Source: an uncultured Ignavibacteriota bacterium
GTDB taxonomy: Bacteria > Bacteroidota > Ignavibacteria > UBA10030 > UBA8401
Reading direction: 5' to 3'
Assembly: GCA_903884005.1 (NCBI GenBank)
Contig: CAISDA010000072.1
Location: 159,522-223,521 of the forward strand
DNA length: 64,000 bases
Both the position numbers and the translations under genes were made by a program. Positions 1 through 64,000 of the stretch are shown piece after piece. Numbering within the stretch: the first letter of the stretch is position 1; every line of letters begins with the position of its first letter. Under the pieces are notes generated by a model. That model saw nothing but the letters and a program-made list of their open reading frames with translations. It was not told where the DNA came from and made no database searches.

Positions 1-71
1 GGATCCGCCGAAAGCGAACCAATCACTGCCGTGCCGATAAATCCCGTTCCTCCGGTGATCAGATACTTCAT
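1..71 (-). CDS. NAD(P)-dependent sugar epimerase/dehydratase, N-terminal fragment
   Basis: Only the first 23 codons lie in the window; the gene runs off the left edge. The visible N-terminus begins MKYLITGGTGFIG, the Rossmann-fold TGGxGFxG dinucleotide-binding motif of extended short-chain dehydrogenases such as UDP-sugar epimerases and dTDP-glucose dehydratases. The start lies 4 nt after the stop of the upstream hybrid histidine kinase, so the two are probably co-transcribed. The substrate cannot be told from this fragment. Confidence 0.8.
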   Translation of the reverse strand, partial: MKYLITGGTGFIGTAVIGSLSAD

Positions 72-75
72 TGGC

Positions 76-2823
76 TTACTCCCGGATTGCTTCGATCGCA
101 GCGTGAATGAGTTCGAGCCGGTACGGTTTTGTCAGCACATCGTAAATTCCCATGCCGATCAATTTATCCTTTGTCGATTTATCGAGATAGCCGGATGAGA
201 CCAATACTCTCGCCGACGGATTGATCGTGCGAAGACAACGGAACAGCTCTTCGCCCCCCATCTCGGGCATGCCAAGATCGGTGATGACCACATCGATCGA
301 TGCGTAGCGTTCTTCATACAGATGGAGAGCCTCTTTCCCGTCGCTGGCGGAAAACACCGTGTAACCTTCGCTTTCAAGATATTCCTTCAGTAAATCGCGT
401 ATCAATTCTTCGTCATCGACGATTAGAACCGTTTGGTGGTTCCCTTTCTCGACGACCATGCCGGACGGAGCAGCCTGGAGCGCGCGGCTTGTGACAATGG
501 GAAGATACAGCGTGAAGATCGAGCCGTGCGACGGCATGCTTTCGACGTGGATATGTCCCTGATGGCTCTTCACAATGCCATGAACGATGGACAGGCCGAG
601 ACCGGTTCCCTTCCCCCGTTCTTTTGTGGAGAAGAAGGGGTCGAAAATTTTCGCCTTCACCGATGCATCGATCCCAATCCCTGTATCGGCGATGCTCACG
701 CCAACGTATGGACCGGGCTGGCACAACGGAAACTTTGCATGCACCGTTTCATACGGCGCCGGAAATTCGGTGATGACGAGTGAACCGCCGCTTGGCATGG
801 CGTCATTTGCATTCAATGCCAGATTGAGCAGCGCCTGATGCAGGTGGCCGGCATCTCCCATGATGATATCGGCATCGGCGGAGACGCGAGTTTCGATCGA
901 CACGGATTTGGGAAGAAAATGCCTCAGCAGTTCTTCCAGTTCCGTGATGACGCCCGAGAGCGAGATCTTCTTTAATTCAGCCTGGTCGGGACGTGAAAAA
1001 ATAAGCAGCTGGCGGGAAATCGATGCCCCTCGTTCCGACGCTTCGACGATCCTGTCGACATAATTTTTCAGCTTCGGATAGTCCACAGTGTGCAGACGCA
1101 GCAATTCGGCGGACCCCAGGATCATCGCCAGCAGATTGTTGAAGTCGTGCGCGATGCCGCCGGCGAGCGTTCCAATGCCCTCCAATTTCTGCGCTTGCAG
1201 CAACTGCTGCTCCATCGTCTTGCGGTCGGTAACATCCTCGACAAATCCTTCGTACTGTTGGATGCTGTTGTCCGGCGCCATGATCGCTTTGCAATGCACT
1301 AACACATGAATGACAGCGTTGTCGGCTCTCCGCAACGCGACGGTGGAACCGGTCCCCTGATGACGGCGAATCTCGCTCCATGGTGTTGTTTCTTGGCCGT
1401 TCACGTCAAGCCGGCGGAGAGCGTCGGACGCGATGAACTCAGCGGTCGTTGCATATCCCAGCATTGCGGCCATCGATGGGTTGGCACTGAGAAGCGCACC
1501 ATCGGGTGCAGTCTGAAAAATTCCCACCACGGCTTCGTTAAACAGTTTCGTATATTTTCCCTCCACCTCGCGCACAATAGCGACTTCACGCCTGACTTCG
1601 TCTTCAAGGAAACGCGACCACTGATAGAAGATCACGACAACAGCCACGATCAGACACAACAGCACGATCGCAAATACTCCCCCCATCACCATCTGTCTGC
1701 CGGTAGTGCCATTATACACGGCATAGACCTGCTCGTTGGACACCGGAAGTATGATCACGCCCCACGGTTGATTGCAAAAGCGAAGCGGATGGGCGACCAG
1801 CCATTGCGGGGAAGAATCCGGTGCCGAGGACACTATTTTGATGTACTGGGGGAAGGACAGCGAGGCAAGATGCTCTGCGACAGCCTTCAGCGAATCCTCT
1901 CCGGCAAGCGTCGGGAAGAGGCCGCGCAAATACTCTCGCGCCCGTTCACCGGCGTGCTGATTATCGGTGGCAACGATGATCATCCCATGCGTGTTGATCG
2001 CCGCCAGCGGAGTGGGAGTAAAAATTTGTGTATTGCGGAATGCCCGGCGGGCATAGGCATCAATATTTAAAAGCATGCCAACACCGCCAGCGAAATGGCG
2101 TCCGCCGCCAACGCGGTTTCGGGCGTAGACGGGCACGTACATGGCGAATGTCCGTTTCCCCTGCACCGATGTGAATATGCCGGTAAAAATCGTATCGTGC
2201 GTCGCCAGCAGCCGCCTGATATGCAATTGAGCAGAAATGTCGCTTCCCGCCGCCCCCGGTGTTTCTGGATAGGTATAGCGCAGAATGCCATGTTCGTCGG
2301 TGCGGGTAATCGAATAGGCCATGTTCTCCCAGAGCAGGAACGTGACACGAAACGCAAGACGCATGGAATCGGTTCTCACATCCTCCACGCACGGCTGTTG
2401 CGAAAGATCATTCAATGTATTTAAGGAGGTCTGGTTCAGCTCTTCCATGTTCGCGCTGACGCTTTCGGCGACCTTCCGCTGTTCGTTAAAATATGTATTT
2501 TCAATGTTCCGCTTGCCGGACTGGACCAGGTCGTAGATGACGTATCCGGTTGTCCCTATGACAATAACGGCAATAACGATGAGGAGGAGAATACGCCGCT
2601 GGACATTCAGTTTATAATAGACGAGAGTGGTAGTGTCCGCATCGTCTCTCGAACGGGCGGCAAAAAATGTGCCGACAACGATACATGCGATAAGCGCGGC
2701 GCCTGAGGCTGCGCCCGTGAGCATGGACGCAAGGAAACCGGCTGGCGCAAGCCATGTCTCATGCGCCATCGACTTCACGGATGGAAGGAAGAAATTCACG
2801 AACGCCAGGAATTGACCGCTCAT
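76..2823 (-). CDS. Membrane-bound hybrid sensor histidine kinase (Cache-PAS-HisKA-HATPase-REC)
   Basis: A 915-residue inner-membrane sensor kinase. Hydrophobic segments lie near residues 28-52, 78-99 and 377-399. The roughly 275-residue stretch between the second and third looks like an extracytoplasmic dCache-type ligand-binding domain. A PAS domain (about 424-535) follows, then a HisKA domain with phospho-acceptor His559 in the motif AHDFNN. The HATPase has its N-box around 672, DTGIGID, and GKGTGLGLS. A C-terminal receiver domain (about 798-912) has acidic residues DD803-804, phospho-acceptor Asp849 and Lys899. The receiver on the same chain suggests relay to a separate phosphotransfer protein or autoregulation. 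No DNA-binding partner is adjacent. A TTG-N20-TAAGTTT promoter lies 52 nt upstream. The signal is unknown. Confidence 0.93.
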   Translation of the reverse strand: MSGQFLAFVNFFLPSVKSMAHETWLAPAGFLASMLTGAASGAALIACIVVGTFFAARSRDDADTTTLVYYKLNVQRRILLLIVIAVIVIGTTGYVIYDLVQSGKRNIENTYFNEQRKVAESVSANMEELNQTSLNTLNDLSQQPCVEDVRTDSMRLAFRVTFLLWENMAYSITRTDEHGILRYTYPETPGAAGSDISAQLHIRRLLATHDTIFTGIFTSVQGKRTFAMYVPVYARNRVGGGRHFAGGVGMLLNIDAYARRAFRNTQIFTPTPLAAINTHGMIIVATDNQHAGERAREYLRGLFPTLAGEDSLKAVAEHLASLSFPQYIKIVSSAPDSSPQWLVAHPLRFCNQPWGVIILPVSNEQVYAVYNGTTGRQMVMGGVFAIVLLCLIVAVVVIFYQWSRFLEDEVRREVAIVREVEGKYTKLFNEAVVGIFQTAPDGALLSANPSMAAMLGYATTAEFIASDALRRLDVNGQETTPWSEIRRHQGTGSTVALRRADNAVIHVLVHCKAIMAPDNSIQQYEGFVEDVTDRKTMEQQLLQAQKLEGIGTLAGGIAHDFNNLLAMILGSAELLRLHTVDYPKLKNYVDRIVEASERGASISRQLLIFSRPDQAELKKISLSGVITELEELLRHFLPKSVSIETRVSADADIIMGDAGHLHQALLNLALNANDAMPSGGSLVITEFPAPYETVHAKFPLCQPGPYVGVSIADTGIGIDASVKAKIFDPFFSTKERGKGTGLGLSIVHGIVKSHQGHIHVESMPSHGSIFTLYLPIVTSRALQAAPSGMVVEKGNHQTVLIVDDEELIRDLLKEYLESEGYTVFSASDGKEALHLYEERYASIDVVITDLGMPEMGGEELFRCLRTINPSARVLVSSGYLDKSTKDKLIGMGIYDVLTKPYRLELIHAAIEAIRE

Positions 2824-2875
2824 ATATCAGGGCTCACAGCTCATGCACAGTGGAGGATTCGGTGTAGTCATTATT

Positions 2876-2905
2876 AAACTTAGAGAAGTATAGGTGAAAA
2901 AGCAA
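2876..2905 (-). promoter_or_regulatory. Bacteroidota-type promoter of the hybrid kinase gene
   Basis: On the minus strand TTG (2905-2903) is followed after exactly 20 nt by TAAGTTT (2882-2876), close to the Bacteroidota -7 consensus TAnnTTTG. The start codon is 52 nt downstream. The same 20-nt spacing recurs at ten other gene starts in this window. Confidence 0.6.
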
Positions 2906-2993
2906 TGATAAAACGCCGAAGGCGAACATTTAGCCCGATTTTCAGCTGCTGTTTCGACTGCGGCACGAGCCGGCGCGGATGGACGATTTTTCC

Positions 2994-3023
2994 TTGCATC
3001 TCTTTAAAAAGTTTTTTACAATA
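2994..3023 (+). promoter_or_regulatory. Probable promoter of the RND efflux operon
   Basis: TTG at 2994-2996, 20 nt, then TACAATA at 3017-3023, 91 nt before the start of the TolC-like gene. The -7 box is less typical than the others but the spacing is exact. The 291-nt divergent gap (2824-3114) holds this promoter and the oppositely oriented kinase promoter. No convincing gene is seen in it. Confidence 0.4.
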
Positions 3024-3114
3024 ACCCAGTATGCGGCCGCCAGCGCCATATACCTTTTCATACTCCCCTGCCTTTCGAGACTTCGAACCATTCCACACAA
3101 TGAAAGGGCGTTCG

Positions 3115-4470
3115 ATGAAACGACACCGATTCATTCTTCTGATCGTCTCGCTGTGTGTTGTGACTATTCCGATGGCATCCGCTCAACCCAGGATCATCGG
3201 CCTTGAAGACGCCGTACGCCTCTCGATGGACTTCAACCAGGAACTTGCCATGTCGCGTTTGGAAACAGAGAAGGCCCGCGCACGCGTGTCCGAGGCGTGG
3301 GGCTCGACGATGCCGTCCGTGAGTTTCGACGGGATGTACAGCCGCGCGATCAAGAAACCGGTCTTCTTCCTTCCCGATTTTTCCAATCTCTCGAGCGGCA
3401 ACATTATCCCTATCGAGATCGGCACCGACCATTCGATCACTTTAAATGTTACGGCGCAGCAGATCCTCTTCAACTCAGCGGTGTTCGTCGGAGTCGGCGC
3501 ATCGCAGCTGTATGCCGATGCGGCGCATGAATCGTACCGCGCAAAACGGCTGGAGACGATAGCGAAAGTGCGGAAGGCATTTTACGGAGCGCTGCTCGCC
3601 GACGAGGTCCGTGCGATGATGCTCGAGAATATGAACAATGCGGAGGAGAATCTTCACAATGTCGAGGTGCTCTCGAAGCAGGGCATCGTCTCTGACTATG
3701 ACCAGCTGCGCGCGCAGGTCGGAGTGGAAAACCTGCGCCCGGTCGTGATGCAGGCGGACAACAATGCGGCGCTCGCCGTCGAGGCGCTGCGTGCGGCGAT
3801 CGGCCTTGATGTGGACGCTCAGATCACGCTCAAGGGCAGACTCGCGTATGAACAGCTCGAGCAGGCGGTCGTAGACAACGCGGTCGGCGAGGCGATGCAG
3901 ACGAATCCGACACTCAGCGCGCTTCGCCTTGCTGTGGACGTCAATCAGGCGTTCGTCGATGTGCAGCGCTCCGGGTACTATCCCACGCTCGCCGCGTTCG
4001 GCAACTATCAATATCAGGCGGCGAAAAACAATCTCTCCATTTCGACAAACGATTTCATTAAAAGCTCCACGGTCGGTCTGAGCCTCAGCATGAATCTCTT
4101 TGCGGGTTTTCAAACAAATGCCCGCGTCGAACAGGCGCAGTTCGACAAGCAAAAATCAATCGAGCAGTTGGCGGCCTTTGAACTGGGGCTGCGCACCGGC
4201 GTTCATTCCATAGTACTGCAACTTCGCCAGGCGCAGAAACGCGTTGAAGCCCAGGGTAAAACAGTGGAACAGGCTGACCGCGGGTACAGGATCGCCTCTT
4301 CCCGATTCGTGAACGGGTCGGGCACGCAATTGGAGGTGAACGACGCGCAGCTGGCGCTTACACAGGCAAAGGTGAATCGCATGCAGGCCGTGTACGATTA
4401 TCTTGTCTCGTCGGCCGATCTGGAACAGGCGCTGGGCATCATTCCGCCGTATGTCACGGCACATGAATGA
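3115..4470 (+). CDS. TolC-family outer-membrane efflux channel
   Basis: A 451-residue outer-membrane factor of a tripartite exporter. It has an N-terminal signal peptide (basic start, hydrophobic core, then ASAQ around residue 20). The long alternating helical and strand regions are typical of TolC/OEP repeats, and each half contains a helical hairpin rich in Ala, Gln, Glu and Arg. An in-frame ATG lies 15 nt upstream, but ATG 3115 has AAAGGG about 6 nt before it and gives a clean signal peptide, so it was chosen. It is the first gene of an operon with the adaptor (67 nt later) and the RND pump. It should form the trans-periplasmic exit duct; the exported substrate is unknown. Confidence 0.92.
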   Translation: MKRHRFILLIVSLCVVTIPMASAQPRIIGLEDAVRLSMDFNQELAMSRLETEKARARVSEAWGSTMPSVSFDGMYSRAIKKPVFFLPDFSNLSSGNIIPIEIGTDHSITLNVTAQQILFNSAVFVGVGASQLYADAAHESYRAKRLETIAKVRKAFYGALLADEVRAMMLENMNNAEENLHNVEVLSKQGIVSDYDQLRAQVGVENLRPVVMQADNNAALAVEALRAAIGLDVDAQITLKGRLAYEQLEQAVVDNAVGEAMQTNPTLSALRLAVDVNQAFVDVQRSGYYPTLAAFGNYQYQAAKNNLSISTNDFIKSSTVGLSLSMNLFAGFQTNARVEQAQFDKQKSIEQLAAFELGLRTGVHSIVLQLRQAQKRVEAQGKTVEQADRGYRIASSRFVNGSGTQLEVNDAQLALTQAKVNRMQAVYDYLVSSADLEQALGIIPPYVTAHE

Positions 4471-4537
4471 ATGGCAACCCCGGCACGTACAGATCGGATT
4501 TCGATTTCCGTATCTCTCATTTCGAGTGAGGACACTC

Positions 4538-5590
4538 ATGACAAAGACTCTTAGTATCATCCTGGCGGCATCGATCGGCGCGGCAGCGGCGGTATCGTCG
4601 TGCAGCGGCGGCAAGGCAAAAGAGCACGCTGGTCCAACACAGACGGGTGCGGCAGTCAATGTGAAGATCGCGGTACTCCGTCCCTCTGTCTTTGAAGATG
4701 CGATCCTGCTGACCGGTATCGTCAAGGCGCTCGACGACGTGATGATCAGTCCCGAAGAAGGCGGCATCGTCCGTCAATGGACGGCGCACAAAGGAACATA
4801 CGTCCACAAAGGGGATGTGCTCGGCATCCTGAAAGACGACCTGCTGCATGCCGGCTTCGACGCCGCGCAGGCGCAATATAGCCTGGCGCAGCTCAATTAC
4901 GAGAAGCAGAAGAGCGTCTATGCCGAACAGGGCATCAGCGAGCTCCAGTTGAAATCGTCGGAGTATACCAGGGATGCGGCGCGGGCGAATGCCGCCTTGA
5001 TGAAGGCGAGAGTGGATCACGCCCGCATCGTGAGTCCCATCGACGGCATCTTTGATAATTATTTTGCCGATGAGGGCGAGATGGCGCCGCCGGGTGTTCC
5101 GATCGCGCACGTGGTGAATGTTGCCGCAGTGAAGATCGCGCTCGATGTTCCCGAACGGCACGCCGACGACGTGCGGCTCGGCACGCAGGCCTTCATCACT
5201 CCCGATGTGTATCCCGACGACACGCTGCGCGGGAGCGTGTCGTTCATCGGAGCAGGGATATCGCAAAGCAACAGAACACTGCTTGTCGAGATCACGCTGC
5301 CGAACCCGGGAAGGAAATTAAAGCCGGAGATGATTGCGCGCGTGCGCATGATCCGCATGGTGAAGAAGCAGGCGTTGGTCATCGACGGCAGCCTGCTCCA
5401 ACAGGTCGACAGGAATAAGACTGTTGTCTTTGTGGAGCGCGGAGGCACCGCCGAAGAACGCACAGTCCGGATCGGCGGCCGTCAGGGAGCCCTCGTTGAG
5501 ATCCTGAGCGGACTGGCTGCGGGCGACAGCATCGTAACGGTCGGGTACATAAAGCTGGTGAACGGACAGCAGGTGATCGTGACACAATAG
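4538..5590 (+). CDS. RND efflux periplasmic adaptor (membrane fusion lipoprotein)
   Basis: A 350-residue periplasmic adaptor of the HlyD/AcrA type. The N-terminus is a signal sequence ending ...VSSCSGG, so it is probably lipidated at that Cys, although the lipobox is not canonical. A lipoyl/barrel-sandwich half appears around residues 60-95 (GGIVRQW...GTYVHKGDVLGIL), followed by a helical hairpin and the second half (ARIVSPIDGIF). The beta-barrel and membrane-proximal domains end in GLAAGDSIVTVGYIKLVNGQ, typical of the family. The start at 4538 gives the signal peptide; upstream in-frame codons overlap the TolC gene. It links the outer-membrane channel to the RND permease encoded next. Confidence 0.93.
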   Translation: MTKTLSIILAASIGAAAAVSSCSGGKAKEHAGPTQTGAAVNVKIAVLRPSVFEDAILLTGIVKALDDVMISPEEGGIVRQWTAHKGTYVHKGDVLGILKDDLLHAGFDAAQAQYSLAQLNYEKQKSVYAEQGISELQLKSSEYTRDAARANAALMKARVDHARIVSPIDGIFDNYFADEGEMAPPGVPIAHVVNVAAVKIALDVPERHADDVRLGTQAFITPDVYPDDTLRGSVSFIGAGISQSNRTLLVEITLPNPGRKLKPEMIARVRMIRMVKKQALVIDGSLLQQVDRNKTVVFVERGGTAEERTVRIGGRQGALVEILSGLAAGDSIVTVGYIKLVNGQQVIVTQ

Positions 5591-5688
5591 CGGAATGAGT
5601 GCCGGCAGACATTATAGAGCGCAGTCTGTCCGCCAACGGCGCACTTTTTTCTCGGAGTAACCCGCTGCCGTTGCAGTGGTGCGATGTA

Positions 5689-5726
5689 GGGCGAGATGGT
5701 ATCTCGCCCGCACCGCGAAGCGGTGC
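5689..5726. repeat. Tandem short hairpins (modular intergenic repeat, copy A)
   Basis: Two perfect hairpins sit back to back in the 218-nt gap between the adaptor and the RND pump. The first (5689-5709) has 9-bp arms GGGCGAGAT/ATCTCGCCC and a GGT loop. The second (5710-5726) has 7-bp arms GCACCGC/GCGGTGC and a GAA loop. The first hairpin recurs, with one arm mismatch, at 17573-17593, and a degenerate pair lies at 63218-63254. There is no coding capacity and no U-tract, so it is unlikely to be a terminator. Confidence 0.75.
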
Positions 5727-5808
5727 ACGTTTCTGTTCGTGACGAAGGAGGCGTCATGCATTACACCTCCATTGACAATGGACATTCTAAGAAAGCAGGT
5801 GACCCGCC

Positions 5809-8800
5809 ATGCGCATCTGGAATAAGGCCGTAGACAACAAAGTGGCAGTCTATATTTTGATGCTCCTGATCGTGCTGGTCGGCTGGCGCTCGTACACGAG
5901 CCTTCCGCGCGAGGCCGCACCCGACATCAGCATACCGCTGGTGTTCATCTCCGTACCGTATATCGGCGCCTCGCCGTCCGATATCGAAGGGCTGGTGACG
6001 CAGGTGCTCGAAAAGGAACTGAAATCGCTGAAAGACATCAAACACATCACGTCCGTGTCGAAGGAAGGGCTCTCGTCGGTCCAGGTCGAATTCACCACGA
6101 ACGTGCCTGTGGAAGAAGCGCTCCGCCGCGTGCGGGACAAGGTCAATTCGACACGCTCGAAATTGCCGGCCGATATACTGGAACCGATTGTCTCCGAATT
6201 GAACCTGAGCGAATTCCCGATCATGTACGTCAATATCGGCGGGGACATCGGACTGGCCCGTCTGAAAAAGATTGCCCAGGATATGCAGGACAAGATCGAG
6301 GCCATTCCCGGCGTGCTCCGCGCCGATCTCAACGGCGGTATCGAGCCCGAAGTGCAGGTGAACGCCGACGTCTACCGCTTGAAAGCCTATCAATTGAGCT
6401 TCGACGATCTGGTCAATGCGATACGTTCTGAAAACCTCTCTATCCCCGGCGGGGCGATCGACGACAAGCATAACACATTCTCCGTTCGCATCCCGGGCGA
6501 ATTCACGGACGTGAAACGGATCGAGGATATCGTCGTCAAGATCCGCGGCGGCAGGTCGATGTACGTGCGTGATGTGGCGAAGGTGGAGTATTCGTATGAG
6601 GACCGCCAGACCTACGCTCGGCTCAACGGCAACGAAGTTGTCTCGCTGGCCGTGCGCAAGCGCGCCGCCGAAAATCTCATCCGCATCGCCGACGAAACGA
6701 AACTGATCGTGGACGAAGCGCGCGCATCGCTGCCGCGCGGCATCTCGGTCGACATTTCAAACGACGAGTCGACGTTCATCAGGCGCTCGGTGAAGGAACT
6801 TGAGAACAGCATCATGACCGGCATGTTCCTTGTCGTGTGCGTGCTCTTCATGTTCTTCGGACTGAAAAATTCGCTCCTCATCAGCACCGCCATTCCCCTC
6901 TCCATGTTCATCGGATTCATCGTGCTCGCCGCGGCGAACATTACGCTGAATTTTGTCGTGCTGTTCTCGCTGGTGCTCGCGCTCGGCATTCTGGTGGACG
7001 ATGCGATCGTGGTCATTGAGAACATCTATCGGCACCAGCAGGAGTACAACAAAACGCCCGCCCAGGCGGCGAAAGACGCCGCAACGGAAGTCGCCCTGCC
7101 GGTCGCCACGTCCACGTTCACAACGCTCTCCGGATTCATCCCCCTCCTGTTCTGGCCGGGCGTGGTCGGCGATTTTATGCGGTTCCTTCCGCTGACGCTC
7201 ATCATCACGCTGTCGGCATCGCTGTTCGTCGCCTTCATCATCAGTCCCGTGCAGGGAGCGCAATGGATCGATTACAAAAAGGAGATCAGGAAGGCGAAGG
7301 AGAACCGCGAGCATCCGACATGGGGGAAAAAATACAATCCCTTCACGATCACCTATCACGAGGTTGACGAAAAATTTTTCCCGTGGATGCAGACGGAGTA
7401 CGTGAACACGCTCCGGTGGACATTGGCCCACAAAGGCGTGACGGTCTCGGCGTCCATCGGGTTCCTCGTCGTTGTCGTCATGCTCTTCGGCGCCTTCAAC
7501 AAGGGCGTGGAGTTCTTTCCCAAAACGGAACCGAATCAGGTCACGGTGAATATTGACACCCCCGTCGGCGCGTCTCTGGAAGTGACGAACATGCTCACCA
7601 AGACGATGGAAGACAGGCTGCGCCGCGTCTCGGGCAATGACGACATCGAATTCATCGTGGGAAACATCGGCACGTCGACCGATTTTTTCGATTACGGCGG
7701 CGCGGGCGTGCCCAACAAATCGATCGTCGCGGTGAATTTCTTCGAAAAAAAATTGCGGCATCAGAACACATTCCTCACGATGGAAAAGATCAGGGAGCAG
7801 ACAACCGATATCGCCGGTGCGGAGATCCGCGTGGCCAAGGAAGAGATGGGACCGCCAGTCGGGGCGCCGGTGAGCATCGACATCAGCGGAGACGACTATG
7901 CGCAGATCGCAGTGCTCAGCAAACAGATCAAGGAAAAGATCAGGAACATTCCGAACCTGGTAGACATGAAAGATAATTACAACACCGGCAAGCCCGAGAT
8001 AGACGTAGTGGTCGACCGCGAGAAGGCCGGCATGCACTGGACGAGCACGGGGCAGATCGCATCGACGGTGCGCGCGGCGATCAGCGGCATCGAGGCGTCG
8101 AAGTACCGCGTCGGCAAGGATGAGTACAAGATCCGTGTGCGATTGCAGGAGGACCAGCGCCAATCGGCATCCGATCTGGAGAATGTGAACATCTCGTTCA
8201 TGAACATGCAGGGGCAGGTATTGTCCATACCGCTCTCTTCCGTCGCCGACATCACACGGACGACAGGCGTGAGTGAGATCCGCAGGAAGGATCAGAAGCG
8301 GGTCATCACGGTCACCGCCGATGTGCAGGGGCGGCTCTCGGCCGACGTACTGAACGACGTCAAAAAAACATTGGCGGGGTTCGACATGCCGCAGGGCTGC
8401 AGCATCAAATTTTCGGGCGAAGACGAGGAGCAGAACAAGGCGGCTGAGTTTTTGACGAATGCGTTCATCGGCACGCTGCTGCTCGTGTTCCTCATCCTCG
8501 TCTCCGAATTCAATTCTGTGAAAGTGCCCTTCGTGATCATGCTCTCGGTGCTGCTCTCGCTCATCGGCGTGTTCATCGGGCTTCTGATCACGGGGCGTCC
8601 GTTCAGCATCATCATGACCGGCGTGGGCGTCATTGCGCTGGCCGGCATCGTGGTGCGCAATGCGATCGTGCTGCTGGATTTCGCCAAGCGCCGTAGGGAC
8701 GAAGGAATGCCGATGGACGAAGCGCTCCTCCAGGCGGGAAGGGTCCGTCTGCGGCCGGTGATGCTGACTGCCGCGGCGACAGTGCTCGGCATCATCCCGC

Positions 8801-9036
8801 TCGCCACAGGCATCGATTTCGACTGGCCCGAACTGCACTTCATCATCGGCGCCGAAAGCGCCGGCATGTGGGCTCCCATGGGCATCGCGATCATCTTCGG
8901 CCTGACGATCTCCACATTCCTGACACTCGTCGTCGTCCCGACATTTTATTCGCTCCTTGAAGAGTGGACGGAACGGCTCGGCGCGTTTATGCGGCGGCTC
9001 TTCGCACGGGAAAGCGCCGCCAGCGCAGACGTGTAG
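5809..9036 (+). CDS. RND-family efflux permease (AcrB/HAE-like)
   Basis: A 1075-residue inner-membrane proton-driven pump. It has the classic RND layout: TM1 at about residues 11-30, a large periplasmic loop, TM2-6, a second periplasmic loop and TM8-12. The proton-relay pair Asp397-Asp398 lies in LGILVDDAIVVIEN, equivalent to AcrB D407/D408. The length matches hydrophobe/amphiphile or drug exporters rather than heavy-metal-only pumps. The start is preceded by AGGTGA about 6 nt upstream. Transcription probably continues from the adaptor through the 218-nt gap despite the repeat hairpins there. The specific substrate is not inferable. Confidence 0.95.
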   Translation: MRIWNKAVDNKVAVYILMLLIVLVGWRSYTSLPREAAPDISIPLVFISVPYIGASPSDIEGLVTQVLEKELKSLKDIKHITSVSKEGLSSVQVEFTTNVPVEEALRRVRDKVNSTRSKLPADILEPIVSELNLSEFPIMYVNIGGDIGLARLKKIAQDMQDKIEAIPGVLRADLNGGIEPEVQVNADVYRLKAYQLSFDDLVNAIRSENLSIPGGAIDDKHNTFSVRIPGEFTDVKRIEDIVVKIRGGRSMYVRDVAKVEYSYEDRQTYARLNGNEVVSLAVRKRAAENLIRIADETKLIVDEARASLPRGISVDISNDESTFIRRSVKELENSIMTGMFLVVCVLFMFFGLKNSLLISTAIPLSMFIGFIVLAAANITLNFVVLFSLVLALGILVDDAIVVIENIYRHQQEYNKTPAQAAKDAATEVALPVATSTFTTLSGFIPLLFWPGVVGDFMRFLPLTLIITLSASLFVAFIISPVQGAQWIDYKKEIRKAKENREHPTWGKKYNPFTITYHEVDEKFFPWMQTEYVNTLRWTLAHKGVTVSASIGFLVVVVMLFGAFNKGVEFFPKTEPNQVTVNIDTPVGASLEVTNMLTKTMEDRLRRVSGNDDIEFIVGNIGTSTDFFDYGGAGVPNKSIVAVNFFEKKLRHQNTFLTMEKIREQTTDIAGAEIRVAKEEMGPPVGAPVSIDISGDDYAQIAVLSKQIKEKIRNIPNLVDMKDNYNTGKPEIDVVVDREKAGMHWTSTGQIASTVRAAISGIEASKYRVGKDEYKIRVRLQEDQRQSASDLENVNISFMNMQGQVLSIPLSSVADITRTTGVSEIRRKDQKRVITVTADVQGRLSADVLNDVKKTLAGFDMPQGCSIKFSGEDEEQNKAAEFLTNAFIGTLLLVFLILVSEFNSVKVPFVIMLSVLLSLIGVFIGLLITGRPFSIIMTGVGVIALAGIVVRNAIVLLDFAKRRRDEGMPMDEALLQAGRVRLRPVMLTAAATVLGIIPLATGIDFDWPELHFIIGAESAGMWAPMGIAIIFGLTISTFLTLVVVPTFYSLLEEWTERLGAFMRRLFARESAASADV

Positions 9037-9053
9037 GACGCGTTGTTATCCCG

Positions 9054-9119
9054 CCCTGGACGAGCTAACAGCTCGTCCTACACGCACCACATATGCCGCC
9101 GAATATTTTCTCATAGCAG
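9054..9119. repeat. Modular intergenic hairpin repeat, copy B
   Basis: About 66 nt, nearly identical to 17591-17654. It starts CCCT, then a hairpin with 9-bp arms GGACGAGCT/AGCTCGTCC round an AAC loop (9058-9078). A conserved non-palindromic tail follows, containing CACGCACCACATATGCCGCC and ending ATAGCAG. The two copies differ at only a few positions. It sits between the RND pump and ettA. Confidence 0.85.
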
Positions 9120-9160
9120 GGCGTGAAGTCATCACGCTGGCGACAATACCCGTTTCATTT

Positions 9161-9190
9161 TTGTTCCCCACACTAAATTTTCGTATTTTA
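9161..9190 (+). promoter_or_regulatory. Promoter of ettA
   Basis: TTG (9161-9163), 20-nt spacer, TATTTTA (9184-9190), 47 nt before the GTG start. The last 13 nt (TTTTCGTATTTTA) are identical to the tig promoter at 29118-29130, and the spacing is the same. Confidence 0.6.
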
Positions 9191-9237
9191 ATGGCATACG
9201 AATTTTGCGATCACTTTTTTTTTGGACGAGGACACGC

Positions 9238-10911
9238 GTGGCAGACAATAAAATCATATTTTCAATGGTGGGAGTGGGAAAAATCTACAAACCGAACAAA
9301 CAGGTGCTGAAGGATATCTACCTGTCGTTCTATTACGGCGCGAAGATCGGCGTGCTCGGCTTGAACGGCTCGGGAAAGAGCTCACTGCTTCGCATCATTG
9401 CCGGTCTCGACACGGATTACCTCGGAACGATCAGCTGCCAGAAGGGCATCACGTTCGGATATCTTCCACAGGAGCCTGTGCTCGATCCAACGAAGACGGT
9501 CAAGGACATTGTTGAAGAGGGCGTGCAGGAACTCATCAATCTTGTAAAGGATTACGAGGCGATCACCGAAAAATTCGGCGATCCCGATGCCGACTTCGAC
9601 AAGCTGCTCGAAAAGCAGGGCAACCTTCAGGAAAAGATCGAACACGCCAACGCATGGGACCTGGACAGCAAGCTCGAGCAGGCGATGGACGCGCTGCGCT
9701 GTCCTTCGGGCGACACGTCCGTTGCTGTGCTCTCGGGAGGCGAACGCCGCCGTGTGGCGCTCTGCCGGCTGCTCTTGCAAGAACCCGATGTGCTGCTGCT
9801 GGATGAGCCCACGAACCATCTCGACGCCGAGTCCGTCGCGTGGCTGGAGCAGCATCTCGCGCAATACAAGGGAACCGTGCTTGCGGTGACGCACGACAGG
9901 TATTTTCTGGACAACGTCGCGAAATGGATATTGGAACTCGACCGCGGCGAGGGCATTCCCTTCGAAGGGAATTATTCGTCGTGGATGGAACAGAAGATGG
10001 CCCGCCTGAAGCTCGAGGAGAAGCAGGAATCGAAACGCCAGCGCATGCTCGCGCGCGAACTCGAATGGGTGCGGCTGAATCCCAAGGGGCGGCACGCGAA
10101 AAACAAGGCGCGCATTTCATCGTATGAAAAAATGTACGCCGAACAGGGCGAACGGCGCGACGAGGAGATCGAAATCTTTATTCCATCGGGGCCCCGCCTG
10201 GGAGATGTAGTGATACAGTCGGAGAATGTCGCGAAGGCGTACGGCGACAATATTCTCTACGATGATATGAATTTTGTGCTGCCCCCTGGCGGCATCATCG
10301 GCGTGATCGGGGCCAACGGCGCCGGCAAGACGACGCTCTTCAGAATGATCACGGGCCAGGAGAAGCCCGACAGCGGCACGATCAGCATTGGCGAGACGGT
10401 GAAGCTGTCGTACGTTGACCAGAGCCGGCCGCTCGATCCGGACGCGACGATCTGGCAGGAGATCTCGGGAGGCAATGAAATATTGAAGCTCGGCAATCGG
10501 GAAATGAATTCGCGCGCGTACGTGGCACGGTTCAATTTTTCGGGGACCGACCAGCAGAAACTCACCTCGCAGCTCTCGGGCGGCGAGCGCAACCGCGTGC
10601 ATCTGGCGAAGATCCTGAAAGAAAATGCGAACGTCCTGTTGCTCGATGAGCCGACGAACGATTTGGATGTGAATACGCTCGGCGCCCTCGAAGAAGCGCT
10701 GACAAATTTCGCAGGCTGCGCCGTGGTCATCTCGCATGACCGGTGGTTCCTCGACCGCATCGCCACACACATCCTCGCGTTCGAAGGAGAAAGCAAGGTG
10801 TTCTGGTACGACGGCAATTATTCGGAGTATGAGGAGAACAAGAAGAAACGTCTCGGCATTGCAGCCGACCAGCCGCACCGGATCAGATACAAGAAACTCA
10901 TGCGCGAATGA
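9238..10911 (+). CDS. ettA: Energy-dependent translational throttle protein EttA (ABC-F ATPase)
   Basis: A 557-residue soluble ABC-F protein with two ATPase domains in one chain and no membrane segment. Domain 1 has Walker A GLNGSGKS (about residues 41-48), signature LSGGERRRVAL and Walker B LLLDEPTNHLD. Domain 2 has GANGAGKTT, LSGGERNRVHLAK and LLLDEPTNDLD. The linker between them carries the basic RELEWVRLNPKGR region typical of EttA, which contacts P-site tRNA. EttA binds the ribosomal E site and gates the first elongation steps according to the ADP/ATP ratio. The GTG start at 9238 is chosen because it follows GAGGA by 5 nt, restores the usual MADNK N-terminus and gives nearly the E. coli length (555). 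Confidence 0.95.
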   Translation: MADNKIIFSMVGVGKIYKPNKQVLKDIYLSFYYGAKIGVLGLNGSGKSSLLRIIAGLDTDYLGTISCQKGITFGYLPQEPVLDPTKTVKDIVEEGVQELINLVKDYEAITEKFGDPDADFDKLLEKQGNLQEKIEHANAWDLDSKLEQAMDALRCPSGDTSVAVLSGGERRRVALCRLLLQEPDVLLLDEPTNHLDAESVAWLEQHLAQYKGTVLAVTHDRYFLDNVAKWILELDRGEGIPFEGNYSSWMEQKMARLKLEEKQESKRQRMLARELEWVRLNPKGRHAKNKARISSYEKMYAEQGERRDEEIEIFIPSGPRLGDVVIQSENVAKAYGDNILYDDMNFVLPPGGIIGVIGANGAGKTTLFRMITGQEKPDSGTISIGETVKLSYVDQSRPLDPDATIWQEISGGNEILKLGNREMNSRAYVARFNFSGTDQQKLTSQLSGGERNRVHLAKILKENANVLLLDEPTNDLDVNTLGALEEALTNFAGCAVVISHDRWFLDRIATHILAFEGESKVFWYDGNYSEYEENKKKRLGIAADQPHRIRYKKLMRE

Positions 10912-10930
10912 TACGATAGATTCGAAAAAC

Positions 10931-10977
10931 AAACAAGCAACGCCCCACCGTGATCAATGATGGGGCGTTGCTTGTTT
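10931..10977. terminator. Bidirectional intrinsic terminator
   Basis: A perfect 17-bp stem (10931-10947 with 10961-10977, arms starting AAACAAGCAACGCCCC) and a 13-nt loop. It lies between the convergent ettA and the outer-membrane protein gene. A-rich and T-rich stem bases give short U-tracts on both strands. Confidence 0.85.
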
Positions 10978-11026
10978 ATCACTCTTGAGCCTTGTGTGTG
11001 TGCAGAATCAACAGTGCCGCTGATTT

Positions 11027-12742
11027 TTAAAATGGCCTGCTTATGCGGATGAACACCATCGGCGGTGCGCCCTTATCCGTGCGCCACGCAAATCCCAGAC
11101 GCGCCGTGCCGTCGTGCCAGCCGAGCGCGAAGCCGAGATCCGATTTCATGGTCGATATCGAAAATTTCTGAAAGCCGTCTGTGACTTCGGCCTGCGTGTC
11201 GGCGAAGTGCGCGCTGCCGGCATCGGCGAACACCATGAGCGTGAGAAATCCAGGCCAGAAACTGACGTTGTCGAAGACGCTGCCGTTCAATGCATATTCC
11301 ACATTGCCGAGCGCCATGCGGTTGCCCGCGAATTCCTTGAACCCGAATGCGGGAAGCGTATTGACGCCGCCGACTTCAAAACCTTTTTGAACAATGTAAT
11401 CCCCCTTCAGCGAACCGAACCTCACGCGCATATTCAGGTTGTCGTATCTCGAGAGCGGCTGGTACCGGCGTATGTCCACCACGGCACGTGTAAAATCAGA
11501 GTTGCGGAGTGCGGACTCCTCCCCCGTTATCACATCGTACTTCAGCGTGCCGATCTCGATCTGCGCAAACGTATTCCACCCGGCGCTTGAGCGTTTTTTT
11601 TCTTCCACGGTGCTGATGCCGGCGGTGATGACGGTGCTCTTCATGGTTCCTTCATTCACCATGGGATTGTCGCGGAAGCCGTCTTTATTCTTAAAGAGCG
11701 ACCAGTTCGCGCGTTTCTCGAGAGACTCGTATTCATCATACCGATACTCGGCGTTGAGCATCGTTGTGAGTTCGGGCGTTTTCGTATACCATGCACCATG
11801 ACCGGAGAACCCGGCGCGCTGAAAATAATCGCGGTAGTCTTCGCGCAGGAAGAATGCTGCGGCGGTGTTCTCGCCCTGGGTGATGATCCAATCGTCCTTC
11901 GTGTCGGTGAGATTATGGCCTTCGGCTCCGAGCTCGAACAGGTGTGCGCCTGTCGCAAACTGCCGGTCCAATCCCAACTGCCCGCGCCAGCGGTGCGTCA
12001 GAAAGCCGTAGCCCAGCGATCCGTACCCGGAAATGATGCGGTGGCCGTCCCAGTAGAATTTCTTATCGGACGCAAGGCCGAGGTACACGCCTTCCACCCT
12101 GTTGTACCGAAAAACGAAATTATCGGAATAGAGATTTTCATGAAGCCAGCGCGGAGCGAACGAGTACGCCGGCTTGCGCGGAAAGTGACGCTTGACAAAA
12201 CCGCTCCGGTCGGACGACGATTCGCGTATCTCACCCTCGACCACGCCGTTCTTTTCGCGGATCACCGTGCCGCCGATCGCGTGCGCGTTCCCGGTGATCC
12301 GACCTCCGTCCTTGACAATGATCGTACCGCGCAAGACCGAGGCGTTGCCGCGGAGCACTCCTTCGACACTCAATCGTCCATCCTTCACGAACACATTGCG
12401 CTCCACGATCTCGCTGCGGGGCACGAGATAATCACCTGTGATGATATCGAGCGAGTCGGACGGTTCGAATTGATCCTCGATGTCGGATTTTTTCGCCTCG
12501 TTTTTGCGTAGCGATTGTTCGATATTCGATTGGATTTTGCCGATCAGATTTTCAAGAAACGAATCGAATTTCTCGTCCGAGTCCGTCGTGTCGTTCTGGG
12601 AATTCTGCCTGAGTGACAACACCGAGTTCGTTGAATCCCCCTGCGTGCTCTGCAAGAGAAGATGATTTTCCCGAGCCGAGGCATCGCATACTGAGACGAG
12701 AAAGAGACAGGCAAACAATGTGATTTTGATCGGGATCGGCAT
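11027..12742 (-). CDS. Outer-membrane Omp85-like barrel with N-terminal bactofilin-like beta-helix
   Basis: A 571-residue exported protein. A signal peptide covers residues 1-23 and a polar, helix-prone linker (about 30-95) follows. Residues 98-172 are short repeated strands (VEGVLRGNASVLRGTIIVKD...RITGNAHAIGGTVI), resembling the polymer-forming bactofilin or left-handed beta-helix fold. From about 205 on the sequence is beta-barrel-like. Its C-terminal third has surface-antigen (D15/Omp85) features: GGVNTLPAFGFKEFAGNRMALGN in place of the usual GxxxLRGY...GN, a VFADAG strand, and a terminal Phe. No POTRA domain is evident. GAGGA stands 6 nt before the ATG. Its role is unknown; anchoring, secretion or lipid/protein insertion are possible. 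Confidence 0.75.
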   Translation of the reverse strand: MPIPIKITLFACLFLVSVCDASARENHLLLQSTQGDSTNSVLSLRQNSQNDTTDSDEKFDSFLENLIGKIQSNIEQSLRKNEAKKSDIEDQFEPSDSLDIITGDYLVPRSEIVERNVFVKDGRLSVEGVLRGNASVLRGTIIVKDGGRITGNAHAIGGTVIREKNGVVEGEIRESSSDRSGFVKRHFPRKPAYSFAPRWLHENLYSDNFVFRYNRVEGVYLGLASDKKFYWDGHRIISGYGSLGYGFLTHRWRGQLGLDRQFATGAHLFELGAEGHNLTDTKDDWIITQGENTAAAFFLREDYRDYFQRAGFSGHGAWYTKTPELTTMLNAEYRYDEYESLEKRANWSLFKNKDGFRDNPMVNEGTMKSTVITAGISTVEEKKRSSAGWNTFAQIEIGTLKYDVITGEESALRNSDFTRAVVDIRRYQPLSRYDNLNMRVRFGSLKGDYIVQKGFEVGGVNTLPAFGFKEFAGNRMALGNVEYALNGSVFDNVSFWPGFLTLMVFADAGSAHFADTQAEVTDGFQKFSISTMKSDLGFALGWHDGTARLGFAWRTDKGAPPMVFIRISRPF

Positions 12743-12928
12743 GGTGTTCCTCGCTGGTTGACATCAAAGGTTCTCCTGTTTACTTACGAGGGGAACATGA
12801 AAAAGGTTTCACACGTGCGGGAGGTATGTACTCACACGGTGCGCACGCGGCTCCGCCGTGTACAATTTTTTATTTTGATGAATACGGAAGATTGCTTATG
12901 TTACTGGTAATCATACAGAGGACGGAAC

Positions 12929-13642
12929 ATGAAACTTTCCATCAATATCGACCATGTAGCCACGCTGCGCAATGCGCGCGGGGGAATGGACCCAGATCCT
13001 GTTGCGGCGGCGGCAATATGCGAATCGGCCGGCGCACAGGGCATTGTGGTGCATCTTCGCGAGGATCGGCGCCATATAACAGACCGTGATGTCCGGATCC
13101 TCCGCCAGACGGTCAGTTCAAAATTGGACCTGGAAATGGCGGCGTCCGAAGAAATTTTGCTCATCGCGCTCGATGTCATGCCGGAAATGGTGACGCTGGT
13201 TCCGGAAAAACGGGAGGAGCTGACAACGGAAGGCGGATTGGATGTGATAGGCCACAGCACGCAGCTGGCCGCGGCAATCGAACGGCTGCATGGAAAAAAT
13301 ATCCTGGTGAGCCTCTTCGTCGACCCGGTCGCGGAGCAGATCGAGGCGTCCGAAAATATCGGGGCGGATATGGTGGAACTGCATACGGGCGCGTATGCGA
13401 ATGCACGCGAGGATAACGAAGTTCGCCAGCTGCTCTACGCCGTACGCGAAAGCGCGAAACACGGGAAACGGCTCGGCCTCGGCGTCAATGCAGGCCATGG
13501 ATTGAATTACCGTAATGTGCGGGCGATCGCAGAGATCGCGGAGATCGATGAGCTGAGCATCGGACATGCGATCATGTCGCGTGCAATTTTTGCTGGCCTT
13601 GATCGGGCAGTGAAGGAAATGGCGGCCCTCGTCATGCGTTGA
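12929..13642 (+). CDS. pdxJ: Pyridoxine 5'-phosphate synthase
   Basis: 237 residues, the normal length for PdxJ, the last enzyme of the DXP-dependent vitamin B6 pathway. It condenses 1-deoxyxylulose 5-phosphate with 3-amino-2-oxopropyl phosphate. The N-terminus KLSINIDHVATLRNARGG is diagnostic. Catalytic residues are visible in HLREDRRHI, in DLEMAASEE (Glu) and in NAGHGLNYRN (His). GAGGA lies 6 nt before the ATG. A TATTTTG box at 12871-12877 could be the -7 element, but it lacks a TTG at the right distance. The gene stands alone, convergent with the bifunctional-nuclease gene. Confidence 0.96.
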   Translation: MKLSINIDHVATLRNARGGMDPDPVAAAAICESAGAQGIVVHLREDRRHITDRDVRILRQTVSSKLDLEMAASEEILLIALDVMPEMVTLVPEKREELTTEGGLDVIGHSTQLAAAIERLHGKNILVSLFVDPVAEQIEASENIGADMVELHTGAYANAREDNEVRQLLYAVRESAKHGKRLGLGVNAGHGLNYRNVRAIAEIAEIDELSIGHAIMSRAIFAGLDRAVKEMAALVMR

Positions 13643-13701
13643 ATCCCGCTCACGCGGGGTTCAACCCCGATGTGCCCCAGCGAGTCCACAACGCGTGCGG
13701 G

Positions 13702-14289
13702 TCATTGTTCAGACACGCCGAGCTTTCGCAGCTCATCCCTGATCTTTGCGGCGCGCTCGTAATCTTCCTTTTCCACGGCGTCCTTGAGTGAAGCCTGCAG
13801 CTGCTCATACTTTGTGGTGTACTGCTTCACCGGTTCCTCGGCGCCGGCCTCGGGCGCCGGCTCGTGCTCTTCGTCCTCGGCTTCGCTTCGTATGCCCGCC
13901 TCATTGAGCACATCCGCATCCACAAACATCGGAACGCTGTAGCGCACCGCCAGCGCGATCGCATCGCTCGGACGTGAATCGATCTCTTCCGTATTGCTCA
14001 CTCCCTCGATGACCAGTTTTGCATAGAACGTACCGTCGCGCAGTTCGTTGATGTAGACTTCATTGAGCGACACGGCGAACGTGTCGATGATGGTCTTCAT
14101 CAGGTCGTGCGTCAACGGACGCGGGGGTTTCATCCCCTCGAGTTCGAGCGCGATCGCCTGCGCTTCGAATGCACCGATGATGATGGGAAGGCGGCGGTTG
14201 CCGTGTAATTCTTTTAAGATCAACGCATATGCCCCCGCATTCGACGGACTCGACGAGATCCCCAGTATGTCCACTTGTATTTTATCCAT
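13702..14289 (-). CDS. Bifunctional nuclease (DUF151) domain protein with UvrB/UvrC motif
   Basis: A 195-residue cytoplasmic protein. Residues 1-135 match the BFN/DUF151 fold (VDILGISSSPSNAGAYALIL, RRLPIIIGAFEAQAIA, RPSDAIALAVR). An acidic low-complexity linker follows. Residues about 155-195 form a UvrB/UvrC interaction motif (LKDAVEKEDYERAAKIRDELR). The BFN plus UVR architecture is common in Bacteroidota, Chlorobiota and actinobacteria. RNase/DNase activity is known for plant and some bacterial members; the cellular substrate here is unknown. AGGAG lies 6 nt before the start. Confidence 0.92.
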   Translation of the reverse strand: MDKIQVDILGISSSPSNAGAYALILKELHGNRRLPIIIGAFEAQAIALELEGMKPPRPLTHDLMKTIIDTFAVSLNEVYINELRDGTFYAKLVIEGVSNTEEIDSRPSDAIALAVRYSVPMFVDADVLNEAGIRSEAEDEEHEPAPEAGAEEPVKQYTTKYEQLQASLKDAVEKEDYERAAKIRDELRKLGVSEQ

Positions 14290-14396
14290 GAATCATTCTC
14301 CTCTGATATAGACGCGCTGTATTCGTGTACGGTTCCACAACCACCGTCAATAAATTTTGCCGAATCGCTCACCCGGTGTGCACAGACGCGCCCGCC

Positions 14397-15479
14397 TTAT
14401 GACAGGTGTTTTTTCAATGATGCGAGGAAGGCGTTGTTCTCCTCGTGTATTCCGATGGTGACCCGCAGCACCTTGTCCAGCATCGGGTATGAACTGACAT
14501 CCCGCACGAGAACATTGTCGTTCAACAGTTGTTGGAACAAGAGATCGGCGGACTGTTCTGTTCTGAAGATAAGAAAATTCGTATCGGAAGGAAACAGCGT
14601 CACTCCCGAAATGCCCTGCAGCGCCTCTTCCACGCGCTTTTTCTGCTCCTTGATGTAGGCGATCCGCTCATGCAGGATCTGGACATTCTTCAAGAGCGAG
14701 ACCGCCACCGACGCGGAGAATGCATTCACCGCAAACGGGATCTTTACCTTCATCAGCTCGGCGCATACGGCGGGATCGGCGAGCAGGTACCCGATGCGCA
14801 GCCCTGCAAGGCTGAATGCCTTGGAAAACGTGCGGAGCACGATCAGCCGGTCATTCGCGGCGATGAGGTGCTGTACGCTGGGCCTGTCTGAAAATTCGAT
14901 ATATGCCTCGTCTACCAGCACCAATGCATCGGTCTCGCGAAGGATGGTTTCCACATCCGCCAGCGCAACCGACTGTCCCGTGGGGCTGTTCGGCGACACG
15001 AGCACGATGAGTGACGGACGTTCGCGCCGCGCCGCGTCGATGATGCGCTCCGGCGCATACGACATATCCTCATGCATCGGCACCGTGACGATCGTCCCTT
15101 CGCACAGGCGGACAATTTTTTCGTAGAGAAAGAACGTCGGCTCGCACATGAGCACTTTCGTGCCGCGGGAAACGACGGCAAGCGCCACCGTGTACATCAG
15201 TTCATTCGATCCATTGCCGGCAAGAATTCCCTCCACGGGGTGTCCGGTATACTCGGAGAGCGCCTTCTGCAGATGGACAGGAAGGACATCGGGGTACCGG
15301 TTCCACGACATGCTCATCAATGCCTCAACCGTTTCGCGTTTCATCGCCGTGGGCACATCGAACGGATTTTCGTTCTGGTTCAATTTGATGAGCGACGGAG
15401 AAACAGGTTTCCCCTTGACGACGTATTGATCGAGCGCGCGTACATCGGGCTTAATACGATCGAGTGCAGTCATGATCAT
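14397..15479 (-). CDS. hisC: Histidinol-phosphate aminotransferase
   Basis: 360 residues, a fold-type I PLP aminotransferase that converts imidazole-acetol phosphate to L-histidinol phosphate. Seen are LNQNENPFDVP near the N-terminus, NGSNELMY (cofactor phosphate), SPNSPTGQS, the VDEAYIEF aspartate/tyrosine pair, the Schiff-base Lys in RTFSKAFSLAGLR, and the C-terminal Arg in LRVTIG. Its ATG overlaps the hisD stop (ATGA), so translation is coupled. Only hisD and hisC are here; the other his genes must lie elsewhere. A second ATG 6 nt in is an alternative start. Confidence 0.95.
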   Translation of the reverse strand: MIMTALDRIKPDVRALDQYVVKGKPVSPSLIKLNQNENPFDVPTAMKRETVEALMSMSWNRYPDVLPVHLQKALSEYTGHPVEGILAGNGSNELMYTVALAVVSRGTKVLMCEPTFFLYEKIVRLCEGTIVTVPMHEDMSYAPERIIDAARRERPSLIVLVSPNSPTGQSVALADVETILRETDALVLVDEAYIEFSDRPSVQHLIAANDRLIVLRTFSKAFSLAGLRIGYLLADPAVCAELMKVKIPFAVNAFSASVAVSLLKNVQILHERIAYIKEQKKRVEEALQGISGVTLFPSDTNFLIFRTEQSADLLFQQLLNDNVLVRDVSSYPMLDKVLRVTIGIHEENNAFLASLKKHLS

Positions 15480-16765
15480 TTCATTTTTTTTCGTATGGCA
15501 ACAGAGAATGCGTGCGCCGAGAGTCCTTCATGCATCGCAAAGGCGATAACGCTGTCGGCGGCGGCGGACAGACGGCCGGGCGTATAGGAGACGACGCTCG
15601 ATTTTTTCAAAAAATCGTCGACAGACAACGGAGAGGCAAACCTCGCGGTCCGTTCCGTCGGCAGGACATGATTCGGGCCCGCATAATAATCGCCCAGCGC
15701 CACAGGCGAAAAATTGCCGAGGAAAATGGAACCGGCGTGCATGATTTTTTTCAGGACCGCCTCGTCGTTACCGGTGATGATTTCAAGGTGTTCCGGAGCC
15801 AGGCGGTTTGTGAGCGCGATTCCCTCGGCCATCGACTTCACGAGATAGATCGCCGATCTTCCCGCCAGCGACTTTTTCATGATCGCGCTCCGCGGAAGCT
15901 CATCCGCAAACCCGATAAGAATCTCACGCACATCGAGTGCGAGGGCCTCGCTCGTCGTAATGAGCACGCACGATGCAAGCTCGTCGTGTTCCGCCTGCGC
16001 AAGCATATCGGTCGCGACAAAGGCCGGATTGGCGACGGCATCGGCCAACACGACCACTTCGCTGGGGCCGGCGATTCCATCGATGCCCACCCGGCCGAAC
16101 ACCATGCGTTTCGCGGCGGCAACGTACACATTGCCGGGGCCGACAATTTTATCCACCGCCGGGATGGTTTCCGTACCATAGGCGAGCGCGGCAATTGCCT
16201 GCGCTCCCCCGACGCGATAGACATTCTTCACGCCCAGAATTTTCGCCGCGGTAAGCACATCGGCGTGCACATTGCCCCTGGCATCGGGCGGCGACACAAG
16301 ATGAATCTCGCGCACACCCGCCACCTGCGCAGGGATCACGTTCATGAGCACCGTGGACGGATACGCCGCCTTGCCGCCCGGCACATACACGCCGGCCTTC
16401 TCGATCGGCCGTATGATCTGGCGCAGTTCGGAGCCGCGGCCATCGGTAATAGTCCACGATGTCCGCGCCTGCTGCTTGTGGAACAGACGGATGTTCGCAG
16501 CCGCTTCTTTAAGAATTGCAATGAATTTTGTGTCGGCGCGCGCATACGCCGCGGCGATCTCCCCGGGTGTGACGCGCAGGTTCTTTTTCTTCCCGCCGCC
16601 GAACTGTTCATTGTAGCGTCGAAGCGCCGCATCCCCTTCCGCACGCACATGGTTCAGGATGTCGCCGGCGGTCTTCTCAATTTTTTTGTCGCTCGATGCG
16701 TTCTGCTGCGCAGGCAGCGCAATCCGGGCGGCGGGTATCGCGCGTGCATCGATGAGTTTTATCAT
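15476..16765 (-). CDS. hisD: Histidinol dehydrogenase
   Basis: A 429-residue zinc-dependent NAD enzyme that oxidises histidinol to histidine in two steps. Family motifs include the substrate loop VPGGKAAYPSTVLMNVIPAQVAGV, GPGNVYVAAAKR, the IDGIAGPSEV segment, QAEHDELA (zinc-ligand region) and APEHLEI near the C-terminus. It is the first gene of a hisD-hisC pair with a 4-nt overlap. Upstream, TTG-N18-TACTATTG may be a promoter, with a spacer 2 nt shorter than the window's usual 20. Confidence 0.96.
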   Translation of the reverse strand: MIKLIDARAIPAARIALPAQQNASSDKKIEKTAGDILNHVRAEGDAALRRYNEQFGGGKKKNLRVTPGEIAAAYARADTKFIAILKEAAANIRLFHKQQARTSWTITDGRGSELRQIIRPIEKAGVYVPGGKAAYPSTVLMNVIPAQVAGVREIHLVSPPDARGNVHADVLTAAKILGVKNVYRVGGAQAIAALAYGTETIPAVDKIVGPGNVYVAAAKRMVFGRVGIDGIAGPSEVVVLADAVANPAFVATDMLAQAEHDELASCVLITTSEALALDVREILIGFADELPRSAIMKKSLAGRSAIYLVKSMAEGIALTNRLAPEHLEIITGNDEAVLKKIMHAGSIFLGNFSPVALGDYYAGPNHVLPTERTARFASPLSVDDFLKKSSVVSYTPGRLSAAADSVIAFAMHEGLSAHAFSVAIRKKMK

Positions 16766-16822
16766 GATTCGGTAGTTTCAATAGTATGAGAACAGTTGGT
16801 ACTTCAATATACTTACATAAAA

Positions 16823-16853
16823 TAAAAAAAGGAAACCTTAAGCAGATTTCCTT
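16823..16853 (-). terminator. Intrinsic terminator of the peroxidase gene
   Basis: Read on the minus strand, AAGGAAA pairs with TTTCCTT across an 11-nt loop and runs into a stretch of seven Ts. It lies 49 nt beyond the peroxidase stop and upstream of hisD, separating the two units. Confidence 0.75.
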
Positions 16854-16901
16854 CTTTTAAAAAAATGACCGTTGCAACATTTCAGCACAACCGCGCACCG
16901 G

Positions 16902-17480
16902 CTATTTCGCCGAAAGGAGACCCTCGACCGTGCGTAAGAGCTCCGCATCGTCCGGTGCGATCTTGGATTTGTACCGGGCGGCGACGGTTCCGTGTTTATC
17001 GACGAGGAACTTCGTGAAATTCCATTCGATGTCCCCCGTAACGCCCGTATCCTCCGTCAGATATGTATAGAGCGGATGCCGGTCGGCCCCCTTCACACTG
17101 ATCTTCGAGAACAGATCGAATGTCACATCATATTTCCTGCTGCAAAAGTCCTTGATCTCCTCATCGGTGCCCGGCTCCTGCGCGCCGAAGTTATTCGCCG
17201 GGAATCCGAGAATGGCGAATCCCTGGCCCTTGTATTTTTTGTAGAGCGCTTCGAGCGCTGCATATTGTTTCGTATAGCCGCAGAACGACGCGACATTGAC
17301 GATGAGCACAACCTTGCCATTATAGTCCGACAGGTTCTTCTCCTTCCCGTCGATGGTTTTCATTGTGAAAGCGTAGATACCTGCAGTGTTCATGTGTTTC
17401 TCCGTTTGAGCGACAGCGGATTGCCCTGCGAGGACTGCAGCGGCGGCAAAAGATAAGACATATGAGACGATTGTTTTCAT
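16902..17480 (-). CDS. Exported glutathione-peroxidase-family thiol peroxidase
   Basis: 192 residues with a signal peptide cleaved around SAVAQ (residue 25), so it acts in the periplasm. The peroxidatic residue is Cys67 (VASFCGYT), encoded as an ordinary cysteine, not selenocysteine. Gln101 (FGAQEPG) and Trp153-Asn154 (WNFTKF) complete the catalytic tetrad. Cys113 (DFCSRKY) matches the resolving cysteine of thioredoxin-dependent GPx enzymes, so the reductant is probably a thioredoxin-like protein, not glutathione. The start at 17480 gives the signal peptide; the longer open frame upstream only reads through the intergenic repeat. Monocistronic, with its own terminator. Confidence 0.92.
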   Translation of the reverse strand: MKTIVSYVLSFAAAAVLAGQSAVAQTEKHMNTAGIYAFTMKTIDGKEKNLSDYNGKVVLIVNVASFCGYTKQYAALEALYKKYKGQGFAILGFPANNFGAQEPGTDEEIKDFCSRKYDVTFDLFSKISVKGADRHPLYTYLTEDTGVTGDIEWNFTKFLVDKHGTVAARYKSKIAPDDAELLRTVEGLLSAK

Positions 17481-17572
17481 CAGGTGGGCTCCGTTAATAA
17501 ATAAGCAGCGATCATGAATCCGGGGTTCACCACCCCGCATGAAAATACCCGTTTCGCAGACGCAGCATTGCA

Positions 17573-17654
17573 GGGCGAGATGGTATCTTGCCCTGGACGA
17601 GCTAACAGCTCGTCCTCCACGCACCACATATGCCGCCGAGTATTTTCATAGCAG
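17573..17654. repeat. Modular intergenic hairpin repeat, copy C (composite)
   Basis: Combines both modules seen elsewhere. First comes the GGGCGAGAT hairpin with a GGT loop (17573-17593; one mismatch in the right arm). Then comes the GGACGAGCT/AGCTCGTCC hairpin with an AAC loop (17595-17615) and the conserved tail found in copy B. It occupies the 345-nt gap upstream of the peroxidase gene; the rest of that gap holds another hairpin and the ahcY terminator. Confidence 0.85.
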
Positions 17655-17720
17655 TACGACAGTACGCAGTCTATCATCTACTGAAATAGAACGACCCATG
17701 AAGCACGAAAGTTCCATACG

Positions 17721-17747
17721 GCGCACACGCCCCTCTGGCGTGTGCGC
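17721..17747. repeat. Perfect 11-bp hairpin
   Basis: Arms GCGCACACGCC and GGCGTGTGCGC round a CCTCT loop, just beyond the ahcY terminator. It has the same style as the modular hairpin repeats but a different stem sequence. Confidence 0.6.
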
Positions 17748-17752
17748 GGTTG

Positions 17753-17792
17753 TAAAAAAAAAGACCGCTGCCCTGGTACAGGCAGCGGTCTT
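17753..17792 (-). terminator. Intrinsic terminator of the metK-ahcY unit
   Basis: On the minus strand AAGACCGCTGCC pairs perfectly with GGCAGCGGTCTT across an 8-nt loop, followed by nine Ts. It lies 34 nt after the ahcY stop. Confidence 0.9.
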
Positions 17793-17825
17793 CTCTGAAT
17801 GAAACAGCGTCTCGTACGGAACCGC

Positions 17826-19139
17826 TTAATACCGGTAATAGTCGGGTTTGTATGGTCCGTCGACTGTCACGCCGATATAGTCGGCCTGTTCTTTGCTCAG
17901 CACTTCAAGCTGAGCGCCGATTTTTTTCAGATGCAGGCGTGCGACCATCTCGTCGAGATGTTTCGGCAGCGTATAGACCTTCTTCTCGTACTGATCGGTG
18001 TGCAGCCACAGTTCGAGCTGCGCAAGCACCTGGTTCGTGAACGAATTGGACATGACGAACGACGGGTGGCCAGTGGCGCATCCAAGGTTCACCAGACGGC
18101 CTTCGGCAAGGATGATGACCTCTTTGCCATCGATGGTATATTTATCGACTTGCGGCTTGATCGTATCCTTTGTGGCACCGTACGTGTTGTTGAGCCATGC
18201 CATATCGATCTCGATGTCGAAATGGCCGATGTTGCAGACGATGGCCTTATCCTTCATGGCGCGGAAGTGGCGTTCGGTGATGATGTCCTTGTTGCCGGTT
18301 GCGGTCACGATAATGTCCGCTTCGGCGACGGCGGCGTCCATCGGTTTCACTTCATAGCCTTCCATTGCCGCCTGCAGCGCGCAAATCGGATCGATCTCCG
18401 TCACGATCACGCGCATGTTGGCGTTGCGGAGCGATTCGGCAGAGCCCTTGCCGACATCGCCGAATCCGGCAACGACGGCGATCTTGCCGGCGAGCATCAA
18501 GTCCGTCGCGCGGCGGATGGCATCGACGAGCGATTCGCGGCACCCGTATTTATTGTCGAACTTGGATTTCGTCACCGAATCGTTCACATTGATCGCGGGC
18601 ATCAACAGCGTGCCGTTCTTCATGCGTTCGTAGAGGCGGTGCACGCCGGTGGTCGTCTCTTCGGACAACCCGCGGATGCCCGCAGCCATTTCGGGGTATT
18701 TGTCGAAGACCATGTTGGTCAGGTCGCCGCCGTCGTCGAGGATCATGTTGAGCGGCTTGCGGTCCTTTCCGAAGTACAGCGTCTGTTCGATGCACCAGTC
18801 GAATTCTTCGGCGTTCATTCCCTTCCACGCGAAGACGGGGATACCGGCGGCGGCAATGGCCGAGGCGGCGTGGTCCTGCGTTGAAAAGATATTGCACGAC
18901 GACCACTGCACTTCGGCGCCCATATCCACCAATGTTTCAATGAGCACCGCGGTCTGTATCGTCATGTGAAGGCATCCGGCAATGCGCGCGCCGGCAAAGG
19001 GCTTCTTGCCCTTATACTCGTCGCGAAGCGCCATGAGGCCCGGCATTTCGGCTTCGGCGAGCGTTATTTCCTTGCGTCCCCATGCGGCAAGCGAGATATC
19101 TTTCACTTTATAGGCGAGGACTTCAGTTCCTTCTTTCAT
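17826..19139 (-). CDS. ahcY: Adenosylhomocysteinase (S-adenosylhomocysteine hydrolase)
   Basis: A 437-residue cytoplasmic NAD-dependent enzyme that splits S-adenosylhomocysteine into adenosine and homocysteine, relieving product inhibition of methyltransferases. Visible motifs: [15 protein letters not shown], the [13 protein letters not shown]-like segment ([17 protein letters not shown]), the NAD-binding loop [11 protein letters not shown], and the C-terminal KPDYYRY. A strong AAGGAG sits 5 nt before the ATG. It lies 54 nt behind metK on the same strand with no promoter seen between, so the SAM-synthesis and SAH-removal steps are co-expressed. A strong terminator follows. Confidence 0.97.
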
Positions 19140-19193
19140 TTGTTCTCCTTAATTTTTTTTATCGTATTCCAGTCAATTCATACTGCGTTCTGA

Positions 19194-20336
19194 CTACTTC
19201 ATCGCCTTCTTAAAAGCGGCAACAAGGTCAAGACGTTCCCACGTAAATTCTTTTTCGGTGCGGCCGAAATGGCCGTACGACGATGTCTTTTTATAGATCG
19301 GACGAAGCAGGTCGAGCCGGTCGATAATGCCGCGGGGAGTCATATCAACGGTTGTCGAGAGCATGTTCGAGATCTGTTCATCGGGCACGACGCCCGTGCC
19401 GTAGGTGTTCACGTAGATCGACACCGGCTGAGCCACGCCGATGGCATAGGCGACCTGGATGAGACATTCTTCGGCAATGCCTGCAGCAACGATGTTTTTG
19501 GCGAGATGACGCGATGCATACGCAGCGCTGCGGTCGACCTTTGAAGGATCTTTGCCCGAGAATGCTCCGCCGCCGTGGGGGGCGCGGCCGCCGTACGTAT
19601 CGACGATGATCTTCCGTCCGGTCAATCCGCTGTCCCCGTGCGGGCCGCCGACTTCAAACCGGCCGGTCGGATTCACATGGTACTTTGTTTTCTTATCGAG
19701 CAGGTGAGCCGGAATAACTTTTTTGATCACATTGTTGATGACGTCTTCGCGTATCGTTTTTTGCTTGGCGTCCGCATCATGTTGCGTCGAGACGACAACG
19801 GTATCCACGCGGATCGGCGTGCGTCCGTCGTACTCGATCGTGACCTGGCTCTTTGCATCGGGCCTGAGGTACGGCATGAGCTTGATGTTCTTTTTGCGGA
19901 TCTCGGCAAGCTTGCGCACAAGCTGATGGGCGAACATGATCGGCATCGGCATCAATTCAGGCGTTTCGCTGTTCGCGTAGCCGAACATCATGCCCTGGTC
20001 TCCCGCGCCGCCGGTGTCCACGCCGCGTGAAATGTCGAGCGACTGCGAATGGATGCTGGAGATGACCGCGCACGAATCGGCATCGAATTTATATTCTGCC
20101 TTCGTATAGCCGATCTCGCGGATGGTTTCGCGCACGATCGATTGAACATCCACATAGGCATTGGTGGTGATTTCGCCGCCGACCATAGCCAGGCCGGTGG
20201 TCACGAACGATTCGCATGCAACACGCGAATTTTTGTCCTTTGCCAATAACGCATCCAGTACCGCATCGGATATTGCATCGCATACCTTATCGGGATGTCC
20301 TTCGGACACCGACTCTGACGTAAAGAGATACCGCAT
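19194..20336 (-). CDS. metK: S-adenosylmethionine synthetase
   Basis: 380 residues, making SAM from methionine and ATP. Diagnostic motifs are EGHPDKVCD at the N-terminus, [12 protein letters not shown], and the phosphate-binding [26 protein letters not shown] precedes the ATG by 10 nt. The 45-nt gap to the upstream nucleotidyltransferase gene is too short for a SAM riboswitch and has no promoter of the local type, so metK is read from the nucleotidyltransferase promoter, followed by ahcY. Confidence 0.97.
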
Positions 20337-20381
20337 AATAGAGTTACTCCTTTGGATATAGTATAGTTCAGTGTTATTGTA

Positions 20382-21356
20382 TTAATCGTATTCTAATTCT
20401 GACGAATCGCCGATGTTGATCCGCTTAAATCCGCCCTTCACCACGGCATGATTGCCGATGATCGAATCGCTCAACCGCGACGAGATGACAGACGCCCCTT
20501 CGTTAATGATCGAATTGCGTATGATCGACAAGTCCACGATCGCATCGTCTGCAATGGTCGTATAGGGGCCGATGATCGAATTTGTCACCGTTGCCTTCGG
20601 CGAAATGTAGACCGGGGGTATCACCACAACACCGTCGGGAACCCGATTGGTTCCGTTGTGGTCGAGCAGATGCTGGTTGGTCGAGAGCAGCGTTTCGGGT
20701 TTGCCGCAATCATACCATCCGTCGATCGGAAAGGCTTCGAGCAATTCGCCTCGGTCGATCATCATCTGCAGCCCGTCGGTGAGCTGGTATTCGTTCTTGG
20801 TCCGGAGATCCTTTTTGATCATTTCCTTGAGGCAGTCGAGCAGCACATCCGGATGCTGAATATAGTAGAGACCGACCAATGCCAGGTTGCTCGTCGGATG
20901 TTCGGGCTTTTCAATCAGCGTCCGAATGAATCCATCGCGGACTTCAGCGACGCCGAAGCGGCGGGGATCGTCGACTTCCTTCACCCCCATGCGCGAGTAC
21001 GGACTGCTGATCATCCCTTTCAGGTCAACATCGAAGATCGTATCGCCCAGGATGATGAGGATGGGATCCTTCGAGATCGTGTGGCGCGAAAGATAGATCG
21101 CATGCCCGAGCCCGAGCCGCTCTTCCTGTTCGATATAGTCGACGGCGATCGAATAATTCGCGTTGATGTAATCTTTGATATCCTCGCCAAGATACCCGAT
21201 GATGATCGTTGCAGCATCGAATCCTTCGGCGATGATCTTATCCATGATATGGCCGATGATCGGTTTGCCAGCCACATTTAAGAGCACTTTGGGAACGGTG
21301 AACGTATGGGGACGGAGACGGCTGCCCACTCCTGCTACCGGGATGATTGCGCGCAT
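20382..21356 (-). CDS. Sugar-1-phosphate nucleotidyltransferase with C-terminal beta-helix
   Basis: A 324-residue cytoplasmic enzyme. The N-terminal part starts MRAIIPVAGVGSRLRPHT, the GxGxRxxP nucleotide-binding signature of glucose-1-phosphate thymidylyl- and mannose-1-phosphate guanylyltransferases. LGDTIFDVD binds the metal. After about residue 245 come short hexapeptide-like strands (ISPKATVTNSIIGPYTTI), typical of a left-handed beta-helix tail. The sugar specificity cannot be decided. The start at 21356 was chosen over an extension 25 codons longer that would run into the promoter. No clear Shine-Dalgarno site is present. It is the first gene of a unit with metK and ahcY. Confidence 0.9.
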   Translation of the reverse strand: MRAIIPVAGVGSRLRPHTFTVPKVLLNVAGKPIIGHIMDKIIAEGFDAATIIIGYLGEDIKDYINANYSIAVDYIEQEERLGLGHAIYLSRHTISKDPILIILGDTIFDVDLKGMISSPYSRMGVKEVDDPRRFGVAEVRDGFIRTLIEKPEHPTSNLALVGLYYIQHPDVLLDCLKEMIKKDLRTKNEYQLTDGLQMMIDRGELLEAFPIDGWYDCGKPETLLSTNQHLLDHNGTNRVPDGVVVIPPVYISPKATVTNSIIGPYTTIADDAIVDLSIIRNSIINEGASVISSRLSDSIIGNHAVVKGGFKRINIGDSSELEYD

Positions 21357-21389
21357 AGGGATAGAATTAAATAAATTAAATTTGAATTT

Positions 21390-21419
21390 AAAGATAACTA
21401 ATACCTTTTTCAGAAGCAA
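21390..21419 (-). promoter_or_regulatory. Promoter of the nucleotidyltransferase-metK-ahcY unit
   Basis: Minus strand: TTG (21419-21417), 20 nt, TATCTTT (21396-21390), 33 nt before the start codon. It is divergent from the waaA promoter. Confidence 0.6.
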
Positions 21420-21493
21420 TGTGCAGAACACCGCTCACACGCGATAAAGACGCCCCTGCCCGCGGGACGGGGCGGGCCGCGTGGTGCGGCACG

Positions 21494-21523
21494 TTGCAGA
21501 AGTTTGACGGGAATTGTATATTA
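21494..21523 (+). promoter_or_regulatory. Promoter of waaA-priA
   Basis: TTG (21494-21496), 20 nt, TATATTA (21517-21523), 48 nt before the waaA start. Confidence 0.55.
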
Positions 21524-21571
21524 GGACGCACACATGCTCCACTCTCTCAGACACAATCCGATACGGCCTCT

Positions 21572-22842
21572 ATGATCGCCTGGAAAATAGTGTATAACAC
21601 ATTCATTGTTCCCCTGTTGTGGGCCCTTTTCCACGCCGCATCGTTCTTCAACGAAAAGATCCGGCGCGGCATCGAGGGCCGACGCGTGCTCTTCGGGAAA
21701 CTGGAAACGGACATGGCCCGCATCCAATCGCCGCGGCGCATCTGGTTTCACGCCTCGTCGCTCGGCGAATTCGAGCAGGCCAAACCGATCATCGCTTCGA
21801 TCAAAGCGCGCTACCCGCACGCCGCCGTGATCGCCACATTTTTTTCGCCGTCGGGATACGACCATTCGAAAAATTATAAGCTCGCCGATGTCATCTCGTA
21901 CCTGCCGTTCGATTCCACCAGGGACACGCAGCGGTTCCTGGAAACGGTCAGGCCGACGGTTGCCGTGATGGTGCGGTACGACATTTGGCCGAATATGGTG
22001 TGGAATTTATCGTCACTCTCCGTGCCGCTCATCCTCGCCAACGCAACGCTCAAGGGCTCGTCGTTACGCCTGTGGCCGGGAGCGAAACAATTTCACCGGA
22101 CACTCTACGATTGCTTTGCGACGATACTGACGGTCTCCGAGAGCGACGCGCAGGCATTCCGGACCGTGACGTCCATGGCGCACATCGAACCCGTCGGCGA
22201 CACGCGGTTCGACCAGGTCCGCATCCGCAGCACCGATGCGCGCAATCGGCATCTCCTCCCGGCGTCCATCACTGCGGGGAAAACGGTCTTCATCGTCGGC
22301 CAGTGCTGGCCCGAAGACGAAGAGGTCATACTGCCGGTGCTGCTGCAGCTGCAGAAAGAAACGCCGAACCTGCTCACGATCATCGTGCCGCACGAACCGA
22401 CCGAAGACCATCTCGATCTGCTTGAAGATCAGCTCGAAGGCCGATCGACATTCATCAGGTTTTCCGAAGTCGGCAATTACACGAACGAGCAATGCATCAT
22501 CGTGGACAGCGTCGGCGTTCTCGTGCCTCTTTATCAATATGCGCACCTCGTGTATATCGGCGGCAGTTTCCGTCAGGGCATCCATAATGTCCTTGAACCT
22601 GCAATCTTCGGCGTGCCGGTGATCTACGGACCGAAGCACACGAATTCCCAGGAAGCCATCGCACTGGCGAAAAACGGCGGCGGATTTGTGATCGAGGACC
22701 AGGCCACATTTGCTGCGGCTGCGCGTTCGCTGATCACCGACAACGACCAGCGCACGGCCGCCGGCGCCATTGCACGCGCCTTCGTTGAATCGAATTGCGG
22801 CGCAACCGAGCGCTGCATGAAATTCATCGCCGCATACCTTCC

Positions 22843-22846
<4 letters not shown>
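21572..22846 (+). CDS. waaA: 3-deoxy-D-manno-octulosonic acid (Kdo) transferase
   Basis: A 424-residue GT-B glycosyltransferase that adds Kdo to lipid A precursor at the inner-membrane cytoplasmic face. It has an N-terminal membrane-anchoring helix (residues 5-26), then FHASSLGEFEQAKPII, where Glu66 matches the catalytic Glu60 of E. coli. The C-terminal half has GGSFRQGIHNVLEPAIFGVPVIYGP, the donor-binding site. Its presence shows the organism makes Kdo-containing lipopolysaccharide. The start at 21572 gives the membrane anchor. The stop overlaps the priA start in ATGA. Confidence 0.95.
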
Positions 22847-25344
<2,498 letters not shown>

Positions 25345-25361
25345 GCACACAGCACTTCAGG

Positions 25362-26192
25362 TTATCGCTGCTGTTCAAGCCAAAGCTTCAATTCGGGATC
25401 ACGTGTGAGCGCCTTCACGCGGCGCGCGTAGTCTGTGTATTCTTTCGGTGTTGACGCCGAGGCTTTGATCAGTTCGGGCACCAGCGACCAGAACGGCGAC
25501 GAGGGTTCGACCAGGCCGAGGACCATCCTGACGATCACCGGATTTCCGTCACGCTTGGCAATGGTACGCATCTGCATGTAGCGAAGCAGGAACGCTTCGC
25601 GATGAAGCGGATTTTGTTCCGCAAGGATCTGCTGTGCCAGGAGGGCAAGCACGCTGTCCGGATCCCGGAAATGAATGCCCGAGTCCCCCGTCGCATCGAT
25701 CGCGCCCGGGTCGCCCGGCTTCCTATCGCTCAATGCCGGGAATAATTTTCCGGCAAGGCGCTTCTCTTCCAACATCGACACCATTAATTTTTCCGCGATC
25801 CCCAGTTCGGTGTTCCCGTATTGCATCTGCAGCGATGCATGCTGCGCACTGCTGACAGAGGACTGGCCGGATAACTGCGCCAATCGCACGGTCACATTGA
25901 GCGTACGCTGTTCGGTCGTCAGAAGAAGAGGGAGCATGAACGAATCGGATGCCGCGCCGGAAAATGTCAGCATGGCCAGAGCATGGTCCGTAACGACCAT
26001 CTTGAAACTGCCGTCGGGTCCCGCCTGGGCAGTTGCAATGGGCTGCCGACCGATGACTGTTGAAAGTGAAACATGTGCCGACGGAAGGGGCATTCCGTCG
26101 GCACCCAGAATTTTACCGTAGAGGAAAAAACGTTCCTGTGCATGTACCAGACAGAAGCACAGCACGAACGTAATGAAGAGAATTTTTTTCAT
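25362..26192 (-). CDS. Secreted protein with carboxypeptidase-regulatory-like domain, function unknown
   Basis: 276 residues. The N-terminal signal peptide MKKILFITFVLCFCLVHAQ targets the periplasm or cell surface. Residues about 24-105 look like a beta-sandwich of the carboxypeptidase-regulatory/CnaB type (GKILGADGMPLPSAHVSLS...AGPDGSFKM). The remainder is mostly helical and charged, with no motif I know. The N-terminal half resembles leader domains of TlpA-type thioredoxins, but no CxxC follows. A GTG two codons earlier is possible; the ATG gives the better signal peptide. It follows the Yip1 gene by 25 nt, probably as an operon. Confidence 0.7.
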   Translation of the reverse strand: MKKILFITFVLCFCLVHAQERFFLYGKILGADGMPLPSAHVSLSTVIGRQPIATAQAGPDGSFKMVVTDHALAMLTFSGAASDSFMLPLLLTTEQRTLNVTVRLAQLSGQSSVSSAQHASLQMQYGNTELGIAEKLMVSMLEEKRLAGKLFPALSDRKPGDPGAIDATGDSGIHFRDPDSVLALLAQQILAEQNPLHREAFLLRYMQMRTIAKRDGNPVIVRMVLGLVEPSSPFWSLVPELIKASASTPKEYTDYARRVKALTRDPELKLWLEQQR

Positions 26193-26217
26193 AAGCACAG
26201 AAAAGATCTAAGATAGG

Positions 26218-26973
26218 CTATCCGCCGATATTGACACCGATGGTCGCGACGATGTAGAGCACCCACAGGACGCCCACGGTGATGTACGCCTTGGCCTCTG
26301 TAATGGAAAAAATTTTCGACAGACCGATCGCCACCACTACCAGATTCCATATCGTGAAAATATTGATGCTGGCCAGCAGCTTGTGCATCCTGTTCGTGGG
26401 ATCGAACGAGCCCACCAACAATCCGAGATGCGGCCCCGCATTGATGGAACCCATGGCAACGGCGATGATCATGGTCACGATCGATCCGATGATCATGACG
26501 TAGAGGGACAGTCCCACGACCTCGGCAACCTTGCCGTACGGCACGATCGTCTTAAAGGCGTATTTGCCCACGAGCCAGTATGCGAACGCCGAGCCGAACA
26601 CGAGGATGAGCATCACGAACACGACACCGACTGTTCCGGCAATAAGAAAAATAGGCGAACCGGGTTTCGGTGTGAATTCTTTTGCCTTCTCATATTGCTC
26701 GGCCGTCATCTTCCCTTTTTCAACCTGCTGCTGCATGACCTTATCCTGCTGCTCGGCCATCTGATCCTTCACCGCAGGCTGGGAGAAGACCACGAACATG
26801 AAGATAATGCTGACGACAATGGACAGCAGCAGCGGGATGCTGTAATTCGCCGATTTCTTCCCTTCCCGAGCCACGTACGAGAACAATTCGCCGGGGGCCG
26901 AGATCACATTGACGATCTTATCGCTGAACGACATTTCTGCTTCTGGTTCAGATAACGGGGTAATCGTGTCCAC
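26218..26973 (-). CDS. Yip1-family multi-spanning membrane protein
   Basis: About 251 residues. A cytoplasmic N-terminus reads SFSDKIVNVISAPGELFSYVA, the usual lead-in of bacterial Yip1/YIF1 domain proteins. A first hydrophobic segment and a charged loop (KDQMAEQQDKVMQQQVEKGKM) follow, then four more membrane helices. Family members have no firmly known bacterial role. The start is taken as GTG 26973 because CAGGAGG stands 6 nt before it; an internal ATG at 26934 has no such site. The promoter TTG-N20-TATACTG lies upstream, back to back with that of tmk. Confidence 0.8.
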   Translation of the reverse strand: MDTITPLSEPEAEMSFSDKIVNVISAPGELFSYVAREGKKSANYSIPLLLSIVVSIIFMFVVFSQPAVKDQMAEQQDKVMQQQVEKGKMTAEQYEKAKEFTPKPGSPIFLIAGTVGVVFVMLILVFGSAFAYWLVGKYAFKTIVPYGKVAEVVGLSLYVMIIGSIVTMIIAVAMGSINAGPHLGLLVGSFDPTNRMHKLLASINIFTIWNLVVVAIGLSKIFSITEAKAYITVGVLWVLYIVATIGVNIGG

Positions 26974-27016
26974 GGTAAGCCTCCTGAGTATGGTTGAAAT
27001 GGGTGAGGATTGAAAA

Positions 27017-27046
27017 CAGTATACCAACAAAGGGTAACAAAATCAA
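27017..27046 (-). promoter_or_regulatory. Promoter of the Yip1 gene
   Basis: Minus strand TTG (27046-27044), 20 nt, TATACTG (27023-27017), 43 nt before the GTG start. Its TTG is only 10 nt from that of the divergent tmk promoter. Confidence 0.5.
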
Positions 27047-27056
27047 CCGTGCCGTC

Positions 27057-27086
27057 TTGCATACACCTCAAAAAAAACGTACCATA
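27057..27086 (+). promoter_or_regulatory. Probable promoter of tmk
   Basis: TTG (27057-27059), 20 nt, TACCATA (27080-27086), 32 nt before the tmk ATG. The -7 box resembles that of the RND operon (TACAATA). Confidence 0.45.
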
Positions 27087-27118
27087 GTGTGCAATTTCTC
27101 GCACATTAAGGATCCGCT

Positions 27119-27739
27119 ATGTTTATTTCATTTGAAGGCCTTGACGGCTGCGGCAAAACGACGCAGATCAATTTGCTGGCAGAAAAACTCGCTTCGCTTG
27201 CGTATGATGTGGTATTTATCCGCGAGCCGGGCGGCACGGTGATCTCCGAACGCATCAGGGATATTCTGCTCGACACGAAACACCAGGGCATGAACCAGAT
27301 CACCGAACTGCTGCTGTTCTCGGCGGCACGGGCGCAGCTCGTGAACGAGGTGATCAAGCCGGCGCTTGCGGAATCGAAGATGGTGCTCTGCGACCGGTAT
27401 GTCGATTCGACCACCGCCTACCAGGGATACGGGCGCGGGCTGCGCCTCGGCGCGGTCAAAACGATCAACGCGGTGGCAACGCTGGGGGTGATGCCGCAGC
27501 TGACGTTCATCATCGACCTTCCGCTGGAGGAACTGGAGCGCCGGAAGAAACGATCGGGGGCCAATGCAGACCGGATGGAGCTCAGCGGCCGTGCGTTCTA
27601 CGAACAGGTCCGACAGGGGTATCTCGAGATGGCGGCGGCCGAGCCTGAGCGCTTCACGGTCATCAATGGCGCGCAGGAGATCAGCGAGACTCACGATCGG
27701 ATCTGGGCGGTCCTTTCGCAGCATCTTCCCCGCCAATAG
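27119..27739 (+). CDS. tmk: Thymidylate kinase
   Basis: A 206-residue P-loop kinase that phosphorylates dTMP to dTDP. Walker A is FEGLDGCGKTT at residues 5-15. REPGGT, the DR-Y motif in LCDRYVDSTTAYQGYGRGL, and the LID segment RRKKRSG...DRME are present. The LID arginines and a non-basic P-loop position suggest the E. coli-like type II arrangement. TAAGGA sits 6 nt before the ATG. Monocistronic between two minus-strand genes. Confidence 0.96.
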   Translation: MFISFEGLDGCGKTTQINLLAEKLASLAYDVVFIREPGGTVISERIRDILLDTKHQGMNQITELLLFSAARAQLVNEVIKPALAESKMVLCDRYVDSTTAYQGYGRGLRLGAVKTINAVATLGVMPQLTFIIDLPLEELERRKKRSGANADRMELSGRAFYEQVRQGYLEMAAAEPERFTVINGAQEISETHDRIWAVLSQHLPRQ

Positions 27740-27783
27740 TCCCCGTGTCTGCGGCGTAACGCCCTCCCGCTGATTCTGCGGCG

Positions 27784-29007
27784 TTATTTCGACAACAGCG
27801 TCCGCAGATGATCCATATTGACGACGCTTTCCAGTTTCACCGCCGAGGCGTCGATGGTGACGCCTTCCGCGTTGATCCGCTCGAAGCAGTGGAATGTGCT
27901 GAGGTCGCCGAGTTCGGTGATGCGCGCCTGGCGCCGGATCGTTCCATCCTTTTTCACTTCGTCCATGTGTATGCCCAGGTCCACCGTGACCGGAGCGATA
28001 GTCTTGTCGTACCGCAGCGTCACCTTCTCCACGATGATGTCGTAAAGGGCGCGCGTATTGTCGCCCAGCGCGTCGTAGGCGGCGATGTCCGCCTTATCAT
28101 AGGCGCGCGCGGCAATGCTCTGAAGCAGCGTCAGGAACGCGACACAATTTAATTTCCGGAGGAAGAATTTTTGCGGGTCGCCCTTCCATCCTCCCGACTC
28201 GATGAGCACCGTGCTGGTGCCCCACCCCTGCATGTTATCGCCGAAGGCGCGCGGTTCGTAGGCGTCGTCGTATTTCGAAATATGGCCGTCGATGTATGCC
28301 GAAAAAATACCCACGAGTTCCGCTGCAACATGTTTCGCGCGAAGGCGCACGGCGTTGTCTGTTTTCGCGTAATCGAACGCAGGCGTGAGCAGCGCGATGC
28401 CCGCAACCTTATCCGTTTTCCCTACGGTGAAACGCGGATCCATATCGTGCAGGTTCAAACCGATCTCGGGATCATAGCGGTCGCGGACCGATTTCAGGAT
28501 CTTCGCCTCCGGCGTCTGCAGCCGGGCCGCATCCCTGTTCATATCAATGCCGTAGACGGTGCGGCGCTGGAAGCGTTCGGCCCCGTCCGGATTCACCATC
28601 GGCAAGATGAGCAGTGTCGTTTCGGACAGGATCCGGCGTATCTCCGGCGAGTCCCGATGATCGCGAATATAGGAGAGCATGTCCATCAGCGCCATTGTGG
28701 CCGTGGGTTCATCGCCGTGCATCTGCGACCAGAAGAACACTTTCGTCGGCCCCGTGCCGAGTTTCAGCAGGCGCAGCCCGCGCCCTTCGGCTGAACGCCC
28801 AAGTTCTTCCACCGTCAGAATGCCGTTGAGCGAAGTTGCGAAGCCGTCGATGTGCTGCGTCAACTCGGCGTGCGTGAACCGATTCGATGTGATCGGCGCT
28901 GCATAGGTGTCGTACGTGTCGAACAACTGCCGGGAAAAAGGAACTTGAGATACGCTCGTCATTGTTATGAATGTAAGTATGAAAAATAATGAGACTCCCT
29001 TGACCAT
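27784..29007 (-). CDS. Exported M14-family zinc carboxypeptidase
   Basis: 407 residues with a signal peptide (residues 1-21). The M14 active site is complete: His97 and Glu100 in MHGDEPT, His187 in NLHDMD as the third zinc ligand, the NPDG and DMNRDA substrate-site motifs, and Glu270 in VLIESGG as the general base. It probably trims peptides or murein peptides outside the cytoplasm; specificity is unknown. The start at 29007 has GGGAG about 10 nt upstream and begins the signal peptide; a longer frame exists but lacks one. Promoter TTG-N20-TATATTT, 34 nt upstream. Confidence 0.9.
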   Translation of the reverse strand: MVKGVSLFFILTFITMTSVSQVPFSRQLFDTYDTYAAPITSNRFTHAELTQHIDGFATSLNGILTVEELGRSAEGRGLRLLKLGTGPTKVFFWSQMHGDEPTATMALMDMLSYIRDHRDSPEIRRILSETTLLILPMVNPDGAERFQRRTVYGIDMNRDAARLQTPEAKILKSVRDRYDPEIGLNLHDMDPRFTVGKTDKVAGIALLTPAFDYAKTDNAVRLRAKHVAAELVGIFSAYIDGHISKYDDAYEPRAFGDNMQGWGTSTVLIESGGWKGDPQKFFLRKLNCVAFLTLLQSIAARAYDKADIAAYDALGDNTRALYDIIVEKVTLRYDKTIAPVTVDLGIHMDEVKKDGTIRRQARITELGDLSTFHCFERINAEGVTIDASAVKLESVVNMDHLRTLLSK

Positions 29008-29040
29008 GGCGCCATGTCTCCCGACGTGAGGAAATTTGTA

Positions 29041-29070
29041 AAATATACGCCAAAGGAATCTGAACGGCAA
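29041..29070 (-). promoter_or_regulatory. Promoter of the M14 peptidase gene
   Basis: Minus strand TTG (29070-29068), 20 nt, TATATTT (29047-29041), 33 nt before the start. Divergent from the tig promoter. Confidence 0.6.
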
Positions 29071-29100
29071 GCGAAAGATGCGAAAAGAAGCGTGCGTGCG

Positions 29101-29130
29101 TTGATTATCCAGTCTTTTTTTCGTATTTTA
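29101..29130 (+). promoter_or_regulatory. Promoter of tig-clpP-clpX
   Basis: TTG (29101-29103), 20 nt, TATTTTA (29124-29130), 40 nt before the GTG start. It shares TTTTCGTATTTTA with the ettA promoter. Confidence 0.65.
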
Positions 29131-29170
29131 GAAAACAAAACCCTGATTCATACCAACCAAGGAGTGTGTA

Positions 29171-30445
29171 GTGGACGTATCGATAAAAAACCTCAACGAC
29201 TGTGCAAGCGAATTAACCTGTACCATGAGCGCGGAAGACCTCGCTCCCCATTTCACAAAAGCATACCGCGAAGCCCTTCCCCTGATCGAGATCAAGGGAT
29301 ATAGAAAAGGGAAAGTGCCGTTCCCCATTGTGAAACGGTTTTTTGGCGACGAGATCGAATATAAAGCAGTCGATGCGATCACGAACGAGGTGTTTAAGGA
29401 CGAGTTGAAAGAGCGGAACATCAATCCGATCGGCGCTCCCGTCATGACGGACCTGCAGTTCAAGCCGGGCACTCCGCTCACGTTCACGATCAAGTATGAA
29501 GTGAAGCCGGTCGTGGAACCGAAAGAATTCCGCGGCACGAAAGTGGACGCAGAGGTCATCGAGTACAACGAAGCGGCATACGAAAAAGAACTGATGCATC
29601 GCCGCCGTTATTTTGCGGCGTATGAAGAAGCGCAGAGCGTTGAAGGCGACGACTATATCGTGACCGCCGACACCGAAGAGATGGATGAGCAGGGCAACAT
29701 CATCCCCTCCCACTCGCGCAAGGACGTCCGGTTCCCGCTCTACGAAGCATCGCTCGAAAAAGAGATCGTTGCAGTCTTGAAATCGACGCCCCTCGGACAA
29801 ACCGGCGAAGCCGTGCTGCAGCACACGCATGGCGATCATACGCACACCGTGCGCCTGAAGGTCACCGTGAAAAAAATTGAAAAGCCGAACCTTCCCGAAT
29901 TGGACGACGCGTTCGCGCTGAAAGCAAGCTACGATCGGTTCACGACGCTCGCCGAGTATACGGCCGACCTTCGCTCTGGCCTGGGAAAATATTACTCCGA
30001 ACGCAACGAGAAAGCAGTTGAATCGGAACTGCTCAAGAACGTCGTGGCCGCGTACGACTTCACCGTGCCCGACTCGCTCACCGAGAGCGTGCTCGACGCA
30101 TACATTGAAGACGTGAAATCGCAGCAGCCCGGAAAGGAATTGCCCCGCGGTTTTGATGCTAAACAGTACCGCGCGACATACCGCGAGGGCGCCGTCTGGG
30201 AGGCAAAGTGGATGCTCGTCCGCGAGGCGTTGCTGGCGAAGGAAAACCTTCAGGTTGCAGACGAGGATCTTGAAAAACTCGCCGACGAGGTCGCTCCGAA
30301 ATCAGGTATCGACAAGGAACGCCTCATCAAATATTACAAAGAATCGGATACGGTCTCCGAAAAAATATTGTCCGACAAATTGATGAAGCTCATCAAAGAG
30401 AGCGCCGTCATCACAACGAACGTCGTTGCAGACGCACAGGCATAG
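29171..30445 (+). CDS. tig: Trigger factor (ribosome-associated chaperone)
   Basis: 424 residues. The N-terminal ribosome-binding domain holds the signature GYRKGKVPFPIVKRFFG, corresponding to the GFRxGKxP loop that contacts protein L23. A central PPIase-like domain (about 150-245) is diverged and includes HTHGDHTHTVRLKV. The C-terminal helical chaperone arms follow. The start is GTG 29171 with AAGGAG 6 nt before it. It heads tig-clpP-clpX, an arrangement conserved across many bacteria and coupling folding of new chains to proteolysis. Although FKBP-like in placement, key PPIase residues look altered, so isomerase activity is uncertain. Confidence 0.95.
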   Translation: MDVSIKNLNDCASELTCTMSAEDLAPHFTKAYREALPLIEIKGYRKGKVPFPIVKRFFGDEIEYKAVDAITNEVFKDELKERNINPIGAPVMTDLQFKPGTPLTFTIKYEVKPVVEPKEFRGTKVDAEVIEYNEAAYEKELMHRRRYFAAYEEAQSVEGDDYIVTADTEEMDEQGNIIPSHSRKDVRFPLYEASLEKEIVAVLKSTPLGQTGEAVLQHTHGDHTHTVRLKVTVKKIEKPNLPELDDAFALKASYDRFTTLAEYTADLRSGLGKYYSERNEKAVESELLKNVVAAYDFTVPDSLTESVLDAYIEDVKSQQPGKELPRGFDAKQYRATYREGAVWEAKWMLVREALLAKENLQVADEDLEKLADEVAPKSGIDKERLIKYYKESDTVSEKILSDKLMKLIKESAVITTNVVADAQA

Positions 30446-30493
30446 TCGCTGCCGTCAGCAATGACACAGACACGAATGAAAGGAACGAACTTC

Positions 30494-31123
30494 ATGCAGA
30501 CGTCAAAACCGTATGACATGTACAACCAGCTGGTTCCCATGGTCGTCGAACAGACGAGCCGGGGCGAACGCGCCTATGATATTTTTTCGCGTCTGCTGAA
30601 GGAACGGATCGTGTTCCTCGGCACGGCCATCGACGATACGGTCGCCAGCCTCGCGATCGCCCAGATGCTGTTCCTCGAATCGGAGGATCCCGACAAGGAC
30701 ATCCACCTGTATATCAATTCCCCTGGCGGCTCGGTGTCTTCAGGGCTTGCCATTTACGATACGATGCAGTATATTCGGCCTGATGTGTCGACCATTTGCG
30801 TAGGCATGGCGGCCAGCATGGGCGCAATGCTTCTGTTGGCGGGCGCAAAGGGCAAACGCAAGGCGCTTCCGAACTCGCGCATCATGATCCATCAGCCGTG
30901 GGGCGGCGCACAGGGAACCGCGTCGGACATCAGCATTCAGGCCGAAGAGATCCTGAAGACGAAAAAGCGCCTCAACGAGATCATCGCCTTCCATTGCGGC
31001 AAGACCGCGGAAGAGGTCGGGAAAGACACAGACCGCGATTACTACATGTCTTCGCAACAGGCGGTAGACTACGGCATCATTGACGGCATTCTCATAAAAA
31101 ACACAGCGGCGGGCAAGAAATAA
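30494..31123 (+). CDS. clpP: ATP-dependent Clp protease proteolytic subunit
   Basis: A 209-residue serine protease subunit that forms the tetradecameric chamber served by ClpX. The catalytic triad is visible: Ser in GMAASMGAM, His in [11 protein letters not shown] and Asp in DTDRDYYM. The [19 protein letters not shown] handle region is canonical. ATG 30494 was preferred over ATGs at 30461 and 30476 because AAAGGAA lies about 8 nt before it and the resulting N-terminus leads directly into [11 protein letters not shown]. It lies 48 nt after tig, and its stop abuts the clpX start. Confidence 0.96.
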
Positions 31124-32389
31124 ATGGCCATGAGTCACAAGACCAAGAACGACGATAAAGTGAAATGCTCATTTTGCGGCAGACGCGCCGAAGAAGTCTC
31201 CAGCATCATTGCGGGACCCGGCGTGTACATTTGCGACCTGTGCATCGCCACGTCGGTAGAAATCATCCGCAATAATATTGCTTCGGTCAAGAACCGCAAA
31301 CTCAGATCGAAAGCGGATATGACGCCGATGCAGTTGAAGGCGTCGCTGGATGAATACGTCATCGGTCAGGAAGAGGCGAAGCGAACACTCTCGGTCGCCG
31401 TGTACAATCACTACAAACGGATCGATACGCAAGACCACCTGAGCACGTTCGATGATGTTGAGATCGAAAAAAGCAACGTGCTCCTGATCGGTTCCACCGG
31501 CACAGGCAAAACGCTTCTGGCGCAGACGCTTGCGAGAATTTTGGATGTGCCGTTCGCGATCGCCGATGCCACGACGCTCACCGAAGCCGGGTACGTCGGC
31601 GACGATGTCGAAACGATACTCGTCTATCTGCTGCAGAACTCGGAGTTCAATGTCGATCGCGCGGAACGAGGGATCGTGTATATCGATGAGATCGACAAGA
31701 TCACGCGCAAGAGCGACAGCGCTTCCATCACCCGCGATGTGTCTGGCGAGGGTGTGCAGCAGGCACTCTTAAAGATCCTTGAAGGCACGGTGGCGGGAGT
31801 CCCTCCGAAAGGCGGGCGTAAACATCCCGAGCAGGCGCTGATCAACGTGAACACGAAGAATATTCTCTTCATCTGCGGCGGCGCGTTCGAGGGACTCGAT
31901 AAGATCATCGCAAAGCGCGTAAATCAGAACCGGATGGGATTCGATGCGGAGATCAAGGGCAAAAAAGATTTTTCGGCGGACGAGTATTTGATGCAGGTGG
32001 AACCGGACGATCTCCTGAAGTACGGACTCATCCCCGAGTTCGTCGGCAGGTTGCCCGTGCTCACCACGCTCAAATCGCTCTCCGAGGAAGCGATGATGAA
32101 CATCCTGACCGAACCGAAGAATGCGCTCGTGAAGCAGTACAAAAAACTGATGAAATACGAAGGCGTCGACCTGGAATTCGAACCTGAAGCCCTGCGTGCC
32201 GTCGTGAAAAAGGCCATCAAGCGCGGAACAGGCGCCCGCGCGCTCCGTTCCATTCTGGAGAACATCATGACGGACATCATGTACGAATTGCCGTCCAAGA
32301 TGAACGTCACGAAATGCATCATCTCGGAAGACACGATCCTCAATGGCAAAGCGCCCATCTATGTCATCGAAGAACGCAAGTCGGCGTGA
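31124..32389 (+). CDS. clpX: ATP-dependent Clp protease unfoldase ClpX
   Basis: A 421-residue AAA+ unfoldase. The N-terminal zinc domain has two CxxC pairs (CSFC and CDLC). The AAA+ core has Walker A GSTGTGKT, Walker [11 protein letters not shown], the pore loop [10 protein letters not shown] and [10 protein letters not shown] (sensor 2). It recognises tagged substrates and feeds them to ClpP, encoded immediately upstream; ATG 31124 follows the clpP TAA directly, and ATG 31130 is an alternative. A strong terminator follows. Confidence 0.97.
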
Positions 32390-32420
32390 TCGGAATCTCT
32401 ATACACTGTACGCACCAGAG

Positions 32421-32459
32421 ACAAAAAAACGCGCCCGTGAGGCGCGTTTTTTTTTGGGC
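32421..32459. terminator. Intrinsic terminator between clpX and yajQ
   Basis: Arms AAAACGCGCC (32426-32435) and GGCGCGTTTT (32441-32450) round CGTGA. A long T-run lies on the right and an A-run on the left, so it should work for both convergent genes. Confidence 0.9.
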
Positions 32460-32492
32460 TTTTTTATGGCCGAGTGCGGTGTGCACTGAGCG

Positions 32493-32990
32493 CTACCGAA
32501 AATTCGTAAACTGAATGGCGAATTCAAGCTCTGCGGCTTTCAGCATCGCTATCACCTGCTGAAGGTCATCCCTGTCCTTGCCCGTCACGCGCACCTGGTC
32601 GTCCATGATCTGCGCCTGCACCTTGATCTTGGTGTCCTTGATCATCTTCACGATGAGCTTGGCGTTTTCCTTTTCAATGCCCACATTGAGTGTGATCTTC
32701 ATCCGCGTCAGCCCGCCGCCGGCCTGTTCTATCTCGCCGAACTTCATCGCCTTCAGCGCGATCCCGCGTTTGATGAATTTATTCTGGAGGATGTCGATCA
32801 CCGCCTTCATCCGGAAATCGTCGTCCGACACGACAGTCACATCGTTGTCTTTTTGATTGAGTTCGATCGTGGTTTTCGTGCCTTTAAAATCGTACCGCTG
32901 GAGGATCTCTTTTTTTGCCTGGTTGATCGCATTGTCGACTTCCTGCATGTCGATCTCTGAAACCACGTCGAATGAATTTTGTGAGGCCAT
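32493..32990 (-). CDS. YajQ-family nucleotide-binding protein
   Basis: 165 residues, the usual YajQ length, with two ferredoxin-like RNA-recognition folds. The start ASQNSFDVVSEIDMQEVDNAINQAKKEI and the KDRDDLQQVIAML C-terminal segment are diagnostic. Some relatives bind cyclic di-GMP, tRNA or nucleotides; the role here is not known. AGGGA lies 5 nt before the chosen ATG at 32990; the longer open frame upstream is not supported. Last gene of the long minus-strand run. Confidence 0.93.
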   Translation of the reverse strand: MASQNSFDVVSEIDMQEVDNAINQAKKEILQRYDFKGTKTTIELNQKDNDVTVVSDDDFRMKAVIDILQNKFIKRGIALKAMKFGEIEQAGGGLTRMKITLNVGIEKENAKLIVKMIKDTKIKVQAQIMDDQVRVTGKDRDDLQQVIAMLKAAELEFAIQFTNFR

Positions 32991-33127
32991 GACTGTCCCT
33001 TTTCTCAATATTTGATTTTGTATGGCAGTGATCTGACGATAGTGGTGTAGCGTTGGTTCCCGATTCATTCACAACAGCACACGCCATGCGGGCATTCATA
33101 GCCATCGTGCCGTCCGCACAGCTCCCG

Positions 33128-33847
33128 TCATTCGGCGCCGACAACCCACGAGGCTGCAACGATCGCCGCAGTCTCTGTGCGAAGCCGCCGCGGTCCCAGC
33201 GACACCTGAATGCAGCCGGATTGTTCCGCCGCCTTGATCTCGTCATCCGAAAACCCCCCTTCGGGGCCGATGAAGATGATGGCGGACTTCGGCGAATGCC
33301 GTTTCATGATCTCGCCGATAAAAAGGATGTGCTCTGTTTTTTCGAAGGGGATCAATTTCACTTCATGCGACGAGGCGTACTCCAGCGCATTGGCGAATTT
33401 CATCGGCGAAAATATTTTCGGAAGCACGCACCGTCCGCACTGCTTCATCGCAGCCAGTGCAATATTTCTCCACCGTTCTTCCTTCACCGACTGCGGGATC
33501 GTATAGCGCGTGAGCAGTGGCAGAAAATTCGAGACGCCGAGCTCCGTTCCCTTCTCGATGATCCAGTCCATGCGCGAGGGATTTTTCAGCAGCCCGACGG
33601 CAAGCGTGATCTCGACTGCAGGCTCGTGCAGAAACGGGAAGGACTTGAGTATCTCGCATTCGACGCCATACGGGTAAATGGAGCGTATCATCGTTTCGTA
33701 CACGTGTCCTGTTCCGTCCGCCACCCAGATCATTTCGCCCGGTTCTTTGCGCAGCACGCGGGAGATGTGTTTTGCCTCATCCCCCGAGATCATCACAAAA
33801 CTTCCGTTGATCGACGATGGCTCGATGTAAAAATATTCTTGTGACAT
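33128..33847 (-). CDS. rsmE: 16S rRNA m3U1498 methyltransferase
   Basis: A 239-residue SPOUT-class methyltransferase. It has an N-terminal PUA-like RNA-binding domain (YFYIEPSSI...HISRVLRKEPGE) and a C-terminal trefoil knot with FIGPEGGFSDDEI and SLGPRRLRTETA, which form the SAM site. It methylates N3 of U1498 in the 30S decoding region. The start at 33847 gives the usual N-terminus. It is followed by yajQ after 137 nt. Confidence 0.95.
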   Translation of the reverse strand: MSQEYFYIEPSSINGSFVMISGDEAKHISRVLRKEPGEMIWVADGTGHVYETMIRSIYPYGVECEILKSFPFLHEPAVEITLAVGLLKNPSRMDWIIEKGTELGVSNFLPLLTRYTIPQSVKEERWRNIALAAMKQCGRCVLPKIFSPMKFANALEYASSHEVKLIPFEKTEHILFIGEIMKRHSPKSAIIFIGPEGGFSDDEIKAAEQSGCIQVSLGPRRLRTETAAIVAASWVVGAE

Positions 33848-33960
33848 TCGGGATTCCGTAGAGTGTGATGTATAATGGCATCGACGGGTCTGTGCATCAA
33901 TGTACGTTTTTACTGCTGTTAAACACAACACTGCCGGCGCACATCCGATGAGCGAGCGGC

Positions 33961-35322
33961 TTAAAAAGCGGCGCCGATATTAAATATGCCCTCGCCGCCC
34001 TTGAAATTTTCGCGAAAGGCATATTCAAGACGAAATACAAAACTGTACGCAAACAGCATATGCACGCCCGCGCCGAAGCCCGAGGATACGGAATGAATGT
34101 TCGGCCCATCGTGCCGGTTCCACACCGTGCCGGCATCGGCGAAGAGGGCGAGATTGAACGCATAGCGTATGTCGCGAAATTGTTCGATCGGCATGAGCGC
34201 GACCCGGTAGTACCGCGGAGACAAGAGTGGTATGTGAAGCTCTGCCGAGGTTCCGAGGATCTGCTCGCCTTCCAGAATGTCGTTGTAATGCCCGCGGATG
34301 CGGTCGCCATATCCGAAATACATATGCGCGTAATTCGGCACACGGCCCCCGGCGGCCATGTTTCCGAAGGCTCGTCCGGTGATGACTACATCAAAAAAAG
34401 TCGGAATGTACCGCCGGTAATCGAATGAAAAGCGTTCGTAATCGACGTCGCCGCGAAAGCCGGATTTCGACATGCCCAGGCGGACAAGCGATCCGCGTGA
34501 AGGATACTCTGCGAGGTCCCTCGTATCGTATTTATATCCGGTATTGACAGATACAAACTGGTCCGTTCCATCGGAGGAGAGTGTGCGTCCGACTTTGTTG
34601 TCCGAGACGGTCAATCGAAAATATTCGACATCCACAGACACTGCGCTGAACCGGGAAATTCGTCTGCCCAGGCCGACATCGGCATCGCTTCTGTATTCGT
34701 CGAAATTCACACCGCCGGCCTGCGACACAAGGCTTTTATTCTTTTGAATACTATAGGAAAACCGGGAGGACAGGAAGAGCGAGTTATCGGAGGAAACGGC
34801 CGGATTATAAAAACTGACGGCGATGAACGGATCGTATCCGAAGACACATTGAATCGCGGCCTGCACCGCACGGCCTCCGACATTATTGTGTGCGACGCCG
34901 AGTCCGTAGTAGATGTCGTGCCAATTGTTGTCCTTCAGGCCGACAACCGGGAACGGATAAAAATACCAGCGCTCGTTGAGGGTCACCAGCAGGCGCGCGG
35001 ATGCCGAGTCCGCCGGGAGCACGGTGATGTTCACTTTTGTAAAGAGCTGCAGGCTGTAGATGCGTTCAATATCGTACTGCACGGCGTCGTGCGTGATCAC
35101 CGCGCCGGGTTTGAGAGACATTTCACGCTCGACGACGTACTCTTTCGTGACGTCGTTGCCCGAGAAGACGATCTCTGACACGCGCAGCGTTGAATCGGGA
35201 TACGCCTCCTCAGCGTCCGAGGCATGGAGCACCGCAGGAGCTGCGCAGAGGTATGCAGCACATAAAAAAAAGGCTGAGAAAATAGTCACCCAGCCTCTGA
35301 TATAGGAACGGTGTTGTATCAT
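33961..35322 (-). CDS. Omp85-superfamily outer-membrane protein with a single POTRA domain
   Basis: 453 residues. A signal peptide (about 1-35) is followed by one POTRA-like domain (about 46-118: VSEIVFSGNDVTKEYVVEREMSLKPGAVI ... FTKVNITVLP). A C-terminal surface-antigen barrel (about 120-453) carries VFGYDPF, FADAGTVWNRHDG and a terminal Phe. BamA has five POTRAs and TamA three, so this is not the main assembly factor. It could insert or export a specific partner. It follows the CoA-binding protein gene by 51 nt. Confidence 0.85.
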   Translation of the reverse strand: MIQHRSYIRGWVTIFSAFFLCAAYLCAAPAVLHASDAEEAYPDSTLRVSEIVFSGNDVTKEYVVEREMSLKPGAVITHDAVQYDIERIYSLQLFTKVNITVLPADSASARLLVTLNERWYFYPFPVVGLKDNNWHDIYYGLGVAHNNVGGRAVQAAIQCVFGYDPFIAVSFYNPAVSSDNSLFLSSRFSYSIQKNKSLVSQAGGVNFDEYRSDADVGLGRRISRFSAVSVDVEYFRLTVSDNKVGRTLSSDGTDQFVSVNTGYKYDTRDLAEYPSRGSLVRLGMSKSGFRGDVDYERFSFDYRRYIPTFFDVVITGRAFGNMAAGGRVPNYAHMYFGYGDRIRGHYNDILEGEQILGTSAELHIPLLSPRYYRVALMPIEQFRDIRYAFNLALFADAGTVWNRHDGPNIHSVSSGFGAGVHMLFAYSFVFRLEYAFRENFKGGEGIFNIGAAF

Positions 35323-35373
35323 TCAACCAATAGAAAAAAAAATTGTCTGCCGGCCGTCGACAACGCAGTTCGG

Positions 35374-35784
35374 TCACTCCGCACGAAGCCGCCGATGTTC
35401 AACGGCAATGCACCGGTCCATGACGACACGCAGTCCGGCCGCTTCCGCTTTGCGCGCTGCCGATTCGTTAACAACGTTCAGCTGCATCCAGACGGTTTTC
35501 GCATTCGAGACGATGGCATCCTCGATCACATCATCGAGGTCGTCGGGGTTGCGGAACACATCCACGATATCGGCCGGCTGCGGAACGCTTCGCACACTCG
35601 GATAACATTTCATACCCAGGATCTCGTCATAGTTCGGGTTGACGGGGTACACGACATATCCCTGCCTCACAAGATATTCTGCAATTGCGCCGCTGTCGCG
35701 ATACGGTTTGGGCGATGCCCCAACCACGGCAATTACTTTTGCCTCGCCAAGAAGCCGGCGGAGGCCGGCATCATCGTTGATCAT
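35374..35784 (-). CDS. CoA-binding domain protein (YccU family)
   Basis: A 136-residue single Rossmann-type CoA-binding domain (IAVVGASPKPYRDSGAIAEYLVRQGYVVYPVNPNY, then VFRNPDDLDDVIEDAI and VWMQLNVVNE). The full length matches the stand-alone YccU-type family, not succinyl-CoA synthetase. The ligand and physiological role are unsettled. It lies 100 nt downstream of gcvP. Confidence 0.93.
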   Translation of the reverse strand: MINDDAGLRRLLGEAKVIAVVGASPKPYRDSGAIAEYLVRQGYVVYPVNPNYDEILGMKCYPSVRSVPQPADIVDVFRNPDDLDDVIEDAIVSNAKTVWMQLNVVNESAARKAEAAGLRVVMDRCIAVEHRRLRAE

Positions 35785-35884
35785 TGATCCCCTCTTTCCT
35801 CTCTCTCATTCACATCGTTCCGTATCATGTTCATGGGGCAACCGTGCGGTGTGCGTATCACAGCACTCTCATTGGTTGTATGGC

Positions 35885-38764
35885 TCAGCCGTTGTAGTCT
35901 TCAATCGGCGGGCATGTGCAGATGAGCTGCCGGTCGCCGTAGGTGTCGTTGACCCGTCCGACAGCAGGCCAAAATTTATTCGTTTTCAATGCAGGTGTCG
36001 GATAGACCGCCTGTTCGCGGGTATAGGGATGATTCCATGCATCGCTCGTGGCGACAGCAGCGGTATGCGGCGCATTTTTTAGAACATTATCCGACCTGTC
36101 TGCGGTTCCCGCCGCAATGGCATCGATCTCCGCTTTAATGGCGAGCAGCGCGTCGCAGAACCTGTCCAGCTCGCACAGCGGTTCGCTTTCCGTCGGTTCG
36201 ATCATGAGCGTGCCCGCAACCGGAAATGAAACCGTAGGCGCATGGAACCCATAATCCATGAGGCGCTTGGCGATATCGCCCACTTCAACGCCGGTCGTAG
36301 CCTTGTATTTTCTCATATCGAGGATCATTTCGTGCGCAACTCTGCCCTTCGCGCCGACATACAGGATATCAAACTCCTTTTCAAGACGGGCCTTGATGTA
36401 GTTCGCATTCAGAATCGCGAATTTCGTCGCATTGGTGAGGCCTGCGGCGCCCAGCATTTTAATATAGGCATAGGAGATGAGCAGCACATCGGCGCTGCCC
36501 CACGGAGCGGCAGACACGGCGGTCATTGCCGCATTCCCATTGATCTTCACCACTGAATGCCCGGGAAGGAAGGGCACCAGATGCTCGGCAACGCAGATCG
36601 GTCCCATACCCGGCCCGCCTCCGCCGTGCGGAATGGCGAATGTCTTATGGAGATTGATGTGGCACACGTCCGCACCGATCGCCGCCGGGCTTGTCAGTCC
36701 GACTTGCGCATTCATGTTCGCACCGTCCATATAGACCTGGCCGCCGTATCCGTGAATGACCGCACAGAGCTCTTTTATGGATTCTTCGAACACGCCATGC
36801 GTCGACGGATAGGTCACCATGAGCGCGGCGAGCGTGTCCTTGTACTGCTCGGCTTTCATCTTCAGGTCCGCCACGTCGATGTTCCCCATCTCATCGCACT
36901 TCACGACGACCACCTGCATCCCGGCCATGACGGCGCTTGCGGGATTGGTGCCGTGCGCAGACGAAGGGATCAGTGTCACGATGCGCTGTGTTTGTTTTTG
37001 ATGGATGAAATATTCACGGATGACCATCAATCCGGCGAATTCGCCCTGCGCTCCCGCATTGGGCTGGAGAGACACGCCGGCAAAGCCGGTGATCGCTTTC
37101 AGGTCCTGTTCGAGCCCGGCGAAGACCTTCGCATACCCCCGCGCCTGATCGCGCGGCGCGAACGGATGCATGTCCGCAAATTCGCTCCAGGTGATGGGCA
37201 GCATTTCCGTTGTTGCGTTGAGCTTCATCGTGCACGAACCGAGGGGGATCATCGAATAATTCAACGAAAGATCCTTGCTCTCCAGACGGTGAATGTAGCG
37301 GAGCATTTCCGTTTCGGAATGGTGGGATGCGAATACCGGATGCGTCATGAACGCGCTCGAGCGCGTGAGCGGCGCCGGGATGTTCCAGGCGCACTGCTCG
37401 GAATACCGTTTCACATCCTCGGTGCGAACGGACCGTTCCTTCGCCGAACCGAAGATCCGGAGCAGCTGTTCGATGTTGTCCGCAGTGGTGGTCTCATCGA
37501 ACGCCACGCCGATCGTCTCGGCATCGATCACGCGAAGGTTGATCGTTGCATCGAGCGCAGCGCGGCAGATCGTCTCTGTGAGCGCTCCGGTCATCACCGC
37601 GAGCGTGTCGAAGTACACGCCGTTCACCTGAGGATATTCAAGCGCTGCGAGGCCCTGGTCGAAGATCTGCGCAAGCGCGTGTATCCGGCGCGCGATCGCT
37701 GTGAGTCCGCCGGGACCGTGATACACCCCGTACATTCCCGCCATGATCGCCAGCAGCACCTGAGCGGTGCAGATATTGCTTGTGGCCTTCTCACGGCGGA
37801 TATGCTGTTCGCGCGTCTGAAGGGACATCCGATAGGCCGGGTTCCCCTGCGCGTCGATCGAGACGCCGATGATGCGTCCCGGCATGTGCCGTTTGTATTC
37901 ATCTTTCGTCGCAAAAAAAGCGGCGTGCGGGCCTCCGTACCCCATCGGCACGCCGAAGCGCTGCGCGCTGCCGACGACGACATCCGCATCGAATTCTCCC
38001 GGAGGCGTTAAGAGCGTCAGAGACAGCAAATCGGCGGCAACGGCGACAGCAACGTTCTGTGCATGCGCCTGTGCGATGAATTCCCGATAGTCGTATGCCT
38101 CGCCTGTTCCGGCAGGGTACTGAACGAGCGCGCCGAAAAATTCATGCGTCAACGCTGCCGTGCGGTGATCGCCGACGACAAGCTCTATCGCGTGCGGTGT
38201 GGAGCGCGTGCGCAGCACATCGATCGTCTGGGGGAAACATTCCTGCGAGACAAAAAATTTCGTTCCATTTTTCGGGTTCACCGCGCGGAGCATCGCCATG
38301 GCTTCAGCCGCGGCTGTTGCTTCATCGAGCAATGAGGCGTTGGTCACAGCCATCCCCGTCAGGTCGCAGATCATTGTCTGATAGTTCAGCAGCGCTTCGA
38401 GCCTTCCTTGCGCGATCTCCGCCTGATACGGCGTGTACGCCGTATACCATCCCGGATTCTCGAGGATGTTGCGAAGAATGACGCCGGGCGTGATCGTGCC
38501 GTAATAGCCCATGCCGATGTACGACGTGCAGAGCATGTTTTCGCGGGCGGCAGCGCCGAGATGCTGCAGCACGCCGCGTTCGGTCATGGGAGTGTCGAGC
38601 GCCATCGGGGCAGTGAGCCGGATGCCAGCGGGGATTGTTTCATCGATGAGCTGGTCGAGGGAATCGACGCCGATGCACTGGAGCATCCGTGTCGTGTCGC
38701 TGTCGCGCGGGCCGATGTGGCGTTTCTCAAATTGTTCGGGAACGAGTGTGGAAAGCTGAGTCAT
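35885..38764 (-). CDS. gcvP: Glycine dehydrogenase (decarboxylating), P-protein of the glycine cleavage system
   Basis: A 959-residue full-length single-chain P-protein (in many Gram-positive bacteria it is split in two). It decarboxylates glycine with PLP and passes aminomethyl to lipoylated H-protein. The N-terminal half begins with [17 protein letters not shown]. The C-terminal half has the PLP lysine in [19 protein letters not shown] and the [17 protein letters not shown] segment. The start overlaps the stop of rnc by ATGA. No gcvT or gcvH is in the window, and no glycine riboswitch could fit before it. Confidence 0.97.
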
Positions 38765-39618
38765 AATAATTGGTTCGTCGTGAATGTGAGTTGATCAGGC
38801 GGTGGTACGGGAAGCCGGTTTTCGGTCATCGCAAGCAGCGCCTGTTCTGCAGCAGCCTGTTCGGCTTCTTTCTTGTTCTTCCCGACACCGATGCCGAACG
38901 GAGCATTTTGCACGATCACCTGAATGGTGAATGTGCGATCGTGATCGGGCCCTTCTTCCTTGAGCAGAGAATACCGCGGTATGCCGTTGCCCTGCGATTG
39001 CGTCAGTTCCAGCAGGGCGCTCTTAAAATTCGCACGCTCGTCGAGAAAGCCTTCCGTGAGGGCACTGTCCACCTGCATGTGGATGAAACGCCGGGCAGCC
39101 TCGAGTCCTCCGTCCAGATAGAGTGCGGCGACGATCGCTTCAAATGCGTCGGCCAGGATCGTGTCGCTTCCTTTGTCTCCCGCATGCACCGGATTGAGAT
39201 TGAGCAGCAGATACTTCCAGAGGTGGAGTTCTTTCGCATAGTACGCAAGGGCTTTTCTGTTCACGAGCCTCGAGCGCAGCACCGTCAGTTCGCCTTCGCT
39301 TCCTTTCGGATAGGCGCGGTACAAATACTCCGCCACAACGGCGCCGAGCACCGCGTCGCCCAAAAATTCGAGCCGCTCATTCGAATCGCACGGTGTTTTT
39401 TCGATGGACGTCAAATACGAACGGTGCACCAGCGCCTGCGCAAAGTAATTCTTGTTGCGTATGCGGTGCTGGAGCATTAGTTGAAGGCCGGAAAAATTGA
39501 TGTGCTGATACAGGAACGAGAGATCGGTGCGGCGTTCGGACGGTGCGGCGTAGTAGTCCAGGATGCGTGTGATGCGGAAGAAAAACTTTTGTGCCGCTTG
39601 TATCAAGGTGGTCTTCAT
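38761..39618 (-). CDS. rnc: Ribonuclease III
   Basis: A 285-residue double-strand-specific endoribonuclease for rRNA and mRNA processing. The catalytic signature [20 protein letters not shown] and the second acidic cluster [18 protein letters not shown] are seen. A C-terminal dsRNA-binding domain has [14 protein letters not shown] and [16 protein letters not shown]. The N-terminus is about 35 residues longer than E. coli RNase III, with no known motif. It follows fabF, a widely conserved order, and its stop overlaps the gcvP start. Confidence 0.96.
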
Positions 39619-39708
39619 ACGAGATTCACGCTGTTCTTCGAACGTGGTAGGCGGTGTCAGAATCCGTACGCGGCGCGGGACGCACGTGCACCCCGCACTG
39701 TGAACGAG

Positions 39709-40968
39709 TTATGCTGCAAATTTTTTAAATAAGAGCGATACGTTATGCCCGCCGAAACCGAATGCGTTGCAGATGGCTATATTCACCTGCTTCTCGATCG
39801 CCGTATTCGGGACGTAATTCAAGTCGCAGTCCGGATCGGGTGTTTCATAATTGATCGTGGGATGCACTTTATTCTCGGTGATCGATTTGATCGTGGCGAT
39901 TGCCGCAATGGCTCCGGCCGCGCCGAGCAAATGGCCGATCATCGACTTTGTTGAGTTCACCACAAGCGAATACGCATGATCGCCGAAGACGGTCTTCACG
40001 GCAGCCGTTTCATTCTTATCGCCGACCGGCGTCGATGTGCCGTGAGCGTTCACGTAATCCACTTCTTCCGGCTTCACACCGGCATCGCGCAATGCTGCGC
40101 GCATGGAGCGCACGGCACCCTCGCCTCCAGGAGCCGGCTCGGTGATGTGATAGGCATCGGCGGTATATCCGATGCCTGCAATTTCAGCGTAAATTTTTGC
40201 GCCGCGCGCTTTGGCATGTTCATATTCTTCGAGCACCAGTGCGCCGCCGCCTTCGCCCATGACGAATCCGTCACGGCCCTTGTCGAACGGCCTGCTCGCC
40301 TTTTGCGGCGCGTCATTGCGCCGCGACAACGCCCTGAGCGCATTGAACCCTCCGATGCCCATTTCGCAGATCGCCGCTTCGGCTCCGCCGCAGAGCATCA
40401 CATCGGCATCGTCGCGCTGTATGAGCATGAACGCATCGCCGATCGCGTTCGAACCGGTTGCACATGCCGACACGGTCGCGTAATTCGGCCCCTTCAATCC
40501 GTATTTGATGGAGATCCTGCCCGCGGCAATATCGGGGATCATCATCGGGACAAAAAACGGACTGATGCGGTGCGGACCCTTTGTCTCGAAGAGAGACTCC
40601 GTCTGTTTTTGGAACGTCATCATGCCGCCGATGCCCGACCCGAAAATCACTCCGGTGCGTTCGGCGTCCGTTGTCGTGAAATTGATGCCGCAATCCTTCA
40701 CGGCCTCGTCGGCTGCGGCGAGCGCGTACTGCGTGTAGGGATCGACACGCTGCGCCAGTTTCCGGTCCATAACGGTCAGCGGATCGAAACCTTTGAGCTC
40801 GCCCGCAAACTTCGTATCATACTGCGAAGCGTCAAAATGTGTGATGGGACCGATGCCACTGACTCCCAGTAATAAATTGTTCCAGGTCTCCGTTACCGAC
40901 AGTCCGACAGGCGTGACCGCCCCCAACCCCGTAACCACGACACGACGCGCTTTACCCTGATACGACAT
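39709..40968 (-). CDS. fabF: Beta-ketoacyl-ACP synthase II
   Basis: A 419-residue thiolase-fold condensing enzyme for elongating acyl-ACP in type II fatty acid synthesis. The catalytic triad is seen as Cys in [15 protein letters not shown], His in [12 protein letters not shown] and His in [12 protein letters not shown]. The start [15 protein letters not shown] is typical. It lies between acpP (178 nt upstream, with a palindrome in the gap) and rnc (90 nt downstream). Confidence 0.97.
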
Positions 40969-41068
40969 GCAGATCCTTCAATGATAGTACGCAATGACAA
41001 AATTAACCATCGACAACGGCTCAGCGTGACGGCCGGACCATTGCCGCAACGCGGCATTCCATAACCCT

Positions 41069-41122
41069 GTCATGCAGAACGATGCGGAACCGGTTCTCCG
41101 GTTTCGCATCGCTCGGCATGAC
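41069..41122. repeat. Imperfect palindrome between acpP and fabF
   Basis: GTCATGC (41069) and GCATGAC (41122) end a 54-nt imperfect inverted repeat. Its inner arms are CGATGCGGAACCGG and CCGGTTTCGCATCG. The outer arm, beginning TGTCATGC-GAACGA, is reminiscent of the TGTCATTCTGA repeat found at two other places here. It lacks a U-tract. Confidence 0.65.
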
Positions 41123-41146
41123 GTTAGTCGGAGCAGCTCACAGTAC

Positions 41147-41383
41147 TTATACTTGCTTCGATTGGATGTAGGCAACAGCACTTCCCACCGTACTGATCTT
41201 TTCGGCATCTTCATCGGGAATCGTCAAACCGAAGGCCTTTTCGAATTCCATCACAAGCTCGACGGTGTCCAATGAATCGGCGCCAAGATCGTTCGTGAAT
41301 GATGCTGCATCGGTGATCTGGGCTTCGTCAACACCAAGCTTATTGACAATAATTTCTTTAACTTTAGCCGCGACATCTGCCAT
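41147..41383 (-). CDS. acpP: Acyl carrier protein
   Basis: 78 residues, highly acidic. The phosphopantetheine attachment serine lies in [22 protein letters not shown] precedes the ATG by 9 nt. Carries growing acyl chains for FabD, FabH, FabG and FabF, all encoded in this cluster. Confidence 0.98.
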
Positions 41384-41430
41384 GACTGTTTCTCCTTACG
41401 TAAATGAATGGTGATTATAATTGTTTGTTG

Positions 41431-42183
41431 TTACATTGCCATGCCGCCGTCAACGCACAAGATCTGGCCGGTCATATAATTTGCGCCCGAAGACGCTAAA
41501 AAGCACACAACCTCTGCGATTTCCGCCGGTTGTGCGGTGCGTTTCATAGGTATAACACTCAATATAGCTTCTTTTTGCTTATCATTCAACCCATGCGTCA
41601 TGTCCGTATCGACAAAACCCGGGGCTACTCCGTTGACCTGAATATTGCGCGAGGAGAGTTCTTTGGCGATTGATTTCGTGAAACCGATGACGCCCGCCTT
41701 CGATGCCACGTAATTCGACTGCCCGGCATTGCCGATCACTCCGACGACGGAGGTGATGTTGACGATCTTCCCCGCCCGCTGGCTCATCATTTGCCGCGAG
41801 GCCGCCTTTGTAAAATTGAACACACTTTTTAAATTCGTGGCGATGACATCATCCCACTCGTCTTCCGACATGCGCATGAGGAGGTTGTCTTTGGTGATGC
41901 CCGCATTGTTCACCAGGATATCGAGCCGCGTGAAGCGTTCGATCACCGTCTGCACGGCGGCGGCGGATCCGGCCGAGTCGGCGGCATCCGATTGAAGCGC
42001 CAGGCCGATGCGTCCCATGCTCTCGAGTTCGGCAACGAGCGAGTCTGCGTGTTCCCTGCTGCTGCGGTAGGTGAATGCAACATCGGCGCCGCACCGGGCC
42101 ATCGCTAGCACGATCTCGCGCCCAATGCCCCTCGTGCCGCCCGTGACAAGCGCTTTCTTGCCGTCCAGCATATAATTGATCAT
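41431..42183 (-). CDS. fabG: 3-oxoacyl-ACP reductase
   Basis: A 250-residue SDR. TGGTRGIGREI binds NADPH, NNAG is present, and the catalytic Ser-Tyr-Lys set lies in NITSVVGVIG...SNYVASKAGV. The C-terminus GQILCVDGGMAM is typical. It reduces 3-oxoacyl-ACP. Its ATG at 42183 overlaps the TGA of the DUF3109 gene by one base (TGATG), so the pair is translationally coupled; an internal ATG at 42171 is an alternative. acpP follows after 47 nt. Confidence 0.97.
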   Translation of the reverse strand: MINYMLDGKKALVTGGTRGIGREIVLAMARCGADVAFTYRSSREHADSLVAELESMGRIGLALQSDAADSAGSAAAVQTVIERFTRLDILVNNAGITKDNLLMRMSEDEWDDVIATNLKSVFNFTKAASRQMMSQRAGKIVNITSVVGVIGNAGQSNYVASKAGVIGFTKSIAKELSSRNIQVNGVAPGFVDTDMTHGLNDKQKEAILSVIPMKRTAQPAEIAEVVCFLASSGANYMTGQILCVDGGMAM

Positions 42184-42782
42184 CACTGTCCGCCTTTCTG
42201 CAGTGTGTCGAGGTACTGCTGCTTCATTGCCACAAGCTGCAGATATCCTTCCGCGCCGAGCACATAGACGAGTTCGGCCTTGCACGATTCGACCATTGAA
42301 AGCTCGGCATTGTCCACGACCGAACAGCACTGTGCGCATCCCTGTTGATAATCGTCGAAGGTCAGCACGCCCTCGGCTACGCATATGGGGAAGGCGATGC
42401 AGTAAAACGGTTTGATCTTCCAGGCGTCGCCCAGTTCTTCCTTGCTGAAGAGCTGCACGCTGCACCGGCCGTCTTTCAACAGGAAGACGCATTTGTCATT
42501 AAACGTTTGCGTCCCGATGGCTTTGCCCGAAACGAAGTCCGCATCGTCGATCATGTCCGGATCGAACCAGACAGTGTCATCCTGCGTCTGCGTCTCGTCC
42601 ATGTATTTCTTGATGCTCTCCTTATGCTCCATGATCACGCGCTGTTCGCTCACATCGGTCCACACGCCTGACGAGCAGCATTTCGATTCGCATTGGAAGG
42701 GTCCGCGTCCGTTGGCAAAGCCCTTCGTAAAGAGAATGGGATCGACCTCGTATGTGCCGATATAGAGTTTGTCCGTAGCCAT
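42183..42782 (-). CDS. Cysteine-rich DUF3109-like protein
   Basis: 199 residues, cytoplasmic, no signal peptide. The cysteines fall in clusters: FQCESKCCSSGV near residue 30, KCVFLLKDGRC in the middle, FYCIAFPIC, then QGCAQCCSVV and ESC near the end. This pattern fits the Bacteroidota DUF3109 family, related to YkgJ-type metal or Fe-S cluster proteins, but the family assignment is from memory. It is inserted in the fatty-acid operon between fabD and fabG, and its stop overlaps the fabG start. The ATG 42782 is chosen over a GTG three codons earlier. Function unknown. Confidence 0.75.
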   Translation of the reverse strand: MATDKLYIGTYEVDPILFTKGFANGRGPFQCESKCCSSGVWTDVSEQRVIMEHKESIKKYMDETQTQDDTVWFDPDMIDDADFVSGKAIGTQTFNDKCVFLLKDGRCSVQLFSKEELGDAWKIKPFYCIAFPICVAEGVLTFDDYQQGCAQCCSVVDNAELSMVESCKAELVYVLGAEGYLQLVAMKQQYLDTLQKGGQ

Positions 42783-42815
42783 AGGTAACACTCATTGATG
42801 AAAAAAAATAAAAAT

Positions 42816-42982
42816 GCAACTGCTCACCGCACGCTCTCTTCCATGTCATTCTGAAGGAGCGAAGCGACCGAAGAATCTAAAAATCATCAGCAACAGGGTG
42901 CGTTGATTAAATGCTCCCATCATCAGGTAATTTTTAGATCCTTCGCTGCGCTCAGGATGACAGTGGTTTTGGTGAACGCTGA
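42816..42982. repeat. MITE-like intergenic palindromic repeat, copy 1
   Basis: About 167 nt. The core starts TGTCATTCTGAAGGAGCGAA (42844) and ends with the near-complement CTTCGCTGCGCTCAGGATGACA (42962 side; arms shown partly). Outside the core, GCTCACC on the left mirrors GGTGAAC on the right. The centre (about 42882-42930) is variable. The second copy at 58481-58652 shares both arms and flanks but not the centre. No coding capacity. It lies between fabD and the DUF3109 gene. Confidence 0.85.
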
Positions 42983-42996
42983 ATAGACACAAATAA

Positions 42997-43908
42997 TTAT
43001 GATAAACGGATCCGGACATCCTCGGCCGTATCGCAGCCCTGTGTCTGGACGCCCGAGACGATCCTTTTTGCGAGCCCCTGCAGCACCTTGCCGGGGCCGA
43101 TCTCGACGAACGTCACTGCGCCTGCCAAGGCCATGGCGCCGATCGATTCTTCCCAGCGCACGGGACGAGTGACCTGATCGACAAGAAGCTCGCGGATCTC
43201 GCTTGCCTTCTGCACCGGCCGGGCCGTCACATTCGCATACACCGGAACGTCTGCATCGCGGATCGTCGTTTCATAGAGCGCGGCCTTGAGCGCATCTTTC
43301 GCCGAGCCCATCAAGGGAGAATGAAAGGCGCCGCTGACAACAAGCTCTTTCACGAGTTTGGCACCGCGTTCTTTTGCGATCTCCATCGCCTTGCGCACAC
43401 CGTCGACGGACCCCGAGATGACGATCTGTCCCGGTGAATTAAAATTTGCAGGCTGAACGATGCCGGCAGCCGACGCATCGGCGCAGACACCGGTGATCAC
43501 CGCAGCATCGAGGCCGACGATGGCAGCCATCGTGCCCGGATTATTTTCTCCGGCGGTTTGCATCAGTTCTCCGCGCAGGCGCACGATCTTCAGCGCATCG
43601 TCGAACGACAGCGCACCGGCAGCCGTCAGTGCAGAGTATTCGCCGAGCGAATGTCCGGCCATCATCGCAGCATCCCGCGGCTTCAGCAGCGTCCACACTG
43701 CCATGCTGTGGAGAAAAATTGCGGGCTGTGTATTCTTCGTCTGTTTCAGATCGTTGTCCGAGCCTTCGAAGCAGATCGTTGAAAGGCCGATGCCCAGTAT
43801 CGAATCGGCTCTCTCGAACAGCGCTTGTGCTTCGGGATACGATGCGGCCAGGTCTTTGCCCATTCCCGCATATTGAGAACCCTGTCCCGGAAAAATGTAT
43901 GCCTTCAT
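42997..43908 (-). CDS. fabD: Malonyl-CoA:ACP transacylase
   Basis: 303 residues, moving malonyl from CoA to ACP. The start KAYIFPGQGSQYAGMG, the nucleophile serine in GHSLGEYSAL, QPANFNSPGQIVISG, and VSGAFHSPLM (catalytic His) are all visible. ATG 43908 gives the family's usual N-terminus, but its GAGGA is only two bases away. An ATG at 43929 (seven codons more), just after the fabH stop, is possible. The repeat element lies directly downstream. Confidence 0.95.
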   Translation of the reverse strand: MKAYIFPGQGSQYAGMGKDLAASYPEAQALFERADSILGIGLSTICFEGSDNDLKQTKNTQPAIFLHSMAVWTLLKPRDAAMMAGHSLGEYSALTAAGALSFDDALKIVRLRGELMQTAGENNPGTMAAIVGLDAAVITGVCADASAAGIVQPANFNSPGQIVISGSVDGVRKAMEIAKERGAKLVKELVVSGAFHSPLMGSAKDALKAALYETTIRDADVPVYANVTARPVQKASEIRELLVDQVTRPVRWEESIGAMALAGAVTFVEIGPGKVLQGLAKRIVSGVQTQGCDTAEDVRIRLS

Positions 43909-43938
43909 ATCCTCGTCAACCACTCTCATTTAAAAAAA

Positions 43939-44943
43939 TTATTTTCCCGCAGGCGGATCGATCGCCCACTTGATGTACATGGCTCCCCACGTGTATCCCG
44001 CGCCGAAGCTGGCGAGAACGACATTGTCGCCTGCTTTCATTTTACCGTCATGCCACCATTCCGAAAGGCAGAGCGGGATCGTCGCCGCAGTCGTGTTGCC
44101 GTAGCGCTCGATGTTGATCATCACCTTCGACGCATCGAGGCCCATGCGGCGTGCCGTGGCATCGATGATGCGCAGATTCGCCTGATGCGGCACGAGCCAA
44201 TCGATCATCTCTCCCTTCAGGTTGTTCCGTTCCATGATCTCGACCGAAACATCGGCCATGCCCACAACGGCGGCCTTGAACACGCTCTTGCCGTCCTGAT
44301 AGAGGCTGTGCATTTTTTTATCGATCGTGTCGTGCGTCGCCGGATGCAGACTGCCGCCCGCCGCCATATAGAGGTACGGAGCGCCGGTGCCGTCGCTGTA
44401 CATTTTATGGTCGATGATGCCCTTGCCGTCTTCGCCCGGCTCCAACAATACGGCGCCTGCCGCATCGCCGAAGAGCACGCACGTGTTGCGGTCCGTATAG
44501 TCGATGATGGATGTCATTTTATCCGCACCGATCACGAGCACCTTTTTGTACCGGCCGGCCTCGATGAACTGCTGGCCGACGGTCAGCGCGTACACGAATC
44601 CGGAGCATGCCGCGTTCAGATCGAACCCCCACGCGTTCGTTGCGCCGATCTTCTCCTGCACAAGGCAGGCCGTCGACGGGAAGAACATATCGGGAGTGAC
44701 CGTGGCAACAATGATGAGGTCAAGATCGAGGGCGGTGATACCGCGGTTCTTGAGGACCATCTCGGCGGCTTTTGCCCCCATATCCGAGGTGGCGCCGTGT
44801 TCCATCACATGACGCTCACGGATACCCGTGCGTGTCATGATCCATTCGTTCGACGTGTTGACCATTTTTTCAAGATCTGCGTTGGTCAGCACTTTTTCCG
44901 GCACATAGTGACCGACTGCTGTTATCACTGCTCGTAGACTCAT
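43939..44943 (-). CDS. fabH: Beta-ketoacyl-ACP synthase III
   Basis: A 334-residue initiating condensing enzyme that joins acetyl-CoA to malonyl-ACP. Cys in NAACSGFVYAL, His in WLVPHQANLRI and Asn in YGNTTAATIP form the active site. The start is ATG 44943; an upstream in-frame TTG has no support. It sits between plsX and fabD in the standard order. Confidence 0.97.
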   Translation of the reverse strand: MSLRAVITAVGHYVPEKVLTNADLEKMVNTSNEWIMTRTGIRERHVMEHGATSDMGAKAAEMVLKNRGITALDLDLIIVATVTPDMFFPSTACLVQEKIGATNAWGFDLNAACSGFVYALTVGQQFIEAGRYKKVLVIGADKMTSIIDYTDRNTCVLFGDAAGAVLLEPGEDGKGIIDHKMYSDGTGAPYLYMAAGGSLHPATHDTIDKKMHSLYQDGKSVFKAAVVGMADVSVEIMERNNLKGEMIDWLVPHQANLRIIDATARRMGLDASKVMINIERYGNTTAATIPLCLSEWWHDGKMKAGDNVVLASFGAGYTWGAMYIKWAIDPPAGK

Positions 44944-44976
44944 TAACAATATTTACCGTAGTGAAAAAAAGTTGGG

Positions 44977-45068
44977 ACTCCCGGCATGCCGCGCGCGGTC
45001 GATATTCGACTCACGAAGGTTCGGCGCCGGTATGTGTAAGTGTCCGCCGGAGCATGATGCCCGGGAGA
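44977..45068. repeat. Long-range inverted repeat in the plsX-fabH gap
   Basis: GACTCCCGGCATGC at the left and GCATGATGCCCGGGAGAC at the right can pair with one 4-nt bulge across about 60 nt. It fills most of the 135-nt gap between plsX and fabH. The significance is unclear. Confidence 0.4.
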
Positions 45069-45078
45069 CACTGCGCGG

Positions 45079-46110
45079 TCATAGCACTGTGCGCAGCGCT
45101 TCGCGGATTTTTTCGTTGATCTGTCCCTGCACCGATTCCTCCGCGCGATAGAGCATATTCATCACCGCCCTGGGCGTTGAACCGCCGTGGCCGATGATCG
45201 TCACGCCGTTGACTCCCAGCAGCGGCACGCCGCCGAATTCCTGATAATCCATGTCCTTGAATGCGGTGCGGAGCGGTTGGCGCATGATGCCCATGAGCAA
45301 TTTTTTCCACCACGCCTGTCCGGCATAGTTCTTGAACTGGAATTTGAGGTAGGAAGGCACGCTTTCCGCAAACTTGAGGAGGATGTTCCCTGTGAACCCG
45401 TCGCACACGATGACATCGGCCGCGCCTGTGAGCACATCGCGGCCCTCGACGTTGCCGATGAAATTGAGCTGCGTTTTTTTTTCCGCAAACAGCTGATACG
45501 CCTCGTGCGCCTGCTCGTTTCCCTTCGAGGATTCTTCGCCGATATTCAACAGCCCGACACGGGGATTCCTCTTCTTCAGCACAAGTTCCGCATACAGCGA
45601 GCCCATCACGCCGAACTCATATAAAAAATGCGGCTTGCAGTCTGTCACTGCACCCGCATCGACAACAAGTGTCGGCCCATGCTCAGACGGAAACACCGCG
45701 CCGATCGTGGGGCGGCTCACGCCTGGAATGCGCCCGAGGATGAGCGTAGATGCCGCAGTGACTGCGCCCGTGTTGCCCGCGCTCACAAATGCATCGACGC
45801 CCCCCGCTTTATGGAGATTCATTCCGACAACGATGGACGAATCGGGCTTTTGCTTCAATGCAGCCACCGGCGAATCGTGCATCGTGATCACTTCCGATGC
45901 ATGCACAACGGAAAACTCCAGGCCCGAGGTATCGGCCCTGGCGAGTTCCGCACGTATGACATTTTCGTTTCCCACGAACACAACGTGAAAGCGATTGGCA
46001 CTGGCGCGAAGAGCGGCAACCGCTCCTCCCACTTCACTGACAGGAGCGAAATCGCTGCCCATTGCATCGAGCGCTATGCGTATCGGTTGTCTCAAATGGT
46101 CCGCACTCAT
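45079..46110 (-). CDS. plsX: Phosphate acyltransferase PlsX
   Basis: 343 residues. Converts acyl-ACP to acyl-phosphate, feeding membrane phospholipid synthesis. IALDAMGSDFAPVSEV near the N-terminus, FVSAGNTGAVTAAS, VDAGAVTDCKP, NIGEESSKGN and CDGFTGNILLK are family hallmarks. ATG 46110 is chosen; the open frame extends upstream past a terminator-like hairpin and is not likely used. Precedes fabH by 135 nt. Confidence 0.96.
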   Translation of the reverse strand: MSADHLRQPIRIALDAMGSDFAPVSEVGGAVAALRASANRFHVVFVGNENVIRAELARADTSGLEFSVVHASEVITMHDSPVAALKQKPDSSIVVGMNLHKAGGVDAFVSAGNTGAVTAASTLILGRIPGVSRPTIGAVFPSEHGPTLVVDAGAVTDCKPHFLYEFGVMGSLYAELVLKKRNPRVGLLNIGEESSKGNEQAHEAYQLFAEKKTQLNFIGNVEGRDVLTGAADVIVCDGFTGNILLKFAESVPSYLKFQFKNYAGQAWWKKLLMGIMRQPLRTAFKDMDYQEFGGVPLLGVNGVTIIGHGGSTPRAVMNMLYRAEESVQGQINEKIREALRTVL

Positions 46111-46142
46111 GAATGAATGGTGGCTTCGTCTCGGCAGAACGG

Positions 46143-46184
46143 AAAAAGACCCGAGAGACGCATAGCTCTTCCCTGAGGGTCTTT
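46143..46184 (-). terminator. Terminator or attenuator between rpmF and plsX
   Basis: On the minus strand AAAGACCC (46184 downward) pairs with GGGTCTTT, followed by further Ts. A smaller inner stem AGAG/CTCT lies in the loop. It is 32 nt after the rpmF stop and 32 nt before the plsX start, in a gap with no recognisable promoter, so it may tune read-through. Confidence 0.6.
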
Positions 46185-46216
46185 CACCGTACTGTCTTCG
46201 GACGTTCTCCGGTGCA

Positions 46217-46399
46217 TTAGGCTTCTTTGGGCACAAACATCGATCGTCCGTTGTAGAAACCGCAATTGGGACATGCGCGATGCTGCAGTTTCATTTCGCG
46301 GCATTGCGGACATTCGGCAACAGAGGATGCTACTGCCTTATAATGGGTGCGGCGTTTACGTCCGCGTTGTTTGGAAATTTTTCGTTTTGGATTTGGCAT
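46217..46399 (-). CDS. rpmF: Large-subunit ribosomal protein bL32
   Basis: 60 residues, strongly basic N-terminal half starting PNPKRKISKQRGRKRR. Four cysteines (CPQC and CPNC) form a zinc site, so this is the zinc-binding C+ form. It lies between yceD and plsX, an order shared with E. coli and many other bacteria. Confidence 0.97.
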   Translation of the reverse strand: MPNPKRKISKQRGRKRRTHYKAVASSVAECPQCREMKLQHRACPNCGFYNGRSMFVPKEA

Positions 46400-46414
46400 T
46401 GTCGCGCTTCCTGA

Positions 46415-46927
46415 CTAAGAATGTGGTTCGTTACGTGATGCAAGGTTTTGTAAAGCGCTCCACCGGATATCGCCCGTTTCAGGCGCACACGTGCAGAGCC
46501 GTTCGTTCAAATTTGTTCCGCAGACGGGGCATAATCCGCGGCAGTCTTCATGGCAAAGATTTTTCACCGGGACTGCAAGCAGGAGATATTCACGCACGGC
46601 ATCGGCCAGGTCGATCACTTTCTGTCCGTCTCCGAGCACAAAAAAATCGTCTCCCTCAACCGTGTCGCGTTCGGTCTCGCCCCATGTATAGACCTGTTCA
46701 AATTCAGCGTCGATGCGATGAACTGACTGGTCCGCACAGCGGTCGCATTCGAACGCCGCGTCCGCATGAGCGTCGATCTTTACAACGATCTGCCACGACG
46801 TTTTTATAAGCGACACGTGCGCCGACACATCTCCCGAAAAATTCTCCGGAAGCGCCATCAGAGTTGCACTTTGAGACAGTTCAACCGTAGAACTGCCGGC
46901 GGGAATGTTGGAAATATTGATGTTCAT
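46415..46927 (-). CDS. yceD: YceD/DUF177 family 23S rRNA accumulation protein
   Basis: 170 residues, acidic. CDRCADQSV and CPVCGTNLNERLC carry the four cysteines typical of DUF177, and the position just before rpmF matches the E. coli yceD-rpmF pair. The E. coli protein is needed for normal 23S rRNA levels. It is the first gene of the run through the fab genes, with promoter TTG-N20-TATATTT 69 nt upstream. Confidence 0.9.
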   Translation of the reverse strand: MNINISNIPAGSSTVELSQSATLMALPENFSGDVSAHVSLIKTSWQIVVKIDAHADAAFECDRCADQSVHRIDAEFEQVYTWGETERDTVEGDDFFVLGDGQKVIDLADAVREYLLLAVPVKNLCHEDCRGLCPVCGTNLNERLCTCAPETGDIRWSALQNLASRNEPHS

Positions 46928-46995
46928 GGTTCGTTTTCCCTCAATATTCCGCGATTCTGCTTAAGGCACATCCAACTTTTATTGAAAATTTCATT

Positions 46996-47025
46996 AAATA
47001 TAGGAATAATCTATAAGAGAGTCAA
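46996..47025 (-). promoter_or_regulatory. Promoter of the yceD-rpmF-plsX-fab run
   Basis: Minus strand TTG (47025-47023), 20 nt, TATATTT (47002-46996), 68 nt before the yceD ATG. No other promoter of this type was found before rsmE, suggesting a very long transcript or other promoter classes. Confidence 0.65.
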
Positions 47026-47090
47026 GAATCTGAAATCGGTTTTTCATTTATTACGGCACGATGGCAACTGTTTCGGCGGGGCGCGTACAC

Positions 47091-47123
47091 CATCACAGCC
47101 CTCTGTCGTGAAGGGCTGTGATG
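47091..47123 (-). terminator. Possible terminator of the DUF3276 gene
   Basis: A perfect 12-bp stem, CATCACAGCCCT with AGGGCTGTGATG, and a 9-nt loop, 20 nt past the DUF3276 stop. There is no U-tract, so Rho-independent action is doubtful. Confidence 0.45.
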
Positions 47124-47143
47124 ATTCGGAGGCCGGTCGGATT

Positions 47144-47467
47144 TCAGGCGACCACTGGCGCGGCCACGACTTCATCCTCGTCAACGGTGTCTTGAACAAC
47201 GGCGGCGCCTTCATCGGGATTCTTGCCCAATTCGTCATGGACATAATCTACCGCTTCAGCCAGCGCGTCTGCAAATTTTTCGAAATCTTCTTTGTAGAGA
47301 AAAATTTTATGCTTCTGAAATTCGGTCTCTCCGACCTTTTTGCTTTCGGTGATGGTGATGTAAAAATCTTTTTCGGATTTCGTCGCCTTCACATCGAAAA
47401 AATAGGTACGCTTCCCGGCCCGAACGCGCTTCGAGAAAATTTCGTCTTTGTACGCCGTCGTTTCCAA
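47144..47467 (-). CDS. DUF3276/PUR-domain nucleic-acid-binding protein
   Basis: 107 residues. IFSKRVRAGKRTYFFDV and SEKDFYITITESKK are the two PUR-alpha-like strands seen in the Bacteroidota and spirochaete DUF3276 family. Relatives bind single-stranded DNA or RNA. The C-terminus is acidic. The start is taken as TTG 47467, because AGGAGG lies 6 nt before it. The upstream in-frame GTG (47488) would place that site inside the coding region. The gene has its own hairpin downstream. Confidence 0.85.
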   Translation of the reverse strand: METTAYKDEIFSKRVRAGKRTYFFDVKATKSEKDFYITITESKKVGETEFQKHKIFLYKEDFEKFADALAEAVDYVHDELGKNPDEGAAVVQDTVDEDEVVAAPVVA

Positions 47468-47609
47468 TACAGTCCTCCTCCTTTGCACTACGTCATGACG
47501 TTAGAAAAAACCCGCATTCGACTACGGTGCAGTCGGTACTGCCGTTCGTGCGGTTGAAAAAAATGCTACATCATATCCGGTGTTGAGCATTGTTCGTGTG
47601 TACGGTGAT

Positions 47610-49874
47610 TCATCTCCGGATCACTGCCACCTTGGTCGTGCCAATTTTGCTGCCGTTATCACTATACGCGACTGCAATGTAAATGCCGCTGGCAACCGGC
47701 TCTCCCATTTCGGTCTTCCCGTCCCAGAATGCGCGTCCGCCGCCCTGCGCAGCAAATTGTTTCACGAGCTTACCGCTGATGGTGATAATTTTAATCGTCG
47801 TGCCGTCGGCGAGCCCCTGAAGCATGACGTAGGGCTGTTCCGCAGGATGGAACGGATTGGGAGCCGCCGACATGCCCGAATAATCGGGAGCCGGTGCGAT
47901 CGTTGTGATCCCGACGGATGATAATCCTTTCGATGTGCCGAAGTAGGCAACTCCCTTTTTCGTATCGAAGGCGATGGAAATGATATTGTCGTCCACAAGT
48001 TTTCCATTCGAATTCGCCACGGTATATTGATCCAACAGCGATGTCCCATCCGGCGAAAGGAGAAAGACGCCGCGCGAAGTGCCGATCCATTTGTTGTTGA
48101 GGGCGTCGACAGCGATACAATTGATCGTTTGATCGCGCACGGCGCCGAGGAAAATTTTGCTGATCGAATTCTGTGCCAGGGGACGCAGCGGATCGGAGAT
48201 CACCGTGATACCGACGGAGGTTCCGAGCCATAACTGGCCCTCGCGGTCCTCGACGACGCACGACACGCCGGTGCTTGTGACGCCGTCTGCAACTGTCAGC
48301 GATCCCCAGCCGTCGGATGTTCCCGCCACGGCAAGTTTTTCATTTAAGTAGACGATGCGTCGTCCGTCCGGCTGAAATCCCGACAGCTGGTTGATGAACC
48401 ACTTCGTATCGTTCCGGTCGATCGTGAGCCCGAGCATCCGATTGTAATCCCCTTGCGCGGCGGGAAACGCGACCCATGTGGAATCGGGATTCATCTTCCA
48501 CACCACCTTCGAAAGATTGGCGCTGCGGAATATCGAGACCCAGATGTTGCCATCTCTTGCGACGGCAACGACCGATGGCACCACGAAGTGGACGTTATCA
48601 TTCACACCGACAAGACCGGGAGACACGTCGTCGAAGATGCGCACGAGGCGATTCGCCTCATTCAGAAGCACGAGTCCGCCGCCCCACGTGCTGACCCATT
48701 TGGAATTATTCGGGCCCATGGCAATGGCATAGCAATCGTTGTTTCTCAGGCCAGGCAGCGTCGACGTCGAATAATTGCTCCAGCTGCTGCCGTTGAAGCT
48801 GTAAAACCCGCTGCCGTTTCCTCCGCCTAATCCGCCCGAAGCGGCCCAGATGGCGCCGTCACTACCCACGGCGATCGAGGCGAACGAGTTTGAGGCGGGG
48901 CCGTTCGGCGCAGAGGTGACCCACGCTCCCGCTGCGGCCTTCCATTGAGCCAACCCCAGAGAATCGGTGCCGAAGACCGGAATGCCGGCGGCAACAGTGC
49001 CGCTTGTCACACTCGAGGGCACCAGACTTCCGATCTGCTGCACCGCGCCGCTGAGGGCATACGAATACAGATAGTGGTAGCGAGTGAAGTAGAGCAGCGC
49101 ATCAGATTGCCCCCGGAGGGCAACGGGCTGTGATACCGCGGCAATAGGAAGCCACGAAGCGCCGTCGAAGGTGAACAATCCCCCGTCACCGCCGCCGAGC
49201 ACCTGGCCGTTGAATATGGTGAGCGTCGAGATCACACCCGGAAGTTGATAGGTGTACCACGAATCGGGAGCGGCAAGATTCACAGCAGAGGCTTTCGAGA
49301 CGGCAATGCCGTTGGCGGTCGCCGCATAGACACGGTCTTTGAAACGGACAACCGAGAGCACGGGCGGAGGCATGGATGTTCCGAAGTTGCCATACGTATC
49401 GATGAATTCGAAACGGGAGATCGAAAAGAGACTCACGCCGAATGATGTGGCGATGTACATCGAATCGCCCGCGAGGAAAAAGGAAGTGATGGATTTTTGC
49501 GACTTGTCGGACACGGCGATGTCCCGAATATAGCGCCATCGTCCGGCTGCGGGTGTGAACACATCGATCGACCCGTCCGATTGGCCGAACCAGATGGATC
49601 CGGCCCTGTCGATCGCGATCGCTGTCAGCGCATTGGTGGTCAATCCCTCCGAATTCGTGAAGCGGACAAACGCCGAATCGTGCAGTATGTAGAGGAACGC
49701 GCCGCCGCTGGTTGCCGCCCAGACGGAATCGTGAGACGAGGCAACGCCCATAAGTGAATTCATTGCAGTATAATTTTTCCAGTCGCCGATTCCGCTGTGT
49801 GCGGAAGTATACGCCATCCCTGCGGCCGCCAGTATCATCAACAAACGTTTCATCAGTCCCTGCCGATTAGCCAT
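47610..49874 (-). CDS. Secreted two-component-regulator-type propeller protein with T9SS sorting domain
   Basis: 754 residues with a signal peptide (MKRLLMILAAAGMAYTSAHS, after a 7-residue leader). The body is built of repeated WD-like units such as AIDRAGSIWFGQSDGSIDVF, VARDGNIWVSIF, VEDREGQLWLGTSVGI and VDALNNKWIGTSRGVF, the Reg_prop repeats of seven-bladed propellers. The last 85 residues form a type A sorting domain (PNPFHP, DGTTIKIITISGKLVKQF, GEPVASGIYIAVA, TKVAVIRR). It should be exported by T9SS and kept at the surface or released. The start at 49874 has GAGGG; ATG 49853 is possible. Confidence 0.85.
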   Translation of the reverse strand: MANRQGLMKRLLMILAAAGMAYTSAHSGIGDWKNYTAMNSLMGVASSHDSVWAATSGGAFLYILHDSAFVRFTNSEGLTTNALTAIAIDRAGSIWFGQSDGSIDVFTPAAGRWRYIRDIAVSDKSQKSITSFFLAGDSMYIATSFGVSLFSISRFEFIDTYGNFGTSMPPPVLSVVRFKDRVYAATANGIAVSKASAVNLAAPDSWYTYQLPGVISTLTIFNGQVLGGGDGGLFTFDGASWLPIAAVSQPVALRGQSDALLYFTRYHYLYSYALSGAVQQIGSLVPSSVTSGTVAAGIPVFGTDSLGLAQWKAAAGAWVTSAPNGPASNSFASIAVGSDGAIWAASGGLGGGNGSGFYSFNGSSWSNYSTSTLPGLRNNDCYAIAMGPNNSKWVSTWGGGLVLLNEANRLVRIFDDVSPGLVGVNDNVHFVVPSVVAVARDGNIWVSIFRSANLSKVVWKMNPDSTWVAFPAAQGDYNRMLGLTIDRNDTKWFINQLSGFQPDGRRIVYLNEKLAVAGTSDGWGSLTVADGVTSTGVSCVVEDREGQLWLGTSVGITVISDPLRPLAQNSISKIFLGAVRDQTINCIAVDALNNKWIGTSRGVFLLSPDGTSLLDQYTVANSNGKLVDDNIISIAFDTKKGVAYFGTSKGLSSVGITTIAPAPDYSGMSAAPNPFHPAEQPYVMLQGLADGTTIKIITISGKLVKQFAAQGGGRAFWDGKTEMGEPVASGIYIAVAYSDNGSKIGTTKVAVIRR

Positions 49875-49953
49875 GGTGCCCTCGTTGTGTTCCCTCGTGC
49901 CTGATGTACGACGATCATTCGTATGGAGAGAGAAACAACAAGGCCATTCGATC

Positions 49954-50433
49954 CTAACTATTGTGTACTGCAATGGTGGAATAACTATCGCACATCGAAA
50001 TCGCGCCGAGCGCAGCGTCCCATCCCTTGTTGCCCATCGTGCCGCCTGCACGTTCCGCCGCCTGAGCGAATGTGTCCGTGGTCAGGATGCCGAAAAGCAC
50101 CGGGATGCCGCGTTCACGCGAAACCGCGCCGACGCCGCGCGCGCATTCCTGACAAATGAAGTCGAAGTGAGGAGTTTCGCCACGAATGACCGCGCCAAGA
50201 CAGATCACCGCGTCGAACCGCTGGTGCGACGTCAGATACGATGCGACCTGCGGTATTTCATATGCACCCGGACACCACACCACGGTGATATCGTCATCGG
50301 AGGCGCCGTGCCTGCGCAGACAATCGAGCGCGCCGTTCAACAGTTTCTGCGTCACGGTCTTATTGAATTGACTGACCACGATGCCGATTTTTTTTCCCTC
50401 CGCCGCAATGCCGCCTTCCACAATGTGTATCAT
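49954..50433 (-). CDS. ribH: 6,7-dimethyl-8-ribityllumazine synthase
   Basis: 159 residues, the usual length. Makes the riboflavin precursor lumazine from the ribityl-pyrimidine and dihydroxybutanone phosphate. GIVVSQFNKTVTQKLL, VVWCPGAYEIPQVA, LGAVIRGETPHFDFIC (catalytic His) and PVLFGILTTDT are characteristic. AAGGAA lies 8 nt before the ATG. Other rib genes are not in the window. Confidence 0.96.
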   Translation of the reverse strand: MIHIVEGGIAAEGKKIGIVVSQFNKTVTQKLLNGALDCLRRHGASDDDITVVWCPGAYEIPQVASYLTSHQRFDAVICLGAVIRGETPHFDFICQECARGVGAVSRERGIPVLFGILTTDTFAQAAERAGGTMGNKGWDAALGAISMCDSYSTIAVHNS

Positions 50434-50528
50434 TCGTACTGTTCCTTTATCAGTGAGACATGCTGCAGGGCCCGGTGAAGCATCGGCCTCATCCCGCACA
50501 CGGTGCGAGACATACGGCGCTGTGAGGG

Positions 50529-51362
50529 TCAGCTCTTCTGCATGAAGAGCCGGCGCTTCATCACATTGACCACCTCCGGATCCACCGCCATGTTCCCGAG
50601 CGTTTCGTCGTCATTCTTGTTGCCGCCGTGAAAATCCGAACCGCCGCTTTCAAGCATGCAGTATTCGTTCACGACGCCGCGGTAGTGCATCACAAGTTCA
50701 TGAGAATGGGAGGGATGGATCACTTCGATCCCGTCGAGGCCGGCTTTGATCAAGAGCTGCAGCATGTTGTCCGATGTGTACTTTCCCGGATGCGCAAGAA
50801 ACGACAAGCCGCCGGAAGAGGAGATGAGCGCCACAGCGTCGGCAGGTGTCAATTGAAATTTTTTCTCAAAGGCGGGACCGCTATTGCCGATGTAGCGTTC
50901 GAAGGCTTCCTGGTACGACCTGGTCAGATTCGCTGTGAGCAGCGCGCCGGCAATATGCGGACGGCCGACGGCTCCGTCGCCTGCGCACTTCATGACTGCC
51001 TCCATGGTCAGAGGCACACCGAGGTTGTTCAATCTCTTGACGATCCGCTCCGCTCGGCGCACGCGCTCTCGCCTGAAGAACACAAGATAATCGCGGAGCC
51101 GCTCATTCTGATGATCCATAAAATATCCCAGAATGTGCACGTCCCTCTCGTCGAGCGCGGCGCTCAACTCGACGCCGACAATGACTTCGATCCCCATGGC
51201 GCTTCCCTTGTCGATCGCCTCGGGAAATGCCTCGACACTGTCATGATCGGTGATGCTGATTGTCGAGAGTCCGCGTTGTGCGCACTGGTCTAGTAATTCG
51301 GTCACGGACAGTATTCCGTCCGAGTGGATGGTATGCATATGCAAATCTGCTTTTGCGGTCAT
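50529..51362 (-). CDS. PHP-domain metal-dependent phosphoesterase
   Basis: A 277-residue cytoplasmic protein of the YciV/RNase AM-like group. Metal-binding motifs are DLHMHTIHSDG at residues 6-16, ITDHDSVEAF, GVELSAALDERDVHILGYF, FLAHPGKYT, and GSDFHGGN near the C-terminus. The E. coli relative trims 5' ends of small RNAs and cleaves 3',5'-bisphosphates; whether this one does is inference. Lies between ribH and the Crp-family gene, same strand. Confidence 0.9.
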   Translation of the reverse strand: MTAKADLHMHTIHSDGILSVTELLDQCAQRGLSTISITDHDSVEAFPEAIDKGSAMGIEVIVGVELSAALDERDVHILGYFMDHQNERLRDYLVFFRRERVRRAERIVKRLNNLGVPLTMEAVMKCAGDGAVGRPHIAGALLTANLTRSYQEAFERYIGNSGPAFEKKFQLTPADAVALISSSGGLSFLAHPGKYTSDNMLQLLIKAGLDGIEVIHPSHSHELVMHYRGVVNEYCMLESGGSDFHGGNKNDDETLGNMAVDPEVVNVMKRRLFMQKS

Positions 51363-51445
51363 TCGTCCCGTAACTTTCTGTGTACCGCCATTCCCTCCGC
51401 TCGCATATCAACCGTTTGCATAGGATAAAGAACTGACAGGATGTT

Positions 51446-52129
51446 TTAAACGTGAAGGGTCTTGAAACCCTCGTAATCGTTGATGATTAATTTATTCCCT
51501 TGAAGCTGAATATATTTTTTTTTCGCAAATCGATGGAGCATGCGTGAAATGGTTTCGCGCGATGTTCCCGCCATGTTGGCAAGGTCCTGTTGCAACGGCA
51601 AATCGTCGATCTCCACTTTTCCCCTGCGGAAGGTGCCGATATCGTCGGCCAGCTGCAAGAGCACATTGGCCACGCGTCCCGATGCGTCTTTGAGCGAGAG
51701 GCTTTTGATCTGTGCATCGGCTTTGCGAAGGCGCGATGTCAATTCCCGAAGCAACGCAATGGCGACAACCGGATATTCGTTGAGCAGCGAAAGAAAATCC
51801 TGACGATGGATCATGAACAGCTCTGTTTTCGTCGTTGCCACAACGCTGGCCGAACGCATCATGCCGTCCAGTATCGCCATTTCGCCGAAGAAATCGGTCT
51901 CACCCAATATCGACAGAATGACCTCGCGGCCGTCTTCATCCATGCGCACGATCTTCACTTTGCCGGCTATGATAACAAACAACGCCGCGCCCGTCTCCTC
52001 TTCGAGTAAAACAATGCTTCCTTTTTTATACTGCTTGCGAATACCGAGTGCTGCAATTTTTTCCAATTCCACGCTGTTCAGTTCGTTAAAGATGGGAACA
52101 TTCTGGAGAAACGCCAGTTTTTCTGCCAT
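51446..52129 (-). CDS. Crp/Fnr-family transcriptional regulator
   Basis: 227 residues. An N-terminal cyclic-nucleotide-binding-like beta barrel (YKKGSIVLLEEETGAALFVIIAGKVKIV... FGEMAILDGMMRSASVVA) is followed by a long dimerisation helix and a C-terminal winged helix-turn-helix (LPLQQDLANMAGTSRETISRMLHRFAKK). There are no N-terminal cysteines for an Fe-S cluster, so it is not an oxygen-sensing Fnr. The RSA effector-binding motif is only partly conserved. AAGG lies about 7 nt before ATG 52129. It has its own TTG-N20-TATATTT promoter. Confidence 0.93.
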   Translation of the reverse strand: MAEKLAFLQNVPIFNELNSVELEKIAALGIRKQYKKGSIVLLEEETGAALFVIIAGKVKIVRMDEDGREVILSILGETDFFGEMAILDGMMRSASVVATTKTELFMIHRQDFLSLLNEYPVVAIALLRELTSRLRKADAQIKSLSLKDASGRVANVLLQLADDIGTFRRGKVEIDDLPLQQDLANMAGTSRETISRMLHRFAKKKYIQLQGNKLIINDYEGFKTLHV

Positions 52130-52193
52130 AGATAACCTTTTCGTGATGCAGGAATGGAAAATGAGGTAAGGCACGATCCTACTATCTAAGTAA

Positions 52194-52223
52194 AAATATA
52201 ATATCAGATGTAATGAAAGTCAA
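52194..52223 (-). promoter_or_regulatory. Promoter of the Crp-family gene
   Basis: Minus strand TTG (52223-52221), 20 nt, TATATTT (52200-52194), 64 nt before the start. Confidence 0.65.
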
Positions 52224-52286
52224 GGCATGAGTATGCTATTATTTCCGACTTGTGCGGTGAGGGGTAGGAATAACGTTGAAATCGGG

Positions 52287-53444
52287 TTATCGGGACCCGA
52301 ATCGATACACGAACCGGTTATCCCCGATCAGGATGAGCGAACCGTTCCAGACGATGGGCGCTGTTTTACACCGCGCATCGATCGACTCTTTCCACCGAAC
52401 GCTGCCGTCAGCCAGCGACAGTGCATAAATGAACGTGTCCAGCGATGCCACAAACACCATGTCGCGAATGATGACGGCGGGAACATTGACGGCGCTTTGT
52501 GCCGAAAATTTCCAGCGCAGGCCGCCGTTGTGTGTAAGCACGGCCACCGAACCGTTTAATGCGCCGACGACAACAAGTGAATCGTTGCACGCAACGGACG
52601 CCATGATGCGGTCGCCGCAGTCGTGCGTCCATCGAAGGGTTCCCGTGCGGGCATCGAGCGCGTACAACTGATGGTCGCGCGATCCGGCATAGACGATATC
52701 GCGCACGACACTGAGTCCCCCGAACACGGCGCCTCCCGTTCTGTATTTCCACACGAGTGTTCCCGAGGCGGCGCGAAGCGCATACACACAGCCGTCCGTG
52801 TCGGCGCAGTAGAGAAGCGAATCGTCGGCGCACGGAGTGGAGAATATTGGCGCGCCGCACTTATACTTCCACAGCGCTTCGCCGTCCGAGGGTCTGAGCG
52901 CGAAGACCCAGCCGTCGAGCGTTCCAACAACGATCGTTGCGTGAACGGCAATGGGCGATGATGCGATGCCTCCGATATTTTTTTTCCAGGCCACTTCGCC
53001 GCTGCGAAGATTATAATCGTACACGGTCGCCTTGCCCGCCTCGGTGCACACGTACAGGTCATTGCCCATGGACAGCATTGCGCCGGCTACGGGTGCGGAA
53101 AATTTTTTGGTCCCGATTTCCTTTCCATTCGCCATCGCGATGCCGCTGATCTCGCCGAGCAGCGTTGAACAGAACAGCACGCTGTCCGCCACAATGGCGG
53201 AAGCCGGTCCGGTTCCCCCTGAAAGTTCATATTTCCAGAGCAGCACCGGAGGCATGGCAATCTGCGCCGATGTATCGGAAAACATTCCGGAGGCGGTCCT
53301 GCCGGACATGGGCCAGTCGGCAGTGCTGTGCACGATCACGCTGTTCACGTGCAGCCCGATGCACCCTGAACTGCAGACGCTCAGCGCTGTCGCCGCGATG
53401 GCCGCTGTTGTTGTTATGAGCATGTGATGGAACACGCTTCGCAT
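52287..53444 (-). CDS. PQQ-type beta-propeller lipoprotein
   Basis: 385 residues. The N-terminus has a hydrophobic stretch followed by SVCSSGC, so it is probably lipidated or at least exported. The body consists of repeats such as GTLVWKYRTGGAVFGGLSVV, GTLRWTHDCGDRIMASVAC and GGLRWKFSAQSAVNVPAVI, which are typical PQQ/BamB-like blades. The similarity to BamB, the propeller lipoprotein of the Bam complex, is structural only; identity is not shown. The start directly follows the stop of the metalloprotease-barrel gene with one base between, so the two are co-expressed. ATG 53423 is an alternative start. Confidence 0.82.
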   Translation of the reverse strand: MRSVFHHMLITTTAAIAATALSVCSSGCIGLHVNSVIVHSTADWPMSGRTASGMFSDTSAQIAMPPVLLWKYELSGGTGPASAIVADSVLFCSTLLGEISGIAMANGKEIGTKKFSAPVAGAMLSMGNDLYVCTEAGKATVYDYNLRSGEVAWKKNIGGIASSPIAVHATIVVGTLDGWVFALRPSDGEALWKYKCGAPIFSTPCADDSLLYCADTDGCVYALRAASGTLVWKYRTGGAVFGGLSVVRDIVYAGSRDHQLYALDARTGTLRWTHDCGDRIMASVACNDSLVVVGALNGSVAVLTHNGGLRWKFSAQSAVNVPAVIIRDMVFVASLDTFIYALSLADGSVRWKESIDARCKTAPIVWNGSLILIGDNRFVYRFGSR

Positions 53445-53445
53445 A

Positions 53446-56271
53446 TTAAAAATCCCATCCGAAGAAAAACTGATAAAAGATGCCGCTGTCCAGCGCGCTG
53501 AAATTATTGATGATGCGTTTGCCGACATCGTACCGAAGCACGAGCACACCTCCGAGACTCCAGCGGAGGCCGGCGCCGATGCTGCCGAGAGTCTCTTTGT
53601 ACTCGTTGTCCCAGGTGTTCCCTGCATCACAGAACAGAGCGCCGCGGAAAGCGCCGAGCCCGATGCCGCCGAACGGGAACCGTATTCCCACATCATCCAC
53701 GAACGGAAAGCGGAGTTCGACGCTCGTAAGCCACAGCCGCTTCCCTCTCATCGACCATCGGGGATAGCCGCGCAGGTCCCAACTGCCGCCAAGAATGAAG
53801 CGCCGCGCTTCGGCTCCTTCGTTCATCATGATCTCGAACCGCGAGGCAAGCGCTGTACGGAGCCCAAGACGGAAATACTGCCTGTAATCGCCGATGAGCG
53901 TATAATAATTGACGCTGCCGTTCTGGAGATCTTTGGTGTACGCGGCGCTCGCCAGGAATCGCGATCCGTCAAGCGGACCGGTCGGCCCCCAGAGCGAATT
54001 ATCGTGAACGAAGGAAACTGACATCGATCCGATGACAGCCCGTCGCGGCCTGAATCCAACGATGACCTCCTTGTCGCTGTTACTGAGGCTCAGCGCCGCA
54101 TCGACGCGCTCAAATTTTGTGAGCGGATAACTTGCGGCAAGATATCCGCCGTAGGAGCGCTCGAAATAATATTCGTCCGGGTCGGAAAGATCGTAGCGCC
54201 TGCCCGAGAAATGGAATATGCCCGTGGCATAGTTCATCCGATTGCCGAGCGAAACGCGGGAGACCGCGATATTGAAGCTCTCGAGGAATTCGCTGGATGA
54301 TTCCGCGTTATTATAGAGAAGAAAATAATATTGATCGTTGCCGAGCAGGTCGCTCACCGCCACAACCGCACCGCCGGAAGTGCCGAAGACAGGATCCGTC
54401 GACACATCGCTCTGGGCGATGTCGAGCGAATATTCGCCCGTATACGGCAGCGAGACGACGGACGTATCGCCCTCCACCGAACGCGGTGTGTATGCGCCGG
54501 CAGCCGCCGGTGGGAACGCAGGTTGCACATCCGATGCTTCGATGCGCTGTGCGGCGCTGTCGATGAATTGGAGACGGAAACTGTAATGTTCGAAATCGGC
54601 GAAGACGAGCATGGTGCTGTCGGTCCAGCACGGGTCGAAGGCGGCGTTCGAAAAACGAGTCACCTTACGCAGCGCCGGCAGCTCGCCAGTGCCGATGTCC
54701 GCCGTTCGAAGCGCCCAGATATTCTGTGCGCCGTCGATGTTCGAGGTGCACGTGATGTAAGCGCCGTCGGGAGAAAATGAGGGGGAATAAAAATTATTCG
54801 CCCCCGATGTGATGGCCGAGATCTCCCCGGTCGCGACGTCGTATCGGTAGAGCAGATACGTCTGCTCCAGGCCGAGCGCGTTTCTGTCCGAGCTGAACAC
54901 GATGGATGCTCCGTCCGGCGACCAGGCCGGATCGCGGTCGTCGTACACATCGTGTGTGAGCTGCGTGAGCGTGCCGCCAACGGCGTCTGTCACATAGAGG
55001 TCCATCCTTCCCGATTTTCCGATGGAGGAAAATACGATGCGTTTTCCGTCCGGCGACCAGCATGGCGATGCCAGCACCACAAGACTGTCGAACTTCAGCG
55101 TTCGCACGAGCGCGTTCCCGACGACAGCATAGAGATGCAGCACGTCGTTCTCGCCGCTCTTCGTCACGAACGCAAGGATGCCGTCGCGGTTGATGCTCAG
55201 TTTGCTCTGGAAGAGATGGAATGTTTCAAAGTCGCTCGATGTCTCTCCCTTCACAACCAGCTGCGGCTCCCTCTCCTCGGCAGACACGCTGTCTCCGGGC
55301 ACGCCCACGCGATAGATGGAGGTGTACCCTGTATAGTTGCCGATAAAGTACACTTCGCCCTTCCCGTTGCGCCGAAAAAACACGGGTTTCGTGTTGAACC
55401 CTTTGGCGAGGATCGTAGTCGTGGTCCGGCCGGCAAAATCGCTCTTCGCAAGCACGGGATAATAGCGTTTCTTCAGCGCGTAGATCCACTCGTCATCCAG
55501 TTCCTGATAATTTTTTCCGATCGTGACCTTCATCACGTCGCTGAACGACGTCGAGCGCCAGAGGTTCTCCATGAGCAGCACGATCTTTTCCTCACCGTAG
55601 CGCGACGCAATGAAGTCCAGCAGGTTCTGGCCCTCTTTGTACATCACGAAAGAGCCGTAGATCTGCTCGATATCGGACACGGGGACGAGGTAATTGTTGA
55701 GCACAGCGTCGCGCATGACCATCTCGGCCTGGTCGTCCGGCACAGTCGACCACGCCTCGGCAAGCCCTTCGGTGAACCAGAGCGGCGGCGTGCGGTCCGA
55801 GGGAACGCGATGGTCGGCCAGGACGTGATTGATCTTGCTCGTCATGAAGACATGCACGAGTTCGTGGCGGATCACGTGACGGAAGTGCCCCAGCGAACCG
55901 TCGGCCGGTATCACCACCCGCCCTTTCATGAATTCAAAGAATCCGCCGACGCCTTCGGGAATAAATCCGGGCGCAGTGTTGGTCTGTTCGAAATGGAGAT
56001 GCGAACTGTAGAAGATGAGCGGGATCTTGGTCAGGACGGTGTGATTGAACTTGCTTTCCAGAATGCGGAAACTCTCCTCGGCGAAGTATGCACCCTGCTC
56101 GGCAAGGTCCTTCATCTCGGGATAATAATAGACATCGAAATGCCGTGTGTGGAGGACGTGCCACTCGAAGGAGGTATACTGGACCTTGTTTTGGCCGAAG
56201 TAGTAAAACTGCGCATTCGCCCCCTGGCAGAGCGCCAGCGTGCACAGCACCAACAGGAGCCGCCGGATCAT
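53446..56271 (-). CDS. Metalloprotease-like / TolB propeller / outer-membrane barrel fusion protein
   Basis: 941 residues with a signal peptide (1-21). Residues about 35-200 form a gluzincin-type domain with HELVH at 136-140 and the third ligand candidate Glu168 in WFTEGLAE, so the zinc set looks complete. Residues about 290-620 are TolB/PD40 propeller blades (SPDGKRIVFSS, WSPDGASIVFSSDRN, FSPDGAYITCTS). From about 690 a surface-antigen-like barrel includes GSWDLRGYPRWSMRGKR, ALFCDAGNTW and a terminal Phe. The domains should sit in the outer membrane with protease and propeller either periplasmic or outside. The start at 56271 is preferred to 56346 for the signal peptide. Function not known. 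Confidence 0.85.
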   Translation of the reverse strand: MIRRLLLVLCTLALCQGANAQFYYFGQNKVQYTSFEWHVLHTRHFDVYYYPEMKDLAEQGAYFAEESFRILESKFNHTVLTKIPLIFYSSHLHFEQTNTAPGFIPEGVGGFFEFMKGRVVIPADGSLGHFRHVIRHELVHVFMTSKINHVLADHRVPSDRTPPLWFTEGLAEAWSTVPDDQAEMVMRDAVLNNYLVPVSDIEQIYGSFVMYKEGQNLLDFIASRYGEEKIVLLMENLWRSTSFSDVMKVTIGKNYQELDDEWIYALKKRYYPVLAKSDFAGRTTTTILAKGFNTKPVFFRRNGKGEVYFIGNYTGYTSIYRVGVPGDSVSAEEREPQLVVKGETSSDFETFHLFQSKLSINRDGILAFVTKSGENDVLHLYAVVGNALVRTLKFDSLVVLASPCWSPDGKRIVFSSIGKSGRMDLYVTDAVGGTLTQLTHDVYDDRDPAWSPDGASIVFSSDRNALGLEQTYLLYRYDVATGEISAITSGANNFYSPSFSPDGAYITCTSNIDGAQNIWALRTADIGTGELPALRKVTRFSNAAFDPCWTDSTMLVFADFEHYSFRLQFIDSAAQRIEASDVQPAFPPAAAGAYTPRSVEGDTSVVSLPYTGEYSLDIAQSDVSTDPVFGTSGGAVVAVSDLLGNDQYYFLLYNNAESSSEFLESFNIAVSRVSLGNRMNYATGIFHFSGRRYDLSDPDEYYFERSYGGYLAASYPLTKFERVDAALSLSNSDKEVIVGFRPRRAVIGSMSVSFVHDNSLWGPTGPLDGSRFLASAAYTKDLQNGSVNYYTLIGDYRQYFRLGLRTALASRFEIMMNEGAEARRFILGGSWDLRGYPRWSMRGKRLWLTSVELRFPFVDDVGIRFPFGGIGLGAFRGALFCDAGNTWDNEYKETLGSIGAGLRWSLGGVLVLRYDVGKRIINNFSALDSGIFYQFFFGWDF

Positions 56272-56370
56272 CGGTCCGCGCTTCCATGTTGCACTCACAG
56301 ATGTCGTAATGCCGTGCAGAGAAGACATGCTGCTCTCACTCGTCATTGTTCGGCAGAAGGCGTGTGCTGA

Positions 56371-58134
56371 TTATTCTTCGGGAAGCGGGATGTCCGGAGC
56401 GATCGCCGCCAGATTGATGCGCAAAAATTCCTTGATATCCTCTTCCGAATCCATCGCGAGGGCGCGGCTCGCAATTTCTTTCGCTTCAACAATGCTCACC
56501 GCGCGGATAATTTTTTTGATCTCCGGAAGCACCGTGGGCACGACACTGAACGCATCGAGGCCGAGCCCGAGCAGGAGCAATGTGGCAAGCGGATCGCCCG
56601 CCATTTCGCCGCACATGCCGACGGGAGTGTGATGCCGTTTCGCCTCGCGGATGATATGGTCGATTGTGCGGAGCACCGCCGGATGAAATTCCTGGTAGAG
56701 CGACGAGACGACTTCATTGTCGCGGTCCACGGCAAGCAGATACTGTATCAGGTCGTTCGTGCCGATGCTCAGGAAGTCGACTTCCTGGGCGATCTCGCCG
56801 GCAAGCAGGGCCGCCGAGGGAACCTCGATCATCACACCGATCTTGATCGCTTCGTCGAACGGGACATTGTTCTGCCGGAGCTTGGCCTTCGCTTCTTCGA
56901 TGAATTTTTTCGCCAGACGGATTTCCTTCAGCCCCGAGACCATCGGCAGCATGATGCGCACGTTCCCGCGGACGCTCGCGCGCAGCAGCGCATGGATCTG
57001 CGGCAGGAATATTTCCGGCCGGTCGAGCGAGAGCCGGATGCCCCTCCATCCGAGAAACGGATTCTCTTCGAAGTGTTCCTGCGCCATCACCTTATCGCCG
57101 CCGATGTCGAACGTGCGCATGATGACCGAATGCGGGAATGCCTTGTCGGCGACCGTTTTATATTGCTCGTACTGCTCCTCCTCAGGGGGGAACGAATCGC
57201 GCCCCATGAGCACGCCCTCGGTCCGGTACAGTCCGATCCCTTCGGAACCCTGCGCATTCACATAATCGATCTCTTCCGGAAACTCGATGTTGGACGTCAG
57301 CATGATATGCTTGCCGTCGATCGTTGTTGCCGGCAGCGAGCGCAGCGTATTGAGCGTCGCTTCGAACGCGTCGAATCGTTCGATCCGCTCTCTGCATTCG
57401 GTCTTCGTCTTCTCCGACGGATGCACGATGACGACGCCGTTGTAGCCGTCGACGACGAGATAGTCGCCGGTATGCACGCACGACGTCACATTTTTCAATC
57501 CGACTACCGACGGTATTTTCAGCGCGCGCGCGAACAGCGCCGCGTGGCTCGTGTTGCCGCCCGAATCCGTCGCATAGCCGAGCACTTCGTTGCGGCTGAA
57601 GAGGATCGTGTCTGCCGGGGTCAGGATGGGCGCCACGACGATGGAATGATCGTCGAAGCGCGATAATATTTTTTCGTGCTGGATGTTTCTAATCACGCGG
57701 TTCTTGACGTCTTCCACGTCGTGCACGCGTTCGCGCATGTATTCATCCGAAGACGAGAGCATCACCTGCTGATACTTCGTGATCTCGCCGTGCACGACAA
57801 ACTCCGAATTCTTCCGTTCCCGTTCGATCCGGTGGTAGATCGCGTTGAAGAGGATCATGTCGTTGAGGATCATGATCTGCGCTTCGAAGACCTTCGCCTT
57901 ATTGTCGCCCATCTTCTGTTCGGCAAGGGAAAGAATCTTCTGCAGCTCTTTTTCCGATCTCGCGACGGCGTTCTTCAAGCGATTGATCTCGCGCTCAACG
58001 TCTTCGGCAGCGATCGATTTTTCTTCGATGCGGGGGATGTGCTTTTCAAAGAGATACGCCGGTCCCATCACAATGCCGGGAGCGGCCGCGATTCCATGGA
58101 GCACTATTTCTTCGGGTGCGTTCATACTGTTCAT
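56371..58134 (-). CDS. ptsI: PTS enzyme I (phosphoenolpyruvate-protein phosphotransferase)
   Basis: A 587-residue cytoplasmic enzyme that transfers phosphate from PEP to HPr. The phosphohistidine lies in GGNTSHAALFARAL. The C-terminal PEP-binding domain has GSEGIGLYRTEGVLM, LGWRGIRLSLDRPEIF, MLPMVSGLKEI, and the active Cys region GMCGEMAGD. It lies 9 nt after ptsH on the same strand. No EII permease gene is visible nearby, so the pair may be regulatory or serve distant permeases. Two ATGs (58134, 58125) are possible. Confidence 0.96.
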   Translation of the reverse strand: MNSMNAPEEIVLHGIAAAPGIVMGPAYLFEKHIPRIEEKSIAAEDVEREINRLKNAVARSEKELQKILSLAEQKMGDNKAKVFEAQIMILNDMILFNAIYHRIERERKNSEFVVHGEITKYQQVMLSSSDEYMRERVHDVEDVKNRVIRNIQHEKILSRFDDHSIVVAPILTPADTILFSRNEVLGYATDSGGNTSHAALFARALKIPSVVGLKNVTSCVHTGDYLVVDGYNGVVIVHPSEKTKTECRERIERFDAFEATLNTLRSLPATTIDGKHIMLTSNIEFPEEIDYVNAQGSEGIGLYRTEGVLMGRDSFPPEEEQYEQYKTVADKAFPHSVIMRTFDIGGDKVMAQEHFEENPFLGWRGIRLSLDRPEIFLPQIHALLRASVRGNVRIMLPMVSGLKEIRLAKKFIEEAKAKLRQNNVPFDEAIKIGVMIEVPSAALLAGEIAQEVDFLSIGTNDLIQYLLAVDRDNEVVSSLYQEFHPAVLRTIDHIIREAKRHHTPVGMCGEMAGDPLATLLLLGLGLDAFSVVPTVLPEIKKIIRAVSIVEAKEIASRALAMDSEEDIKEFLRINLAAIAPDIPLPEE

Positions 58135-58143
58135 GATTGTCCG

Positions 58144-58410
58144 TTATACCTCGTCGAAACCGCGGTCGAATAATCCTACGATCGACTCGGCTGCAAGTAG
58201 TTCGTCGTCCCCTTCGAAGCGAAGGATGAGCTGCGAGCCCTGTTCGGCTGCCAGCGTCATGACGCCAATGATGCTTTTTCCGTTAATTTCAAATCCGTCT
58301 TTGATGATAAAAAATTCCGATTTGAATTTCGCCGCCAGTTTTACCACTGAGGCTGCGGGACGCGTGTGGAGTCCCGCCCTGTTTCTAATGCTTACTTCTC
58401 GTTCAATCAT
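58144..58410 (-). CDS. ptsH: Phosphocarrier protein HPr
   Basis: 88 residues. The phosphoryl site is His15 in NRAGLHTRPA, and a serine corresponding to regulatory Ser46 lies in NGKSIIGVMTL. This serine is the HprK target in other bacteria; no hprK is in the window. ATG 58410 is chosen over an upstream TTG. An MITE-like repeat lies upstream, close to its promoter region. Confidence 0.95.
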   Translation of the reverse strand: MIEREVSIRNRAGLHTRPAASVVKLAAKFKSEFFIIKDGFEINGKSIIGVMTLAAEQGSQLILRFEGDDELLAAESIVGLFDRGFDEV

Positions 58411-58480
58411 GCGTTGGGCGTCGATTTCAGAACACAATGAATCTCCCCGCCGGAACCGGTGGGGTGTTGTAATATTTGTT

Positions 58481-58652
58481 GCATCTGCTCACCATGCCCC
58501 CTCTTCCATGTCATTCTGAAGGAGCGCAGCGACTGAAGAATCTAAAATATTTCCGACAAAAGAATCGTATCGATTATATGTCGCCGCTTGTGATCAGCAT
58601 GTTAGATCCTTCGCTTCGCTCAGGATGGGACAGCGGTTTGGGTGAACGTTGA
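58481..58652. repeat. MITE-like intergenic palindromic repeat, copy 2
   Basis: Same arms and flanks as 42816-42982: GCATCTGCTCACC on the left, CTCTTCCATGTCATTCTGAA, then a variable centre, TTAGATCCTTCGCTTCGCTC, and GGTGAACGTTGA on the right. The centre differs wholly from copy 1. It fills over half of the 300-nt gap between ptsH and the polyprenyl synthase gene; the rest shows a short CCCCACCGG/CCGGCGGGG hairpin near 58455. Confidence 0.85.
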
Positions 58653-58710
58653 TCAGTTACTTTTTAAAAACTATTGCACCGCGGGCGGCAGAATATGCGG
58701 CCCTGAGCGG

Positions 58711-59691
58711 TTAAAAGTGTCGGTTCAACAGCATATCGGAAAGCCAATAGAGCATGGCCCGCGCCGGCGTTGCCGGCAGTTTCTTCAAGAGCGACGTCGC
58801 TTTGGCGATATCGCGTTCGATCGTGACCTTCGCGACAGCGAGTGCGCCTGTCCGTTCGTAGATCTCGCGCACACGGCCGACATTGTCTGCCGATGTACCC
58901 GAATTCTTGATCACCGAGAGCAGCATCTGCCTGTCCTTGCCCGCGGCGCACTCCAGCGCCTTGAGCAGGAGATAGGTTTTTTTGCCCTCCACGATGTCGC
59001 CGCCGATCGGTTTGCCGAATGTTTTTTCATCGGCCACAACATCCAACAGGTCGTCCTGGATCTGAAATGCGCGTCCGATCAATTCGCCATACTGGCGTAG
59101 CGTGCGTATATCCTTCGCCGACCCGTTCCCGATCACCGCGCCGATTTCCGAGGAGACGGACACAAGCTTCCCGGTCTTCTTGGCGATCATCACCATATAT
59201 TCATCGAGCGAGACGTCGCGACGGAACTCGAACACCTTGTCGTACGCCTGTCCTTCGCACACTTCAATGACGCCTTCGGTAAAGAGATCGGCCACATGCG
59301 CGATCGCCGGGGTTTTCGTCTTCAACAGGACCCGATAGGCGACCGCCACAAGCGCATCGCCGGTCAGGATCGCCACGTTGCTGTCCCACTTCGTATGGAC
59401 CGTAGGCCGTCCGCGTCTGGCCGCGGCATTGTCCATGATGTCGTCGTGCACGAGCGTAAAATTATGAAGCACTTCAATCGCCACCGCTGCGTTGAGCGCC
59501 TGCTTGGCCGTGCCGCCGACAGCTTCGCATGCAAGCATGACCAGCAGCGGCCGTATGCGTTTGCCTCCTGCATCGAGCACATACTGCGCAGGCTCGTAGA
59601 GCGACGCCGGCTCTTTTTTCCTGATGAGCAGAGCGAGTTGGTCATCCACGAGTTTCTTGTAGTTGCTGTATTTTTTTTGTGATGGGGTCAT
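58711..59691 (-). CDS. Polyprenyl diphosphate synthase (trans-isoprenyl transferase)
   Basis: A 326-residue all-helical prenyltransferase. The first aspartate-rich motif is DDIMD at residues 83-87 (in LVHDDIMDNAAARRG) and the second is DDLLD in FQIQDDLLDVV. KRIRP near the N-terminus binds IPP. Length and motifs suit octaprenyl-type or geranylgeranyl synthases; the chain length cannot be read from sequence alone. It lies 45 nt downstream of the IPP isomerase gene on the same strand, a functional pair in isoprenoid synthesis. Confidence 0.93.
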   Translation of the reverse strand: MTPSQKKYSNYKKLVDDQLALLIRKKEPASLYEPAQYVLDAGGKRIRPLLVMLACEAVGGTAKQALNAAVAIEVLHNFTLVHDDIMDNAAARRGRPTVHTKWDSNVAILTGDALVAVAYRVLLKTKTPAIAHVADLFTEGVIEVCEGQAYDKVFEFRRDVSLDEYMVMIAKKTGKLVSVSSEIGAVIGNGSAKDIRTLRQYGELIGRAFQIQDDLLDVVADEKTFGKPIGGDIVEGKKTYLLLKALECAAGKDRQMLLSVIKNSGTSADNVGRVREIYERTGALAVAKVTIERDIAKATSLLKKLPATPARAMLYWLSDMLLNRHF

Positions 59692-59736
59692 GAAATTTTC
59701 ATTAAGAGCGCACGTTGCCTACAGGCCTCGCTCATG

Positions 59737-60777
59737 TCACTTTTTTCGTATGTCCGCTTTTTGGAGCGCCGTGATGGACGCCGATCCGGTCAGGAACATC
59801 GCGCCTCTGCACTGATACATCCATTCATCCAGCATCGCATGCAGCCCCTTCTGCCCGTCCTGCATCAGCCGCTTGAGCATGGGACGCGCCGATGCAGTCA
59901 TGTCGGCGCCGAGCGCAAAGGCTTTCGCGCACTCGACACCGTTCGTGATGCCTCCCGAGGCGATGATCGTCAGCGCGCCCGTTCTATTTTTTAAGGCCGC
60001 GACGTCCGTTATTGCATCCGCTGTCGGAATGCCCCAATCCCAGAATGGATCGGATGACGCGGGTGACCGGCCGCGGAGTATTTCCACTCCCGCCCAGCTT
60101 GTGCCTCCGGCGCCGGCGACATCGATGATCGTCACTCCCGCATCCATAAGCCTTCGTGCGGTCGCGCCGGAGATTCCCGCCCCGATCTCTTTTACAATGA
60201 CGGGAATGCGAAGCTGCGCGACGAGCATTTCTATGCCCGCGAGCACGCCCCGAAACTGCGTCGATCCTTCAGGCTGGAGAAATTCCTGCAGCGGATTCAG
60301 ATGAACGGCGAAGGCATCCGCTCCGGCCAACTCTGCCAGTCGCTGCACTACCGACGCATCGCGCATACGGGCAACCTCCGCCGCACCGATATTGCCGACG
60401 ATGGGAATGCCCGGTGCCGCTTTTCTCACAACGCTGAACGACGAATGATACGCTGCACTCTCGATCGCCTGACGCTGGCTCCCCACTCCCATCGCGATCG
60501 TACAGTCTTCGCAAACCTCCGCAAGTTCCCGATTGATCCGTTCGGCGTCCGCATATCCACCGGTCATGCACGAGATCATGAATGGAAATGCGACCGGCTT
60601 GCCAACGAATGAGGCAGCAGTGGAAATTTCGGAGAAATCTATTTCGGGGAGCGCGTTATGCACGAACTCCCATCGTTCAAACCCGGTCGTTTTCGAACGG
60701 AATGCGACATCCTTGCTGATCGTCAGATCAACATGTTCTTTTTTACGCGGCGATGTCTGGCCTGTCTGCGAATCCAT
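59737..60777 (-). CDS. fni: Type 2 isopentenyl-diphosphate isomerase (FMN-dependent)
   Basis: 346 residues, TIM-barrel flavoenzyme that interconverts IPP and DMAPP. RKKEHVDL near the N-terminus, MTGGYADAERIN, AMGVGSQRQA, HLNPLQEF, GAGGTSWAGVE and SGGITNGVECAKAFALGAD are family motifs. The ATG 60777 is chosen; a longer frame upstream has no site. Unrelated to type 1 Nudix isomerase. First gene ahead of the polyprenyl synthase. Confidence 0.95.
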   Translation of the reverse strand: MDSQTGQTSPRKKEHVDLTISKDVAFRSKTTGFERWEFVHNALPEIDFSEISTAASFVGKPVAFPFMISCMTGGYADAERINRELAEVCEDCTIAMGVGSQRQAIESAAYHSSFSVVRKAAPGIPIVGNIGAAEVARMRDASVVQRLAELAGADAFAVHLNPLQEFLQPEGSTQFRGVLAGIEMLVAQLRIPVIVKEIGAGISGATARRLMDAGVTIIDVAGAGGTSWAGVEILRGRSPASSDPFWDWGIPTADAITDVAALKNRTGALTIIASGGITNGVECAKAFALGADMTASARPMLKRLMQDGQKGLHAMLDEWMYQCRGAMFLTGSASITALQKADIRKK

Positions 60778-61024
60778 GGGGAAAACGGCGTTCCGGCGAA
60801 TGTGAGTATAGTTATCTCGATGAAAAATTATACTGAAATAACTTTCGAGAAGCAAGAAACCGGAAGGGAGAAATACAGTCTGCGGCGAAAATTTTCCGGC
60901 ATCGCGGCTGTGGCGCCGGAAGGTTGCGGCCCTTCTGAGGCGTACGGGGGTTGGGTGTTGAATTGCACACTCACCCGCACTGCTGAGCGGTGTTGGGGAT
61001 TGATGAGCACACCTCTATGCTGTG

Positions 61025-61369
61025 TTATTGTATGACGTAGTTCATCGTTCGGAGTTTTTCCGTTGCCCTGGCGCGCTGGTCCCCCTGTATCTCGATCGCC
61101 CCGTCTTTCACGGTGCCGCCGGCACCGCAGTGTTGTTTCAGCATGCGGGCGATCTCGTCCATCGTATCCGGATTGTGCCGGAGCCCGGCAACGATCGTCA
61201 CGCTCTTGCCTTTGCGGCCCTTTGTGTCCAGATAGACGCGGACGGAGTTTCCCTTCCCGTCGTGCTCCTTCTTCTGCGCAACAGCCGGGGCGGCAGGTTT
61301 GTTCCTCATCGATTCCGGCAGGAGTTCCGCCAGGTCGGACAGCGAATGCAATTTTTTTTGTGTGCTCAT
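61025..61369 (-). CDS. yciH: SUI1/YciH-family translation factor
   Basis: 114 residues. A lysine-rich N-terminus is followed by the eIF1-like domain (VRVYLDTKGRKGKSVTIVAGL, LKQHCGAGGTVKDGAIEIQGDQR, the core SUI1 motif). E. coli YciH influences start-codon selection. TTG-N19-TATTATA upstream may be a promoter, overlapping the last codons of the barrel gene. About 250 nt downstream (60778-61024) show no gene. Confidence 0.93.
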   Translation of the reverse strand: MSTQKKLHSLSDLAELLPESMRNKPAAPAVAQKKEHDGKGNSVRVYLDTKGRKGKSVTIVAGLRHNPDTMDEIARMLKQHCGAGGTVKDGAIEIQGDQRARATEKLRTMNYVIQ

Positions 61370-61401
61370 GTCTATTAATATAATACATTCGCTTGCTATA
61401 G

Positions 61402-63093
61402 TCACAAAGAATATCCCACATTCAGGCCGAATTCGAACTGGCTGTAACCGCCGAGGCCGCTGTCTCCGTACGCAACGCTCATGAATGTCGTCTTCAATCC
61501 CACTTTCGGTATGACGATCACACTCGTAGAACTCAGAGGTATCGTCCATCCCACAACGAGATCGTCGAATGTGTTGTAGACATAGCGCGGCATCGCCCAT
61601 TGGGAGAGAGGATTAAGCCACATGATGCCAAGCGACGCCTGCACGAAAAACTGATGGAACAGTGTGGATGGATGGTAGCGGAATCCAGATTCAAGCGCGA
61701 ACGTTTCAACGAACTGAGACGGAGGCAGTATCCGCACTCCCCAATCCAGGGGAGACACCCCATAGATCTTCACATCCATCCGCGAATATCCCAACGAAGC
61801 GATGACGGCGGTATTGTCGTTCACATAAAAATCCGATTCGGCCGACCACAGGGATTGCTGCGAGGCAGTGCCGCCGAGTCCGCTCAACCCCTGCTCCATT
61901 GTCCGTCCGATGGGCGCACAGTACGAATATCCGCCCGAGACGATGATGCGCGAGAGATGGTCCTGCCGCTGGCTCGTTTTCTCGGGATCCCCTGTTGAAT
62001 TCCAGTTCGTGCTCACGGTGAATTGAAATATCTCCCACGGGTACGTCCACGCCATGTACGAACCCGCATTGTTGTTATGCCACCGGCCCGCATACCCGGC
62101 GGACGCCTTCACGCCATACGCTTCAATGCCCGCCCGGACACCGTGCGTGAAAAAACTATTATAGATCACTGAGTTTTCCTTGAAATACCCGAGATACATT
62201 TCCTGGAAGAACGAGACCCCCCGGCCTAGCGGCAGCGGGTTCCACTGATAGCCGAGCCCGATGTGCGTCGTCACCTCCTGAGGAAATACCGTCCACGACG
62301 TGAACAGAGATTTAAACGAGGACTGTGCCGTGTAGTACTGATCGTCGTCCCGCTTATCGAGGGGCTTTGTGAAGCCGAGCGCCAGCGAGAGATCGAAATA
62401 CCGCTCGCGGACGAGGGCATAGCCGGCGGCGAAATTGATCTGCGCCGGCATGGGATCCGTATAATTCATGAGCATGCTGTTCTCCGGCGAATACGCGGCG
62501 GGTGCGCCGAAGTTCATGAATGAGAAACCAAACGTGCCCCTGTGCGAGAGTGCCTCAGGCCTGTATGTCGCGCCGGCGCTGAAGAGTATATCGTTGGACA
62601 TGTCCCTGGAACCCACGGGCCTCCACGCATAACGGATATGCGCGCCGACGGCCCACTCGGTTCCGAGCGGCATGGCGAATGCGCCGGCGATGGACCGTTC
62701 GTACATCGTATACCAGTCGATATCCGTCGGGCCCTGCTCGGTCGTCAACACTACATCACCCCAAAACATGTTGGTATATTCAAACCCGACACATGCTCCG
62801 TTGGGCAATTTGTATGACAGCACCGCAGCCGTCACCGGGAAGGCCCTGTCCATGACTTGGAATGGGTTGCGAAAGTAGGACGCAGACACACCGTCTGTGA
62901 AAATAAGATTCGCGGGATTGTATTGCATTGCATCCGATGCGTTCGGCAGAGCCGCCCCCTGCTCGCCCATACCCGAGGAGACGATCGAATGAGGATAGTA
63001 CAATGAAGAATACGCGGCCGAATTTTGTGTGAACGAATATTCAGTCGATAGGATGAAAAGCAGAACAATGACACCGTAATATGATAATTTCAT
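61402..63093 (-). CDS. Outer-membrane beta-barrel protein, PorV/FadL-like
   Basis: 563 residues. Signal peptide 1-22, then SSGMGEQGAALPNASDAMQYNPANLIF, which resembles the conserved start of PorV/PorQ and OMPP1/FadL-type barrels (GxGxAxx..DAxxxxxNPA). The rest is alternating beta strands with many aromatic residues. It could be a T9SS-associated PorV-like protein or a simple transporter; it is longer than PorV (about 380-400). It lies 240 nt downstream of a T9SS cargo gene. GGAGG-like bases are close to the ATG. Confidence 0.7.
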   Translation of the reverse strand: MKLSYYGVIVLLFILSTEYSFTQNSAAYSSLYYPHSIVSSGMGEQGAALPNASDAMQYNPANLIFTDGVSASYFRNPFQVMDRAFPVTAAVLSYKLPNGACVGFEYTNMFWGDVVLTTEQGPTDIDWYTMYERSIAGAFAMPLGTEWAVGAHIRYAWRPVGSRDMSNDILFSAGATYRPEALSHRGTFGFSFMNFGAPAAYSPENSMLMNYTDPMPAQINFAAGYALVRERYFDLSLALGFTKPLDKRDDDQYYTAQSSFKSLFTSWTVFPQEVTTHIGLGYQWNPLPLGRGVSFFQEMYLGYFKENSVIYNSFFTHGVRAGIEAYGVKASAGYAGRWHNNNAGSYMAWTYPWEIFQFTVSTNWNSTGDPEKTSQRQDHLSRIIVSGGYSYCAPIGRTMEQGLSGLGGTASQQSLWSAESDFYVNDNTAVIASLGYSRMDVKIYGVSPLDWGVRILPPSQFVETFALESGFRYHPSTLFHQFFVQASLGIMWLNPLSQWAMPRYVYNTFDDLVVGWTIPLSSTSVIVIPKVGLKTTFMSVAYGDSGLGGYSQFEFGLNVGYSL

Positions 63094-63147
63094 GGAGGTC
63101 TAATTATTATGAACGCGGACTCATCATCCGCGATGCATCTTTTTCAC

Positions 63148-63178
63148 GAAGATAACACGCGACAATTGACAGCGGCAA
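63148..63178 (-). promoter_or_regulatory. Possible promoter of the PorV-like gene
   Basis: Minus strand TTG (63178-63176), 21 nt, TATCTTC (63154-63148), 54 nt before the start. The spacer is one longer than usual. Confidence 0.4.
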
Positions 63179-63217
63179 TCGTATCGAGCGATAAAAAAAA
63201 ATCTTGAGGCAGTGCTG

Positions 63218-63254
63218 GGTGAGACGTGATCTCGCCGGGACCGTGATGCGGTGC
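63218..63254. repeat. Degenerate modular hairpin repeat, copy D
   Basis: GGTGAGA pairs with TCTCGCC across 5 nt (63218-63236), followed by a decayed second hairpin (63238-63254). The order and several bases match copy A at 5689-5726, including GCAGTG before and GCGGTGC at the end, but with many changes. Confidence 0.45.
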
Positions 63255-63333
63255 GAGTTGCCGATGACTGCTCGCATAGTCACATATACAAGATAGAAAC
63301 AATTTAGCAGTAAAATGCATCCGCTTCTGCAAC

Positions 63334-64000
63334 TTATTGGAGCAGGAGCAATCGTCGTGTTGCCGTAAACGTTCCGGCCTTCAGCCGATAAAAGTACATG
63401 CCGCTCGGCAGCCCTTCGGCACTCCAATGATACAGATGTTTCCCGGCGGATAATTCACCGGAGACAATCACAGCAATTTCTCTTCCCATCACATCGAATA
63501 TCGTGAGCGAGACGTATGACCTCGTTGGAAGACTGAATGAAAATGTCGTGGACGGATTGAATGGGTTCGGATAATTTTGTTCGAGCACATGCGTGTTCGG
63601 CATGCCCGACTTATCTGGAGAAACAGACAATACGGATGTAACAGTAAAATGAAAGGTCTGAGAAAACCCGCTATATCCGCGGCTGCTCTGGCTTCTTACC
63701 CGCCAGTAATACACGGTACCCGGAACCAATGGTTCGAGTTTCCACGACGTTCCCGTGAGCAATGTTCGTTCGACAATTTTTTCAAACAGCGAATCATCGG
63801 CAATCTGGAGGAGGTACTGCGCCGCCTCTGCAACCCCGTTCCATTGGAGCGCAGCAGCCCGCGCAACATTCGGGGCCCCATTCACCGGCAACGCCAGTGT
63901 TGGAGCGCCCGGCAGCGGGGGCGGCGGTGTGACGATGGTTGTAAATTTGTACGCGGCAGTCCATGCACTCACTCCGCCGCCATTCACGCTCTGCACGCGC
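63334..64000 (-). CDS. T9SS cargo protein, C-terminal part (fibronectin III + type A sorting domain)
   Basis: The frame is open to the right edge, so the N-terminus lies outside. The visible 222 residues start with a proline-rich linker. A fibronectin III-like domain follows (PVNGAPNVARAAALQWNGV, then YYWRVRSQSS). The end is a type A sorting domain with QNYPNPFNPST, VSLTIFDVMGREIAV, LPSGMYFYRL and a basic/Leu tail RRLLLLQ. These mark export across the outer membrane by T9SS. The catalytic or adhesive part is not seen. Confidence 0.85.
   Translation of the reverse strand, partial: RVQSVNGGGVSAWTAAYKFTTIVTPPPPLPGAPTLALPVNGAPNVARAAALQWNGVAEAAQYLLQIADDSLFEKIVERTLLTGTSWKLEPLVPGTVYYWRVRSQSSRGYSGFSQTFHFTVTSVLSVSPDKSGMPNTHVLEQNYPNPFNPSTTFSFSLPTRSYVSLTIFDVMGREIAVIVSGELSAGKHLYHWSAEGLPSGMYFYRLKAGTFTATRRLLLLQ

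Follow-up and report, generated by a model that had tools for sequence, protein, structure and literature searches.

The 571-aa protein described here (Table 1), encoded within the window (the whole 64,000-nucleotide stretch of DNA that was analysed), joins a POTRA-less Omp85-fold barrel to a short N-terminal beta-helix with the bactofilin fold. The domain order, predicted folds, conservation, single-origin-compatible tree and purifying selection are established computationally, and the fusion is old and conserved, not an artefact. For its function, the reading that we favour, and to which we give about an even chance, is a POTRA-less Omp85-fold barrel whose module serves for docking or limited self-association in the periplasm.

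Table 1. Features of the gene and its product (positions in the window; residues of the 571-aa protein)
Feature	Position	Strand	Residues	Basis
Whole gene, bactofilin-fold module N-terminal to an Omp85-fold barrel that lacks POTRA	11027..12742	-	571 aa	Open reading frame, relatives, model
Putative signal peptide, cut likely after ASA	12674..12742	-	1-23	Read from sequence
Amphipathic helix	12473..12580	-	55-90	Model (low confidence) and helical moment
Bactofilin-fold beta-helix, about four turns of 18-19 residues	12218..12451	-	98-175	Models, 6rib match, periodicity
Strands of the module			98-102, 105-107, 116-120, 123-126, 134-137, 140-143, 153-156, 159-162, 172-175	AlphaFold2 model
Low-confidence linker	12128..12217	-	176-205	pLDDT <50
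16-strand Omp85-fold barrel, last residue Phe	11030..12127	-	206-571	Model, structure matches, conserved columns
Omp85 loop 6 equivalent, GFEVGGVNTLPAFGFKEFAGNRM	11315..11383	-		42-row comparison

Domain order and the POTRA-less barrel

The reading frame, which opens with ATG, is taken to be real because it has 41 homologous rows beside it in alignment A1 (one of them, L027, is incomplete and ends at its contig edge) and because pdxJ adjoins the gene in 21/21 members of f1, the family to which this genome belongs, where f1, f2 and so on are family labels for the relatives' genomes. The AlphaFold2 model built from the 42-row alignment has a mean pLDDT of 80.0 and a pTM of 0.65, and runs from a signal-peptide helix through a second helix, the beta-helix and a linker to a barrel that extends to the C-terminus. 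The signal-peptide stretch commonly ends in AQ among relatives. The second helix is modelled with low confidence (ten-residue pLDDT means of 42-63); its helical moment exceeds that of shuffled sequences in this protein (p 0.0125), and the amphipathic character is significant (p<=0.05) in 32 of the 40 members long enough to be scored (two of the 42 were left out as too short), namely 26/30 with the module and 6/10 without. With the whole protein as query, a PDB sequence search gave no match, and NCBIfam returned a chance-level match only (flgK_ends, E 0.05).

The original prediction had read the C-terminal portion as an Omp85-type barrel without POTRA domains, and both points are borne out. The strand count, suggested then as a check, is 16 in the AlphaFold2 model, with a short element at 455-457 omitted and 471-473 joined to 475-486. 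Foldseek matched the barrel to BamA, TamA and Sam50 (best E 5.0e-12), and VIA-align placed Sam50, TamA and BamA at Z 17.5-21.0 among the matches listed. On the N-terminal side of the barrel the model has the helix and the beta-helix without a POTRA domain, and no POTRA family is found among the 18 Pfam families matched by the 42 members at E <=1.

By sequence profile, Pfam Omp85 (PF01103) does not match this protein at E <=10 and matches 23/42 members at E <=1, scoring >24 bits in five of seven chosen proteins (L068, L064, L075, L035 and L070, not L048 or L010). The barrel region is shared with DUF5686 proteins: PF18939 matches it in 41/42 members at E <=1, with 30.2 bits (E 2.1e-7) for this protein, below the cut-off of 39.2, and 45.3 bits for the relative L068. 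A DUF5686 paralogue in the same genome, L048, is 785 aa long, compared with 571 here, and carries CarboxypepD_reg, whereas this protein carries the bactofilin module. Two more proteins with Pfam Omp85 above cut-off are encoded in the window, at 33961-35322 and 53446-56346, both on the minus strand.

VRGF/Y is the Omp85 loop 6 motif (PMC12611786, as given in the part of that paper available); at its expected place this protein has LPAF, and the 42 rows have L/M/I/V, P/H/N/Q, A/G and F/Y/R. Together they follow the pattern GGxx[TS][LMIV]-x-[AG]; where VRG[FY] has its arginine they have P, H, N or Q, and VRG[FY] is absent from loop 6 in 42/42 rows. K469 is invariant in the same alignment. The missing motif bears on the idea that the beta-helix stands in for POTRA domains, its strand edges receiving incoming chains while the barrel inserts or exports proteins. 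Such a role would agree with Sam50, TamA and BamA as the nearest barrels and is the conservative hypothesis for uncharacterised Omp85 subfamilies (PMC4104836, in the portion available), but it is made improbable by the absence of VRG[FY] in every row and by the relatives (f2, f3 and L044) that keep the barrel without the module.

The beta-helix module and its relation to bactofilins

A bactofilin-like beta-helix had been proposed for residues 98-172, and the model confirms it, with a slightly longer extent (to residue 175): the region is neither disordered nor of another fold, but a regular beta-helix with ten-residue pLDDT means of 90-96 across 101-170 and lower values at both edges. Modelled alone, the module reaches a pLDDT of 96.3. 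Its periodicity score is best at a lag of 19 and is equalled in 0/5000 shuffles, the weakest of the 31 modules compared being that of L027, equalled in 20/500. When 234 chains were compared with the module by VIA-align, Thermus bactofilin came first (6rib, Z 10.9, 1.7 Å over 74 aligned residues; 6ria, Z 9.4), the next family being fusolisin at Z 7.6, with Ag43 structures at 6.2-6.6. Foldseek found no solved structure at E <=0.001, and placed the autotransporter fragment TibA first (E 0.073), Ag43 fifth and 6rib at rank 17 (E 0.64). A PDB search with the module profile returned YdcK as best match (E 1.9e-4), then bactofilin 6ria (0.016) and 2n3d (0.09). Phage-spike, YdcK and ice-binding beta-helices were considered as identities for the module, and all were weaker than bactofilin.

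The Foldseek order, together with the succession of beta-helix, linker and C-terminal barrel as in autotransporters, is what could be expected if the barrel carried the N-terminal beta-helix outward for display as a surface adhesin, in a type V-like manner. The classical autotransporter barrel has 12 strands. The barrel here is of the 16-strand Omp85 type, the module spans only 78 residues, and VIA-align sets both bactofilin structures above fusolisin and Ag43, all of which argue against surface display and leave it very unlikely.

Because this copy scores weakly against Pfam Bactofilin (PF04519; E 0.57 for the whole protein and 0.014 for the module alone, under the 27.9-bit cut-off) and lacks a Pfam Omp85 match, the assignment of both module and barrel rests on relatives and on predicted structure. 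PF04519 matches 23/31 modules at E <=1 (best 1.6e-7), and in 41 genomes it finds 12 orthologues at E <=0.01, four of them above cut-off (28.1-29.9 bits), although one of these four, L010, has 26.1 bits in another search, just under it. Aligned by hhalign, the 31 modules and 23 canonical bactofilins of relatives give a probability of 70.7 and an E of 3.8e-5. Searched against 46 proteins with filters off, a profile of the 23 canonical bactofilins recovers every one of the 31 proteins that carry the module (E 1.7e-5 to 0.33; this protein 0.046), 0/11 module-less members and, at E 0.53 and 3.3, two DUF5686 paralogues. Conversely, the module profile reaches 2/30 canonical bactofilin loci at E <=1e-3 (L117, 1.8e-6; L118, 1.6e-4). 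The module and bactofilins (PF04519; Thermus 6ria/6rib; L081 of the same genome) share the beta-helix, a G-rich turn pattern and a weak detectable sequence relation, but the module here is putatively secreted, shorter and fused to a barrel, and the polymerisation Phe is not kept in the aligned column.

The protein itself is not among the matches to the Bactofilin profile in its own genome. Four that are, L082-L085, fall under cut-off and read as FapA/DUF342-like, pilus-like or repeat proteins. The canonical bactofilin L081 (C88:91573-91860) has a long QQQQ-repeat tail, which is absent in the orthologues whose C-terminal ends were compared.

Distribution and history of the fusion

Across 60 genomes (its own included), a close relative is present in 42 (with E up to 3.0e-81), 9 have nothing beyond a weaker match in long frames of 772-1016 aa, and 9 have no match; a scan of genome contigs gave a single locus, L032. 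The same fusion was sought among these relatives, as had been suggested, and it is conserved: 31/42 members, this protein counted, carry the module (f1, 21/21; f6, 10/10), which is missing from f2 (0/5), f3 (0/5) and f5 (0/1). It is also present in f10 (3/3) and f22 (4/4), at E 1.2e-13 to 1e-19 with a profile built without those two families, and was matched in 0/26 fetched members of f15, f24, f33, f34, f41, f43, f45, f47 and f51. The region before the module is enlarged in f22 (L067-L070), where it resembles, by eye, a coiled coil of ~100 residues.

More widely, the family profile matches at least 147/395 genomes at E <=1e-8, with DUF5686-type paralogues counted in, three candidates per genome scored and part of the matches fetched. 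The module profile matches at least 24/395 at E <=1e-5, with up to 14 candidates per genome scored; 17 of these belong to this barrel family (E up to 8.9e-14), ten of them, from f1 and f6, matching partly by construction, while the other seven are weaker and comprise six short bactofilin-like proteins and one 404-aa beta-helix protein. The last (L160:1153-2364) reads as a signal peptide, a long beta-helix and several transmembrane helices, and as extracytoplasmic.

A barrel tree was built from 79 rows (75 of the family and 4 of DUF5686), each family frame contributing its final 375 residues, which for the incomplete row L027 include some of the module; the root is placed at the midpoint, and some inner forks have weak support. 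The four DUF5686 rows lie outside the family clade, and f2, f3 and L044 are without the module while the barrel is kept. The module label requires three changes on this tree, compared with a shuffled mean of 26.8, and 0/500 shuffles are as low, a pattern consistent with a single gain and two losses. The dN/dS values are similar in the two parts of the protein, at 0.132 for the module and 0.136 for the barrel in the comparison with L032, and at 0.041 and 0.068 between L012 and L010, these ratios being rough since synonymous differences are high (0.54-0.67 in module and barrel). Carriage by 31/42 members, a tree that fits one gain and two losses, and similar dN/dS are the grounds on which an artefact is rejected.

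Beyond f1, pdxJ adjoins the gene in 9/10 f6 loci (one f6 locus, L027, is a short contig) and lies near it in 2/5 of f3. A second adjoining gene in the f1 loci was read as a nuclease, and loci outside f1 and f6 mostly have other neighbour genes. No functional partner gene was found in the compared loci or in seven wider loci of other families read by eye. The module-less L095, L097 and L098, from three families, have as neighbours a POT-type transporter and a gene resembling aspS (names by reading).

Polymerisation and the possible role of the module

The original prediction further raised the possibility that a helix polymerising in the periplasm could order barrels or tether the envelope. In such a scaffold, modules would stack end to end like bactofilin filaments, and barrels would be ordered in arrays or bands. 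The match to the filament subunit 6rib, the hhalign relation to canonical bactofilins, the finding of L117 and L118 by the module profile and the presence of an aromatic near both ends of most modules (26/31 at one end, 28/31 at the other) all speak for it. Against it, the module has 78 residues compared with 101 in 6rib, the module profile reaches only the two canonical bactofilin loci given above, and the hhalign column of the bactofilin polymerisation Phe is V/I/L in 31/31 modules, a test that is not final because the alignment register of solenoids is uncertain. The Caulobacter BacA variant F130R, in which Arg takes the place of this Phe, does not polymerise (PMC12448750, in the part available). 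In this protein, the two end-aromatic positions are occupied by Ile and Glu. Polymerisation is disfavoured by the Phe column, the BacA variant and these replacements taken together, and ordering of barrels also by the two lineages that dropped the module yet kept the barrel; filament formation by the module is not supported by the computed evidence, and we consider a scaffold unlikely. Weak self-association may be compatible with the same evidence, and the end aromatics of the relatives may serve assembly. A bolder version, in which periplasmic modules, aided by the preceding helix or coiled coil, would stack in ordered arrays and pattern the envelope of the Bacteroidota lineage as a first outer-membrane bactofilin system, is quite unlikely. 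The earlier interpretation stands for its bactofilin-like helix, Omp85 barrel, lack of POTRA and conserved fusion, and not for polymerisation that orders barrels.

In the docking or limited self-association reading that we prefer, the barrel would have the Omp85 fold, form a DUF5686-related branch and lack POTRA. The N-terminus, placed in the periplasm because of the barrel fold, would bear the amphipathic helix and the short beta-helix of bactofilin fold, tethered by a flexible linker. The module would be a rigid handle that docks an envelope partner or joins two to few copies, and would be neither a filament subunit nor a POTRA-type substrate chaperone. The barrel probably works without it, since two lineages have lost the module. 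Counting against a handle are the lack of a partner gene in the loci compared, the low-confidence helix, the Foldseek rank of 17 and the end aromatics in most modules.

Ten Omp85 subfamilies are set by their N-terminal domains, and some proteins have none (PMC4104836, in the portion available). The noNterm and alternative-N-terminal subfamilies of Omp85/TpsB likewise have an Omp85-fold barrel without POTRA, and N-terminal domain swaps (WD40, patatin, metallo, none) are known there (PMC4104836, same portion), whereas loop 6 is of the LPAF type here and VRG[FY] there. The words bactofilin and beta-helix are absent from the main text of that paper, the supplementary domain tables aside. In a limited literature collection, no paper joins bactofilin with Omp85, or polymer-forming cytoskeletal proteins with an outer-membrane fusion, and none mentions DUF5686; titles and abstract openings, including those of papers on periplasmic or signal-peptide bactofilins, describe no bactofilin-barrel fusion. 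Since that main text lacks bactofilin and the literature searched has no such fusion, a bactofilin module on an Omp85-fold barrel is, within the reach of these searches, a new architecture, though one of a known kind.

The set of N-terminal domains that take the place of POTRA on Omp85-fold barrels thereby gains a cytoskeletal-type fold. Because natural relatives exist with and without the module on a tree compatible with a single origin, its role is testable by comparison of orthologues. If modules self-associate, the fusion would tie a bactofilin-type scaffold covalently to the outer membrane.
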